From positions 1 through 38,072 of IMG/VR virus record IMGVR_UViG_3300032285_004560: 38,072 nucleotides of DNA. One strand, 5' to 3'. The stretch comes from a virus. Position 1 is the first letter of the stretch. Each line of letters starts with the position of its first letter. This document shows, piece by piece, positions 1 to 38,072 of the stretch. The translations under genes were made by a program, and so were the position numbers. The notes below the pieces were generated by a model. That model was not told the DNA's origin and did not search any database. It was given only the letters and a program-made list of their open reading frames with translations.

Positions 1-409
1 CAGCTAGCTTCTGTTGCGATGCGCGATGAGGTAACTCAATGCCCACCTGTTCGTATGCCCAAAGAACAAGTCCCGAGCAGTCCCACCCGCTGGGGGTAGA
101 ACCTGAGAACACGTACCATGTCCGATGTACTCGGGCCTTAAGGGCGTCTAGTACTTTGTTCATGTTAGCGGTGTTTTCATTTAGTTGTAGCAAGATCCTT
201 TTCTGTCGAGCAATTTGCTCGCCGGTTAGGATCCTATTGTTTGTAGTTGTCACATTAGCTTTCGAGTACTTGGCGAGTATTGCTTGATCCCCGCCAGGGA
301 TACTCATCTCAGCTGTTACAAACTGGGCATCTAGATCTACCTTTGGTGGTGTAACACATCCCGTAGTGGATAGAACTAGTACCGCGACTATTCCAATTAG
401 CCATTTCAT
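1..409 (-). CDS. NlpC/P60-family lipoprotein, 3' part beyond the window edge
   Basis: The minus strand is open from ATG at 409 to the window edge, giving 136 visible residues with no stop. The N-terminus is a lipoprotein signal peptide: a basic residue, a hydrophobic run, and a lipobox ending at Cys18 (LSTTGC). Residues 60-95 look helical and Gln/Asn-rich. Residues 108-130 match the NlpC/P60 nucleophile region, GWDCSGLVLWAYE, with Cys111 as the expected catalytic cysteine. The catalytic His lies beyond the edge. The family cleaves peptidoglycan stem peptides, so this is probably a membrane-anchored cell-wall hydrolase acting outside the membrane. A GGTAGG ribosome site sits 7 nt before the ATG. 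Confidence 0.85.
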   Translation of the reverse strand, partial: MKWLIGIVAVLVLSTTGCVTPPKVDLDAQFVTAEMSIPGGDQAILAKYSKANVTTTNNRILTGEQIARQKRILLQLNENTANMNKVLDALKARVHRTWYVFSGSTPSGWDCSGLVLWAYEQVGIELPHRASQQKLA

Positions 410-508
410 TTAGCGACCTACCTTTCAGAATTGAATACCTTAGTACTCGGTCGTTTATTGTCTTGGTGTTAGACATTATCATTTTCAGTTGTATTGTCAC
501 AGTGCGCA

Positions 509-546
509 AAAAGCACCTTCCGGCTTTTAGTGCCATGGGTGCTTTT
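509..546 (-). terminator. hairpin with AAAAGCACC/GGTGCTTTT arms
   Basis: A 9-bp perfect stem encloses a loop of about 20 nt, with A/T tracts at the base so it could act in either direction. It lies 100 bp before the lipoprotein start and has no coding gene immediately upstream, so it may end a noncoding transcript or attenuate the leader. Confidence 0.6.
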
Positions 547-1258
547 GCATATCTAGATTATCACATTAACCCGGCGTTCATGTCAAATTTGGGAAGAATA
601 TTACATTTAAAGGCTAGTAAAGGCGTCTATTATTCTTGATTTTTAATAAAAATATGATAGTGTTGGACAAATTTTTTGAAAATTTGTGGAGGCCGATTTT
701 TAAAAAGGGGGGTCTTTAGGATGGGAGGAATTGGCCATAAATATTTGCGGTATCGGCATAATAGGGTATACTAGACGTCTACTGCTTTTGGGGTGCGAGA
801 GGGCAACGCCTATATACGGGGGTCTTCAAAATTGTTTCCAGGCGCTAAAGGGCATTGCCTATTTTATTTTTATTTATTTATTTATAAACTTGCTTGTTTG
901 CTATTTGTATTTTTATTTTACTAAGACTGTTGACTTGTCTTGTCTATACGATCTTATTTTACTTTTGTATAAATGTAATCAGATTGCTAACTAAATCTAT
1001 CTCTTAGTTCTTAGCTTTTTAGATTAGTTCATTAGTTGACTTCTATAGAGATACTTATCAAGTATCTGATAGCTGCTACTAGCTGCTACTAGCTGCTACA
1101 GGTTAGTAAATAACTAACTAATAGATTTTATGGCTATAAGATCCTAAGCATTTGTGTAGTAGTTTATAGATTATAAAATTATAAAATTATAAAAATAAGT
1201 CTGATTTGACTAGATCATAACTAATAAAAATAGATACTTTACTAAAAATTTGAACATA

Positions 1259-1275
1259 CGGCGAGCGCAACCAGG
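1259..1275. repeat. 17-bp repeat CGGCGAGCGCAACCAGG, copy 1
   Basis: This word recurs exactly at 5927-5943, and its first 12 bases recur at 1844-1855. All copies sit beside a terminator hairpin in intergenic DNA. Its first seven bases are the reverse complement of the motif that crowds 15.2-19.5 kb. Confidence 0.7.
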
Positions 1276-1293
1276 CTTAGTTTATGGAATAGC

Positions 1294-1323
1294 AAAACCC
1301 CTAGCCTTATTGACTAGGGGTTT
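1294..1323 (-). terminator. terminator after the 1341-1658 gene
   Basis: AACCCCTAG and CTAGGGGTT form the stem, followed on the minus strand by TTTTGC. Confidence 0.8.
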
Positions 1324-1340
1324 CGTACTACTTCACCGCA

Positions 1341-1658
1341 TTACGGCTTAGACAGAATCAACTTGTCGTAAACGGTAGTTGACACGGTAGCCTTATACGC
1401 TTCGGCATAGGCAGATTCTAGCAACGCTAGGTTTGTATTACGGCGTTCTGCTTCACCTAGTTGATAGATAACCTCGCCACTAGAATTCACGGCAATACGT
1501 GAACCATTCAGAATACTAATCAGTTCGGCACGCAAATCGGCTTCTTGATTCGCTAGAGTCTTTTGTGCTTCACGCAAGTTGCGTACCGCATCAACCAGGG
1601 CAATAGTTGCTTCATCCACAAATACAGCGGGGGCTACTACAGTTTCAGACTTTGACAT
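1341..1658 (-). CDS. small helical protein of unknown function
   Basis: 105 aa starting MSKSETVV. GGAA five bases upstream supports this ATG, and an in-frame ATG at 1673 is the alternative. The middle (roughly residues 15-55) is rich in Ala, Leu, Glu and Arg with the spacing of a coiled coil, followed by a short strand-like segment (SGEVIYQLG) and a second helix. I do not recognise the family. It is a single-gene unit with its own promoter (1714-1742) and terminator (1294-1323). Confidence 0.7.
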   Translation of the reverse strand: MSKSETVVAPAVFVDEATIALVDAVRNLREAQKTLANQEADLRAELISILNGSRIAVNSSGEVIYQLGEAERRNTNLALLESAYAEAYKATVSTTVYDKLILSKP

Positions 1659-1713
1659 TTCAGTTCCATTCATTTTTAGCGTTTCGTTTTCGTTATCAAT
1701 TGATAACATCATA

Positions 1714-1742
1714 ATCAAAGCATAAAATCGCAAGCGTGTCAA
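1714..1742 (-). promoter_or_regulatory. sigma70-like promoter for the 1341-1658 gene
   Basis: On the minus strand, TTGACA at 1742-1737, a 17-nt spacer, then TTTGAT at 1719-1714. The -35 box is consensus and the -10 box is weaker. Confidence 0.55.
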
Positions 1743-1816
1743 ATCGAAACCGCAAGTTTTTTATAACAGGTTTATAACGCTAGATAACGCCTAAAGCTGC
1801 AACCGCAAGCAAAACG

Positions 1817-1843
1817 AAACCCCTGCCACGATCGGCAGGGGTT
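1817..1843 (-). terminator. terminator at the downstream end of the GATC-rich array
   Basis: AACCCCTGCC/GGCAGGGGTT makes a strong 10-bp stem. The gene to its right already has a terminator at 2212-2231. This second one therefore ends any transcript that starts inside the array at 1859-2205. Confidence 0.75.
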
Positions 1844-1858
1844 CGGCGAGCGCAATCG

Positions 1859-2205
1859 GATCGATCTAACCAGGAATCTAACCAGGTAAAAGCCAGGCTA
1901 GATCTAACGAAGATCTAACCGATAAGCCGCTAGATCAGCTGCTAGATCAGCTGCCTAACCAGGCTAGATCTAACCAACTAAGCTGCAAGATCTAACGAAT
2001 AAGCCGCTTAGATCGCTGCAAGATCCAGGCTAAAGCTGCTAGATCAGCCGCAAGATCTAACGAAGATCTAGGCGATCAGCTGCAAGATCCAGGCTAGATC
2101 TAAACTAAAGCTGCCAACTTACAACGAATGAGTTGCAAGATCAGCCGCTGTAAGCTGCTAGATCTAACGAAGATCCAGGTTAGATCTAACCGGGCTAGCC
2201 AGGGT
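1859..2205. repeat. intergenic array of GATC, AGATCT and AGCTGC words
   Basis: About 350 bp made of shuffled short words: AGATCTAAC, CCAGGCTAGATC, GCTGCAAGATC, GATCAGCTGC. By eye it holds about 20 GATC tetramers where one or two are expected, many inside the palindromes AGATCT or CAGCTG. It has no protein-like frame and lies between two minus-strand terminators (2212-2231 and 1817-1843). Shorter versions of the same vocabulary occur in other intergenic gaps of the left module. Possible roles are a noncoding RNA, a protein-binding array or an origin; the sequence does not decide between them. Confidence 0.75.
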
Positions 2206-2211
2206 AAAACA

Positions 2212-2231
2212 AAACCCCGCCGTAGCGGGGC
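2212..2231 (-). terminator. terminator after the 2253-2492 gene
   Basis: A GC-rich stem, CCCCGC/GCGGGG, with a 4-nt loop, followed by TTTTG on the minus strand. Confidence 0.8.
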
Positions 2232-2252
2232 ATTGCTTTATAGGTATCGGGT

Positions 2253-2492
2253 CTAGTCTTCGATAATCTCTAAATCATCTTCGTGCAAAGTTCCGTTGAT
2301 AGCCGGAATCCAAAACTCCGGAAACTTGTACGGCTTTTCCATCCAGTAGTAGTCATCCCCGTCTGGGTAGTAGTTTAGTTCTTGCAACCGGCTAGCGATG
2401 TTCGCTCCATGTTTTAGAACTACGAACGGACTCATGTGCTCGAGTAGCATCATAAAGTTTTCGGTATCTGCAACAATTGTAATAGTAGCCAT
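2253..2492 (-). CDS. small protein of unknown function
   Basis: 79 aa, start MATITIV chosen because GGAGG lies 6-7 nt upstream. The composition suggests a small folded domain: an N-terminal strand (TITIVAD), a helix, then a Tyr/Asp/Trp-rich acidic segment (YYPDGDDYYWM) and an acidic end. Not recognised. It is monocistronic, with a TTGACA/AACAAT promoter at 2539-2567 and a terminator at 2212-2231. Confidence 0.75.
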   Translation of the reverse strand: MATITIVADTENFMMLLEHMSPFVVLKHGANIASRLQELNYYPDGDDYYWMEKPYKFPEFWIPAINGTLHEDDLEIIED

Positions 2493-2538
2493 AATGACCT
2501 CCAAGATTTTGGTTCATTGGCAATCTGCCAACACAAGA

Positions 2539-2567
2539 ATTGTTGCATACTCTACTGACATTGTCAA
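2539..2567 (-). promoter_or_regulatory. sigma70-like promoter for the 2253-2492 gene
   Basis: TTGACA (2567-2562), a 17-nt spacer, AACAAT (2544-2539) on the minus strand. Confidence 0.75.
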
Positions 2568-2623
2568 AGACATTTTGATAACTTTTTTATAACTAGATCA
2601 CCATAGATCGCCAGGGTGAAACG

Positions 2624-2651
2624 AAACCCCGCCACTCTTTGCGACGGGGTT
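2624..2651 (-). terminator. terminator after the 2671-2952 gene
   Basis: AACCCCG/CGGGGTT stem on the minus strand followed by TCGTTTC. Confidence 0.75.
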
Positions 2652-2670
2652 CGTTAGTTGTTGCTTCCTC

Positions 2671-2952
2671 TTACTCTTGTTTTAGTTTTAGTTCTTCCAC
2701 CGCAATCAAAACCATAACTTCTGCAAGCTGCTTAGTTAGGTACTCACGGCGTTCTGTCAAAGCGACAATTGCACTTTTTGGTTGCACAACTTTGCCGTGG
2801 CGTAGACGGTGTTCTTTTTGCGAAATCACTGCACAAGTTTTGCAGTATGTAGAACCACGTGGCGTAAGTTTCCAATTACCGACGTGTCCCTTCACGCATA
2901 CACGAATAGTTAGGTCCGTAGTAATGACGGGACGGCCTGCTTTTCTTTTCAT
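2671..2952 (-). CDS. zinc-finger protein with basic region
   Basis: 93 aa, start MKRKAGRP, with AGGGG 7 nt upstream. A treble-clef-like zinc site is visible at about residues 19-43: CxKGHxGxW followed by GSTYCKTC. This C-x3-H...C-x2-C layout is seen at the N-terminus of many phage HNH and HNH-like proteins, but no HNH catalytic segment follows. Instead a basic stretch and a long Leu/Glu-rich helix (residues 60-90) end the protein. A small DNA-binding protein is the most likely role. Confidence 0.75.
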   Translation of the reverse strand: MKRKAGRPVITTDLTIRVCVKGHVGNWKLTPRGSTYCKTCAVISQKEHRLRHGKVVQPKSAIVALTERREYLTKQLAEVMVLIAVEELKLKQE

Positions 2953-3076
2953 AAGATAACCCCTAGATTCGATTAGCGAAATTGCTAATAAAATAATTCT
3001 TCCATAAGTGTCTGACATTTGTCAAATACATTTGCAACATTTTTTATAACATTTTTGCCATAGATCCGGGTAAGCG

Positions 3077-3103
3077 AAAACCCCCGCAACCAGGGCGGGG
3101 GTC
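3077..3103 (-). terminator. terminator after the 3114-3278 gene
   Basis: CCCCCGC and GCGGGGG arms with a short loop, then TTTTCGCTT on the minus strand. Confidence 0.75.
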
Positions 3104-3113
3104 TCGGTTTTGC

Positions 3114-3278
3114 TTAGTAGTTTTCGTTGCAGTACTCGAAAAGTTTTTCGTAGTCTGTACCGTTGTTGATTAGTTCCATTAGTTCATCGTCTTCTTGTAG
3201 AAGATAAGCGTCAATCGTAGTTTCAGCTGCAAGACGCATAAGTGTAAACCTAGCGTTTAGTAGTAGAACATTTCCCAT
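3114..3278 (-). CDS. small acidic protein of unknown function
   Basis: 54 aa, MGNVLLLNAR to ENY. AAGGAG lies 6-7 nt before the ATG. It is predicted mostly helical, with an acidic middle (QEDDELMELI) and an aromatic C-terminus (YEKLFEYCNENY). A terminator follows directly. No family is recognised, but the ribosome site, stop and terminator spacing make it a confident gene. Confidence 0.75.
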   Translation of the reverse strand: MGNVLLLNARFTLMRLAAETTIDAYLLQEDDELMELINNGTDYEKLFEYCNENY

Positions 3279-3336
3279 TTTGTGCTCCTTCGTTTTACCC
3301 GGCTATCTGCCTAAAAGAATTGTTTCATAAAAAAAC

Positions 3337-3366
3337 AAAACCCGCAACTATTTAGCCACGGGTTTT
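3337..3366 (-). terminator. terminator after the 3387-3752 gene
   Basis: AAAACCCG/CGGGTTTT stem; a T tract follows on the minus strand. Confidence 0.75.
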
Positions 3367-3386
3367 GCTTTTATTTTTATTTAGAT

Positions 3387-3752
3387 TTAGCGAAGGTCTG
3401 CCGTAGCATCCACTGGAATTTGTTCCATAAGGTGAGTAATCATTTCATCAGACAAGCCTAGGGTCTCACCATCTTCATCAGTTCCACCAGTCAAGACAAC
3501 ATTTCCCATAATCGTATCGGTTAGTCCGTATGACCTAGCCCACAAATAAGTTGCTACATCATTGCGCTCCAACCCTGAAAACTTACCTTCTTCGTTTACC
3601 CACATCGCTACTGTTTCGGTTTCGTTAGACTCCCTAGGCAGTCCGACAACCTGCACCCAACCGCCAACGACATCTTGCAAGAACTCCAAGGTAAGGTCAT
3701 CGCTCACGGTGATAACTGAACCGTCTGTATTTACAACTAGAACTTTTTGCAT
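3387..3752 (-). CDS. DUF3846-like phage protein
   Basis: 121 aa. The opening MQKVLVVNTDG...LEFLQDVVGGWVQVVGLP, followed by MWVNEEGK and later MGNVVLTGGTDEDGETLGLSDE, resembles the DUF3846 layout common in actinobacterial phages: a short beta segment, a GG-W-V-Q-V helix cap, an N-E-E-G-K turn, and a GN.V..G..D..G...GL segment. Function is unknown for that group. It has an AAGGGG ribosome site, a promoter at 3793-3820 and its own terminator. Confidence 0.75.
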   Translation of the reverse strand: MQKVLVVNTDGSVITVSDDLTLEFLQDVVGGWVQVVGLPRESNETETVAMWVNEEGKFSGLERNDVATYLWARSYGLTDTIMGNVVLTGGTDEDGETLGLSDEMITHLMEQIPVDATADLR

Positions 3753-3792
3753 TTTGTATCCCCTTCATTTATTTAGGCATTTGCCTATTACT

Positions 3793-3820
3793 AAATTACC
3801 ACTATTTGGGTAATTGTCAA
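3793..3820 (-). promoter_or_regulatory. sigma70-like promoter for the DUF3846-like gene
   Basis: TTGACA (3820-3815), a 16-nt spacer, TAATTT (3798-3793) on the minus strand. Confidence 0.7.
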
Positions 3821-3824
3821 ATAC

Positions 3825-4013
3825 CTATAGCGAATTATTTTTAGCGTAAATTACAAATGAGTAGATCAAAGATCCTAAACTTGCTCCGGCGATGATCAGC
3901 GGGATCCAGGCATTTGGATACCCGACTGCAAAACCGAATAGCCACACAAAGCCAAAGCCTAAAGCGATACCCTTCCATAAGACAACCAGGGCATCGACAT
4001 CTGACCGGCTCAT
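3825..4013 (-). CDS. small two-helix membrane protein
   Basis: 62 aa. Two hydrophobic segments (about residues 12-30 and 35-55) joined by a Pro/Asn turn indicate a small inner-membrane hairpin protein. Its ATG overlaps the TGA of the upstream gene (ATGA at 4010-4013), so it is translationally coupled. It is the last gene of the 3825-4565 operon. Function unknown. Confidence 0.75.
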   Translation of the reverse strand: MSRSDVDALVVLWKGIALGFGFVWLFGFAVGYPNAWIPLIIAGASLGSLIYSFVIYAKNNSL

Positions 4014-4129
4014 TTGCTAGCCTTCACGTAGAACCAATGAGAAACCCTATAAGCTGCATTGCCAATACTAAAAATACTGCTAGCCACCCGAGTAAAAGCT
4101 TTATAGCCTAGTCGATACCACCGGCTCAC
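4010..4129 (-). CDS. 39-residue basic protein with GTG start
   Basis: MSRWYRLGYKAF... to FYVKASK. The GTG start overlaps the stop of the gene above (GTGA), and its TGA overlaps the ATG of the gene below, so it fills the gap exactly. It is rich in Arg, Tyr and Trp, with a pattern (IGNAAYRVSHWFY) suggesting an amphipathic helix at the membrane surface beside its membrane-protein neighbour. Function unknown. Confidence 0.65.
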   Translation of the reverse strand: MSRWYRLGYKAFTRVASSIFSIGNAAYRVSHWFYVKASK

Positions 4130-4326
4130 TTGTTTACCGCCTTAGCAACTAATTCTTTACGGCGTGCCTTAGCTGCCGACTTACGCTGGTGATACCTATT
4201 CGGATTTACTTCACGAATTGTAATCACATTGCCTTCAAAGAATACGTCTAGTTCCACCGAGGTTTCGTTAGCAACCTCAAAGTCTAAATTTTCAAAGTCT
4301 GCCAGGGTAATTTGTTTTTTAGCCAC
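4126..4326 (-). CDS. small protein with basic C-terminal helix
   Basis: 66 aa. The acidic N-terminal half (ADFENLDFEVANETSVELD) is followed by a strand pair (VFFEGNVITIREV) and a strongly basic tail (HQRKSAAKARRKELVAKA). The tail suggests nucleic-acid binding, which is inference only. It sits 2 nt after the 4329-4565 gene and overlaps the next GTG start, so it is operonic. Confidence 0.75.
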   Translation of the reverse strand: MAKKQITLADFENLDFEVANETSVELDVFFEGNVITIREVNPNRYHQRKSAAKARRKELVAKAVNK

Positions 4327-4328
4327 GG

Positions 4329-4565
4329 TTAGCCCCTCTCTAAAAAGATTTGGTAAATTGCTTGATTTAGTTTTGCTAAGTTGCGTTCGGCACGCTCGCT
4401 AGAACCATAAAGGTAAAGCCCTGCTAGATTCTTTAGATTTTCGTTGCGTGAACATTCAGCGTAAATTGCCCCCTGCGTGTGAATCGAGTAGTTGTCTTTT
4501 CCACCGGCTAATTTCATAACTTGCTCAAAGGCAAAGTCTGCCTTTTCATCTACATAAGTTTTCAT
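4329..4565 (-). CDS. small helical protein of unknown function
   Basis: 78 aa, start MKTYVDEK chosen because AAAGGGAC precedes it; an earlier in-frame ATG lacks such a site. It is mostly helical, with paired segments (FAFEQVMKLAGG and ERAERNLAKLNQAIYQIFL). It is the first gene of an operon with 4126-4326, 4010-4129 and 3825-4013, driven by the promoter at 4603-4631. Confidence 0.75.
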   Translation of the reverse strand: MKTYVDEKADFAFEQVMKLAGGKDNYSIHTQGAIYAECSRNENLKNLAGLYLYGSSERAERNLAKLNQAIYQIFLERG

Positions 4566-4602
4566 TTTGTCCCTTTCGTTTTTTAGGTTTTCACCTAAGT
4601 TC

Positions 4603-4631
4603 AAAATATCCTATAACCAAAATAAAAGCAA
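4603..4631 (-). promoter_or_regulatory. sigma70-like promoter of the 3825-4565 operon
   Basis: TTGCTT (4631-4626), a 17-nt spacer, TATTTT (4608-4603) on the minus strand. Confidence 0.6.
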
Positions 4632-4649
4632 TTCTGCTAGGGCGTGTCG

Positions 4650-4844
4650 TTATCTCCCTAAAATTGTTTTGATAGCACGAATTGGATCTCCTACTAAGAC
4701 AGCATCTTTACCGCCACGATCTAGATAAGTAGCGTGTGCCGGAATCATTAGATCTTTTAGATCGCCATCGGTTAGCAACCCTTGATCGAAACCCTGGCGA
4801 ACATCTTCCGCCATCTGAATAATAATCGGATCTTTAGTTAACAT
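4650..4844 (-). CDS. small protein of unknown function
   Basis: 64 aa. AAGGG lies 8-9 nt before the ATG. It is acidic in its first half (MAEDVRQGFDQGLLTDGDLKDLM), then has a short Gly/Asp loop and a basic end. Not recognised. The promoter to its right is weak (TTGATC/TAACAG by eye), and no clear hairpin separates it from 4565. Confidence 0.7.
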   Translation of the reverse strand: MLTKDPIIIQMAEDVRQGFDQGLLTDGDLKDLMIPAHATYLDRGGKDAVLVGDPIRAIKTILGR

Positions 4845-4928
4845 TTGTTTTCCCTTCTGTTATTTTCATCTTGTCATAGATCAAAGCTGCAAGCAAGCGA
4901 CACGCCACCGAATCCGAGTAAAAGAATA

Positions 4929-4966
4929 CGCCCCGCGGAAAACGAAAAAACCGCGAGGCGTTTCTT
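4929..4966 (-). terminator. terminator after the 5028-5515 operon
   Basis: CGCC-CCGCGG/CCGCGA-GGCG arms with an A/T-rich loop. Confidence 0.6.
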
Positions 4967-4984
4967 TGGCGGAATGGACACGCC

Positions 4985-5027
4985 ATTGGCTAGGGAATCT
5001 TGGGGGGAACCTAGCCAATTCTTTTTT
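4985..5027 (+). terminator. plus-strand terminator-like hairpin
   Basis: ATTGGCTAGG (4985-4994) and CCTAGCCAAT (5010-5019) form a perfect 10-bp stem. T-rich sequence (TCTTTTTTCT) follows on the plus strand, although all neighbouring genes are on the minus strand. This is the arrangement of a terminator for antisense transcription. Confidence 0.55.
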
Positions 5028-5135
5028 CTATCCCTTACGGCGATAGCGTGGCTTATTAGATAGTTCGAAGATAGCCCATAATCCTAGAGCAAGCCCTAAA
5101 GTGATAAGCGTCGTGCCTAAAGCAATCCATAACAT
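5028..5135 (-). CDS. 35-residue single-span membrane peptide
   Basis: MLWIALGTTL... to RYRRKG. A hydrophobic span (residues 1-21) is followed by a basic tail, giving a likely N-out/C-in orientation. It starts directly after the TAA of the 5136-5324 gene. Three small genes (two membrane, one zinc) form this operon. Function unknown. Confidence 0.65.
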   Translation of the reverse strand: MLWIALGTTLITLGLALGLWAIFELSNKPRYRRKG

Positions 5136-5324
5136 TTATTCAATCTCCTGTTCATCTAAGCACTTGTCGCAATAACGGCTAAACGGATTACCACCGTCAA
5201 TAAACTCGCCACAAGTTTCACAATCATTGGTGTAGTAATCGTTAGAACATTCCACACACATTCCGAGTTCCTCGGCGTGAGTTTCAGCGTCAATCATTAC
5301 GCCACATTCAACGCAAGGTTCCAT
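5136..5324 (-). CDS. four-knuckle zinc protein
   Basis: 62 aa with four CxxC knuckles: CVEC, CVEC, CETC, CDKC at about residues 4, 23, 35 and 52. That suits two structural zinc sites. The rest is acidic. Such proteins usually mediate protein or nucleic-acid contacts, and no enzyme motif is present. The start overlaps the upstream stop (TAATGG). Confidence 0.8.
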   Translation of the reverse strand: MEPCVECGVMIDAETHAEELGMCVECSNDYYTNDCETCGEFIDGGNPFSRYCDKCLDEQEIE

Positions 5325-5515
5325 TATGCCACCACCTTTTTAGCGATAGCAACGGCAGGGGCAAAACTAATTACCCAACCAATAGCAACCGAACCGCAAG
5401 CACCGGCAAATAGTTCCGGCGTTCCACCGAGAGCGATAACTACTAGAGCGTAAGCACCTAGCACAATCGGGGTTGTAGCAATAGCAAAAGCAATTCTGCG
5501 AATTGTAAATTTCAT
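5324..5515 (-). CDS. small membrane protein
   Basis: 63 aa, start MKFTIRR, chosen because an AAGGGGAAAC site lies directly upstream. Two hydrophobic segments (about residues 8-28 and 35-57) are separated by a GGTPELFAG turn, and the protein ends in KKVVA. Head of the 5028-5515 operon. Function unknown. Confidence 0.75.
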   Translation of the reverse strand: MKFTIRRIAFAIATTPIVLGAYALVVIALGGTPELFAGACGSVAIGWVISFAPAVAIAKKVVA

Positions 5516-5567
5516 TTGTTTCCCCTTTTCCCTTTTCATTTTGTTTTCGTTTTGTGTTGCTATAACT

Positions 5568-5595
5568 AAAATACACTATCGGAATAACTTGTCAA
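5568..5595 (-). promoter_or_regulatory. sigma70-like promoter of the 5028-5515 operon
   Basis: TTGACA (5595-5590), a 16-nt spacer, TATTTT (5573-5568) on the minus strand. Confidence 0.75.
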
Positions 5596-5635
5596 GTATT
5601 TCTGTAAAAAAGTTTTCTCGGGCGTGTCGCCTTAG

Positions 5636-5824
5636 TTAGTTTCCGTAAGTCTCCGCAAGCATCCGGTCATTTACAAAGCGCTCGGCATCCATCCAGGCAG
5701 TCTCCCCCGCGAACCGCGCTAGGATCTCTCCATCCTTTTTTACTTGAGCGCTAAAGCTACTTGACCAAACCTCGTAAATACCGGTGCCCAAAACAAACTG
5801 TGTGTCTAGTGTTAGTTGATCCAT
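5636..5824 (-). CDS. small protein of unknown function
   Basis: 62 aa with an AAAGGG site about 10 nt upstream. It is predicted as a beta-rich N-terminus (FVLGTGIYEVWSSSFSAQVKKDGEILARF) followed by a helix (TAWMDAERFVNDRML). A possible promoter, TTGCTT/TTAGAG, lies in the GATC-rich leader. Not recognised. Confidence 0.7.
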   Translation of the reverse strand: MDQLTLDTQFVLGTGIYEVWSSSFSAQVKKDGEILARFAGETAWMDAERFVNDRMLAETYGN

Positions 5825-5842
5825 TTTTTATTTACCCTTTCT

Positions 5843-5943
5843 AATTGGTGATCTAACTCTAACCTAGATCTGATCTAAAAGCAACTTTAGATCTAGCGAG
5901 TTGCAGCTAATAGATCACCATCGACACGGCGAGCGCAACCAGG
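5843..5943. repeat. short copy of the GATC/AGATCT intergenic element
   Basis: This gap carries AGATCTGATCT, TAGATCTAG, TTGCAGCT and GATCACC words, then the 17-bp repeat CGGCGAGCGCAACCAGG (5927-5943), directly before the 5949-5980 hairpin. It is the same vocabulary as the array at 1859-2205. Confidence 0.65.
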
Positions 5944-5948
5944 ATACG

Positions 5949-5980
5949 AAAAAAGGCACCGATGGGGGCCGGTGCCTTTT
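5949..5980 (-). terminator. terminator after the 6049-6387 gene
   Basis: AAAAGGCACC/GGTGCCTTTT perfect stem with a 10-nt loop; T tract on the minus strand. Confidence 0.85.
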
Positions 5981-6048
5981 CCGCGGATAGGCGAATGGGA
6001 TAACTCCTATCCATTGCTAGAGAGTAGTCTCAATCTAGCAAGATTATT

Positions 6049-6387
6049 TTATGCCATCGTAGCGTGTTTAGCAAATTCAGAATAAGTTTCACCATCGACG
6101 GTATAAGTTCCGGTATCTGCGTCGACATAGACAGTTGAGACATCTGCCCAGACATCTCCAACCTCTCCCGATGCGATACCAAAACTTAGTTCACCATCAT
6201 AAGAACCTAGACTAGCGAATTCGTGAAAGATTTGAGCTGCAAGATAACTAGCATCTCCAATACGCCCAGTGCGTGCCAAAACATTACGAACCGCGTCAAG
6301 ATTTTCATCTCCTGACCAGTGTCCATAAAAAATAATTGGCGCTAGAAACTCTTTACTCTCAACCTGGATAAATGCGCGATTGCCCAT
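6049..6387 (-). CDS. phage protein of unknown function
   Basis: 112 aa. MGNRAFIQVESKEFLAPIIFYGHWSGDENLDAVRNVL is a characteristic opening that I recognise from uncharacterised phage and plasmid proteins of actinobacteria, without a known role. Mixed alpha/beta, acidic, no catalytic motif evident. AAGGGG lies 9-10 nt before the ATG. It is a single-gene unit with the promoter at 6417-6445 and terminator at 5949-5980. Confidence 0.75.
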   Translation of the reverse strand: MGNRAFIQVESKEFLAPIIFYGHWSGDENLDAVRNVLARTGRIGDASYLAAQIFHEFASLGSYDGELSFGIASGEVGDVWADVSTVYVDADTGTYTVDGETYSEFAKHATMA

Positions 6388-6416
6388 TTGTTTTACCCCT
6401 TTCTAAAGGTAGTTCG

Positions 6417-6445
6417 ATTGTAAGCGATGACGCGGTAAGAGTCAA
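6417..6445 (-). promoter_or_regulatory. sigma70-like promoter for the 6049-6387 gene
   Basis: TTGACT (6445-6440), a 17-nt spacer, TACAAT (6422-6417) on the minus strand. Confidence 0.8.
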
Positions 6446-6467
6446 CTCACCGCGCCACCACTAACTT

Positions 6468-6623
6468 TTATTCGTCGTAAGTTTCTCCAGTGTATTGCTC
6501 CCACTCGCCAACTGTCATGATTGTTTTATACTCGCGACACAAGTGACAGATTACCTCGCTGACCTCAATGAAACAGTCAATGCAGATTGTTGTATCTTTT
6601 GGTGTGATTGTTGTAGTTGACAT
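6468..6623 (-). CDS. 51-residue zinc-knuckle protein
   Basis: MSTTTITPKD to TYDE. CIDC and CHLC knuckles (about residues 14 and 26) make one likely zinc site. The start overlaps the upstream stop (TAATG at 6621-6625), so it is coupled to 6623-6841. Function unknown. Confidence 0.7.
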   Translation of the reverse strand: MSTTTITPKDTTICIDCFIEVSEVICHLCREYKTIMTVGEWEQYTGETYDE

Positions 6624-6841
6624 TAGTCCACCTCAACGCTTTCACCGGCAAGGGTTGCGTTAGCAATTTCCATTAGTTCGTTTACAATTTTTAGCGTCGC
6701 GTTAGCCACCGCATAATTACGCTGACGTAGAAACTCATTCGCGGTCTCGCTTAGTAGCGCCGCGCAAGACACCAATGGCTCGGCAACTGATAGACAGTCT
6801 CCAACCTTATCGAAAGAGACTAGCGATTCGTTTGTTTTCAT
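6623..6841 (-). CDS. small helical protein of unknown function
   Basis: 72 aa, nearly all predicted helix (ALLSETANEFLRQRNYAVANATLKIVNELMEIANATLAG read as heptads). It could be an adaptor or oligomerising protein. Promoter at 6885-6912. It forms a two-gene operon with the zinc protein downstream. Confidence 0.7.
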   Translation of the reverse strand: MKTNESLVSFDKVGDCLSVAEPLVSCAALLSETANEFLRQRNYAVANATLKIVNELMEIANATLAGESVEVD

Positions 6842-6884
6842 AACTCCCTATTCTGTTAGCGATTTGCTAACTACTAAAAACGAT

Positions 6885-6912
6885 AACATACCAGACTGAC
6901 ATTTTGCGTCAA
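6885..6912 (-). promoter_or_regulatory. sigma70-like promoter of the 6468-6841 operon
   Basis: TTGACG (6912-6907), a 16-nt spacer, TATGTT (6890-6885) on the minus strand. Confidence 0.7.
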
Positions 6913-6977
6913 GTTTATAAAAAATTTTTTACGTGTTTTGCAAGCTGCAGGATCGTCCACTGATCCGAGAAAACGAA

Positions 6978-7002
6978 ACGCGCCAGGCACCAGCCTGACG
7001 CG
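6978..7002 (-). terminator. terminator after the 7021-7338 gene
   Basis: ACGCG-CAGG/CCTG-CGCGT stem on the minus strand followed by TTCGTTTTC. AGCTGC and GATC words lie just beyond it. Confidence 0.65.
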
Positions 7003-7020
7003 TCCCTTCCGCGAGCGCGA

Positions 7021-7338
7021 TTACTCTTCGTCTATGTAGTCTTCTTCTTCAGTGCACCACGCGTCTAGATGGTGATTGATAATAATTTCGCGAGCCGGTG
7101 CCCACGACTCTCCACGCCAAGTAATTTGGAATGGATTGCCATCACTGTCAACACCATCGAATGGCAAGTCAATTTTCCGGTCTAGGTCATCTTCCCAGTA
7201 AGCGTCGATTGCCTCGATGCAAGGTTGCACCATTACCTTAGGCACTGGCGGATAGTGATTACCTCTTAAGTGCCATTCGATTTGTTGCTCCATTGATACA
7301 CCACTAGTTGCGATGTCTATTGCTGTCATGTTGCCCAT
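7021..7338 (-). CDS. phage protein of unknown function
   Basis: 105 aa, strongly acidic C-terminus (CTEEEDYIDEE). The segment MEQQIEWHLRGNHYPPVP...CIEAIDAYWEDDLDRKIDLP is distinctive and of a type I associate with uncharacterised actinophage proteins. No enzyme motif is visible. AAAGGGG precedes the ATG. Monocistronic, with a TTGAAT/TACAAT promoter. Confidence 0.75.
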   Translation of the reverse strand: MGNMTAIDIATSGVSMEQQIEWHLRGNHYPPVPKVMVQPCIEAIDAYWEDDLDRKIDLPFDGVDSDGNPFQITWRGESWAPAREIIINHHLDAWCTEEEDYIDEE

Positions 7339-7366
7339 TATTATCCCCTTTCAATTGGATAACTTG

Positions 7367-7395
7367 ATTGTATGTCGTTTTGTAAAAATATTCAA
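7367..7395 (-). promoter_or_regulatory. sigma70-like promoter for the 7021-7338 gene
   Basis: TTGAAT (7395-7390), a 17-nt spacer, TACAAT (7372-7367) on the minus strand. Confidence 0.75.
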
Positions 7396-7412
7396 TTCGC
7401 CACGCAAAAAAG

Positions 7413-7438
7413 AAAAGGCGAGCCTAAGCCCGCCCTTT
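7413..7438 (-). terminator. terminator after the SSB gene
   Basis: AAAGGCG and CGCCCTTT arms with an inner GGGC/GCTC pairing; TTTTCTTTTTTG follows on the minus strand. Confidence 0.8.
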
Positions 7439-7447
7439 CTCTAATTG

Positions 7448-7840
7448 CTAAACTAATTCATCAACCGGCTCTGGGTCGCGAACCAAAACGGTGCGAGTGA
7501 AAACAGATGAACCCCAAGTCAAGTCGTGACCCAAGGCATCTGCCTCAACCTCGACCGAAGTTCCGGCGCGTTCACCATTATCCCAGTCGCGTACGCGTAG
7601 AATTCCGTGAACCATAATTCTGTCGCCCTTGTTCACCGAACCAGCCGAGTTGATTGCGAGTTGTTTGAATGCTGTAATCGTGTACCAATTAGTTTCGCCA
7701 TCAACCCACTTGTTTGCGGTGCGGTCGAAACGGCGAGTACTTGACGCCAAACGGAATGAAGTTATCGGCAAGCCGTCCTGTGTAATCAAGTGACGCGGTG
7801 TTGTAGCCACTAGTCCGGTGACTGAAATCATTTCTGACAT
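7448..7840 (-). CDS. ssb: single-stranded DNA-binding protein
   Basis: 130 aa from MSEMISVTG, with AAAGGG just upstream. The OB-fold pattern is clear: ISVTGLVATTPR at the start, FRLASSTRRFDR, WYTITAFKQLA, then KGDRIMVHGILRVRDW and VEVEADALGHDLTWG. The last segment is typical of actinobacterial SSB paralogues. The acidic C-terminal tip used for partner recruitment in classical SSBs is short (DPEPVDELV). It binds ssDNA during replication or recombination. It is a single-gene unit with a strong promoter (7878-7906). Confidence 0.93.
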   Translation of the reverse strand: MSEMISVTGLVATTPRHLITQDGLPITSFRLASSTRRFDRTANKWVDGETNWYTITAFKQLAINSAGSVNKGDRIMVHGILRVRDWDNGERAGTSVEVEADALGHDLTWGSSVFTRTVLVRDPEPVDELV

Positions 7841-7877
7841 TTTTTCCCTTTCAACAACCAATTTGATTGTTAGTTAG

Positions 7878-7906
7878 ATTGTACGCTATTTCTTTTTTAT
7901 GCGCAA
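7878..7906 (-). promoter_or_regulatory. sigma70-like promoter for ssb
   Basis: TTGCGC (7906-7901), a 17-nt spacer, TACAAT (7883-7878) on the minus strand. Confidence 0.8.
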
Positions 7907-7980
7907 GTTCCTACGAAACTTTTAATCAAGCGTGTCTCAGCTTTTTCACGATCCTTTTTTAGCTGCGCTAGGCAAAAGAA

Positions 7981-8004
7981 AACCCCCACCTTTCGGCAGG
8001 GGTT
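7981..8004 (-). terminator. terminator after the 8019-8492 gene
   Basis: AACCCC/GGGGTT arms and TTTTCTTTTG on the minus strand. Confidence 0.7.
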
Positions 8005-8018
8005 ATCTTAGTTAGCCA

Positions 8019-8492
8019 TTACCAACTTGACTGATACTCGAAGTCAAAGTCTGTGAATTTGGGATTACTCAAGATGCCCCCAAGTAATTCTGAAGTGTGC
8101 TTTACGCTGTCGTGATACCACTCGTCGTACTCTGTACCACCAAAGAAGAAACCACTTGTAGTCGGTAGTAGTTCATCTGCCTTAGTTGCGTTAGCCAGTA
8201 CCGCATCGCAAGCATCTTTCAACTCTTGAAGTTTCTCACGCTCAACGTAAGCCTTTTGACATTCGTCAATTCCGTCCTGAACATTCTTTACAAACCATTG
8301 GTGAATAGCGTTAGCCTTACGCCAATAGCCAACAGTGATTTTCAGTTCAGCACTAGGGCTTTCACCACTAAAGTCTGATTTTGATAAACCACTAACCGCA
8401 AGAATGTCTGCGTATGCTTTTTGCTCATCTTGCGATGAGAATGAATAGCCCGAAACATACCTGCGAGCCGATAGATACATGTCTAGTCCCAT
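8019..8492 (-). CDS. phage protein with MGLDMYL opening, function unknown
   Basis: 157 aa. Start at MGLDMYLSARRYV, because GGGGAA lies 7 nt upstream and because MGLDMYL is the usual N-terminus of this widespread phage/plasmid group. Other conserved pieces visible are YWRKANAIHQWFV, a Gly-Ile-Asp-x-Cys segment, LLPTTSGFFFGG and YDEWY. The group has no established activity. The single-gene unit has a TTGCGC/CATAAT promoter. Confidence 0.85.
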   Translation of the reverse strand: MGLDMYLSARRYVSGYSFSSQDEQKAYADILAVSGLSKSDFSGESPSAELKITVGYWRKANAIHQWFVKNVQDGIDECQKAYVEREKLQELKDACDAVLANATKADELLPTTSGFFFGGTEYDEWYHDSVKHTSELLGGILSNPKFTDFDFEYQSSW

Positions 8493-8538
8493 TTTATTTC
8501 CCCGTTCATTTTTAGAATGTGGATTTTTCCACAAGTGA

Positions 8539-8567
8539 ATTATGACATAGTTCGAATGAATGCGCAA
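8539..8567 (-). promoter_or_regulatory. sigma70-like promoter for the 8019-8492 gene
   Basis: TTGCGC (8567-8562), a 17-nt spacer, CATAAT (8544-8539) on the minus strand. Confidence 0.75.
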
Positions 8568-8587
8568 GTACATTCATTGAAAGTTTG

Positions 8588-8803
8588 CTAATTTTTTTCA
8601 GATATTTCCACGCTCAGCGAGTCGAACAGATCACCACGATAGACTAGGTTGCTAATGTCCTCGAAGGCAAGATCCTTACAGGTCGCCACGATCTCATCTT
8701 GCGTATAAGCTGCGAGTTCACCATCTTCATCAGTGAACATGTCCGCATGCTCGGTGTCTGGGTAAAACTCAAACACCACACCAATTTTAATAACCCTACT
8801 CAT
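8588..8803 (-). CDS. small acidic protein of unknown function
   Basis: 71 aa starting MSRVIKIGVVFEFYPD. The ATG overlaps the upstream stop (ATGAGTAG, 8-nt overlap), so it is translationally coupled to 8796-9149. Acidic alpha/beta protein with one Cys; not recognised. Confidence 0.75.
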   Translation of the reverse strand: MSRVIKIGVVFEFYPDTEHADMFTDEDGELAAYTQDEIVATCKDLAFEDISNLVYRGDLFDSLSVEISEKN

Positions 8804-9149
8804 CGTCCAGGTCCTCATCTGCATCGTCAATGAAAACAATTTCTAGGCGAGCCACGCGCTTACCCCAGCCCTCAGTTTCCTCGAAGTGTGCGTAGACCGG
8901 ATACATCCCGTCCCCGTATCCGGTGCTAGAAACTACACCCGCGCCTGCGTGCCCAGCTGCGAAGTTCAGTTGTCCAGCCTGCTTGTCTGTAAGTGTTGTC
9001 GAGCACGCGCCACCATACGAATAGTGACTCACGCCTGCCTCGCCAAAACCCTCTTTACCCCAGCCATTTAGATAACCAGGATCAGTGATAAGGATCTGCC
9101 CCGAGTCCACCGCGACATAGCCTATTAGTTGTGTGCTTGTAATTACCAT
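8796..9149 (-). CDS. phage protein with VDSGQ...DPGYL motif (DUF4241-like)
   Basis: 117 aa, start MVITSTQL, with AAAGGGG 8-9 nt upstream. YVAVDSGQILITDPGYL and later FAAGHAGAGVVSSTGYGDGMYPVY recall the DUF4241-type pattern of strand-turn-strand with DSG and DP elements, seen in uncharacterised proteins of phages and actinobacteria. Very Gly-rich core and acidic tail (DDADEDLDDE). Function unknown. Confidence 0.75.
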   Translation of the reverse strand: MVITSTQLIGYVAVDSGQILITDPGYLNGWGKEGFGEAGVSHYSYGGACSTTLTDKQAGQLNFAAGHAGAGVVSSTGYGDGMYPVYAHFEETEGWGKRVARLEIVFIDDADEDLDDE

Positions 9150-9180
9150 TTGGTATCCCCTTTCTCGAGATACCACAACC

Positions 9181-9498
9181 CTACCCTAAATCGGCGTATT
9201 CGTCAATAACTGTGTAAAGAGATTCTGGCGTGTCCGGAATGTCCAAGCCAGCCATCCGCAAAGCTGCACGCATTACGATCTCATGTGGTGCGACACCTAA
9301 GCCCGCTATGATCACTTGATTCAAAAACTCTGAACCAATCTCTTTCTTGCCCCTTTCTATCTCGGATAGAAAACCAAGCGAGATTGACGCTTGTTTTGAA
9401 ACAGTCCGTAGAGATAATCCCTGGGCAAGCCGTTCCTCGCGAAGAATCTCTCCGAGTGCACTCCTAAGGATCATCTCATTTTCGTATGTGTTTGTCAT
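9181..9498 (-). CDS. ClgR-like XRE-family transcriptional regulator
   Basis: 105 aa from MTNTYENEM. The helix-turn-helix is at about residues 11-66: LGEILREERLAQGLSLRTVSKQASIS followed by LGFLSEIERGKKEIGSE. The LG-x2-LR-x2-R-x-AQG-x-(S/T)LR-x-VS and SEIERGKKE-x2-SE pattern matches ClgR/PopR regulators, which in actinobacteria activate clp protease and related stress genes. Here a C-terminal tail of about 40 residues ends in DIPDTPESLYTVIDEYADLG. The start is set by a promoter whose TACACT ends 6 nt before this ATG, making a nearly leaderless message. A phage copy could redirect host Clp proteolysis, which is inference. Confidence 0.85.
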   Translation of the reverse strand: MTNTYENEMILRSALGEILREERLAQGLSLRTVSKQASISLGFLSEIERGKKEIGSEFLNQVIIAGLGVAPHEIVMRAALRMAGLDIPDTPESLYTVIDEYADLG

Positions 9499-9504
9499 AG
9501 GCAT

Positions 9505-9534
9505 AGTGTAAGCGTAAAAAGCTCGCCGTGTCAA
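9505..9534 (-). promoter_or_regulatory. consensus promoter giving a near-leaderless ClgR-like transcript
   Basis: TTGACA (9534-9529), an 18-nt spacer, TACACT (9510-9505). Six bases separate the -10 box from the ATG at 9498, and an in-frame ATG at 9504 directly abuts it. Confidence 0.75.
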
Positions 9535-9552
9535 ATAGCACGCCGTAAAGAA

Positions 9553-9584
9553 AAACACCGACAACTTTCGTCGCCGGTGCTTTC
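9553..9584 (-). terminator. terminator after the Api92-like gene
   Basis: CACCG/CGGTG outer pairing with an inner CGAC/GTCG-type pairing; TTTTTC on the minus strand. Confidence 0.65.
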
Positions 9585-9594
9585 CGTAAAGCTG

Positions 9595-10437
9595 CTATGC
9601 CACTGGGAATAATCGCTTGTTTGTATCAAGGTCTTTCACGAAGATAGAACTTTCGTCCGCTTGTGTAATTCCCTCGCCCAAATCAAGAACCACGCCAGCC
9701 AGCCTCTGACCGGCAATTTCCCACGCCTCTTCTGCGTTCGCCGCTTTGACATACATAGTCTGCTCAATAACTACCGCATAAGTTTCATTTGGGCGTGGGC
9801 AATCTTCAAACCAATACTCTTGGTCATCATCTCCATCACCGCAATTACAGTTCTCTTCACGCCCGAGTGCCACATAGTCTGCGTGGCTTTGCGGAATGTC
9901 CCACTCCTTGGTCAAAGAGAACTCGCCATTCATACCAGTAGCCTCGATACCCCAGCCTTGCTCTTCTTCGGCATAGAACTGAAACTCCAGCGTTGGGTGT
10001 TGCTCCACCATTGCGATAAACGCCCCCTCGGCTACTGACCAAGGTGTGTTGAAGTTGTAATGAAGTTGTTGCTCTTTGTCTTGAATGTTGTCTGCCATAG
10101 ACACATCACTTGCGTCCCACTTACAACCCCACTCACGAACATTCCAGTCATACCAGCCATCACCTGAGAACTTTAGGTCGTGAACCATTTTCTGTTCTGC
10201 TGTCCAGCCCTCGTAGCCCTCCGGCTTAGTCCCACTTGAACTTGCAAAATAAGCGTGCTTATTATCTGGCTCTTTGAAGTTCCAGAACGACAACTCCTGA
10301 GTGTCTCCATCTGAATACTCCAGCACGCCATCATTTGAAATACCATTTGGTGCTAAGCGAGCTGCCTTATCACGAAACGCAATCAAGTCCTCACGCTCGC
10401 CAGTGATAATCACATTGTTATAAACCCAGTTTGGCAT
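9595..10437 (-). CDS. Api92-like protein with ferredoxin-like fold
   Basis: 280 aa from MPNWVYNNVIITG. The hallmark blocks are MPNWVYNN at the start, WYDWNVREWGCKWDA (about residue 105), NFNTPWSVAEG, and FQFYAEEEQGWG. These identify the Api92-like family found on phages and plasmids, whose molecular activity is not established. After residue 190 a CNCGDGDDD acidic loop and a separate C-terminal domain (YAVVIEQTMYVKAANAEEAWEIAGQRL) resemble the 15242-15397 protein in its strand-then-EEA-helix pattern. The ATG shares one base with the upstream stop (TAATG). Confidence 0.88.
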   Translation of the reverse strand: MPNWVYNNVIITGEREDLIAFRDKAARLAPNGISNDGVLEYSDGDTQELSFWNFKEPDNKHAYFASSSGTKPEGYEGWTAEQKMVHDLKFSGDGWYDWNVREWGCKWDASDVSMADNIQDKEQQLHYNFNTPWSVAEGAFIAMVEQHPTLEFQFYAEEEQGWGIEATGMNGEFSLTKEWDIPQSHADYVALGREENCNCGDGDDDQEYWFEDCPRPNETYAVVIEQTMYVKAANAEEAWEIAGQRLAGVVLDLGEGITQADESSIFVKDLDTNKRLFPVA

Positions 10438-10685
10438 TATGACCACACCCCTTTCATTTCATCCATTTGATTTTCAGCGATAAGTTTTTCGATAACCTCG
10501 CCAGCAAACATCTTTGTAAGAACTATGCGATTTAGTAATTCCTCATCTCCTAAGTCCCGAGCGATACGCTCTACGATTCCCAAAGCCTGATACATAGTTG
10601 GGTCTGCGTATCCCTCTTGACAATAAGATTCCACCAAAGCACCCAAGACAGCAATCGCTACCCGAGCCATTTCCCGTTCTTCCAT
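10437..10685 (-). CDS. small helical protein of unknown function
   Basis: 82 aa with GAAAGGGG upstream. All-helical prediction (AVLGALVESYCQEGYADPTMYQALGIVERIARDLGDEELLNRIVLTKMF). First gene of a two-gene operon with the Api92-like protein. A TTGATT/TACGCT promoter candidate lies near 10715-10745. Confidence 0.75.
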   Translation of the reverse strand: MEEREMARVAIAVLGALVESYCQEGYADPTMYQALGIVERIARDLGDEELLNRIVLTKMFAGEVIEKLIAENQMDEMKGVWS

Positions 10686-10932
10686 TTTTATCCCCTTTCA
10701 TTGGATACCCCAAGCGTAGCATAATCCTCTGACAAATCAAGCAACTTTCGACAAAAATTTGGATCCGTTTTTCAAAGCTGCGGGCATGAGTCTAGTGATC
10801 GTAAAAAGCTTTTCGCGCAACCGGGTAATTGCCAGGCTACCTAACTTCCCACGATCACGTGAACCGTCTTCATTCGAAGTCTGCCCGTAGGGGAAACTAC
10901 TAACGAACTTGTGATCCGTTTACGGATAAGCG

Positions 10933-10966
10933 AAACCCCTCTGACTTGGGGGAAGTCAAAGGGGTC
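10933..10966 (-). terminator. second terminator downstream of the VWA gene
   Basis: ACCCCT-TGACTT/AAGTCA-AGGGGT stem with single mismatch and GGGGG loop; TTTCGC on the minus strand. Confidence 0.7.
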
Positions 10967-10993
10967 TCTATCCGTTGAGAGAGCGATTTTATT

Positions 10994-11018
10994 TTTAGAA
11001 AGGGGATTGCTCAATCCC
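10994..11018 (-). terminator. first terminator downstream of the VWA gene
   Basis: GGGATTG/CAATCCC 7-bp stem, with CCTTTCTAAAAA following on the minus strand. Confidence 0.55.
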
Positions 11019-11061
11019 AACGGAGTTCTTTACAGCACGCCGTCTTATGCGCTCGCCGTCA

Positions 11062-12840
11062 TTAGGCACTCACTTTCGCAAGTGCCTCTGACGCAGACCG
11101 TCCAATCTCTAAGGCGATTTGTTCTACATCAAGTCCGTCAAGGTGAACTCCGCTTGCCGTTGCTTTCATAATCTCTTTCGCACCGTGAGACATACACGCC
11201 TTTGGGGTAATGAACAGAACAGCCACGCCGTTTTGCTCGCACGCCCTCATTACATTCTTTGCGTGTTCCGTTTCGTTTCCGGTGTAGTTTCCGTCCGACA
11301 CGATTACCAAGATACGCACGCCGTTTCCGTATGAAAGATTGAGCGAACCGTCCAACGCCATGAACGCCTTGTGAAACATCTCCGTTCCGTCCGGTGCGGA
11401 ATAGACAGAAACCTTGTCCAACTTCTGACCGACTTTGAGAGTTGGGAAAACATCAGAACCGTAATAGACCATAGCGGTCTTTGCCTGAATACGGCGACCA
11501 GCCTCTGACATCACCCAAGCCGTAGTCGCCATGCTTTCCATAGCCGAACCCATAGAACCACTAATGTCCACCATGATTCCCATGCTTAGGGTTGGGTCGT
11601 CTGTGTGTTTGCGAGTTGTCTTACGCCATGCTGGGGCAAGTTCACGAACGCCCTTTGATTCCAATGCCTTGTTCTGAATTGCCACACGAGTTTTCAGACG
11701 ACCAACTGGCTCGTGAGATTTCACGACAGTTTCAGAACGCTCACGATACTTTGCCTTTTCCAACATCTGACCAATCTTGACAGCAGACGCACGCTCGTTT
11801 GAATTTGGATTGCGTTGTTCCATGAGAGACGAACGAGACGCAGAACCCAAAGAGCCATTTGACTTTGACATCACTTCGTCAGATTCCTTTTTCGCCTCGT
11901 TCTTTTTCTTGGTCGCACTTTGTTTTTCAGAAACTTCTTTTTTCCAATCCTCGCTCATTTGTTGGTCAGCCAAATCCATAGCGACTGAAACGCTAGTGCC
12001 ACTTGCGTCCTCGCCAAGTGCCTCAATCAAATCTTTCACGAACTCTGGGAGTGAACCAGCACCACCATTTTTACCCTCTGGGTCTTTGGTGTCCAAAATC
12101 TCTACCCACTTGCGAGCGATTTCTAATCCAGCCAATGTCGCACCATTACGAAGTTGTTGGAACTCACACCACAACGCACGAAGTTCGTCAAAAAGTTCCT
12201 CGCCCAAAATCTCCAACGCCTTGTCGTAAGTTGTCGCAACATCTGACAACTTCACAACGCCAGCGTCCACACGAGCGAGAGCAAGTCCAGCCAAGTGAGC
12301 CATGACACGAACTTCACTAATCTTGGTCAAGCGTTCCTCATCAAGTTCACCTAACGCAAGACCCAAAGCAGACGCACGCAAGAACAACTGATTCTGTGGC
12401 ATTTCGATTACGCCATAACGCTCAATGCGAGATTCCTCTAAAAGGAAAAATGCCTCTACAACAGCATTGTCTTTTTCAGACGCAAGTAAATCTTTATCCC
12501 ACTTATCTGAATAGCGAGCGTGAAGTGCCTCGTGATAAATCACGCCAACAGGTTCTGCCACTTCGTATTGGTTCTCACGCTTACGCAAGTCGCCAATCAT
12601 TTGTGGAGTTGTTGCTTTACCAAAAGCACCCTCTAGGTTGATTTCAATTTCAGCAGTATCGCCAATGAAACACGCAATAGCCTGACCCATTCCTGCGTCA
12701 GTTCCTGCGTAGACAGCCAAGTCAGAACGACCTGACCATGCGTTAGCAAGTTCGCCAATCTGCGAACAAGTTGGTAGCCACTCGCTAGGTGTCGCACTCT
12801 TGCGACTTGCTAGACGAGATTCTGAAACATAGTGAGACAT
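11062..12840 (-). CDS. CobT-like VWA protein with N-terminal HExxH domain
   Basis: 592 aa. Residues 90-180 contain YHEALH (His103, Glu104, His107), a zinc-metallopeptidase signature followed by a Glu-rich helix (EAFFLLEESRIERYG), as in DUF2201/VWA-like peptidase domains. Residues 265-350 are charged and low-complexity (KKKNEAKKESDEVMSKSNGS). A von Willebrand A domain starts near residue 405, with MIDAS motif DISGSMGS (Asp415), a later Thr (DGTEMF) and VSDGNYTG. Annotators often call these CobT in phages because they pair with a CobS-like AAA+ ATPase, as here (13041-14063). Cobalamin synthesis is unlikely, since no cobalt-chelatase partners are present. An ATPase-driven remodelling complex is the better guess. 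It has its own TTGCGC/TACAAT promoter. Confidence 0.88.
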   Translation of the reverse strand: MSHYVSESRLASRKSATPSEWLPTCSQIGELANAWSGRSDLAVYAGTDAGMGQAIACFIGDTAEIEINLEGAFGKATTPQMIGDLRKRENQYEVAEPVGVIYHEALHARYSDKWDKDLLASEKDNAVVEAFFLLEESRIERYGVIEMPQNQLFLRASALGLALGELDEERLTKISEVRVMAHLAGLALARVDAGVVKLSDVATTYDKALEILGEELFDELRALWCEFQQLRNGATLAGLEIARKWVEILDTKDPEGKNGGAGSLPEFVKDLIEALGEDASGTSVSVAMDLADQQMSEDWKKEVSEKQSATKKKNEAKKESDEVMSKSNGSLGSASRSSLMEQRNPNSNERASAVKIGQMLEKAKYRERSETVVKSHEPVGRLKTRVAIQNKALESKGVRELAPAWRKTTRKHTDDPTLSMGIMVDISGSMGSAMESMATTAWVMSEAGRRIQAKTAMVYYGSDVFPTLKVGQKLDKVSVYSAPDGTEMFHKAFMALDGSLNLSYGNGVRILVIVSDGNYTGNETEHAKNVMRACEQNGVAVLFITPKACMSHGAKEIMKATASGVHLDGLDVEQIALEIGRSASEALAKVSA

Positions 12841-12869
12841 TTGTTAGCCCTTTCTAAAAGCGTAAGACG

Positions 12870-12899
12870 ATTGTAGCACCTAATCACAAAAAGGCGCAA
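12870..12899 (-). promoter_or_regulatory. sigma70-like promoter for the VWA gene
   Basis: TTGCGC (12899-12894), an 18-nt spacer, TACAAT (12875-12870) on the minus strand. Confidence 0.75.
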
Positions 12900-12985
12900 G
12901 TCCATAAATGGATCAGTTTTTCGTGTCTAGCTGCAGACCTCTAGTGATCGTGAGAAAAGCTTTCGCACCTGGGTCAAGGCAAAAG

Positions 12986-13014
12986 AAAAAGGCACGAGAC
13001 CGAAGTCTCGCACC
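12986..13014 (-). terminator. terminator after the MoxR/CobS-like gene
   Basis: CGAGAC/GTCTCG with GGC/GCC-like flanks and CTTTTTCTTTTG on the minus strand. AGCTGC and GATC words follow. It separates the VWA gene into its own transcription unit. Confidence 0.8.
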
Positions 13015-13040
13015 TTTCCTTTTTTTAGTAGGACTAACCA

Positions 13041-14063
13041 CTAAATCTTTGCCGGACGACACTCCTCACCGAAAACACGAGTGAAAACATCTGCCACAAC
13101 CGGACGGTCAATTTCTGGAGAACTTGCGAGCAAGTTTGCGATTGCGAACTTAGTTCCAAAGATTTCAACCAAATCCCTAAACGCCAAAAGTTCACGCATT
13201 TGTGGAGACCACATTGTTTCACCATTGGCTTGTTTCTTTGCCAAGTTCTGTGCGACTGAAACAGCAGTAGCAGGAACGCCCAACTTCTTTGCCAAGTTCC
13301 AATCAGTAGTCATTTCGACCTGAACTGTGAAACGAGATAGCAACGCCTCTGAAAGACGAACTCCCGGTGCGTTTGGGTTAGTCGCACCAATCACGAAAAA
13401 TCCCTCTTTCGCTTTCACAATTCCACGCTCGGGGTTTTGTGTGATTGAGATTTCTTTGCGTCCGTCCATGAGACCATAAACAGCCGAAAGAACTTTCGGG
13501 TCAATCAAACCAATTTCGTCAATGAGCAAAACTTTTCCTTGCTCGGCAGATTTCACCAATGCGCCGTCCACCCATTCGAACGCACCACTTGGGGTTTGAA
13601 CATAACCACCAATGAAGTCCGAAAGTTCGGTGTCGCCAGAACCTAGAACTGTGTAAAGGTCATTTGGAAAAGCACCCTCTACCAAAGCAGTTTTTCCAGT
13701 TCCGGGTGCGCCATAAAGCAGAACATACTGATTCGCCTCACGAGCCTTACGCAGAACTTCAATGTCTGTGTGTTCTCCCCATGAGCGAGAGTAGTAGTCC
13801 TGACCATTTGGGCGAGCGTATTTTTCCACGCCCTCTAGTGCCGAAACATTTACCACTTTGTTTGCCTTTACTTTTGGAATAGCAGTTCCAACTTTAGCAC
13901 GCACTTTTGCCTTAGCACTTTCCGGCATTAGCGAAAGCAGACCAGCAGGAACGCTAGTTGGGTCAGCGTGCTGGACAGCAACTCCATAAACGAGTGAAGT
14001 CAGGTCTGTGAACAAATCGTCAATCGAAAGTTCGTCCAATGTTTTTTCTGTGTAGTTTGTCAT
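13041..14063 (-). CDS. MoxR/CobS-type AAA+ ATPase
   Basis: 340 aa. The AAA+ core spans residues 95-300: Walker A GAPGTGKT (118-125), Walker B VLLIDE (178-183), sensor-1 in GATNPN (Asn229), and Arg244 in LLSRF as the probable arginine finger. A Val/Lys-rich linker (residues 50-75) precedes it. MoxR-family ATPases typically remodel complexes together with a VWA partner, and one is encoded next (11062-12840). It follows 14092-14589 by 28 bp in the same operon. The name CobS is common for phage versions, but a role in cobalamin synthesis is not supported by context. Confidence 0.93.
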   Translation of the reverse strand: MTNYTEKTLDELSIDDLFTDLTSLVYGVAVQHADPTSVPAGLLSLMPESAKAKVRAKVGTAIPKVKANKVVNVSALEGVEKYARPNGQDYYSRSWGEHTDIEVLRKAREANQYVLLYGAPGTGKTALVEGAFPNDLYTVLGSGDTELSDFIGGYVQTPSGAFEWVDGALVKSAEQGKVLLIDEIGLIDPKVLSAVYGLMDGRKEISITQNPERGIVKAKEGFFVIGATNPNAPGVRLSEALLSRFTVQVEMTTDWNLAKKLGVPATAVSVAQNLAKKQANGETMWSPQMRELLAFRDLVEIFGTKFAIANLLASSPEIDRPVVADVFTRVFGEECRPAKI

Positions 14064-14091
14064 TTTGATTAGTCCTTAGTTTTCGTTTTGA

Positions 14092-14589
14092 TTACGCTAG
14101 TTTTTCTGGAAAGCCCAAAGATACACGAGCCTTTTGGATACGCCTCAAAGCAGACGCAGGTGCTTTCCACTTTGATACATCTGTGAAGTCCACATCAGTA
14201 AGTTCGAAAGTGATTGGGCGTGAACGAAGTTCCTCAATCGCACCCCACTTCATCTGACGCTTTAGGTGTTCCTCAACTTTGCCACTCATGTTGAGAGCCT
14301 TATCTTGGGCAGACATAGTTTCAACATTCTTGTCTGGGCGAATAAAGTTCACACGCCATTGCGAGCGTGGAGAGTGGTCAGCGATTGAGCGATAGGTAAT
14401 TGCCATAGCAACTTCCTCGCCCTTTTCGTTCTTGCCCTCTGGAGTGATTAGGAATTGGTAAGTCTGGCGACCTTTTGGAAACTCCAGATAGATTCCCATT
14501 CCTGATACGACAGGTTTGTTTGATTCAGCAGACGAGATTGCGTTAGCAACTTCGTCAGTAAGAGTGCCAAAAGCACTTAGTGGATTCAT
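14092..14589 (-). CDS. unknown protein encoded with the MoxR/VWA pair
   Basis: 165 aa, start MNPLSAFG with AGGACTAATC upstream. The middle is beta-rich: MGIYLEFPKGRQTYQFLITPEG, a charged GKNEKGEEVAMAITYRS turn, then SQWRVNFIRPDKN. A helical segment with EEHLKRQMKWGAIEELRSRP follows, and the end is basic (ALRRIQKARVSLGFPEKLA). I do not recognise the family. Its place at the head of the ATPase operon makes it a candidate substrate or adaptor of the AAA+/VWA machine, which is inference. Confidence 0.8.
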   Translation of the reverse strand: MNPLSAFGTLTDEVANAISSAESNKPVVSGMGIYLEFPKGRQTYQFLITPEGKNEKGEEVAMAITYRSIADHSPRSQWRVNFIRPDKNVETMSAQDKALNMSGKVEEHLKRQMKWGAIEELRSRPITFELTDVDFTDVSKWKAPASALRRIQKARVSLGFPEKLA

Positions 14590-14635
14590 GATTAGTCCTT
14601 TGTTTGTCCTTTGTGAACTTTTGCTCACAAGACGA

Positions 14636-14664
14636 ACTTAGCATGGTTTTCCAGATTGTGTCAA
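14636..14664 (-). promoter_or_regulatory. sigma70-like promoter of the MoxR operon
   Basis: TTGACA (14664-14659), a 17-nt spacer, CTAAGT (14641-14636) on the minus strand. Confidence 0.7.
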
Positions 14665-14777
14665 ATCTATTTACGAAGTTTTTTGAAAGTTTTTTTGGAA
14701 GTTATGCGTGGGGAACTTCGCACGAGCCCTGATCCTTTTTCATTAGAAGTAGTCCAGGTTGGCCGGAGGTGCTAAAT

Positions 14778-15026
14778 CTAATCTTGGATACTTTCAAGTA
14801 ATTCGGGATCAATTACTGATTCAGCGCAGTAGCTGCATACGTACCACTGATCACGATCGTCCAAAACTATAACGTATGGATGGAACCCCCCGTTAACTAC
14901 ACCGACCTCCTCTTGGCAAGCGGAACAGCTAACCCCATCTATTTCATCTAAACCTAGTAACCCAGCGATCATTGCTAGGTCGATGTCCGCTTCGGAGTCG
15001 ACTGTGTGCAGCTCTATGTTTTTCAT
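14778..15026 (-). CDS. zinc-ribbon protein
   Basis: 82 aa. Two knuckles, CSAC (about residue 34) and CSYC (about residue 66), flank a strand-rich segment, giving one zinc ribbon. Acidic overall. The -10-like TATGCT lies exactly 6 nt before the ATG with no ribosome site, so the message is probably leaderless. Function unknown. Confidence 0.75.
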   Translation of the reverse strand: MKNIELHTVDSEADIDLAMIAGLLGLDEIDGVSCSACQEEVGVVNGGFHPYVIVLDDRDQWYVCSYCAESVIDPELLESIQD

Positions 15027-15032
15027 ACGGTT

Positions 15033-15038
15033 AGCATA
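15033..15038 (-). promoter_or_regulatory. -10 box TATGCT of a leaderless promoter
   Basis: Six bases separate the box from the ATG at 15026. No good -35 box is seen. Confidence 0.5.
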
Positions 15039-15065
15039 CCCCGTTCTTCAGATAGTGATTCGTGC

Positions 15066-15102
15066 GAAGTATGCAGTCGAGTCGGAATTCCTCTGCATAC
15101 TT
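15066..15102. repeat. 11-bp inverted repeat GAAGTATGCAG/CTGCATACTTC
   Basis: Perfect arms are separated by about 14 nt, upstream of the leaderless zinc-ribbon gene and outside any coding region. It is an operator-like site or RNA hairpin. No U tract follows, so a terminator is unlikely. Confidence 0.55.
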
Positions 15103-15163
15103 CCAACGAACCATGCACGCCGCTTCATGAAAAGCTTCCCTACGGCAGCTTCTTACGGGTAGC

Positions 15164-15222
15164 AGAAAACCCTCCGTTAGAAGTTAGGAATCGAATCGCA
15201 TCCCGGTTCTTCTAACGAAGGG
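15164..15222 (-). terminator. terminator after the 15242-15558 genes
   Basis: CCCT-CGTTAGAAG/CTTCTAACG-AGGG stem of 13 pairs with one mismatch and a loop of about 25 nt. GGGTTTTCTGC follows on the minus strand. CGTTAGAAGT is a recurring word (also near 16604 and 19539). Confidence 0.65.
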
Positions 15223-15241
15223 CTCGCCGTTGTTTGAAAGT

Positions 15242-15397
15242 TTACTCTTTTTTCGCAGGCCACTGACGCTCAACGAATGCAGACCAATCACCGTCGGGCA
15301 TGTCTTCGTGAACCTCGATACCCTTCTCGATTGCTTCTTCCTCGCTGGCCGCTTCTACCCAGTAGGTAGCGGTGTACTCTACTTGCCACGATGCCAT
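15242..15397 (-). CDS. 51-residue protein, strand plus EEA helix
   Basis: MASWQVEYTATYWVEAASEEEAIEKG, then an acidic end closing WPAKKE. A beta strand followed by an A-SEEEAIEKG helix is the layout of many tiny phage proteins, and the C-terminal part of the Api92-like protein (9595-10437) has a similar plan. It starts 2 nt after the preceding stop, with GGTGGAG as ribosome site. Function unknown. Confidence 0.75.
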   Translation of the reverse strand: MASWQVEYTATYWVEAASEEEAIEKGIEVHEDMPDGDWSAFVERQWPAKKE

Positions 15398-15399
15398 GG

Positions 15400-15558
15400 T
15401 TACTCCACCTCGACCAATTCAGTAAGCAGGCCGTCCGCCTGGTCATCGGTCAGGCCGCATTCCTCCTGAGCGTTAGAAACTGCAGAAGAGTAGCCGTCGT
15501 TAAATCCCCACTGGTATGCGCGTTTGATTGCTGGGTCCGTTAAATCCAAATCGTACAT
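15400..15558 (-). CDS. 52-residue acidic protein of unknown function
   Basis: MYDLDLTDPAIKRAYQWGFNDG, continuing helical and acidic to ELVEVE. AAAGGA lies 8 nt before the ATG. It is followed directly by 15242-15397 in a two-gene operon with the terminator at 15164-15222. The G-F-N-D-G-Y pattern resembles short phage proteins of unknown role. Confidence 0.7.
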   Translation of the reverse strand: MYDLDLTDPAIKRAYQWGFNDGYSSAVSNAQEECGLTDDQADGLLTELVEVE

Positions 15559-15676
15559 TTGGAATCCTTTCTATAGATAACTTAAGGATAGCAGCTTAGC
15601 GGGTTTTGTCAAGTGACACGCCGTATAAAGATAGGCGCATCTAATCATTAATTTCGTAAGAAGTTAGGATGGAACC

Positions 15677-16282
15677 ATGTTGCTTCTTATAACTTACCCG
15701 CGCTCTGGTGCACATTTTTTTCGAGAGAACTTCACAGCATCACAGGGAGGCGAAGACGCCGGCTCGTTCTTCAGTAGCGGCATGAGACTCTCGACTCCAA
15801 ACCCTAACATGCCGGTGCCCGGGCCTATCTCTAAGTTCCATCATGTTCACATGCCCGTGTTCTATACGGACCGGAAGAAAGTAACAATTGTCCGTAACCC
15901 CCGGGATTCGATAGCCTCTTGGGCAGCTATGTCTTGGAAAAAGCATGGTAACGGTCTAACACTGCGTGAATTTCTTAAAAGAGAAATAAATAGATATGTG
16001 GTGATGTACCGGTTTCTTTTATCGGAAGTTGATTTAATCATCAAATACGAGAATCTTCTGGAAGACCCTAAGGGCGCTTGCCGCTTTGTGGCGGAGCAGC
16101 TTGAATTGGAGTTTAAAGATTATACGTATGTCAGCAAACTACAGGACGAGCCGGAGGACGCTTACTATGTTTCCTCTAAGAACCTTGATGACTACCAGGC
16201 CGCTAAAGCTGAGCTGGAAACAATGAATCTGTGGGAGGCTAACCGATTGTACAACCTAGCTGCGAGTCGAGCTAACTTTTAA
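15677..16282 (+). CDS. sulfotransferase-family protein
   Basis: 201 aa, plus strand among minus-strand genes. Residues 7-15 (YPRSGAHFF) form the 5'-phosphosulfate loop, and VRNPRDSIASW (72-82) is the 3'-phosphate motif of PAPS-dependent sulfotransferases. FHHVHMP (54-60) may supply the catalytic His. YENLLEDP (about 124) is also typical of the family. It would transfer sulfate from PAPS to a hydroxyl or amine acceptor; the acceptor is unknown. The short length suits the compact phage versions. It converges on the CHAP gene with a 4-bp overlap. GGATGGAACC precedes the ATG. Confidence 0.88.
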   Translation: MLLLITYPRSGAHFFRENFTASQGGEDAGSFFSSGMRLSTPNPNMPVPGPISKFHHVHMPVFYTDRKKVTIVRNPRDSIASWAAMSWKKHGNGLTLREFLKREINRYVVMYRFLLSEVDLIIKYENLLEDPKGACRFVAEQLELEFKDYTYVSKLQDEPEDAYYVSSKNLDDYQAAKAELETMNLWEANRLYNLAASRANF

Positions 16283-17118
16283 CCAAGCTCCAAGGTAAAC
16301 AGGCCGGTTTCCGACGAAAGCCTCTTCAATGAGTTAACATCTGGCAGGCCGCTTGCATCAGATCCGATGTAACCAACCGTTCGTTGGAAGTTGGCGAAGG
16401 CGGCTGCTGTAGCTGCATCCCACTTTCCACGGTCGCAATTTCCAAGGTCCGTTACTTGTGAAAGCGCTAGCTGAATAAGTTCGATGTGTTTGTTACGGGT
16501 ACCGGTGCGGAGCATCTTCAAACGAACTTCTTCATTCAAGCTCGCCGCTTCAGCGATCTGAGCTAGTTCTAGTTTTCCAGGAGCTTGCCGCATTAACTTC
16601 TTATAAAGCTTCGTTAGAAGTTTAATGATCCGCTTAAGACCTGGACTCTGGAATTCCTCAGGCCTACAGAACAGAGCAACATCCGTCATATAACGAATGT
16701 TCTGATGCACGCCGTCTTGCTGTTGATAAGCTCCGGGACCGGTTGAGTTTCCCTCAATGGTTAAGAATCGACCGTTTGTTTTAAGTTCGCGGACGTCGGT
16801 AACAATCCCGCAATGTGGCATCGAGAAAGCGCTCGCCGTATGCCCGACATTTGATGAGAAGTTAAAGATGGCAATGTCACCAGGCCGTGGTACCTGAGAA
16901 ACGTTACCCCGTCGAATGAATTCAGCGAGCGCCGCTGGAGTATAAACGAAGCTTGGAAGATGGAGGCCGCTCTCCCTGGCCACAACATCAACGAAAGCTC
17001 CGGCCCATGGTTGGGAATCATATCCAACGCGCTCGCCGAAACCTGTACGTCCTAGCAAACCAGCTTGATAGCCTAAGTACTTGCGTGCCGTCGCTAGGAA
17101 AATTTCTAAAGTCTTCAT
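16279..17118 (-). CDS. CHAP-domain protein lacking the expected catalytic Cys
   Basis: 279 aa. The CHAP-like domain covers residues 1-130. DSQPWAGAFVDVV aligns with the usual PWCAAFV nucleophile block but has Ala39 instead of Cys. PRPGDIAIF, HCGIVTDV (His102) and TIEGNST (Glu122, Asn124) supply the remaining conserved parts. A linker follows, and residues 185-279 (WDAATAAAFANFQRTVGYIGSD) read as a degenerate peptidoglycan-binding-like module. The family consists of amidase/endopeptidase lysins. Loss of the Cys suggests a binding or structural role, unless Cys103, next to His102, compensates. It lies in the small-terminase gene cluster. Confidence 0.8.
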   Translation of the reverse strand: MKTLEIFLATARKYLGYQAGLLGRTGFGERVGYDSQPWAGAFVDVVARESGLHLPSFVYTPAALAEFIRRGNVSQVPRPGDIAIFNFSSNVGHTASAFSMPHCGIVTDVRELKTNGRFLTIEGNSTGPGAYQQQDGVHQNIRYMTDVALFCRPEEFQSPGLKRIIKLLTKLYKKLMRQAPGKLELAQIAEAASLNEEVRLKMLRTGTRNKHIELIQLALSQVTDLGNCDRGKWDAATAAAFANFQRTVGYIGSDASGLPDVNSLKRLSSETGLFTLELG

Positions 17119-17154
17119 GTCATTTTGATCTTAGCACACATGTCGAGTGATTTG

Positions 17155-17835
17155 TCAATCTACGAATGCATGTTGCCAAGAGGGGTCCGTTCCTAGGGGC
17201 AGCTCCTCTTGCCATAAGATCCCAGCGAAGTATTTAAATCCTGAAGTTATGGTGTTAACTTGGTGAAAAAATGGCGGGTTGGATGGGAACACGATGATAT
17301 CTCCGGCTATCGGTTTGTACCCAAGGATCTCCGTTCCTTCTTCTTTTGTCCCTATTCGGAAGTTGAGCTCGCCGCCTTCGTAGTCATCATTTAAATAAAC
17401 ATTACAAGTGACGGACCATCTAGTCTTTCGGTTTGGATCTCCGGCATCCGTATGCCATCCCATCTCGACTCCGGGGTTATATCTATTAACCGACATTCCA
17501 CCAAAGAACGGTTTTGTTAGTTCCACATTGAGCTCTGAGAGATAGCTCGCCGTTGCAACTTCAAACGAACGTCGAAGCTCTTTCATAGCTGCAGCTCCAA
17601 GATCATCGGATTTAACTGGCCGGCCTGGACTATGAACGAATGATTGGTTTAAAGATATGGCACGGCCACGTACAGTTTTTCCCACCCAAGGAGCCCACCC
17701 GTTCCAGCAGTAGTGCTCGTCATCAGTTGGGGTAGCTTCGAGTTGATTGATGATTTCTTGAGGGTTCTTAGTGATACCGCGGTAGATGTGAATCGCGGGG
17801 TGTAACTTAACAACAGACACCTCGCCGTTACTCAT
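17155..17835 (-). CDS. prolyl-4-hydroxylase-like 2OG-Fe(II) oxygenase
   Basis: 226 aa. A double-stranded beta-helix is marked by HTDAGD (iron ligands His128 and Asp130), the VTCNVYLNDDYEGGELNF strand pair, PIAGDIIVFP, and FFHQV (His191, third ligand) followed by Lys201 in GFKYF, which may bind the 2OG carboxylate. This matches the P4H superfamily common in aquatic phages. The substrate (protein Pro, or a small molecule) is unknown. Its start overlaps the stop of the 17828-18403 gene by 8 nt. Confidence 0.9.
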   Translation of the reverse strand: MSNGEVSVVKLHPAIHIYRGITKNPQEIINQLEATPTDDEHYCWNGWAPWVGKTVRGRAISLNQSFVHSPGRPVKSDDLGAAAMKELRRSFEVATASYLSELNVELTKPFFGGMSVNRYNPGVEMGWHTDAGDPNRKTRWSVTCNVYLNDDYEGGELNFRIGTKEEGTEILGYKPIAGDIIVFPSNPPFFHQVNTITSGFKYFAGILWQEELPLGTDPSWQHAFVD

Positions 17836-18403
17836 TGGAAAAGAGCTCCTCGGGAAGGATGTCGATTATCAAATGATCGCGATCCGTTGTTCCATTGTTG
17901 ACCAGGCCGTGAGACTTCCCGTTATTAATCTCCCAGCACTCGCCGACTTTCATGTTCTTGGCCTCGCCGGCAATTGTGAACAAAACATCTGGGTTCGTCT
18001 TAAGTGCAATGTGGTTACGACGGACGCTTAGCAAATACTCGCCGCCATCAATGTGATCATAAATGTCAGCTCCAGCCGGCAGCCGCACAATCAAAACACG
18101 AGCAATCCGTCCTTCGTGGAAAGTTGCTAGCTCTTGGGCGATCGGATCAATGAGCGCTTTCAACTTCAAATCAACCGGATCGTACAAAGATCCGCGGAAC
18201 CCTAGCTCCTTAAACTTCATACCGTCTCCACCTGGATAATCATAGATTCCGATGAAGGTTGTTTTTTGATGCGGAAGATTTAATTTTTGGCGTTCAAGGT
18301 TTACGTAGAAAAGATCTTCGTTGTTTGTTACGTACTCGGCGATCTCCGCTACATCGTAGTTCTTGATGAAGTTGAACTTAAAGTTTTCTTGAGGTCTAGA
18401 CAT
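17828..18403 (-). CDS. aspartyl/asparaginyl beta-hydroxylase-like oxygenase
   Basis: 191 aa. The motifs ARVLIVRLPAGADIYDHIDGG (His117, Asp119), RRNHIAL, GECWEINNGKSHGLVN (His165) and a following Arg are the cupin-like pattern of the Asp/Asn beta-hydroxylase family. It is therefore a second, distinct 2OG-Fe(II) enzyme type placed next to the prolyl-hydroxylase-like gene. The two genes overlap by 8 nt (ATGAGTAA), which implies coupled expression and perhaps successive or parallel hydroxylation of phage or host targets. That pairing is inference. Confidence 0.88.
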   Translation of the reverse strand: MSRPQENFKFNFIKNYDVAEIAEYVTNNEDLFYVNLERQKLNLPHQKTTFIGIYDYPGGDGMKFKELGFRGSLYDPVDLKLKALIDPIAQELATFHEGRIARVLIVRLPAGADIYDHIDGGEYLLSVRRNHIALKTNPDVLFTIAGEAKNMKVGECWEINNGKSHGLVNNGTTDRDHLIIDILPEELFSNE

Positions 18404-18406
18404 CCG

Positions 18407-18601
18407 TTAATCCTCCGTACTTAGATCCTGGCCGCCGTTAACGTAGTTAACAACTTTAACGTAGAGCTTCTCCGCTTCATTGGCGAGAGTTGTTAGTCGA
18501 ATGTGCTCGATCCGTGTACCCGCGTTTTCAATGTCCGCTTTAACGTTTTCGTACAAGTTGCTGGCCGCTTCTACTAGTTCATCTTTTTCTTGTTGATCCA
18601 T
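18407..18601 (-). CDS. small helical protein of unknown function
   Basis: 64 aa, two predicted helices with heptad-like spacing (VEAASNLYENVKADIEN and TTLANEAEKLYVKVVNYV). It sits 3 nt after the small-terminase-like gene and 3 nt before the AspH-like gene. Function unknown. Confidence 0.75.
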   Translation of the reverse strand: MDQQEKDELVEAASNLYENVKADIENAGTRIEHIRLTTLANEAEKLYVKVVNYVNGGQDLSTED

Positions 18602-18604
18602 GGG

Positions 18605-19531
18605 TTAGAGCTTATCCGTTTCTTCAGAAGTTGATTCTTGCTGGCCGTCCGTTACAACTTCCGCGTCGAGTATATCTCTATCCGCTTCTATGTGCACGCC
18701 GGCTTCGGCGAGTCTAGCTGCAGAGGAAATCGCACCTTGTGCTAGACGCTCCAACCGTTCTGCGATAACAGAAGCTGCAGGCCGTACATCCAAGTTGACC
18801 GAGGTATCTATTTCTATACCTCCGCGCACGCCGGCTCGGTCGAGGATCTCCGTTGCAGCTTTAAGCTTCACCGGTTCTGACTCCGCGTTCTCCATCAAAT
18901 CTTCAAGAAGATCAACCGCGTAAGGAGCTGCCTGGACCAACTTCGCACGAGCTCGTTCGATGTCATCCGACGGATTCTTCTTCGTTGATCGTAAGTGGAT
19001 GCGGCACAGGCCGTCATCTTTTGGACGCCCGCTGCTCCACAACAAACAACGAATACCGTCATCTTTGATCTGACGACAACGGTGAGGTTGAGCTAGAGGT
19101 TGACGCTTTGCGGAAGTTGGTCCACCTTCCTCTTGTTCTTTGAGGTAGAGGCGGGTGCTGTGGATAACCCACGGTGGTACCAGATAATCCGTTGCTTCTT
19201 CAGCTAAGAGATCCAGGCCGGTTATGTAGTTTGAATTGTTGTCCGTTGGAACTTCAAGTAGTGGACGCTTCTCCGCTAAGGATTGGAGGCGGCGTTCGAT
19301 TCGGGACTCTTTGGTTCGTGCATAGATGAGGCCCGTTACCTGACCGGTGGTTGAGTAGACAGGATCCCATGACATTCCTGCTCGCCGTAATATACCACGG
19401 TTTACAAAGTTATCTTCGCAGACGCCTTTATCGGTCTCTTCAATTCCGAGAGCGGATAGATCTGGGCGGAGGTCGATAGGCGCGTCAACTTGTGACTGGC
19501 CGTCTTCTACATCCGTGTCTTTTTCGAACAT
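18605..19531 (-). CDS. putative terminase small subunit
   Basis: 308 aa. Middle segment: HRCRQIKDDGIRCLLW...CRIH (about residues 150-180), a C-C-C-H zinc-type element. Then comes a helical domain, RARAKLVQAAPYAVDLLEDLMEN, and VKLKAATEILDRAGVRGGIEID (about 220-240). The phrase AA-x-x-ILDRAGV-x-GG with a preceding basic zinc-like segment is typical of actinophage small-terminase-like DNA-binding proteins. Such proteins choose the packaging site. The structured intergenic region just upstream (19532-19821) fits a cos/pac location, and the large subunit is not in the window. The N-terminal 140 residues are not recognised. Confidence 0.65.
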   Translation of the reverse strand: MFEKDTDVEDGQSQVDAPIDLRPDLSALGIEETDKGVCEDNFVNRGILRRAGMSWDPVYSTTGQVTGLIYARTKESRIERRLQSLAEKRPLLEVPTDNNSNYITGLDLLAEEATDYLVPPWVIHSTRLYLKEQEEGGPTSAKRQPLAQPHRCRQIKDDGIRCLLWSSGRPKDDGLCRIHLRSTKKNPSDDIERARAKLVQAAPYAVDLLEDLMENAESEPVKLKAATEILDRAGVRGGIEIDTSVNLDVRPAASVIAERLERLAQGAISSAARLAEAGVHIEADRDILDAEVVTDGQQESTSEETDKL

Positions 19532-19821
19532 AATCTCTCCGTTAGAAGTTGGTTTGTAGGATTCCTACAAAAGCTACCCTAAGTTGTACAACTTACAAGC
19601 CGTTGTTTGTAAGTGACGGTGACCTAGGATACCGGGGAGAGGGCTTGACCCTAAGCCACCGTCCTATTAATTTTACCCGACGGCAAATTATGTGAGTAGA
19701 TTGGAAAAGTTTTTTTGCGCGTGGAGAGGGTGACGAGTACCATTTTGCTCCAAAAACCCCCATTTTGCCCCCGCATAAACAAAAAGTAAGTATTTGTAAA
19801 TAGTCAATACCGCTGTATATT
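19532..19821. other. structured intergenic region, cos/pac or RNA candidate
   Basis: This is about 290 bp without a gene. It has a 15-bp near-palindrome TGTAGGATTCCTACA (19555-19569), the 14-bp palindrome AAGTTGTACAACTT (19581-19594), a CTTACAA/TTGTAAG hairpin (19592-19613), and GACGGTG/CACCGTC closing a domain at 19615-19663 with an inner GGCTT/AAGCC helix. Base composition changes here from motif-rich to AT-rich DNA. Position upstream of the terminase-like gene suggests a packaging site; a structured leader RNA is the alternative. Confidence 0.55.
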
Positions 19822-20280
19822 TTACTTAACAGTAGAAATCGAGTCTCTCAGTTCAATGATTTTAGACTCAACATCAAGAATCTTTTTTAGTTCTGAAAGA
19901 TTTATAAGTGAATGATCTGCTCTACCTCGTTTAGGGCTTCGAACTATAGTTTTCTTTATTGAATATTTTTTAGATAGATATCTAACCCTATTATCAGATA
20001 TACCTAAAAGGTTAGATGCTGTCTTGGCTGAGACATACCCATCATTATCGATAGTGGCTAAAGCTGAGTCAAGAAATGTACTGTAGTTTTTTCGAGGTTC
20101 TTTGTTTTTATAGTATTCAACTACTTCATCACTATCAATCAAATAGCCGGGGGATTTAGAATCTGCTGATCCTTCAATTGGATACTTGGTAAATAGATTT
20201 CTCTTACCAACTAAGAAAAAAATCATAGAAGGAGTTTTACCGACTAGGTTTGCTGTGTCTCGTACTGTCTTTAAGTTCAT
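19822..20280 (-). CDS. DNA-binding protein with two HTH-like segments
   Basis: 152 aa. NLKTVRDTANLVGKTPSMIF at the N-terminus and YVSAKTASNLLGISDNRVRYLSKKY (about residues 77-102) each read as a helix-turn-helix of the excisionase/MerR-like winged type, and a basic wing (KKTIVRSPKRGRADH) follows. A regulator or site-specific DNA-binding role is likely. TATACT lies exactly 6 nt before the ATG, so the transcript is probably leaderless. The C-terminal helix may dimerise. Confidence 0.75.
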   Translation of the reverse strand: MNLKTVRDTANLVGKTPSMIFFLVGKRNLFTKYPIEGSADSKSPGYLIDSDEVVEYYKNKEPRKNYSTFLDSALATIDNDGYVSAKTASNLLGISDNRVRYLSKKYSIKKTIVRSPKRGRADHSLINLSELKKILDVESKIIELRDSISTVK

Positions 20281-20286
20281 AGGTTA

Positions 20287-20292
20287 AGTATA
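20287..20292 (-). promoter_or_regulatory. -10 box TATACT of a leaderless promoter
   Basis: Six bases separate it from the ATG at 20280. No convincing -35 box and no ribosome site. Confidence 0.55.
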
Positions 20293-20363
20293 GAGAAAAA
20301 GATTAATATATCCACCATTAAGAGCATAGATAAAAAGTTTAAATATACACTATTAGTGTCAAA

Positions 20364-21059
20364 TCAATCTAGTACAGAGCTTATGTATTTTTTTAATCCC
20401 TCGGGCGTACCTAAGTCATGAAACTCATCTACTAGATATCCAACTACATGCATGCCGTCCTCAATTGCATATTGGTAAGTTGGTGCTATATAGAACTCAC
20501 CGTTAATACGAAAATCATCTTGGATCATTTTCTTGGCATACTTTACGAAGTCAGATCCTTGCTTCCAGAAATGGACTCCGGTCAAAGCATAGTTGCTTAT
20601 TTGTTTCTTTTCTACAACCTCATGGACAGCATTCATACTATCGAGTTTGGCATAGGACCATCGATCTCCATCTGCCTCAAATAGAGCTAGCCCAGCCTGA
20701 GCATCAATCATATTAAGCATAAAGTCGAGGGCATTCCACTCTAGTACCTGATCGGAATTAATAATAATTAGTGGCTCGTTATTATCTATGCAGTGTTCGG
20801 CAGCTAGGGCACTTAGAGCTGCCCCATCAGCTACCCCATCAAGTTCAATCAAAAAAGAATCTGTATATTTTGAAGTTAGTTTGAAAGCATCAAGTTCACG
20901 CTGAGTTATGAATATCAATCTGCCGTTTAGACCATCAAGATTCATCACTGCCCATTGAAAAAGTGGGATGCCGCAGACATCAATAAATGGCTTTGGCTTG
21001 TCGAATCCGGCATCAGAAAATCTTTTGCCAGCTCCTGCCATAAGAACTACGATATTCAA
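20364..21059 (-). CDS. sugar- or choline-phosphate nucleotidyltransferase
   Basis: 231 aa. GAGKRF (9-14) with KPKPF behind it is the nucleotide-binding signature of NTP-transferase (glucose-1-phosphate uridylyl/thymidylyl-like) enzymes. IINSDQVL (about 98) supplies the metal-binding Asp, and NGEFYIAP is typical of the C-terminal part. It would activate a phosphorylated sugar or polyol as an NDP/CDP derivative. It is the last gene of a three-gene overlapping cassette with the kinase-like 21056-21883 and the GT61 gene 21876-22814. Confidence 0.88.
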   Translation of the reverse strand: MNIVVLMAGAGKRFSDAGFDKPKPFIDVCGIPLFQWAVMNLDGLNGRLIFITQRELDAFKLTSKYTDSFLIELDGVADGAALSALAAEHCIDNNEPLIIINSDQVLEWNALDFMLNMIDAQAGLALFEADGDRWSYAKLDSMNAVHEVVEKKQISNYALTGVHFWKQGSDFVKYAKKMIQDDFRINGEFYIAPTYQYAIEDGMHVVGYLVDEFHDLGTPEGLKKYISSVLD

Positions 21060-21883
21060 AAACCTGTCTCTTTCAATATTTCATCGGCTTTCTGAATAAA
21101 TCTATTTATAGCCTTTGGATTATCGGTATGGAACTTTACCATAGACAGGAACATAGAGGCTTCACAGATACGTAAAAAATTATAGTTAATTCCTGATCTA
21201 CAAATCATACCTAAAAACCAGGCTCTTAGTGGGTGATCTGCATTAGAGTACCCTTCTAGAATTTGTTCGTATCCGCCGAGAATGCTTTGGCTTAGCTTAG
21301 CGAGGTCATAGTACTCGTCGAGCCAGAGACTATCGACCCCTCTAGGATCTACTGTTCTCAGTATTCCATTTTTAAATATGATATTTGAAAGACATAGATC
21401 CCCGTGAGACATCTTGAAATTATAGGAAGTTCTAGTATTGAATGTTTTTACAAAAGCATCCTTAAGCCTATCTATTAATTCTTTTGGAATTTGTAGCTCT
21501 ATTGGAAGTTCTTTATTTCGATCTACAGTTTTTTCTATGAATTGTTGATAGCTGCAATAAAACATAGTTTCTTTATCCGTTTGAACCTTAGGCCGGATCA
21601 GTAGATAAACATATATACCAAATGAGTAATATTTAGATTCCCATGTAGAAATACCAGATATGCACTTTTCTGCAAGATTTAATCTATTTAGATTGGTCAT
21701 TGAGTAGCTAGAAGAGATCAGAGAACTTCTTAGTCTTTTAGGCTTAACTGAAAATATCCTCATTCTCCAGGGTAGAGAATAGTAATGAAGATATTCATTT
21801 TGGATTTTTTGTTTCAGATGAGATGACTTAATTATCTGATTATCGTCCTCAACCAAGTTATTGAAGTACCTAGGCTTACTCAT
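21056..21883 (-). CDS. APH/choline-kinase-like phosphotransferase
   Basis: 275 aa. KMSHGDLCLSNIIF (His160, Asp162, Asn167) is the Brenner catalytic loop, and TVDPRG (Asp179) replaces the usual metal-binding DxD/DFG region. SLWLDEYYDLAKLSQSILGGY matches the C-lobe of small-molecule kinases found in capsule loci. The N-lobe is less clear. It probably phosphorylates the sugar or polyol that the neighbouring nucleotidyltransferase activates. Start and stop overlap both neighbours (8 nt and 4 nt), so expression is coupled. Confidence 0.82.
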   Translation of the reverse strand: MSKPRYFNNLVEDDNQIIKSSHLKQKIQNEYLHYYSLPWRMRIFSVKPKRLRSSLISSSYSMTNLNRLNLAEKCISGISTWESKYYSFGIYVYLLIRPKVQTDKETMFYCSYQQFIEKTVDRNKELPIELQIPKELIDRLKDAFVKTFNTRTSYNFKMSHGDLCLSNIIFKNGILRTVDPRGVDSLWLDEYYDLAKLSQSILGGYEQILEGYSNADHPLRAWFLGMICRSGINYNFLRICEASMFLSMVKFHTDNPKAINRFIQKADEILKETGF

Positions 21884-22814
21884 CTAGCAGGGCTTTCAGA
21901 TATGCATTGTTTTCTAGGGTATTTATTACTTCTTTAGCAGATCTAGAATGAGGCACTGATACATGGATATGCTTTTTACCATAAGCAAGTGATATGTAGT
22001 AGTGGTGAAGTCGTTCGATTAAAACATTATCCCATTTCTCATGTGTGACTAGCGGTGTTTGAAACTCTAAAATTATCCCGCCGTTACGCATAAAAGCTGA
22101 GTTCATCAGACCTGCACTTGTCAACGAAGCAATTAATCTAACTTCGCTAAAAAATTTAATCTGCTCTTCCATAGTTGGAAAGTCTTCTGGATGTACTATT
22201 TCAAAGCCATGATTCTTTAAATAGTTCTCTAGCCCCGGCTCATCATCGATTCGAATATCATCATAAAAATGAATATTGGACATGTCTAACCCTAAAGATT
22301 TAAAATCCCTAATGCCTCGCATCTCTACTTTACTCCTGCTCAAATAAACCTTCCGATAAGGTTTCTCATTAGACCAGTGTTTAGATGCCAGATTAGAGAT
22401 CAGCTCAACGTTGTAAAGCCCGGTATTGTAGTTGGTGAAATAGTAAAAGTTATTGATCTCTATTTGATCATATTCGTCTGAGTTAAAGAACTCGGCTGAG
22501 GTGTTAGCAAGTGTGTTTTGTATATATTTCAAAGATGTATTGTCTGGATTTTTAATCATTCCAGTATCAATCAAAATATGTAAATTCTTATTGGATTCTA
22601 GCTCTTGCAGTATCGCGCTCAGGTTGTCTATTACTGCATGAGAAAAGGCAGAATCTAGAACAATTAGATATTTAAGATCATCTGATAGAAATGAGATTTT
22701 AGTGCCATTGTCAATCTTGGGAATCTCCCTAAAGAAAGATCTATCTCTCTTAAGGTATTTAGTTTCTTCAGATCTTTGATATTGGTATATGCCCTTACCG
22801 GTATTTCGTAACAA
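21876..22814 (-). CDS. family-61 glycosyltransferase
   Basis: 312 aa, apparent TTG start. Residues 160-312 show the GT61 (DUF563) pattern: RKVYLSRSK, LKNHGFEIVHPEDFPTMEEQIKFFSEVRLIASLTSAGLMNSAFM and GGIILEFQTP. The usual HGAGLTN block reads TSAGLMN, with Ser in place of the Gly or His. It would transfer a sugar to a surface glycan or to a virion protein. First gene of the three-gene cassette. The N-terminal 60 residues are not typical and the start is uncertain. Confidence 0.85.
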   Translation of the reverse strand: MLRNTGKGIYQYQRSEETKYLKRDRSFFREIPKIDNGTKISFLSDDLKYLIVLDSAFSHAVIDNLSAILQELESNKNLHILIDTGMIKNPDNTSLKYIQNTLANTSAEFFNSDEYDQIEINNFYYFTNYNTGLYNVELISNLASKHWSNEKPYRKVYLSRSKVEMRGIRDFKSLGLDMSNIHFYDDIRIDDEPGLENYLKNHGFEIVHPEDFPTMEEQIKFFSEVRLIASLTSAGLMNSAFMRNGGIILEFQTPLVTHEKWDNVLIERLHHYYISLAYGKKHIHVSVPHSRSAKEVINTLENNAYLKALLDE

Positions 22815-22829
22815 GATATATCACCAACC

Positions 22830-22865
22830 TAAAAAGAACGGACTACCATTCTAGCAGTCCGTCCT
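22830..22865 (-). terminator. terminator after the 22882-23319 gene
   Basis: ACGGACT/AGTCCGT 7-bp stem, TTCTTTTTAGG on the minus strand. Confidence 0.75.
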
Positions 22866-22881
22866 ATTTTTTAAGAATTAC

Positions 22882-23319
22882 TTACTTCTTCTTTTTAGCA
22901 GGAGCCTTTTTAGCAGGAGCCTTCTTGGCGGTAGTCTCCGCCTTCTTTGCTGGAGCCTTCTTTGCTGGAGCCTTTTTAGCAGGAGTAGGTTTCTTGGTTG
23001 CTGTATTTTCTTTTGCCTTAGCCATGCGATCAGCATCCGCTTTCACCTGGTCTAGCTTAGAAACACGAGGCTTCTTAGTTATTGAGGTAGGGATTGATGC
23101 AGGTGTGCCATCAACTGTTGCAGGAATAATTTCAATGCTCTTATCACTACATTTACAGGTGCCATTAACTGACCCGCAGCAAGCACTTGCATTAGCTTCT
23201 GCAGGCACCCAGTTTTCCCAGCGTTCTGGGTTCTTTTCTTTATACCATTTTGGTCCGTGATCGCTAGGAGAAGCTTTCCCAGTAAGGAAAAGTCTACGAG
23301 CCTTATCGAATAGTCCCAT
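22882..23319 (-). CDS. protein with histone H1-like Lys/Ala/Pro tail
   Basis: 145 aa. Residues 1-95 form a short domain (HGPKWYKEKNPERWENW) with a Cys cluster (CCGSVNGTCKC) of possible metal-binding use. Residues 100-145 are tandem KKAPAKKAP units resembling bacterial and eukaryotic histone H1 tails. Such tails bind DNA or RNA without sequence preference and are seen in actinobacterial and phage proteins. DNA condensation or virion-genome binding is plausible. Confidence 0.8.
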   Translation of the reverse strand: MGLFDKARRLFLTGKASPSDHGPKWYKEKNPERWENWVPAEANASACCGSVNGTCKCSDKSIEIIPATVDGTPASIPTSITKKPRVSKLDQVKADADRMAKAKENTATKKPTPAKKAPAKKAPAKKAETTAKKAPAKKAPAKKKK

Positions 23320-23340
23320 CAGTTTTTATCTACTTTCTTT

Positions 23341-23544
23341 TTAATTGGAGCCGTCATCTTTTTCTAATCTTTTCCATATCTCAGTCACATTATCGATCTC
23401 GCTTGAAGCACCATCTGTCAAGATTTTCCAGATGTACTCACTTAGCATTTCTGCAACATCAAACTTAATAACATCATAGTCAGCTAAAATCGCGATGTGA
23501 TCCTCGATCTTTCGAGCTGCTTCTTCTTTGCTAATTTCAGCCAT
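23341..23544 (-). CDS. small helical acidic protein
   Basis: 67 aa with AAGGATAGGAT upstream. All-helical prediction, including KEEAARKIEDHIAILADYDVIK and DVAEMLSEYIWKIL. It lies between the zinc protein (19 nt away) and the H1-like gene (21 nt away). Function unknown. Confidence 0.75.
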   Translation of the reverse strand: MAEISKEEAARKIEDHIAILADYDVIKFDVAEMLSEYIWKILTDGASSEIDNVTEIWKRLEKDDGSN

Positions 23545-23563
23545 GCTAGTATCCTATCCTTAA

Positions 23564-24055
23564 TTAGTAAGAGTTGCAATCGCCACAAATAAGAATATTC
23601 ATCTGAGTAGCTTTTTCCATAGGGTATCCTCGCTCATTAATTGCAACTGGGATCACCGGCTTTTCCTGTTTGCAGATGAAACATTTCTTTTCAATAGTCC
23701 ATTCAAACTTAGCCCCGTTTGTCGCAGCAGCTACAATTCCCTGACCCAAAGCATGGAGATGGCCTTCGCCTCGAGTGCTCCTCAAGAACATTCTAAGATC
23801 AGAGGTTTTTGCTACTGGTTCAGGATTTCTGCAAGGACACACTTGAGCATTCGGTAAGCACTGATAGTACCCAAGGAAATCTTTAAACTTGTGTCGCTTT
23901 ACTGGATGACCGCATATGCAAATTCGACTGTCTTTACCAGCCCGTCCAATATCACTACGATCTGCTAAATCTTCTTTTGCCTCATCAAACGAAAAGCCCA
24001 GGCCCTCAAATGGATCAGTATCTTTTATCTCTTCATTTTCATTCATGTTGCTCAC
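23564..24055 (-). CDS. multi-cysteine zinc protein
   Basis: 163 aa, GTG start with AAGGATG about 8 nt upstream. There are two metal sites: CICGHPVKRHK...CLPNAQVCPC (about residues 46-76) and CFICKQEKP...CGDCNS (about 132-163). CxCGH followed by HxF resembles treble-clef proteins of phages. No catalytic motif. Last gene on the minus side of the divergent region. Confidence 0.8.
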   Translation of the reverse strand: MSNMNENEEIKDTDPFEGLGFSFDEAKEDLADRSDIGRAGKDSRICICGHPVKRHKFKDFLGYYQCLPNAQVCPCRNPEPVAKTSDLRMFLRSTRGEGHLHALGQGIVAAATNGAKFEWTIEKKCFICKQEKPVIPVAINERGYPMEKATQMNILICGDCNSY

Positions 24056-24124
24056 TATAACACCATCCTTCTATCGCAACTATCATTTTCCTAGAAAAAA
24101 TATATTTAATTTCTAGATTTTACT

Positions 24125-24232
24125 ACTATAACACTATATCACTATCGTTAACCTTGTTTTCGGTCGGTGTAGGAAAAGTTTCTTACGCGCGTAGTAAAAC
24201 TATAGTTAACAATAATGATATAGAGTTATAGT
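24125..24232. repeat. 28-bp imperfect inverted repeat around a 52-bp centre
   Basis: The left arm 24125-24152 and the reverse complement of the right arm 24205-24232 agree at 25 of 28 positions; both contain GTTAAC and GATATAG. The centre holds TTCGGTCGG and TTACGCGCGTAG. The pattern suggests binding sites for a dimeric regulator or a cruciform at an origin. Confidence 0.7.
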
Positions 24233-24304
24233 TATATCACTTACTAGCAAAAAAATCAATCTTTTAACATTTAATTTCTTGATAATAACCTCTCTTTTGC
24301 CTCG

Positions 24305-24406
24305 AAAAGTATTATCAGAAATTTCCATTTTAAAACTTTATTTTTCCTGCTAATACTTTACGGTCTTTCCCTTCGTCATTTCAGCGTTTTTCTAAAAGTA
24401 TTATCA
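24305..24406. repeat. two 13-bp direct repeats AAAAGTATTATCA
   Basis: Exact copies at 24305-24317 and 24394-24406. Inverted partial copies occur at 24280-24287 (TGATAATA) and 24351-24359 (TAATACTTT). They look like iteron- or operator-type sites. Confidence 0.65.
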
Positions 24407-24574
24407 ATAAGAGCCAAGATATTTTTATATATTCTTGCTAATAATTTTTTATTAACTTCGTTACCCAAACTTCCAACGAAGCAAAAAAGATCCTTCGTTA
24501 AAAGATTTATAACAAATTAATAACAGGCCCATAGTATTTTTATTAGCCGACCAATCACCCCGTACGGGTAGATT

Positions 24575-24580
24575 TACAAT
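24575..24580 (+). promoter_or_regulatory. -10 box TACAAT of a leaderless promoter
   Basis: Six bases before the ATG at 24587. The palindrome CCCGTACGGG (24559-24568) lies just upstream in the -10 to -35 spacer and could be an operator. Confidence 0.6.
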
Positions 24581-24586
24581 AGTTGC

Positions 24587-24829
24587 ATGGAGCCTTACAA
24601 CATCCACCACCCCGATACCAGGGACTCACTCCAGCGTGCTCTAAACCGCATAGAGCTATGTACTTACACTATTCAAGAAGCCCACTACGAGGTAGATTTA
24701 CCGACCGATCCAGAACATAAAGCAGACCTTTTACTGGCGGTAGAGGCACTTGCAATGGAAGCCTTGGACCTACTCAGTACCGCAAGGTATATGGCATGGG
24801 GTCCAGAAGAAGACTCAGAAGAGTATTAA
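24587..24829 (+). CDS. small helical protein of unknown function
   Basis: 80 aa, no ribosome site, start fixed by the -10 box 6 nt upstream. Acidic, helical (DSLQRALNRIELCTYTIQEAHYEV and ADLLLAVEALAMEALDLLSTARYM). It is the first plus-strand gene after the divergent region and converges with 24826-25005, overlapping by 4 nt. Confidence 0.75.
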   Translation: MEPYNIHHPDTRDSLQRALNRIELCTYTIQEAHYEVDLPTDPEHKADLLLAVEALAMEALDLLSTARYMAWGPEEDSEEY

Positions 24830-25005
24830 TTTCGCGGAAAGCGCGGAGGGTACATTAATTTATTTATAGCCTGTTGCCCCGCCGAAGTCTTTTTAATCTC
24901 ACGGATAGCCGGCATTAGTCTAATGTAAAAGTAAAGTACAAATCCTATGACAAAAAGTAGCCACACAATAGCAGCTACGCATAGCACAATGTACCAAAAA
25001 CCCAT
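24826..25005 (-). CDS. small single-span membrane protein
   Basis: 59 aa if it starts at MGFWYIV, where TATACT lies 6 nt upstream. An ATG at 25032 is the alternative (68 aa). One long hydrophobic segment (residues 3-28) is followed by a basic/amphipathic C-terminus ending YPPRFPRN. Possible holin-like or regulatory membrane protein; function not identified. Confidence 0.65.
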   Translation of the reverse strand: MGFWYIVLCVAAIVWLLFVIGFVLYFYIRLMPAIREIKKTSAGQQAINKLMYPPRFPRN

Positions 25006-25102
25006 ATCTACAGTATAAACCCCAACTAACATTCCTGATAAAATAGATACAGGGAGAGACCGTTTACTGCCAAGCGAGTCTCATGTACGACAACATAAAC
25101 AA

Positions 25103-25132
25103 GAAAAAAGGACTGCCCATAAGGACAGCCCT
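25103..25132 (-). terminator. terminator after the 25153-25302 gene
   Basis: A 10-pair stem with two G-U pairs (AGGGCTGTCC/GGGCAGTCCT), TTAT loop and TTTTTT on the minus strand. Confidence 0.85.
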
Positions 25133-25152
25133 AATTCTTGCTACGCCGAGGG

Positions 25153-25302
25153 TTACACAATACGGCGAGACCCTCTACTCTTCTGCTTCTGCTTACTGTA
25201 CTGGACTCCAGCCACAATTACTAGGCTCACAAAAGCCACTACCACGGCCGAGACAGCGCCGATCCAGAATGAAGTCCAATCTAAGACAAACGAAATTTCC
25301 AT
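25153..25302 (-). CDS. 49-residue single-span membrane protein
   Basis: MEISFVLDWTSFW, one membrane span (about residues 10-33, Val/Ala/Gly-rich), then a basic tail (KQKQKSRGSRR). GGAAGG lies 6 nt upstream and a strong terminator follows. The length and N-out/basic-tail form would suit a holin or lysis regulator, but nothing proves it. Confidence 0.7.
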   Translation of the reverse strand: MEISFVLDWTSFWIGAVSAVVVAFVSLVIVAGVQYSKQKQKSRGSRRIV

Positions 25303-25356
25303 ATTCTTTCCTTCCTTCTCTCCCTAACCTAGCACACACCCGACAGGATGTCAAGC

Positions 25357-27183
25357 ATGCTTAAGTCAAAATCATTAAAACTATTCTCCGCCATTGGATT
25401 AGCCTTTCTACCGCTATTTTCAACATCTCCTGCATTTGCAGATACTCCGACAGAGCCAGTTATAGCAGTAGTTACAACTCCTGGTGGAGATGACTCATCC
25501 TATCAAATCCCACTGACAACTACCGTTACCTTTGATGGCGTCCAGTACAACTCTGTCTATGCAACCACTAACTCTGTAATTACATTTGGCCAGCCTGACG
25601 GCACTTACTGGACCTACCCCAACACTCCATCCATCTCGCTTTACAGCATGGACTGGGTTGTTTTTCCAAATAGAGGCGATGAGCACTTAATCATCTCTGC
25701 ATCTGATGGTGGATTCCAAGTAGATATTGCTGCAAGACCTTACGGTATGTGGAACTACGCAGGTGTCGATGCAACTAACATCAACATTGTTGCTGCAATC
25801 AATACTGATGGAACTGTATCAATCTCATACTCATTGACTGGTCCAACCTATGAAGGACAGACACGCACAGGCGTTCGTCTCACAGATGGCAGCATAGTGA
25901 CCCTTGAACAGTATGGAATCGTACATGTAGATACTCCTCCGGTTCTTGAACCTGAACCAGTAGCTCCTACTCCAACTCCAGAGCCAACTCCGACCCCAAC
26001 CCCAACCCCAACACCGACTCCGACCCCTACCCCAACCGTTGAACCTACTCCAACCCCTACTCCAACTCCGGAACCAACACCTACCCCTCAGCCAACTACA
26101 GAACCACCATTCATTCCGCAGGGTGCAGCTTTACTATCCGAGGGATCTAGTATTCAAGTCATAGCCCCAGCAGGTCAGAGGATTGTAAGCATCATGGCTT
26201 GGTACGGAGACCCTAATGATGGATCTCGAGGCGTCGAAGTTTCGTCACAACTAACTCAGTTAGCCAGCGGACAAACCTCCGTAACCATTGAATCATCAAA
26301 CATTTACGGAGATCCAGCTGGAGGAACCACTAAGGTTCTCATCTATCTAGTCAATTACGAACCGGTACCAGAACCAACGGTAGATCCAACTCCAGTGATT
26401 CCGCCGGTTATAGTTCCAGAACCTACCCCAATTCCAACTCCACAACCAGAGCCATCTCTACCTCCGACTCCAGAGCCACAGCCCGAACCAGGACCAGTTC
26501 CAGTGCCACCAATCGCACAACCTGAGCCCCCAGTAGTCACCCCTGAACCTCCAGTTGTAGAACCCGAACCTCCGGTAGTTGAACCAGAGCCACCAGTTGT
26601 AGAGCCACTTCCAGAGCCAGCCCCGGATCCAATCAAGGAAGACGTACCAGCTAAGGCTGAAGATTTGCCAGAAGTAATTAGCGCAGAACTTCTTTCGAAG
26701 ATTGATCTAACTGCAATTGTTGCAACTGACCTAAGCCCAGCTCAGGCAGACGCTCTAGTTGAAGCTGCAATGGAAACTTTCCAAACAGCCGAGAAGGGTT
26801 CAGCAGAATACGAGCAAGCTCTTGATGCTCTGATGGTTGCAGCTAAGCAAGATGACATTGTTGTTGACCCAGCAATTGCTGCTATCCCACTTCTTGGTAA
26901 TGCAGTTCAAGGTCTTACAGATGCTTTGAACTTCATGTCAAACGTTGGTGCTGACATGTCTCCTCAGACTCGTGAAGAGTCAGGAAAGATCGTTGTTTCA
27001 GCAGTTGTTGCAGGTCAAGTTGCTCAGATGGCAATGACCGCTTCGATGACTATCAACGTTGGAACTCCTCCAACTCCATCAGCTCCAACCCCATCTGCAC
27101 CAAAGGCTCCGTCTTCACCATCAGCCCCATCAGGTGGCGCAACCCGCAGTGAGCCAACATCAGCTCCACGAAAGAAGGATTAA
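25357..27183 (+). CDS. secreted Pro/Thr-rich repeat protein
   Basis: 608 aa; ATG at 25357 has AGGA 8 nt upstream, and the ATG at 25348 is less well placed. A signal peptide ends at SPAFA (about residue 28). There is a beta-rich domain (residues 30-185), then tandem PTPTP and EPTPTP units (about 200-245), a second beta segment (250-330), PEP and EPPVVEP repeats (335-420), a helical region (430-550) and a Ser/Pro-rich basic end. Similar architectures occur in phages from freshwater actinobacteria. It is probably exposed on the virion or deposited in the cell wall; no enzyme motif is seen. Confidence 0.8.
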   Translation: MLKSKSLKLFSAIGLAFLPLFSTSPAFADTPTEPVIAVVTTPGGDDSSYQIPLTTTVTFDGVQYNSVYATTNSVITFGQPDGTYWTYPNTPSISLYSMDWVVFPNRGDEHLIISASDGGFQVDIAARPYGMWNYAGVDATNINIVAAINTDGTVSISYSLTGPTYEGQTRTGVRLTDGSIVTLEQYGIVHVDTPPVLEPEPVAPTPTPEPTPTPTPTPTPTPTPTPTVEPTPTPTPTPEPTPTPQPTTEPPFIPQGAALLSEGSSIQVIAPAGQRIVSIMAWYGDPNDGSRGVEVSSQLTQLASGQTSVTIESSNIYGDPAGGTTKVLIYLVNYEPVPEPTVDPTPVIPPVIVPEPTPIPTPQPEPSLPPTPEPQPEPGPVPVPPIAQPEPPVVTPEPPVVEPEPPVVEPEPPVVEPLPEPAPDPIKEDVPAKAEDLPEVISAELLSKIDLTAIVATDLSPAQADALVEAAMETFQTAEKGSAEYEQALDALMVAAKQDDIVVDPAIAAIPLLGNAVQGLTDALNFMSNVGADMSPQTREESGKIVVSAVVAGQVAQMAMTASMTINVGTPPTPSAPTPSAPKAPSSPSAPSGGATRSEPTSAPRKKD

Positions 27184-27186
27184 ACA

Positions 27187-27594
27187 ATGTACGAGTACAG
27201 AGTTAAATCACTAATAGCCGTTGTTGACGGAGACACAATCGATGTTGACATCGACCTCGGCTTTGATATCTCGCTAACTAAGCGTGTAAGACTTGCAGGG
27301 ATTGACACCCCAGAGTCACGCACAACAAACAAAGAAGAGAAAGTCTTAGGACTCGAGGTTAAAGAACTTCTAAAGAAAAAGCTAAAAGAAGCAAAAACCA
27401 TTGTAATTAAAACAGAGATGCCAGACTCTACTGAAAAGTATGGTCGCATCCTTGGTTGGATCTATCTTGATGGCGCAGAGCTATCCGTTAACGAAGCACT
27501 AGTTGCTGGTGGATATGCATGGAGCTATATGGGAGATACCAAGATAAAAGACTTTGAAGCACTCAAAGCAATCCGCGCAAAGAACAACAAGTAG
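27187..27594 (+). CDS. thermonuclease (SNase) family protein
   Basis: 135 aa. VVDGDTIDVDIDLGF (10-24), KRVRLAGIDTPES (32-44; Arg-Asp-Glu catalytic positions) and YGRILGWIYLDG (about 85-96; second catalytic Arg) are the staphylococcal-nuclease signature. A Ca2+-dependent nuclease of ssDNA, dsDNA and RNA is expected. No signal peptide is present, so it acts in the cytoplasm, perhaps on host DNA. AAGGA lies 8 nt upstream. It follows the Pro-rich gene by 3 nt. Confidence 0.93.
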   Translation: MYEYRVKSLIAVVDGDTIDVDIDLGFDISLTKRVRLAGIDTPESRTTNKEEKVLGLEVKELLKKKLKEAKTIVIKTEMPDSTEKYGRILGWIYLDGAELSVNEALVAGGYAWSYMGDTKIKDFEALKAIRAKNNK

Positions 27595-27606
27595 AAAGAA
27601 CACACC

Positions 27607-27789
27607 ATGAAGAAGTTCCTAAAGGATCTATTTAATGATCTAGTTGGCCAGGCTTGGACCCTTTTGGGTATGACCGTGGCCTGGTTGGTTTTGGAAGGTT
27701 CTGCAAAAGAACTAACCGGAAATCTAATCTTCATCACTCTAGGCATCTGGGTAGTCACATTCCCACTTCGCCGATCAAAAGATGACTAG
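27607..27789 (+). CDS. small membrane protein
   Basis: 60 aa, two hydrophobic segments (about residues 14-30 and 38-52) with charged ends. Overlaps the next gene's ATG (27782) by 8 nt. Holin-like size and topology, but no diagnostic motif; function unknown. Confidence 0.7.
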   Translation: MKKFLKDLFNDLVGQAWTLLGMTVAWLVLEGSAKELTGNLIFITLGIWVVTFPLRRSKDD

Positions 27790-27940
27790 TAGCCGACACC
27801 AAGTCTGGTTAGAGGCTCACTACGCCCTAGGACGGCATGAAGCTGCCCTAGGGCATACCCTTACCGAAAAGGACCGTAGAGCCTTCATACAGGCGTATAT
27901 TGCCGAATACGAAGATCAGAACCCTGCTAAAATTGACTAA
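27782..27940 (+). CDS. 52-residue protein of unknown function
   Basis: MTSSRHQVWLEAHYALG... to NPAKID. Helical, with His-rich first half and acidic tail. It overlaps the gene before it by 8 nt, and its stop overlaps the next start (TAATG). Not recognised. Confidence 0.65.
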   Translation: MTSSRHQVWLEAHYALGRHEAALGHTLTEKDRRAFIQAYIAEYEDQNPAKID

Positions 27941-28158
27941 TGAAGAAGCTCTCTCACCTTCTTCAGTACGCAAAGTTCTATATGGAGCCAGACTCCAAGA
28001 AACTAGCAACTGAAGCATATAAGTCTGCAAAGGACTATTACGCTGGCAAGTTTAAGACTCCAGTGGAATTTCAGTCCTACCAGCACGGGTATAAGAGCGG
28101 ATATCGTCGAGTCTATGCACAAAACAAAATGGCTCAATTAGCCTCAACATCTAACTAA
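27940..28158 (+). CDS. small basic/aromatic protein of unknown function
   Basis: 72 aa. It contains YAKFYMEPDSKKLATEAYKSAKDYY and SYQHGYKSGYRR, a Tyr/Lys-rich pattern consistent with nucleic-acid or protein contacts. The start is coupled to the preceding stop. It precedes the M23 gene by 20 nt. Confidence 0.7.
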   Translation: MKKLSHLLQYAKFYMEPDSKKLATEAYKSAKDYYAGKFKTPVEFQSYQHGYKSGYRRVYAQNKMAQLASTSN

Positions 28159-28178
28159 TATCCTCAGAGGAGAGAAAA

Positions 28179-28985
28179 ATGGCAGCATCAGCAAAGCCAA
28201 AGCAATACGTACAATACACCGACTGGTTCGGTAAGAAGCTACGTGGCGACGAGTTCGGCAATCTAGCTCCATACCGCAATGGTCGCCCACACCGCGGTGG
28301 CGACTGGGCTCCAAAGGAGCTTAGCCCAATCAAGGCTTTTTGCGATGGCAAAGTAACAAACGTATTCTGGTCAAACGTTCTTGGCTGGGTAGTTGAAGTT
28401 CTTGCAGCAGATGGCGTTTACACTCAGTACTCACACATCGCACCAAAGACTGTTGAAGTTGACAAGGGCGAAGTTATCAAGGCTGGTGACGTTGTAGGTA
28501 AAGTTGGTGGCGGTAAGAAGACCCCATCAGGCTCAGCATCAACTGGTGCTCACCTTCACGTTGCAATGGGTAAAGTAAAAGACTGCCACCTTGCAGATCG
28601 TTCAAAGCTTATGGACCCATTCAAGTGGATCGATGCACATTCAAAGCCAGCTCCAGCAGGTGACGCAGCCCCAGCGGCAGCCCCAGTTGCAGTAACTGAC
28701 CCAGTTGCAACTATTGCAGAGCCTCCGGTTTCAGCACCCGCAGCTCCAGCTCCAGTAGACGATCACTCAGAGATCCTAAAGATTGATCTTTCAGTCCGTC
28801 CAAAGATTAAGCCAGGAGACAAGAGCAACTACGTTGCTTACGTTCAGGCTAAGTTTGGTCAGACTCCTACCGGCGTCTATGATGGCAAGCTAAAAAAGGC
28901 TGTTATCAAACTCCAGAAGGACAACAAATATGTTGCTGATGGTGTCTTCGGAAACCTAACCTGGGCCAAAGTAATAAATCTTTAA
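28179..28985 (+). CDS. M23 peptidase with peptidoglycan-binding domain (endolysin)
   Basis: 268 aa. The LytM/M23 core has HRGGDW (His38, Asp42), YSHIAP (His86) and STGAHLHVAMG (His125, His127): the zinc ligands and catalytic His of a glycyl/DD-endopeptidase. A Pro/Ala-rich linker (155-195) leads to a C-terminal PG_binding_1-like repeat (QAKFGQTPTGVYDGKLKKAVIKLQ and DGVFGNLTWAKV). No signal peptide, so it probably needs a holin; three small membrane-protein genes lie upstream. Ribosome site AGAGGAGAG. Confidence 0.92.
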   Translation: MAASAKPKQYVQYTDWFGKKLRGDEFGNLAPYRNGRPHRGGDWAPKELSPIKAFCDGKVTNVFWSNVLGWVVEVLAADGVYTQYSHIAPKTVEVDKGEVIKAGDVVGKVGGGKKTPSGSASTGAHLHVAMGKVKDCHLADRSKLMDPFKWIDAHSKPAPAGDAAPAAAPVAVTDPVATIAEPPVSAPAAPAPVDDHSEILKIDLSVRPKIKPGDKSNYVAYVQAKFGQTPTGVYDGKLKKAVIKLQKDNKYVADGVFGNLTWAKVINL

Positions 28986-29003
28986 AACAGATAGACTATA
29001 GAC

Positions 29004-29198
29004 ATGGATACTAGAAAAAGAAGTCTTTATAAGACTATAAGCTGGCACTTTCTACATCTGACTATTGCAGGAGTAGTTGCCTATCTAATAACACATCGTC
29101 TTGATTTTGCAGCGCTAATTGCATCCGCTGAACTTCTCTGGGAGTCAGTAGTGTTCTACCTACATGAGCGAATTTGGTCTAGAGTAAAAGCTAAGTAG
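29004..29198 (+). CDS. DUF2061-like membrane protein
   Basis: 64 aa. RSLYKTISWHFLHLTIAGVVAYLITHRLD...ELLWESVVFYLHERIWSRVK matches the DUF2061 pattern: K-x-ISW, a hydrophobic span, and an E-x-x-x-x-x-Y-x-HER-x-W ending. Function unknown. TAGACT lies 6 nt before the ATG, so it may have its own leaderless promoter. A strong plus-strand terminator follows. Confidence 0.85.
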   Translation: MDTRKRSLYKTISWHFLHLTIAGVVAYLITHRLDFAALIASAELLWESVVFYLHERIWSRVKAK

Positions 29199-29211
29199 AT
29201 CTAGATATAAG

Positions 29212-29246
29212 AAAACCCCCACTCTCCCGTTGGGGGCTTTCTTTTT
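29212..29246 (+). terminator. terminator of the plus-strand operon
   Basis: CCCCCA/TGGGGG stem with CTTTCTTTTT on the plus strand. Confidence 0.85.
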
Positions 29247-29299
29247 GCCTAAACATTTAGACTACATAAGTAATCCTGGCAACTATATTCTAGTACTAA

Positions 29300-29602
29300 T
29301 TATTTAAAGTTATCCTCGTCTGGATCTAAAAAATCATCGTCATCTTCATATTTGACGTCTACTTCTAAGTCATCTAGGGACATATTTATAGAGTTAATTA
29401 TATCCTGAAAAGACACGTTTATACGAGCTAGACTCTTATCACGAACATGAACTTCAATCATTTCAGCTTTATAGATAAGTTTTGCCATAACTTTACGATC
29501 CTTCTCAGCCAGATTTTTAAAGATCGGATTATTGAGGATCATAATCATAATATTAGACATATGGCGCTCTTTTTGGACTTTACGAAGATAGCGTTCGTTC
29601 AC
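29300..29602 (-). CDS. protein of unknown function with acidic tail
   Basis: 100 aa, GTG start with AGGAATATAA upstream. Helical basic N-terminus (RYLRKVQKERHM), a segment AEKDRKVMAKLIYKAEMIEVHV, and a very acidic end (YEDDDDFLDPDEDN). Not recognised. AT-rich DNA with no gene (about 190 bp) lies to its right. Confidence 0.7.
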   Translation of the reverse strand: MNERYLRKVQKERHMSNIMIMILNNPIFKNLAEKDRKVMAKLIYKAEMIEVHVRDKSLARINVSFQDIINSINMSLDDLEVDVKYEDDDDFLDPDEDNFK

Positions 29603-29788
29603 TTATATTCCTATTCCAAAAATAGCTTAGACCTTTTATGTATTTATCATACAGTAAAAATTTTTAACAGAGCTCAGTGCGCAAAAAAATTTAAATGATA
29701 GCAGTTTAATTAATTAATGCAACTAAGTTATTTAGTGCCTATACGGTTAAATATTTTAATAATAGCAGATTTTTACTTAAATAAAACT

Positions 29789-29962
29789 TTATTTTTTATC
29801 ATTAGAAGGCAAAAATTCAGTACTAACTATCTGCCAAAACTCAATATCCATCTGAATTTGCAATAATCTTTCTATATTATTTTCTAAGCCGTCTGTCAGT
29901 TTCTCTAGACGAGTCATAATTGCATCTACTTCAGCTAGTTCTTTTTTATTTTTATCTGTCAT
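29789..29962 (-). CDS. small coiled-coil protein
   Basis: 57 aa from MTDKNKKELAEVDAIM. Heptad pattern over nearly the whole length (AIMTRLEKLTDGLENNIERLLQI). Its start lies within the end of 29952-30167 (11-nt overlap). Function unknown. Confidence 0.65.
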   Translation of the reverse strand: MTDKNKKELAEVDAIMTRLEKLTDGLENNIERLLQIQMDIEFWQIVSTEFLPSNDKK

Positions 29963-30167
29963 TAGATTCTCTTTTCTTATTAATAGCTTCAATCATAAAA
30001 CCAACTTGTATAGAATGCTCAGTGCAATTAGCAATATTATCTTGCGCCGATTTTTTTAACAGCTTAAGAATGTCACTACGCTCAAAAGATCTACCTAAAG
30101 CAAGCATCTCTAAATCACGATCTGACAAGTACTCGCTAGTTGGCATATTCCGTACTATTTCACTCAT
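29952..30167 (-). CDS. small protein of unknown function
   Basis: 71 aa, helical, with LSDRDLEMLALGRSFERSDILKLLKKSAQDNIANC. The SFERSDILKLL segment is similar to the ER-x-RII-x-LLE segments of nearby small genes (30437-30676, 30673-30852, 35505-35771), suggesting a diverged paralogue group. No clear ribosome site. Confidence 0.65.
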   Translation of the reverse strand: MSEIVRNMPTSEYLSDRDLEMLALGRSFERSDILKLLKKSAQDNIANCTEHSIQVGFMIEAINKKRESNDR

Positions 30168-30181
30168 CTATTTATTTATGT

Positions 30182-30286
30182 CTACTCGTCTTTTTCTAAA
30201 TGACATTCGCATGTACAGTTAAGTTCATTTATTGAAACGATACAGCTAGAATGCTGATTAGTCAAACACCATCCAAATTTAGCCAT
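30182..30286 (-). CDS. 34-residue Cys-rich micro-protein
   Basis: MAKFGWCLTNQHSSC followed by a CTCECH ending. Five Cys and three His over 34 residues fit a single metal site. The short C-x-C-x-C-H end pattern recurs in tiny actinophage proteins. Start 11 nt after the preceding stop; no strong ribosome site, hence moderate confidence. Confidence 0.6.
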   Translation of the reverse strand: MAKFGWCLTNQHSSCIVSINELNCTCECHLEKDE

Positions 30287-30297
30287 TATTTTCAAAC

Positions 30298-30444
30298 CTA
30301 ATCTTCATTATCAACGGCTCTCTGATCGCGCTCTTTAATAATTATCTTTGCACGGGCTACGGAGCTACGAAAATCGCTTTCAGGATATCCATCAATCTCC
30401 CAAGCAATAGCATCCATTAACTCCCAAAAACGCTCTTCACTCAT
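30298..30444 (-). CDS. 48-residue acidic protein
   Basis: MSEERFWELMDAIAWEIDG, then VARAKIIIKERDQRAVDNED. Its ATG overlaps the stop of 30437-30676 (ATGAGTGA, 8 nt) with GGGAG upstream. Function unknown. Confidence 0.7.
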   Translation of the reverse strand: MSEERFWELMDAIAWEIDGYPESDFRSSVARAKIIIKERDQRAVDNED

Positions 30445-30676
30445 TTGTTTCTCCCTTGATAATTTCGATTAGGCCGTCAATACTTCTGACACTAATAACA
30501 ACATTTGGCAAGTCATAAAGGCTCAGCAATCCATCGCGCCATTCTTCTAACAACTTGATAATGCGTTCTCTCTCAGCTTCTACACCAAATTCAAAAGAAG
30601 TTTTGGGTGGCTCAGTAATACCCATTGAATCTATAAGGTGACTTATTTTTTCAAAGTGCTTAAGTTCGTCACTCAT
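30437..30676 (-). CDS. small protein of the ER-x-RIIKLLE group
   Basis: 79 aa with FGVEAERERIIKLLEEWRDG at the centre, a pattern common in short phage proteins of unknown function, followed by VVISVRSIDGLIEIIKG. Start overlaps the stop of 30673-30852 (ATGA). GGGAG lies 7-8 nt upstream. Confidence 0.75.
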   Translation of the reverse strand: MSDELKHFEKISHLIDSMGITEPPKTSFEFGVEAERERIIKLLEEWRDGLLSLYDLPNVVISVRSIDGLIEIIKGETNE

Positions 30677-30852
30677 TTGTTTCTCCCTTTGACAAGTTGA
30701 ATTAGCTCTGACTTATACTCAGTAATCATTTCCTGACCGCCATCATCTATATAAGCAAAGCTCTCTAGTAATGCCACAATACGATCATTCTCAACTTTAA
30801 CTGCAGCAGCTACTAAAGCGTGAACCTCATTAATCATTTCTTTAGTTGTCAT
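30673..30852 (-). CDS. small protein of the ER-x-RIIKLLE group
   Basis: 59 aa, MTTKEMINEVHALV, then VENDRIVALLESF and EMITEYKSELIQLVKG. Shares the (E/N)-x-RI(I/V)-x-LLE core with its neighbour, suggesting tandem duplication. AGGAGAT lies 5 nt upstream. Confidence 0.7.
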   Translation of the reverse strand: MTTKEMINEVHALVAAAVKVENDRIVALLESFAYIDDGGQEMITEYKSELIQLVKGRNK

Positions 30853-30860
30853 ATGATCTC

Positions 30861-31424
30861 CTAGCCAATGTACTCTAGACTACCTGAGACTACAGCTTCA
30901 GTTAGCTTTTTATTAGTTTTTAAGTCAACTTCACGCCAGTGGCCTTCACCTTCATAGTAGAACAGCTCAGCCTTCTCATCCTGGTACCAACCAACTGGAG
31001 CATTAAGAACCACTGGCTCTTCTGGTTTTACTTCAACAGTAGTGGCGTCTACAATTTCTGCATTAGGATTGCCAAGCTTTTCTTCAAGAATCTTTCCATG
31101 CACGTCAGTAATTACTGGTTCATCTTTAGGGTCAAGGCGGTACCACGTTGCAGGCATACAAACTTCAGCTTTCATCACATAGAGGATGCCATTTTTCTTA
31201 CGAATCTGGATGATGTCATTATCTTCAGTAGCAATTTTGTTTGCCCAAGACTTAACAGCATCGATTGCAGTAGGCATGAGAGTCGCGGTACGAGGAGACA
31301 TTCCAACCCAATCCGTTCCGTTCCACACACCCACACCACCTACGCTTGGGCCAGAAGACCCGACGTGCAAGTGAGTGCCAGAGCTAGTTCCGATATCTAT
31401 ACCACGGTGTTCTCTAGTATTCAT
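30861..31424 (-). CDS. protein with DUF2510-like C-terminal segment
   Basis: 187 aa. The N-terminus is Gly/Ser/Thr-rich (GIDIGTSSGTHLHVGSSGPSVGG). The middle is an alpha/beta segment (TAIDAVKSWANKIA). Residues 135-175 read NAPVGWYQDEKAELFYYEGEGHWRE, like the GWYxDP...RYWDG-x-xW element (DUF2510) of actinobacterial membrane/envelope proteins. No signal peptide. A virion or adhesin role is possible. Ribosome site GGAGG. Confidence 0.75.
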   Translation of the reverse strand: MNTREHRGIDIGTSSGTHLHVGSSGPSVGGVGVWNGTDWVGMSPRTATLMPTAIDAVKSWANKIATEDNDIIQIRKKNGILYVMKAEVCMPATWYRLDPKDEPVITDVHGKILEEKLGNPNAEIVDATTVEVKPEEPVVLNAPVGWYQDEKAELFYYEGEGHWREVDLKTNKKLTEAVVSGSLEYIG

Positions 31425-31602
31425 CTTCTACCTCCACGAAATCAAAAATCTGCTTCTTTAAACGGAGGTGAAGCTTATGAGCATAAGAGCTTGCTTCCCA
31501 CAGCTGAGTGTTGCTGTAATGAACTTCAGCAAGCTTTAGCGCAGTCAGAAGACGATAAACATCTTCCTGAGGGATATCAATATTTATAAGTTGTTTTGAC
31601 AT
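31414..31602 (-). CDS. small helical protein of unknown function
   Basis: 62 aa, INIDIPQEDVYRLLTALKLAEVHYSN and YAHKLHLRLKKQIFDFV. End overlaps the start of 30861-31424 by 11 nt. Not recognised. Confidence 0.7.
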   Translation of the reverse strand: MSKQLINIDIPQEDVYRLLTALKLAEVHYSNTQLWEASSYAHKLHLRLKKQIFDFVEVEDEY

Positions 31603-31606
31603 TTTT

Positions 31607-31990
31607 CTACTTTACTATGATTGATGCAGATTCGCTGGGTAGGCTAAGTCCCTTATATCCAACAGCAACTACATGATAGGTAACTAAAATATTTTTAGTT
31701 GGTAAGTTTAGGCTTATAGAAGTTTTAGTAGTTACCGGACCTCCATACCATTTACTAGCGCCCTCCCAGGTAGACTCCACGCGGTAATATCGAATTGGAG
31801 TTGAAACCGGATCCCACGAGACAATTACTTTTTTATATCCCATGGACACCTTTACTCCAGTTGGAGTATCTACAAGATTAGATATCCCTGGAGGAGGAGT
31901 TGGAACATAAATAGTTGTACTTGCATTTGCACCGATACCAAATCCCAGTAGGACTAGCATCGCGCTATAGATATAAAAACGAGATTTCAT
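31607..31990 (-). CDS. secreted fibronectin type III-like protein
   Basis: 127 aa with signal peptide (cleavage after about residue 23, GANA) and one FN3 domain: GVKVSMGYKKVIVSWDPV, YYRVEST and TYHVVAVGYKGLSLPSESASI. ATG overlaps the stop of the subtilase gene (TAATG), and the C-terminal FN3 part of that protease looks related. Probably exported together with it and may bind the same surface. Confidence 0.78.
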   Translation of the reverse strand: MKSRFYIYSAMLVLLGFGIGANASTTIYVPTPPPGISNLVDTPTGVKVSMGYKKVIVSWDPVSTPIRYYRVESTWEGASKWYGGPVTTKTSISLNLPTKNILVTYHVVAVGYKGLSLPSESASIIVK

Positions 31991-33168
31991 TATTTAGCTG
32001 TCACCCTTAAGGTAAGACTCGCTGGGCCAATACCAAGAGCCCCAATGGCAGTTACTCTGTAATACCCAGCGATTGAGATCGTAGTTGATACATCTGGCGT
32101 GGTCGTAGTTTTTATCAAAGACCACACTGATCCGGTAGAGCTACTTTCAATCTTGTATCCAATAATTCCAGCTTTCAAGAAATTAGTAGGAGCTGACCAT
32201 GAAAGTTTATAGGTGCCGATAGCTACTCCAGAAACAGCAGCTAAATTGAATACCTTTCCAGGAACCTCCGAAACTATAGGACTAGCAACTGGAGCAGAAT
32301 AAAGAGTATTTAAAAACTTAGTACTTAATAGGTAATTTCCATTTGCTGACTTAGCATCAATAACAGCCCCGGCCTCAGCCCCGGCACGCAAAGCATTAGC
32401 AACCTCTATCGGCTTAGCAGTTGGATTTTTCTGTAGATACAAAGCAGCTACGCCAACAACATGCGGAACAGCCATCGAGGTACCAGTCATTACTTTTGAA
32501 GCAGTTGGATTTTGCCAGTCTTCAGAAGTAATCAATCCACCCGGAGCAAAGATATCAACACAATCACCAAACGCAGAAGTATTTGTACGCTGATCATTCA
32601 TGTTAGTGCCCCCAACTGTAAACGCATTCAGAGCTCCAGAGGGGCTCCACTGACATGCATCAGAGTTTGTATTTGAAGCAGCAACTACTGGAAGAATTCC
32701 AGCGTTATAAAGACGATCAATAGCTGCGTCTACAGTAGCGCTTTTACCGAGAGCAATACTGATATTTACAACAGCAGGACCCTTATTCATGGCAAGCACT
32801 TTATCAATGCCGGCGATTAGATCTTTCGAATATACAGTACCGCTACAGTCTGCAACTTTAATCGAGACAATCTTTACACCAGTTGCAACACCATACTGAG
32901 AGGATCCAATAATTCCGGCAACATGGGTACCGTGTCCATTGCAGTCAACGTCACCAGAGGCGCGTCCACCAAATCCAGGGTCTGATAGAGCAACACCAGT
33001 ATCTAGGACATATGCAGTAACTCCAGTGCCGGTATAAGGAACAGAGTAAGAACCATCGATGACACCATCTAGGCGATCTATGCCCCAAGACGAAACAGCA
33101 GCATAGGCAGGAACAGCGGTTAAAGTAAGCGAAGCAACTAGGGCTCCGACAATCAGTTTTTTCTTCAT
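31990..33168 (-). CDS. secreted subtilisin-like serine protease with FN3 domain
   Basis: 392 aa. Signal peptide 1-23 (ends AYA). S8 catalytic triad: Asp56 (VLDTGVA), His79 (GHGTHVAG), Ser231 (GTSMAVPH); oxyanion Asn near 166 (AASNTN). Four Cys (76, 109, 172, 203) could make two disulfides. Residues 300-392 form an FN3-like domain. The N-terminal propeptide seems absent. A secreted protease encoded by a phage is unusual; it could clear surface proteins, mature virion parts or act after lysis. Coupled to the FN3 gene downstream. Confidence 0.92.
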   Translation of the reverse strand: MKKKLIVGALVASLTLTAVPAYAAVSSWGIDRLDGVIDGSYSVPYTGTGVTAYVLDTGVALSDPGFGGRASGDVDCNGHGTHVAGIIGSSQYGVATGVKIVSIKVADCSGTVYSKDLIAGIDKVLAMNKGPAVVNISIALGKSATVDAAIDRLYNAGILPVVAASNTNSDACQWSPSGALNAFTVGGTNMNDQRTNTSAFGDCVDIFAPGGLITSEDWQNPTASKVMTGTSMAVPHVVGVAALYLQKNPTAKPIEVANALRAGAEAGAVIDAKSANGNYLLSTKFLNTLYSAPVASPIVSEVPGKVFNLAAVSGVAIGTYKLSWSAPTNFLKAGIIGYKIESSSTGSVWSLIKTTTTPDVSTTISIAGYYRVTAIGALGIGPASLTLRVTAK

Positions 33169-33192
33169 GCCTAAACTATAGGCGTCTAAAAA

Positions 33193-33732
33193 CTATTTGT
33201 CAAGTTCCAAATCAACCAATTTATATAGCTTACTCAGGTCCGCATCATTAGAGATGATTCGATCAAATTCATAGGTATCTAAAGAGGTTTCTGATACATG
33301 GTCATTAGGACGCTCTACATTTGGACGCACAATTCTCCAAACTTCTCCGCCTAACTCCTTAATGGCATTAGCTTCATTAGGGAACCTAGCATCAGTAAAT
33401 ACAACTTTAGATCCAGCCGGGATTCGCTTAAGTGCCGCATCTACCCAGAAATCTTCACCAAACATATTTCTACCAACCTCGGTACCCATACGTTGCATCA
33501 GACCACGAAGATCTTGGCTAGAATATTTTAATTGCTCCCAGCCCATTAAATCTATCGCCTTGGACAGTCTCATTTCATAACCATCTACATCAATATTTGG
33601 ATCTAAACGGTATAAAGCTTCTCGCATAGGATCAGCAAAAGACATACGAATATAGCCGTAGTTACTAACTAAGTGGTTTGCTATTGAATCCTTACCAGAA
33701 CGAGCAACTCCACTTAGAGCTATGTATTTAAT
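33193..33732 (-). CDS. deoxynucleoside monophosphate kinase, non-AUG start
   Basis: 179 aa if it starts at ATT (33732). The first ATG in frame (33645) lies after the P-loop, yet the preceding codons encode YIALSGVARSGKDSIANHLV, the essential Walker A of phage dNMP kinases. An in-frame TAA stands directly before ATT-ATT (33738-33736), and no ATG, GTG or TTG lies between. AGG lies 7 nt before the second ATT. Further family traits are MGTEVGRNMFGEDFWV, VFTDARFPNEANAI and RPNDHVSE. Role: phosphorylates dNMPs for phage DNA synthesis. Confidence 0.85.
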   Translation of the reverse strand: MKYIALSGVARSGKDSIANHLVSNYGYIRMSFADPMREALYRLDPNIDVDGYEMRLSKAIDLMGWEQLKYSSQDLRGLMQRMGTEVGRNMFGEDFWVDAALKRIPAGSKVVFTDARFPNEANAIKELGGEVWRIVRPNVERPNDHVSETSLDTYEFDRIISNDADLSKLYKLVDLELDK

Positions 33733-33746
33733 AATTTAGCCTAGTC

Positions 33747-34001
33747 TTAAACTTCAGCAGATTCTTCTACCGGAGCCACGACCGGAGCTGTAGCTGGTGT
33801 AGATAGCCACTGAACCAATACCACATAATCCAAGCTATAGCGAGTAGAGACTACTGCACCATTGTCGCCATCCTGGCTAATAGTAATTGTCTTGTCGTCG
33901 ATAGCAGAAACTACACCACGGTGCTGGCTAGATGCTTCCCCCGGTACAGCAACTTTAATAATTGCTAGCGAGTTTAAAACTTCATTTTGAATAATTGCCA
34001 T
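33747..34001 (-). CDS. small beta-rich protein of unknown function
   Basis: 84 aa from MAIIQNEVLN with GGAGAG upstream. Hat-shaped pattern of strands (IIKVAVPGEASSQHRGVVSAIDDKTITI and TRYSLDYVVLVQWL) suggests an SH3-like or KOW-like barrel, then an acidic Pro/Val tail. Function unknown. Confidence 0.7.
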   Translation of the reverse strand: MAIIQNEVLNSLAIIKVAVPGEASSQHRGVVSAIDDKTITISQDGDNGAVVSTRYSLDYVVLVQWLSTPATAPVVAPVEESAEV

Positions 34002-34064
34002 TTTTCTCTCCAATATGTTTAAGTGATTTCAATTAGTTTATTATATAAGTTAAAACTTGATATT

Positions 34065-34814
34065 TTAGATATCCAGCCCCTGAGTCAGCAAGGTTAGAGC
34101 CAAAATTGCCTGCTGGGGGCATACCCCGTTTCCGGCGAGTTTAAGCTCTTCTGCTCTCTTAAGACCATGTCCGACTATCCATTTCTCGGGGAGCCCCATC
34201 ATCCATTCGCAAAGCGCCGGGCTCAAGCGATGCGCACCATCTTTACCAGAAGGTTCTGTGGGATTAGGTGCGGGACGACCTAAGATCGCTTCCCAACGGC
34301 GGATAGCTGGTTCAAACTTTCCCCAGCTAAGATTCTCATTATTTATTTCTCCAGAGTTAAAAATAGTACGAGAGATAGTATCAGTAGAAATTTTTCCATT
34401 ACGAGTCTGAGCAGCAGATCCATCTTTGTGATCACGTGTCAATGGCGTTGGAAGAAGTGCAGGAGAAACTTTAAGCCCATTCTCCTGAGCAAGTTGAGCC
34501 ATCTGATCACGAACCATTAACATACGATTCTTAGCACGAGCTACATCTTCACGAATCGCCCCGCCCTGACCCTCAATTGCCGAAGGAGTGCGAAGCATTG
34601 CTTCATCAGGAATCTCGTCGAATTGCAAGGATGAATACTCGGAAGCGTTGATGGGGAGCCCCCGCTTCGGAAGCTGATACGCCCTGCCATCGACAGTCAT
34701 ACCGCAGCTCGGCCAGGTCGCCGAGTACAGCACCCATGGCCCTGAGAGCTGGCTCTCCTGATTTTGCAACCAAATACTCTTCTCCGAGTTCCACGTCGCT
34801 ATATGCTTTTCCAC
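34065..34814 (-). CDS. C-terminal half of a split cytosine-5 methyltransferase
   Basis: 249 aa, GTG start with AGAGGA 7 nt upstream. Contains the post-motif-VIII region typical of actinophage C5 methyltransferases: SATWPSCGMTVDGRAYQLP (about 31-49), LLPTPLTRDHKDG, IRRWEAILGRPAPNPTEP, HRLSPALCEWMMGLPEKW and LKLAGNGVCPQQA (motif X-like). It carries the target-recognition and C-terminal elements but no catalytic PCQ. The first 70 residues are encoded over the end of the 34606-35175 gene in another frame. The two proteins probably assemble into one enzyme. Confidence 0.85.
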   Translation of the reverse strand: MEKHIATWNSEKSIWLQNQESQLSGPWVLYSATWPSCGMTVDGRAYQLPKRGLPINASEYSSLQFDEIPDEAMLRTPSAIEGQGGAIREDVARAKNRMLMVRDQMAQLAQENGLKVSPALLPTPLTRDHKDGSAAQTRNGKISTDTISRTIFNSGEINNENLSWGKFEPAIRRWEAILGRPAPNPTEPSGKDGAHRLSPALCEWMMGLPEKWIVGHGLKRAEELKLAGNGVCPQQAILALTLLTQGLDI

Positions 34815-35175
34815 TTAGCAATCCTCTCACGTTTTCGATCACAACATATTTAGGCTTGATTGTATCGATTGCTTTTGCAAACTCAGACCAGAGGCCAGAG
34901 CGAGTTCCCTCTTTTAGACCAGCACGACTGCCAGCCAGACTTAGATCCTGACATGGAAATCCACCGCAGAGAATGTCTACTTGTTCAACTTCTTTCCAGT
35001 TGACTTTAGAAACATCGCGGTAGTTAGGGACGTCTGGAAAATTGTCTTCTAAAATCTTAGATGGAGCTGCATCCCACTCACAATGCCATGCAACTTCGGC
35101 ATTGAACACCCGAGCAACAGCCATGTCCAAACCGCCGTAACCACTAAATAGTGATCCAACCTTTAACTTTGTCAT
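34606..35175 (-). CDS. catalytic half of a split cytosine-5 methyltransferase
   Basis: 189 aa. Motif I GSLFSGYGGLDMA (7-19), motif IV GGFPCQDLS (catalytic Cys75), motif VI ENVRGLL (114-120) and motif VIII GAPHQRFRVFILA (172-184) are all present. It then stops after IRRDS, without target-recognition domain or motifs IX-X. Those are encoded by the next gene (34065-34814), which starts upstream of this stop in a different frame, so the genes overlap by about 209 nt. SAM-dependent C5 methylation of phage or host DNA is expected. Confidence 0.9.
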   Translation of the reverse strand: MTKLKVGSLFSGYGGLDMAVARVFNAEVAWHCEWDAAPSKILEDNFPDVPNYRDVSKVNWKEVEQVDILCGGFPCQDLSLAGSRAGLKEGTRSGLWSEFAKAIDTIKPKYVVIENVRGLLSGKAYSDVELGEEYLVAKSGEPALRAMGAVLGDLAELRYDCRWQGVSASEAGAPHQRFRVFILAIRRDS

Positions 35176-35182
35176 TATGTAA

Positions 35183-35527
35183 TCAATTGTCTTCTGTCAA
35201 ATATGTAACTAAGTCTGTATTATCTTTCAATACAAGAAGAAGCGACTCTTCCCATATCCCAATAAAGTAGTGCTCCCACACATCAAAAGTATCTACTTTC
35301 TTAGGAGTTACAGAAGTATCATAAATCATTCGAGCAGCATGCATAATTTCATGCCAAAGAGTTAGTCGCTTTCTGCTAGGAGCAATAGTGGCGTCTAGCA
35401 CAATTAGATTCTCGGTCTCTAGAGTGTATCCATATGTATCATCGTTAAGCATCCCATCATCCTGGCGAGATCGCTCAATAATCTTAAAGACCTGAGTTCC
35501 GATTTTAACCTTTTTTGGTAGTGGCAT
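35183..35527 (-). CDS. ImmA/IrrE-like zinc metalloprotein
   Basis: 114 aa from MPLPKKVK with GAGGG 5 nt upstream. TLWHEIMHAARMI is an HExxH motif (about residues 53-58), with a following Glu-rich helix (FIGIWEESLLLVL) that may supply the third ligand. Small phage ImmA-like peptidases of this kind can cleave repressors, but no repressor gene is adjacent. Located just before the methyltransferase pair. Confidence 0.8.
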   Translation of the reverse strand: MPLPKKVKIGTQVFKIIERSRQDDGMLNDDTYGYTLETENLIVLDATIAPSRKRLTLWHEIMHAARMIYDTSVTPKKVDTFDVWEHYFIGIWEESLLLVLKDNTDLVTYLTEDN

Positions 35528-35771
35528 GACGACCCTCAATCACACTAATTGCCCATTCTGAACAAGAGCTATTATTTTTTTTGAATAGTTCAATAATCTC
35601 ATTGCGCTTATCTTCAGCGCCAAGCTCATACCCAAAAGTAGTCGAGGCGTCTACTGCTTCTGCAATAGCAGCATGTAGGCTATCTTTGGCAGCCACAGCA
35701 GCATGAACAGCAGAACCAATCTTAGAAATAATTAGCTCATCACTGGTGTCGTCGCCTTGCATTTGCTGCAT
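35505..35771 (-). CDS. small protein of the ER/DK-R-x-EII-x-LF group
   Basis: 88 aa. IGSAVHAAVAAKDSLHAAIAEAVDASTT is an Ala-rich helix, and FGYELGAEDKRNEIIELFKKN resembles the FGVEAERERIIKLLE core of 30437-30676. Its end overlaps the ImmA-like start and its own start lies inside 35732-36025. Function unknown. Confidence 0.7.
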   Translation of the reverse strand: MQQMQGDDTSDELIISKIGSAVHAAVAAKDSLHAAIAEAVDASTTFGYELGAEDKRNEIIELFKKNNSSCSEWAISVIEGRHATTKKG

Positions 35772-36025
35772 AGGTATTGATCTCTCTTTTCTTTCTCAAT
35801 CTTGCGCTGGACTCGTTGAACTTTACGTCGCACTTTACGAGCGAGCAATTCCATACGATCACCATAATCATACTCGTCTTTGAATAAAACTACCCATGCT
35901 TCAGTAATAATTGCCAAACTAAATAAAATAGCAGCAATCAACATTGCATCAGTGTAGTACGCCAATAGGGCAACTAGGGATACTGCCACGGCGTTTGAGT
36001 GAAAAATTCCTTCAAGTAGCTTCAT
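35732..36025 (-). CDS. membrane protein with basic zinc-like tail
   Basis: 97 aa from MKLLEGIF with AAAGGG 6 nt upstream. Two hydrophobic segments (10-30, 32-50), an acidic turn, a strongly basic helix (LLARKVRRKVQRVQRKIEKEKRD) and CSKC near the end. The basic coiled region suggests a membrane-tethered protein contacting nucleic acid or other acidic partners. Unknown function. Confidence 0.7.
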   Translation of the reverse strand: MKLLEGIFHSNAVAVSLVALLAYYTDAMLIAAILFSLAIITEAWVVLFKDEYDYGDRMELLARKVRRKVQRVQRKIEKEKRDQYLCSKCKATTPVMS

Positions 36026-36100
36026 TGATAACCCTTTCTTAGGTATTTCAACAACTATACCAATTTTCAATAAAAATTGCAAATTATATATAAAGCCCAG

Positions 36101-36174
36101 TCGAGACTGTGGGACTTGAACCCACGACGACCTGATTATGAGTCAGGGGCTCTAACCAGCTGAGCTAAGTCTCG
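36101..36174 (-). tRNA. tRNA with CAU anticodon (Met elongator or Ile2)
   Basis: 74 nt including the discriminator A. Acceptor CGAGACT/AGTCTCG is a perfect 7-bp stem; D-arm AGCTCAGCTGGTTAGAGC, anticodon stem CTGA/TCAG around CTCATAA, T-arm GTGGG-TTCAAGT-CCCAC. The fully paired acceptor argues against an initiator. CAU could be Met or, if lysidylated, Ile for AUA. No CCA is encoded after the discriminator. Confidence 0.92.
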
Positions 36175-36188
36175 TTTTGGATAGAGTA

Positions 36189-36686
36189 TCACAGAAGAGA
36201 GACTCTACCTACATCTCTCATTATGGCTTCTGCAGTTTCTAGGCCACCACCGCCCCTAAAGCAATACAGCTCATCATGCTTGAACTTAGAGATGTTTTTA
36301 TGCGTTAAACCACCATCAATTATTTCTAAAGGAGCAGTTATTGAATCCAAATAAATCACAGAACCAACAGAGTCAGCAACCTTACCCAAATCATCAATAT
36401 ATCGAGATACTAATTTCTTATTACACGTGATCACAGTCTTACCTGAAATCAATGCTTTACTCACATAATCAAATGATTCGATGTCATTAGGGATGGCTTC
36501 AATAAGGGCGTCTATCGTTTCATCTTCCAGTATTGAATCGATATCAGTAGTTACAGCAACTGGATATATATTAGGTTTATCATCATTAAGTACGCCTACT
36601 GTTTTAAGATCATAGCCAGACTCCAGCATCATCCTAATTACATTGCTACCGACATGCCCTCTACCGAGCAAAGCAAAAGTAGTCAT
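36189..36686 (-). CDS. shortened homoserine-dehydrogenase-like NAD-binding protein
   Basis: 165 aa. FALLGRGHVGSNV is a Rossmann GxGxxG (8-13). The segment DETIDALIEAIPNDIESFDYVSKALISGKTVITCNKKLVSRYIDDL parallels the NAD domain of homoserine dehydrogenases, including the AL-x-x-GK-x-V-x-x-NK block. The usual substrate domain (about 200 residues) is missing; after IYLDSIT the protein jumps to LYCFRGGGGLETAEAIMRDV, which resembles the C-terminal (F-x-G-x-GAG-x-x-TA-x-A-V-x-x-D) end. It is an internal-deletion derivative, probably not a complete enzyme. Confidence 0.75.
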   Translation of the reverse strand: MTTFALLGRGHVGSNVIRMMLESGYDLKTVGVLNDDKPNIYPVAVTTDIDSILEDETIDALIEAIPNDIESFDYVSKALISGKTVITCNKKLVSRYIDDLGKVADSVGSVIYLDSITAPLEIIDGGLTHKNISKFKHDELYCFRGGGGLETAEAIMRDVGRVSLL

Positions 36687-36689
36687 TAG

Positions 36690-37304
36690 TTATTCTTCTT
36701 TACTCCACGAAAAAGCAACAGATGCGTATCTAGTTTTAGTGCCTTCTACAACGCTAACTCCGTGGATATACTCAGGGCCAGAATCAAAAATAACTAAGCT
36801 GCCAGCCTTAGGCTTAACCTGGATGCCACGAGTAGGAAAATACAACTCCCCGCCCTCATAGTCATCATTTATATAAATCACAGAGGCATATTTTAATCCT
36901 GGCTTACGATCTCGGTCCCAATGCTCATCTAATTTAGTGCCAGGATAGTGACGCTGTATTGCATTAAAACGATGCAACTCGAGGTTATTTGTAATAAGGT
37001 TGGAGACTTTTCCGGAGATACCATCAATCACTTGATCACTATCTAACCTAAGAATTTTATCCTTCCACTGGTTAGGGTCATTTGCAATATAGGTATCTAG
37101 ATCTGAATATTCAGTCTGATTTTCAAATGCTTTTTTAGTTTTATTCATATAAGCCCTAGACCAGTCCTCTTCACTAGCATTAGAGGCCATAGAGTATAGA
37201 TAGTCCAGCTCATCAGTAGTTAAGAAGTCATGGACCATAATGATGTCAGTATCAATTTCCGTATACTTATAACCAGCATTTTTAATTGCATCTAAATCAA
37301 TCAT
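36690..37304 (-). CDS. 2OG-Fe(II) oxygenase (prolyl-4-hydroxylase-like)
   Basis: 204 aa. HWDRD (His128, Asp130), ASVIYINDDYEGGELYFPTRG, AGSLVIFDS, and IHGVSVVEGTKTRYA (His181; Arg192 for 2OG) complete the P4H-type 2OG site. Third oxygenase in the window. It shares INDDYEGGELYF with LNDDYEGGELNF of the 17155-17835 protein, so the two are distantly related. AAAGGA lies 6 nt upstream; start overlaps the DUF7246-like stop by 8 nt. Confidence 0.92.
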   Translation of the reverse strand: MIDLDAIKNAGYKYTEIDTDIIMVHDFLTTDELDYLYSMASNASEEDWSRAYMNKTKKAFENQTEYSDLDTYIANDPNQWKDKILRLDSDQVIDGISGKVSNLITNNLELHRFNAIQRHYPGTKLDEHWDRDRKPGLKYASVIYINDDYEGGELYFPTRGIQVKPKAGSLVIFDSGPEYIHGVSVVEGTKTRYASVAFSWSKEE

Positions 37305-37644
37305 TAAATTCCTTTACTTTATTTTCATTCTTTAAGAAAGTCTTTTTAGCTTTGTACTCTAGTGCTAGATTACCAACAGTTTGGTTTTTATAGTGCACTC
37401 TTTTAATTCTATGCATATAGAAGCTTCTGCAAGTCTCAGCTCCTTTGGGCCCACCCCAAACATCAACCCATTCAACTTCTCCAGTATTAACCACCTGAAT
37501 AAAGCGAAAGCGTCCACGCTCTCCAGCAATCTTTAACTCTGTACCCGGAGACACATTGCGTCCATTAATCTGCAGCTCAGTTGTATAGACCCAACCATCA
37601 TTCGGTTTAGGTCCTGAACTAACTACCTTTTTCTTCCGAGCCAT
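37297..37644 (-). CDS. DUF7246-like phage protein
   Basis: 115 aa. The phrases GWVYTTELQINGRNVSPGTELKI, GERGRFRFIQVV, EWVDVWGGPKGAETCRSF and RIKRVHYKN are the conserved core of a small family frequent in actinophages. A basic N-terminus (MARKKKVV) suggests nucleic-acid contact; function unknown. AGAGGA lies 5 nt upstream. Its start overlaps the recombinase stop by 26 nt. Confidence 0.85.
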   Translation of the reverse strand: MARKKKVVSSGPKPNDGWVYTTELQINGRNVSPGTELKIAGERGRFRFIQVVNTGEVEWVDVWGGPKGAETCRSFYMHRIKRVHYKNQTVGNLALEYKAKKTFLKNENKVKEFND

Positions 37645-38071
37645 CTGATTCCTCTACAGTAAGGGCGTCTACTATATTCTTCACCGTTGACGGATGCCAT
37701 TTTCGACCATTCTGCGTAGGAATCCCATCAGCATTAAGGGCGTCTGCTATTTCACGGTAAGACAGTCCTTTAATCCTAGAGCTTAAAATACGATCTTTAA
37801 CTTCCAATGGAGTCTTGTTCTTTGGACCCATATCCACACCCCATACAACTCCGCGGTCACGGCGATCCTTATGAACATCCTTCTGACGAGCAGCGATAAT
37901 CCCACGCTCCATCTCCGCAAGAGCCGACATCACTGTCACAACAAAGCGCCCTTGGTACGTGCTGGTATCAAGATTCAAGTCCAACATAATCAATCGCCAA
38001 CCACCCTTGTTAGCGCGGTCAACAATATCCAAGAAGTCAGTTGTACTTCTAGCTAAGCGGTCAATTCTAGT
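37619..38071 (-). CDS. serine recombinase (resolvase/invertase family), N-terminus outside the window
   Basis: The frame is open to the window edge, so at least 150 residues are visible. TRIDRLARSTTDFLDIVDRANKG is the family's RIDRLAR-S/T segment following the catalytic region, then LDTSTYQGRFVVTVMSALAEMERGIIAARQKD forms the E-helix core. The C-terminus VKDRILSSRIKGLSYREIADALNADGIPTQNGRKW is a helix-turn-helix. Size after the HTH indicates a small resolvase rather than a large integrase. The catalytic Ser lies beyond the edge. It breaks and rejoins DNA at short inverted sites, for inversion, resolution or integration. Confidence 0.9.
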   Translation of the reverse strand, partial: TRIDRLARSTTDFLDIVDRANKGGWRLIMLDLNLDTSTYQGRFVVTVMSALAEMERGIIAARQKDVHKDRRDRGVVWGVDMGPKNKTPLEVKDRILSSRIKGLSYREIADALNADGIPTQNGRKWHPSTVKNIVDALTVEESDGSEEKGS

Positions 38072-38072
38072 A

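Follow-up and report, generated by a model that had tools for sequence, protein, structure and literature searches.

In a family of large actinobacterial phages, one genome end appears, over its first few kilobases, to be filled with short oriented words, and we propose, with a probability that we put at roughly 40%, that these words form a polar, KOPS-like array that would be recognised, and would give orientation, as packaging initiates at the genome end. The window, by which we mean the whole 38,072-nt stretch of viral DNA analysed here, carries one such zone at 15116..19502, where its plus strand holds 32 copies of CWSGCCG (CGGCSWG in sense orientation).

Word counts in the window

The first-pass annotation of this DNA had reported about 30 copies of CWSGCCG on the plus strand and about two on the minus strand where chance would give about one, and the count bears this out: between 15223 and 19503 there are 31 copies on the plus strand and 2 on the minus, against an average of 1.0 on each strand, and at most 7 and 6, in 2000 dinucleotide-preserving shuffles of the same interval. 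The zone is thus a real departure from chance. On the plus strand its first site lies at 15116 and its last at 19496, and, as had been claimed, the word is nearly absent from 19.6 to 38 kb (none on the plus strand, three on the minus). A weak enrichment noticed at 9.5-11.3 kb is also present, as a second cluster (9522..11323, plus strand) with six plus-strand copies from 9522 to 11317 and none on the minus; below 9 kb, seven sites lie on the minus strand and one on the plus. Copies in the main zone follow one another at a mean of 141 bp, irregularly (CV 0.81), so that there is no regular spacing, and no longer common motif was seen in the flanks of the 7-mer. The companion word TCCGTT, which had been noted as frequent, is likewise polar in the zone (13 versus 0).

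Because k-mer scans without codon control turn up numerous further local words, which in the window stem partly from a repetitive protein, we rely on codon-controlled results alone. Four genes of the zone are read from the minus strand: gene 1, the zone anchor, which codes for a small-terminase-like protein of 308 aa (18605..19531), a gene for an Asp/Asn beta-hydroxylase-like protein (17828..18403; PF05118), one for a 2OG-Fe(II) oxygenase (17155..17835; PF13640) and one for a CHAP-like endolysin (16279..17118). When the synonymous codons of the four minus-strand zone genes are permuted, which keeps proteins and codon usage, 1.31 +/- 1.10 copies are expected, whereas 23 are observed, a number that none of 2000 shuffles reaches. 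The words are common to unrelated genes and spacers, and in the CHAP-like gene they occur in all three codon phases (FGE, RPG, TAS, DGV, AAS, SGL, TGL), including the three examples, FGE, TAS and RPG, from which it had been argued that codon or protein preference is not the cause. We agree with that argument: such preference is ruled out by the codon shuffles, and also by gene 4 of phage Atuin and by site occupancy in small-terminase (TerS)-like genes, both described below.

The sulfotransferase gene (15677..16282, plus strand) lies on the opposite strand to its neighbours and is almost free of words, with one near its 3' end; a 579-bp gap in the array falls mostly inside it. This gene is possibly a recent insertion or acquisition. 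Between the two clusters lie an AAA ATPase gene (13041-14063, minus strand) and a CobT-like gene (11062-12840, minus strand), and the second cluster sits at and past the end of these genes; relatives also have a cluster at +8 to +10 kb. The AAA/CobT stretch (11062..14063) carries other local words, GAACTT and GGCGTG.

Conservation and turnover among relatives

Matches to gene 1 were found in 27 IMG/VR contigs of up to 154 kb (58-85% identity in the best segment) and in nine named-phage records. The word loading is conserved: among about 25 IMG/VR relatives compared, most, and nearly all of the closer ones, show it. With the loci aligned on gene 1, the sense-strand motif is better described as CGGCS[ACT]G than as CGGCSWG, the G variant showing no enrichment in the relatives' loci. 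In nearly all closer relatives CGGCS[ACT]G is present at 4-9 per kb over the first 3-7 kb after the start of gene 1 and all but absent from the preceding 10 kb, which anchors the zone at this gene; more distant contigs, L014 and L026 among them, show no clear word loading. Relatives that share the proteins are thus enriched as well, a result that, like the codon shuffles, fails to overturn the first-pass claim. Pooled over 13 close genomes, and including commonly inherited sites, CGGCCTG occurs 77 times forward and once in reverse in 44.7 kb of zone DNA, against none in either direction over 123 kb of DNA upstream of gene 1, and AACGGA (TCCGTT on the other strand) 93 times against one.

Individual sites are far less stable than the zone. 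In a codon alignment of 12 TerS-like genes the sites fall at 20 different positions and turnover is heavy, and the word is present at 62 of the 152 capable positions (41%), against 7.7 expected from codon shuffles. Selection appears to act on word density and not on fixed position.

In a codon-controlled genome scan the scan windows at gene 1 have the top rank in Microbacterium phage Big4, in our own window and in two relatives (G001 and G005); they rank second in a third, G002, and are not among the leading ones in G003. Across the freshwater relatives, almost every scan window with a high codon-controlled excess falls between about -1 and +16 kb relative to gene 1, and the words differ from one part of this region to another. 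The highest score, made by other words, belongs to the AAA/CobT region (+5 to +8 kb), and pooling genes that differ in codon usage may inflate the excess in these relatives.

Lineage-specific words in named phages

Named relatives share the layout of the zone, but the words themselves vary between phages, in a way that in general follows phylogeny. In Microbacterium phages the words are AACCGT and CAACCG, which crowd the first 2-3 kb of Big4, Zooman, A3Wally and Pumpernickel, more weakly that of Cece, and then vanish. In the first 2 kb of Big4 their forward/reverse counts are 14/1 and 15/0, respectively; over the whole Big4 genome AACCGT reaches 20/2 in the first 4 kb and clusters nowhere but where each of the two repeat copies begins. 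In Arthrobacter phage Atuin the first 6 kb of the repeat form a TGCSG zone, with ATGCGG at 20/0 and CTGCCG at 15/0.

Atuin also separates the orientation of the words from that of the genes, as its genes 3 and 4 oppose the other genes of the zone. Gene 4 is a DndB-family gene (PF14072, E 1e-13; L037 1600-3102, minus strand) inside the terminal repeat. Its sense strand contains 22 copies of CSGCA, the complement of TGCSG, where codon shuffles give 8.0 and none of 3000 reaches the observed count, while TGCSG itself is at expectation (2 versus 2.7); in the spacer beside the gene, the zone word occurs 15 times forward and twice in reverse. Since this minus-strand gene keeps the top-strand orientation of the words, orientation in this one relative is a property of the DNA molecule and not of gene sense.

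Probable position at a genome end

In Big4 the gene 1 homologue starts at nucleotide 63, which is 62 bp inside a direct terminal repeat of 17,669 bp: the first 17,669 bp of the genome recur without mismatch at its right end. The zone is therefore probably anchored at a physical genome end. Atuin has a perfect repeat of 17,312 bp that also starts at gene 1. The window is a 38-kb fragment within which a duplicate copy of the repeat is not present; by comparison with Big4 and Atuin, its terminal repeat would have been collapsed in assembly, and its zone probably starts at the left physical genome end. From Big4 we place the putative left end, or repeat start, of the window at 19532..19612.

Within the Microbacterium phages the words are sparse in the first 0.5 kb and peak at 1-2.5 kb inside the end, away from the cut, and in Big4 and Zooman a few words lie upstream of the genome end. 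No clear mirror image of the left-end words is seen where the repeat ends on the right. One word, CGGCGAG, does reverse in the Microbacterium phages (3 versus 44 in the rest of the repeat), but the same bias is found on sense strands outside the repeat, so the reversal may reflect coding bias and we dropped it as a mirror-image zone. In the right part of the Big4 repeat, at 15-17.7 kb, runs of GGGGGG occur 16 times forward and never in reverse, and are confined there.

Upstream of gene 1, a long hairpin is present in 22 freshwater-type loci, the window included (19612..19665, minus strand; relatives L003-L018, L026-L029 and L031), at 48-173 nt from the gene and at 374 nt in one relative. Its loop core, CCTCTCCCC (CTCTCCCC at 19634-19641 of the window), is invariant and its stems differ in sequence; all seven of seven stem pairs predicted on the alignment show compensatory changes. 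Rfam gave no match at the hairpin and reported only a tRNA. The hairpin may be a cut site or terminus, a packaging element, a regulatory RNA or a terminator.

Gene 1 as a probable small terminase

What can be said of the gene at which the zone is anchored? Profile comparison matches gene 1 to the small terminase of PDB 7joq (E 6e-4), and the TerS family phrog_2538 is matched by the homologues in Cece (E 6e-7) and Big4 (2e-5) and weakly by that of the window (0.003). The protein has TerS-like C-terminal helices and an invariant C-x9-C-x13-C-x2-H cluster (C152, C162, C176 and H179 in the window), which would suit a zinc-binding DNA contact. Its AlphaFold model is poor (pLDDT 53), and a Foldseek search with that model gave no match at E <= 0.001; nor did gene 1 match an FtsK-gamma domain. 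On these profile matches gene 1 is probably a small terminase, though the assignment is weak.

A proposed packaging-initiation array

There is a published precedent for the idea that a small terminase might read polar words. In Bacillus phages Sam46 and Sam112, TerS is fused to an FtsK-gamma domain, and the authors predicted that KOPS-like sites load and orient the terminase (PMC8190038). The idea is alike in that polar words would orient packaging; it differs in that it was a prediction without a found word, for pac phages and with another DNA-binding domain. Given this precedent and the TerS-like profile matches of gene 1, a polar packaging-initiation array is the best explanation of the zone. 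In outline, a direct terminal repeat would start just upstream of gene 1, and inward from that start selection would keep short oriented words closely packed in genes and spacers alike, single sites being gained and lost by synonymous change while density and orientation are maintained. The reader would be the terminase, most likely by way of the gene 1 protein and its Cys/His cluster, and the words would serve it as many weak, directional contacts by which the proper concatemer end is recognised; the orientation that the words share would set the direction in which the motor pulls, as KOPS orient FtsK.

The likeness to KOPS and SRS, which are read by FtsK and SpoIIIE, is that of short, oriented and over-represented words in coding and non-coding DNA, proposed to orient a ring translocase, and with a bias independent of gene sense (31/2 in the window; the antisense gene of Atuin). 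Unlike KOPS and SRS, which span a whole replichore with a defined reversal, the zone words keep to the first 3-7 kb, apart from a weaker second cluster; the words also differ, and gene 1 gave no match to the FtsK-gamma domain through which KOPS and SRS are read. The TerS recognition sites of P22, SPP1 and lambda (pac, cosB) resemble the zone in lying in or near terS at the start of packaging, perhaps as oriented repeats; a location at the genome end is seen directly in the perfect repeats of Big4 and Atuin and extended to the window by comparison.

Several observations speak against a packaging array. Known pac and cos recognition sites span tens to hundreds of base pairs, far shorter than 3-6 kb; the words of the Microbacterium phages peak inside the end, and +8 to +10 kb holds a second cluster; elsewhere in the terminal repeat other words are found, the aggregate excess of some being larger; and gene 1 is only weakly assigned to TerS, with a poor AlphaFold model. 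The first-pass annotation had left a list of functions open, and this list can be narrowed in part: the position of the zone at a repeat start beside a TerS-like gene favours packaging or another end function, and host Chi drops back for the Microbacterium phages.

How terminases of long-terminal-repeat phages find the end and the direction is poorly understood, and a dense, oriented, lineage-specific array would be a testable answer; it would allow genome ends and packaging direction to be predicted from sequence, even for metagenomic contigs in which the repeat has collapsed. The broader proposal, that long-terminal-repeat phages carry a multi-kilobase polar array in a lineage-specific code, read by the terminase for end and packaging direction, is a possibility that we regard as doubtful. 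We found no report of such a word array at phage ends in the literature searched, which took in few subscription papers.

Other explanations

A Chi-like function, which we consider unlikely, is the strongest competitor to the packaging array. A helicase-nuclease entering at the left end would meet the oriented words, stop degrading and load a recombinase, leading to end protection and repeat-to-repeat recombination. An array that is polar, dense and probabilistic and lies close behind a free end would fit, as would the scarcity of words in the first 0.5 kb and their peak at 1-2.5 kb, if the enzyme must travel first. Like Chi of RecBCD and AddAB, the words are polar and placed where they could act near DNA ends; unlike Chi, they are terminal only, vary between phages and are not enriched in the host sample that was tested. 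In 400 kb of a Microbacterium sp. chromosome AACCGT falls below expectation (54 versus 86.7), so this word is not the host Chi in Microbacterium, and host Chi is disfavoured for these phages on the strength of that one word. A phage-specific enzyme is conceivable because Big4 has RecA, a Cas4-type exonuclease and a helicase. The lack of a clear mirror image on the right side of the repeat and the few words found upstream of the genome end in Big4 and Zooman count against any Chi-like reading. If the reader were a nuclease, the words would be an end-protection code, equally unreported in the literature found.

A serious alternative to the packaging array, to which we give rather less weight than to Chi, is that terminal repeats have a general tendency to accumulate local short words through duplication, gene conversion or codon context, with no reader. 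The confinement of nearly all word-excess windows of the freshwater relatives to the region around and after gene 1, with words that differ by stretch, is what this would predict. It accounts poorly for a single word, strictly oriented, across unrelated genes and spacers, for the occupancy of 41% of capable TerS positions, and for an oriented zone conserved across genera.

Two further readings are very unlikely. The words might guide or pace the first DNA into the cell, as in the first-step transfer of T5; the terminal position inside a long direct repeat agrees with this, and the T5 record annotates the left repeat as the first to enter, but there is no known reader. DNA uptake sequences of Neisseria and Pasteurellaceae are also short words selected for density, with turnover of sites; they are genome-wide, whereas the zone words are terminal. 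To much the same small degree, the words might act in RNA, on a long rightward transcript from a terminal promoter (anti-termination, RNA binding or stability), given that the zone begins near the first gene and that its genes are co-directional in most relatives. An mRNA-sense signal is disfavoured by Atuin gene 4, where enrichment is antisense and the gene-sense reading is at expectation, and only functional antisense read-through could rescue it there.

A target of Type III or BREX-like modification was considered, polarity being the sole pointer to it. An artefact of base composition, codon usage or chance is hardly credible: the G+C content of the zone exceeds that of most flanking DNA by a few percent, but dinucleotide shuffles, which rule out composition and chance, codon-preserving shuffles and the relatives all reject it.

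Other local words

Beyond this phage family, weak hints that the proposed array may be general come from T5 and SPO1. The top codon-controlled windows fall inside the terminal repeats (T5 1.5-4.5 kb, SPO1 0-3 kb), and weak polar words are present in the first 5 kb of each, TCAGCG (10/2) and CGCCGC in the terminal repeat of T5 and ACTCAC (12/0) in SPO1. As these signals are weak and the words were picked post hoc, they are a lead only. In SPO1, AGCGG, the Chi sequence of B. subtilis, is about three times denser in the repeat (0-13 kb) than in the next 37 kb.

Other words of the window were also observed. Non-polar GAAGTT/AACTTC (12 and 9 copies) in the 15-19.5 kb zone, and GAACTT/AAGTTC in the adjoining 9-15 kb stretch, are above codon expectation and may constitute a second word system. 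At 25348-27183 (plus strand), a 611-aa protein with a repetitive stretch, and with a weak PARP-type repeat match below the cut-off, probably accounts for the local word ACTCCA. Finally, window positions 1868-2200 consist of dense, degenerate CTAGATCTAACGAAGATC / AAGCTGCAAGATC-like units, apparently non-coding and unlike the rest of the window.
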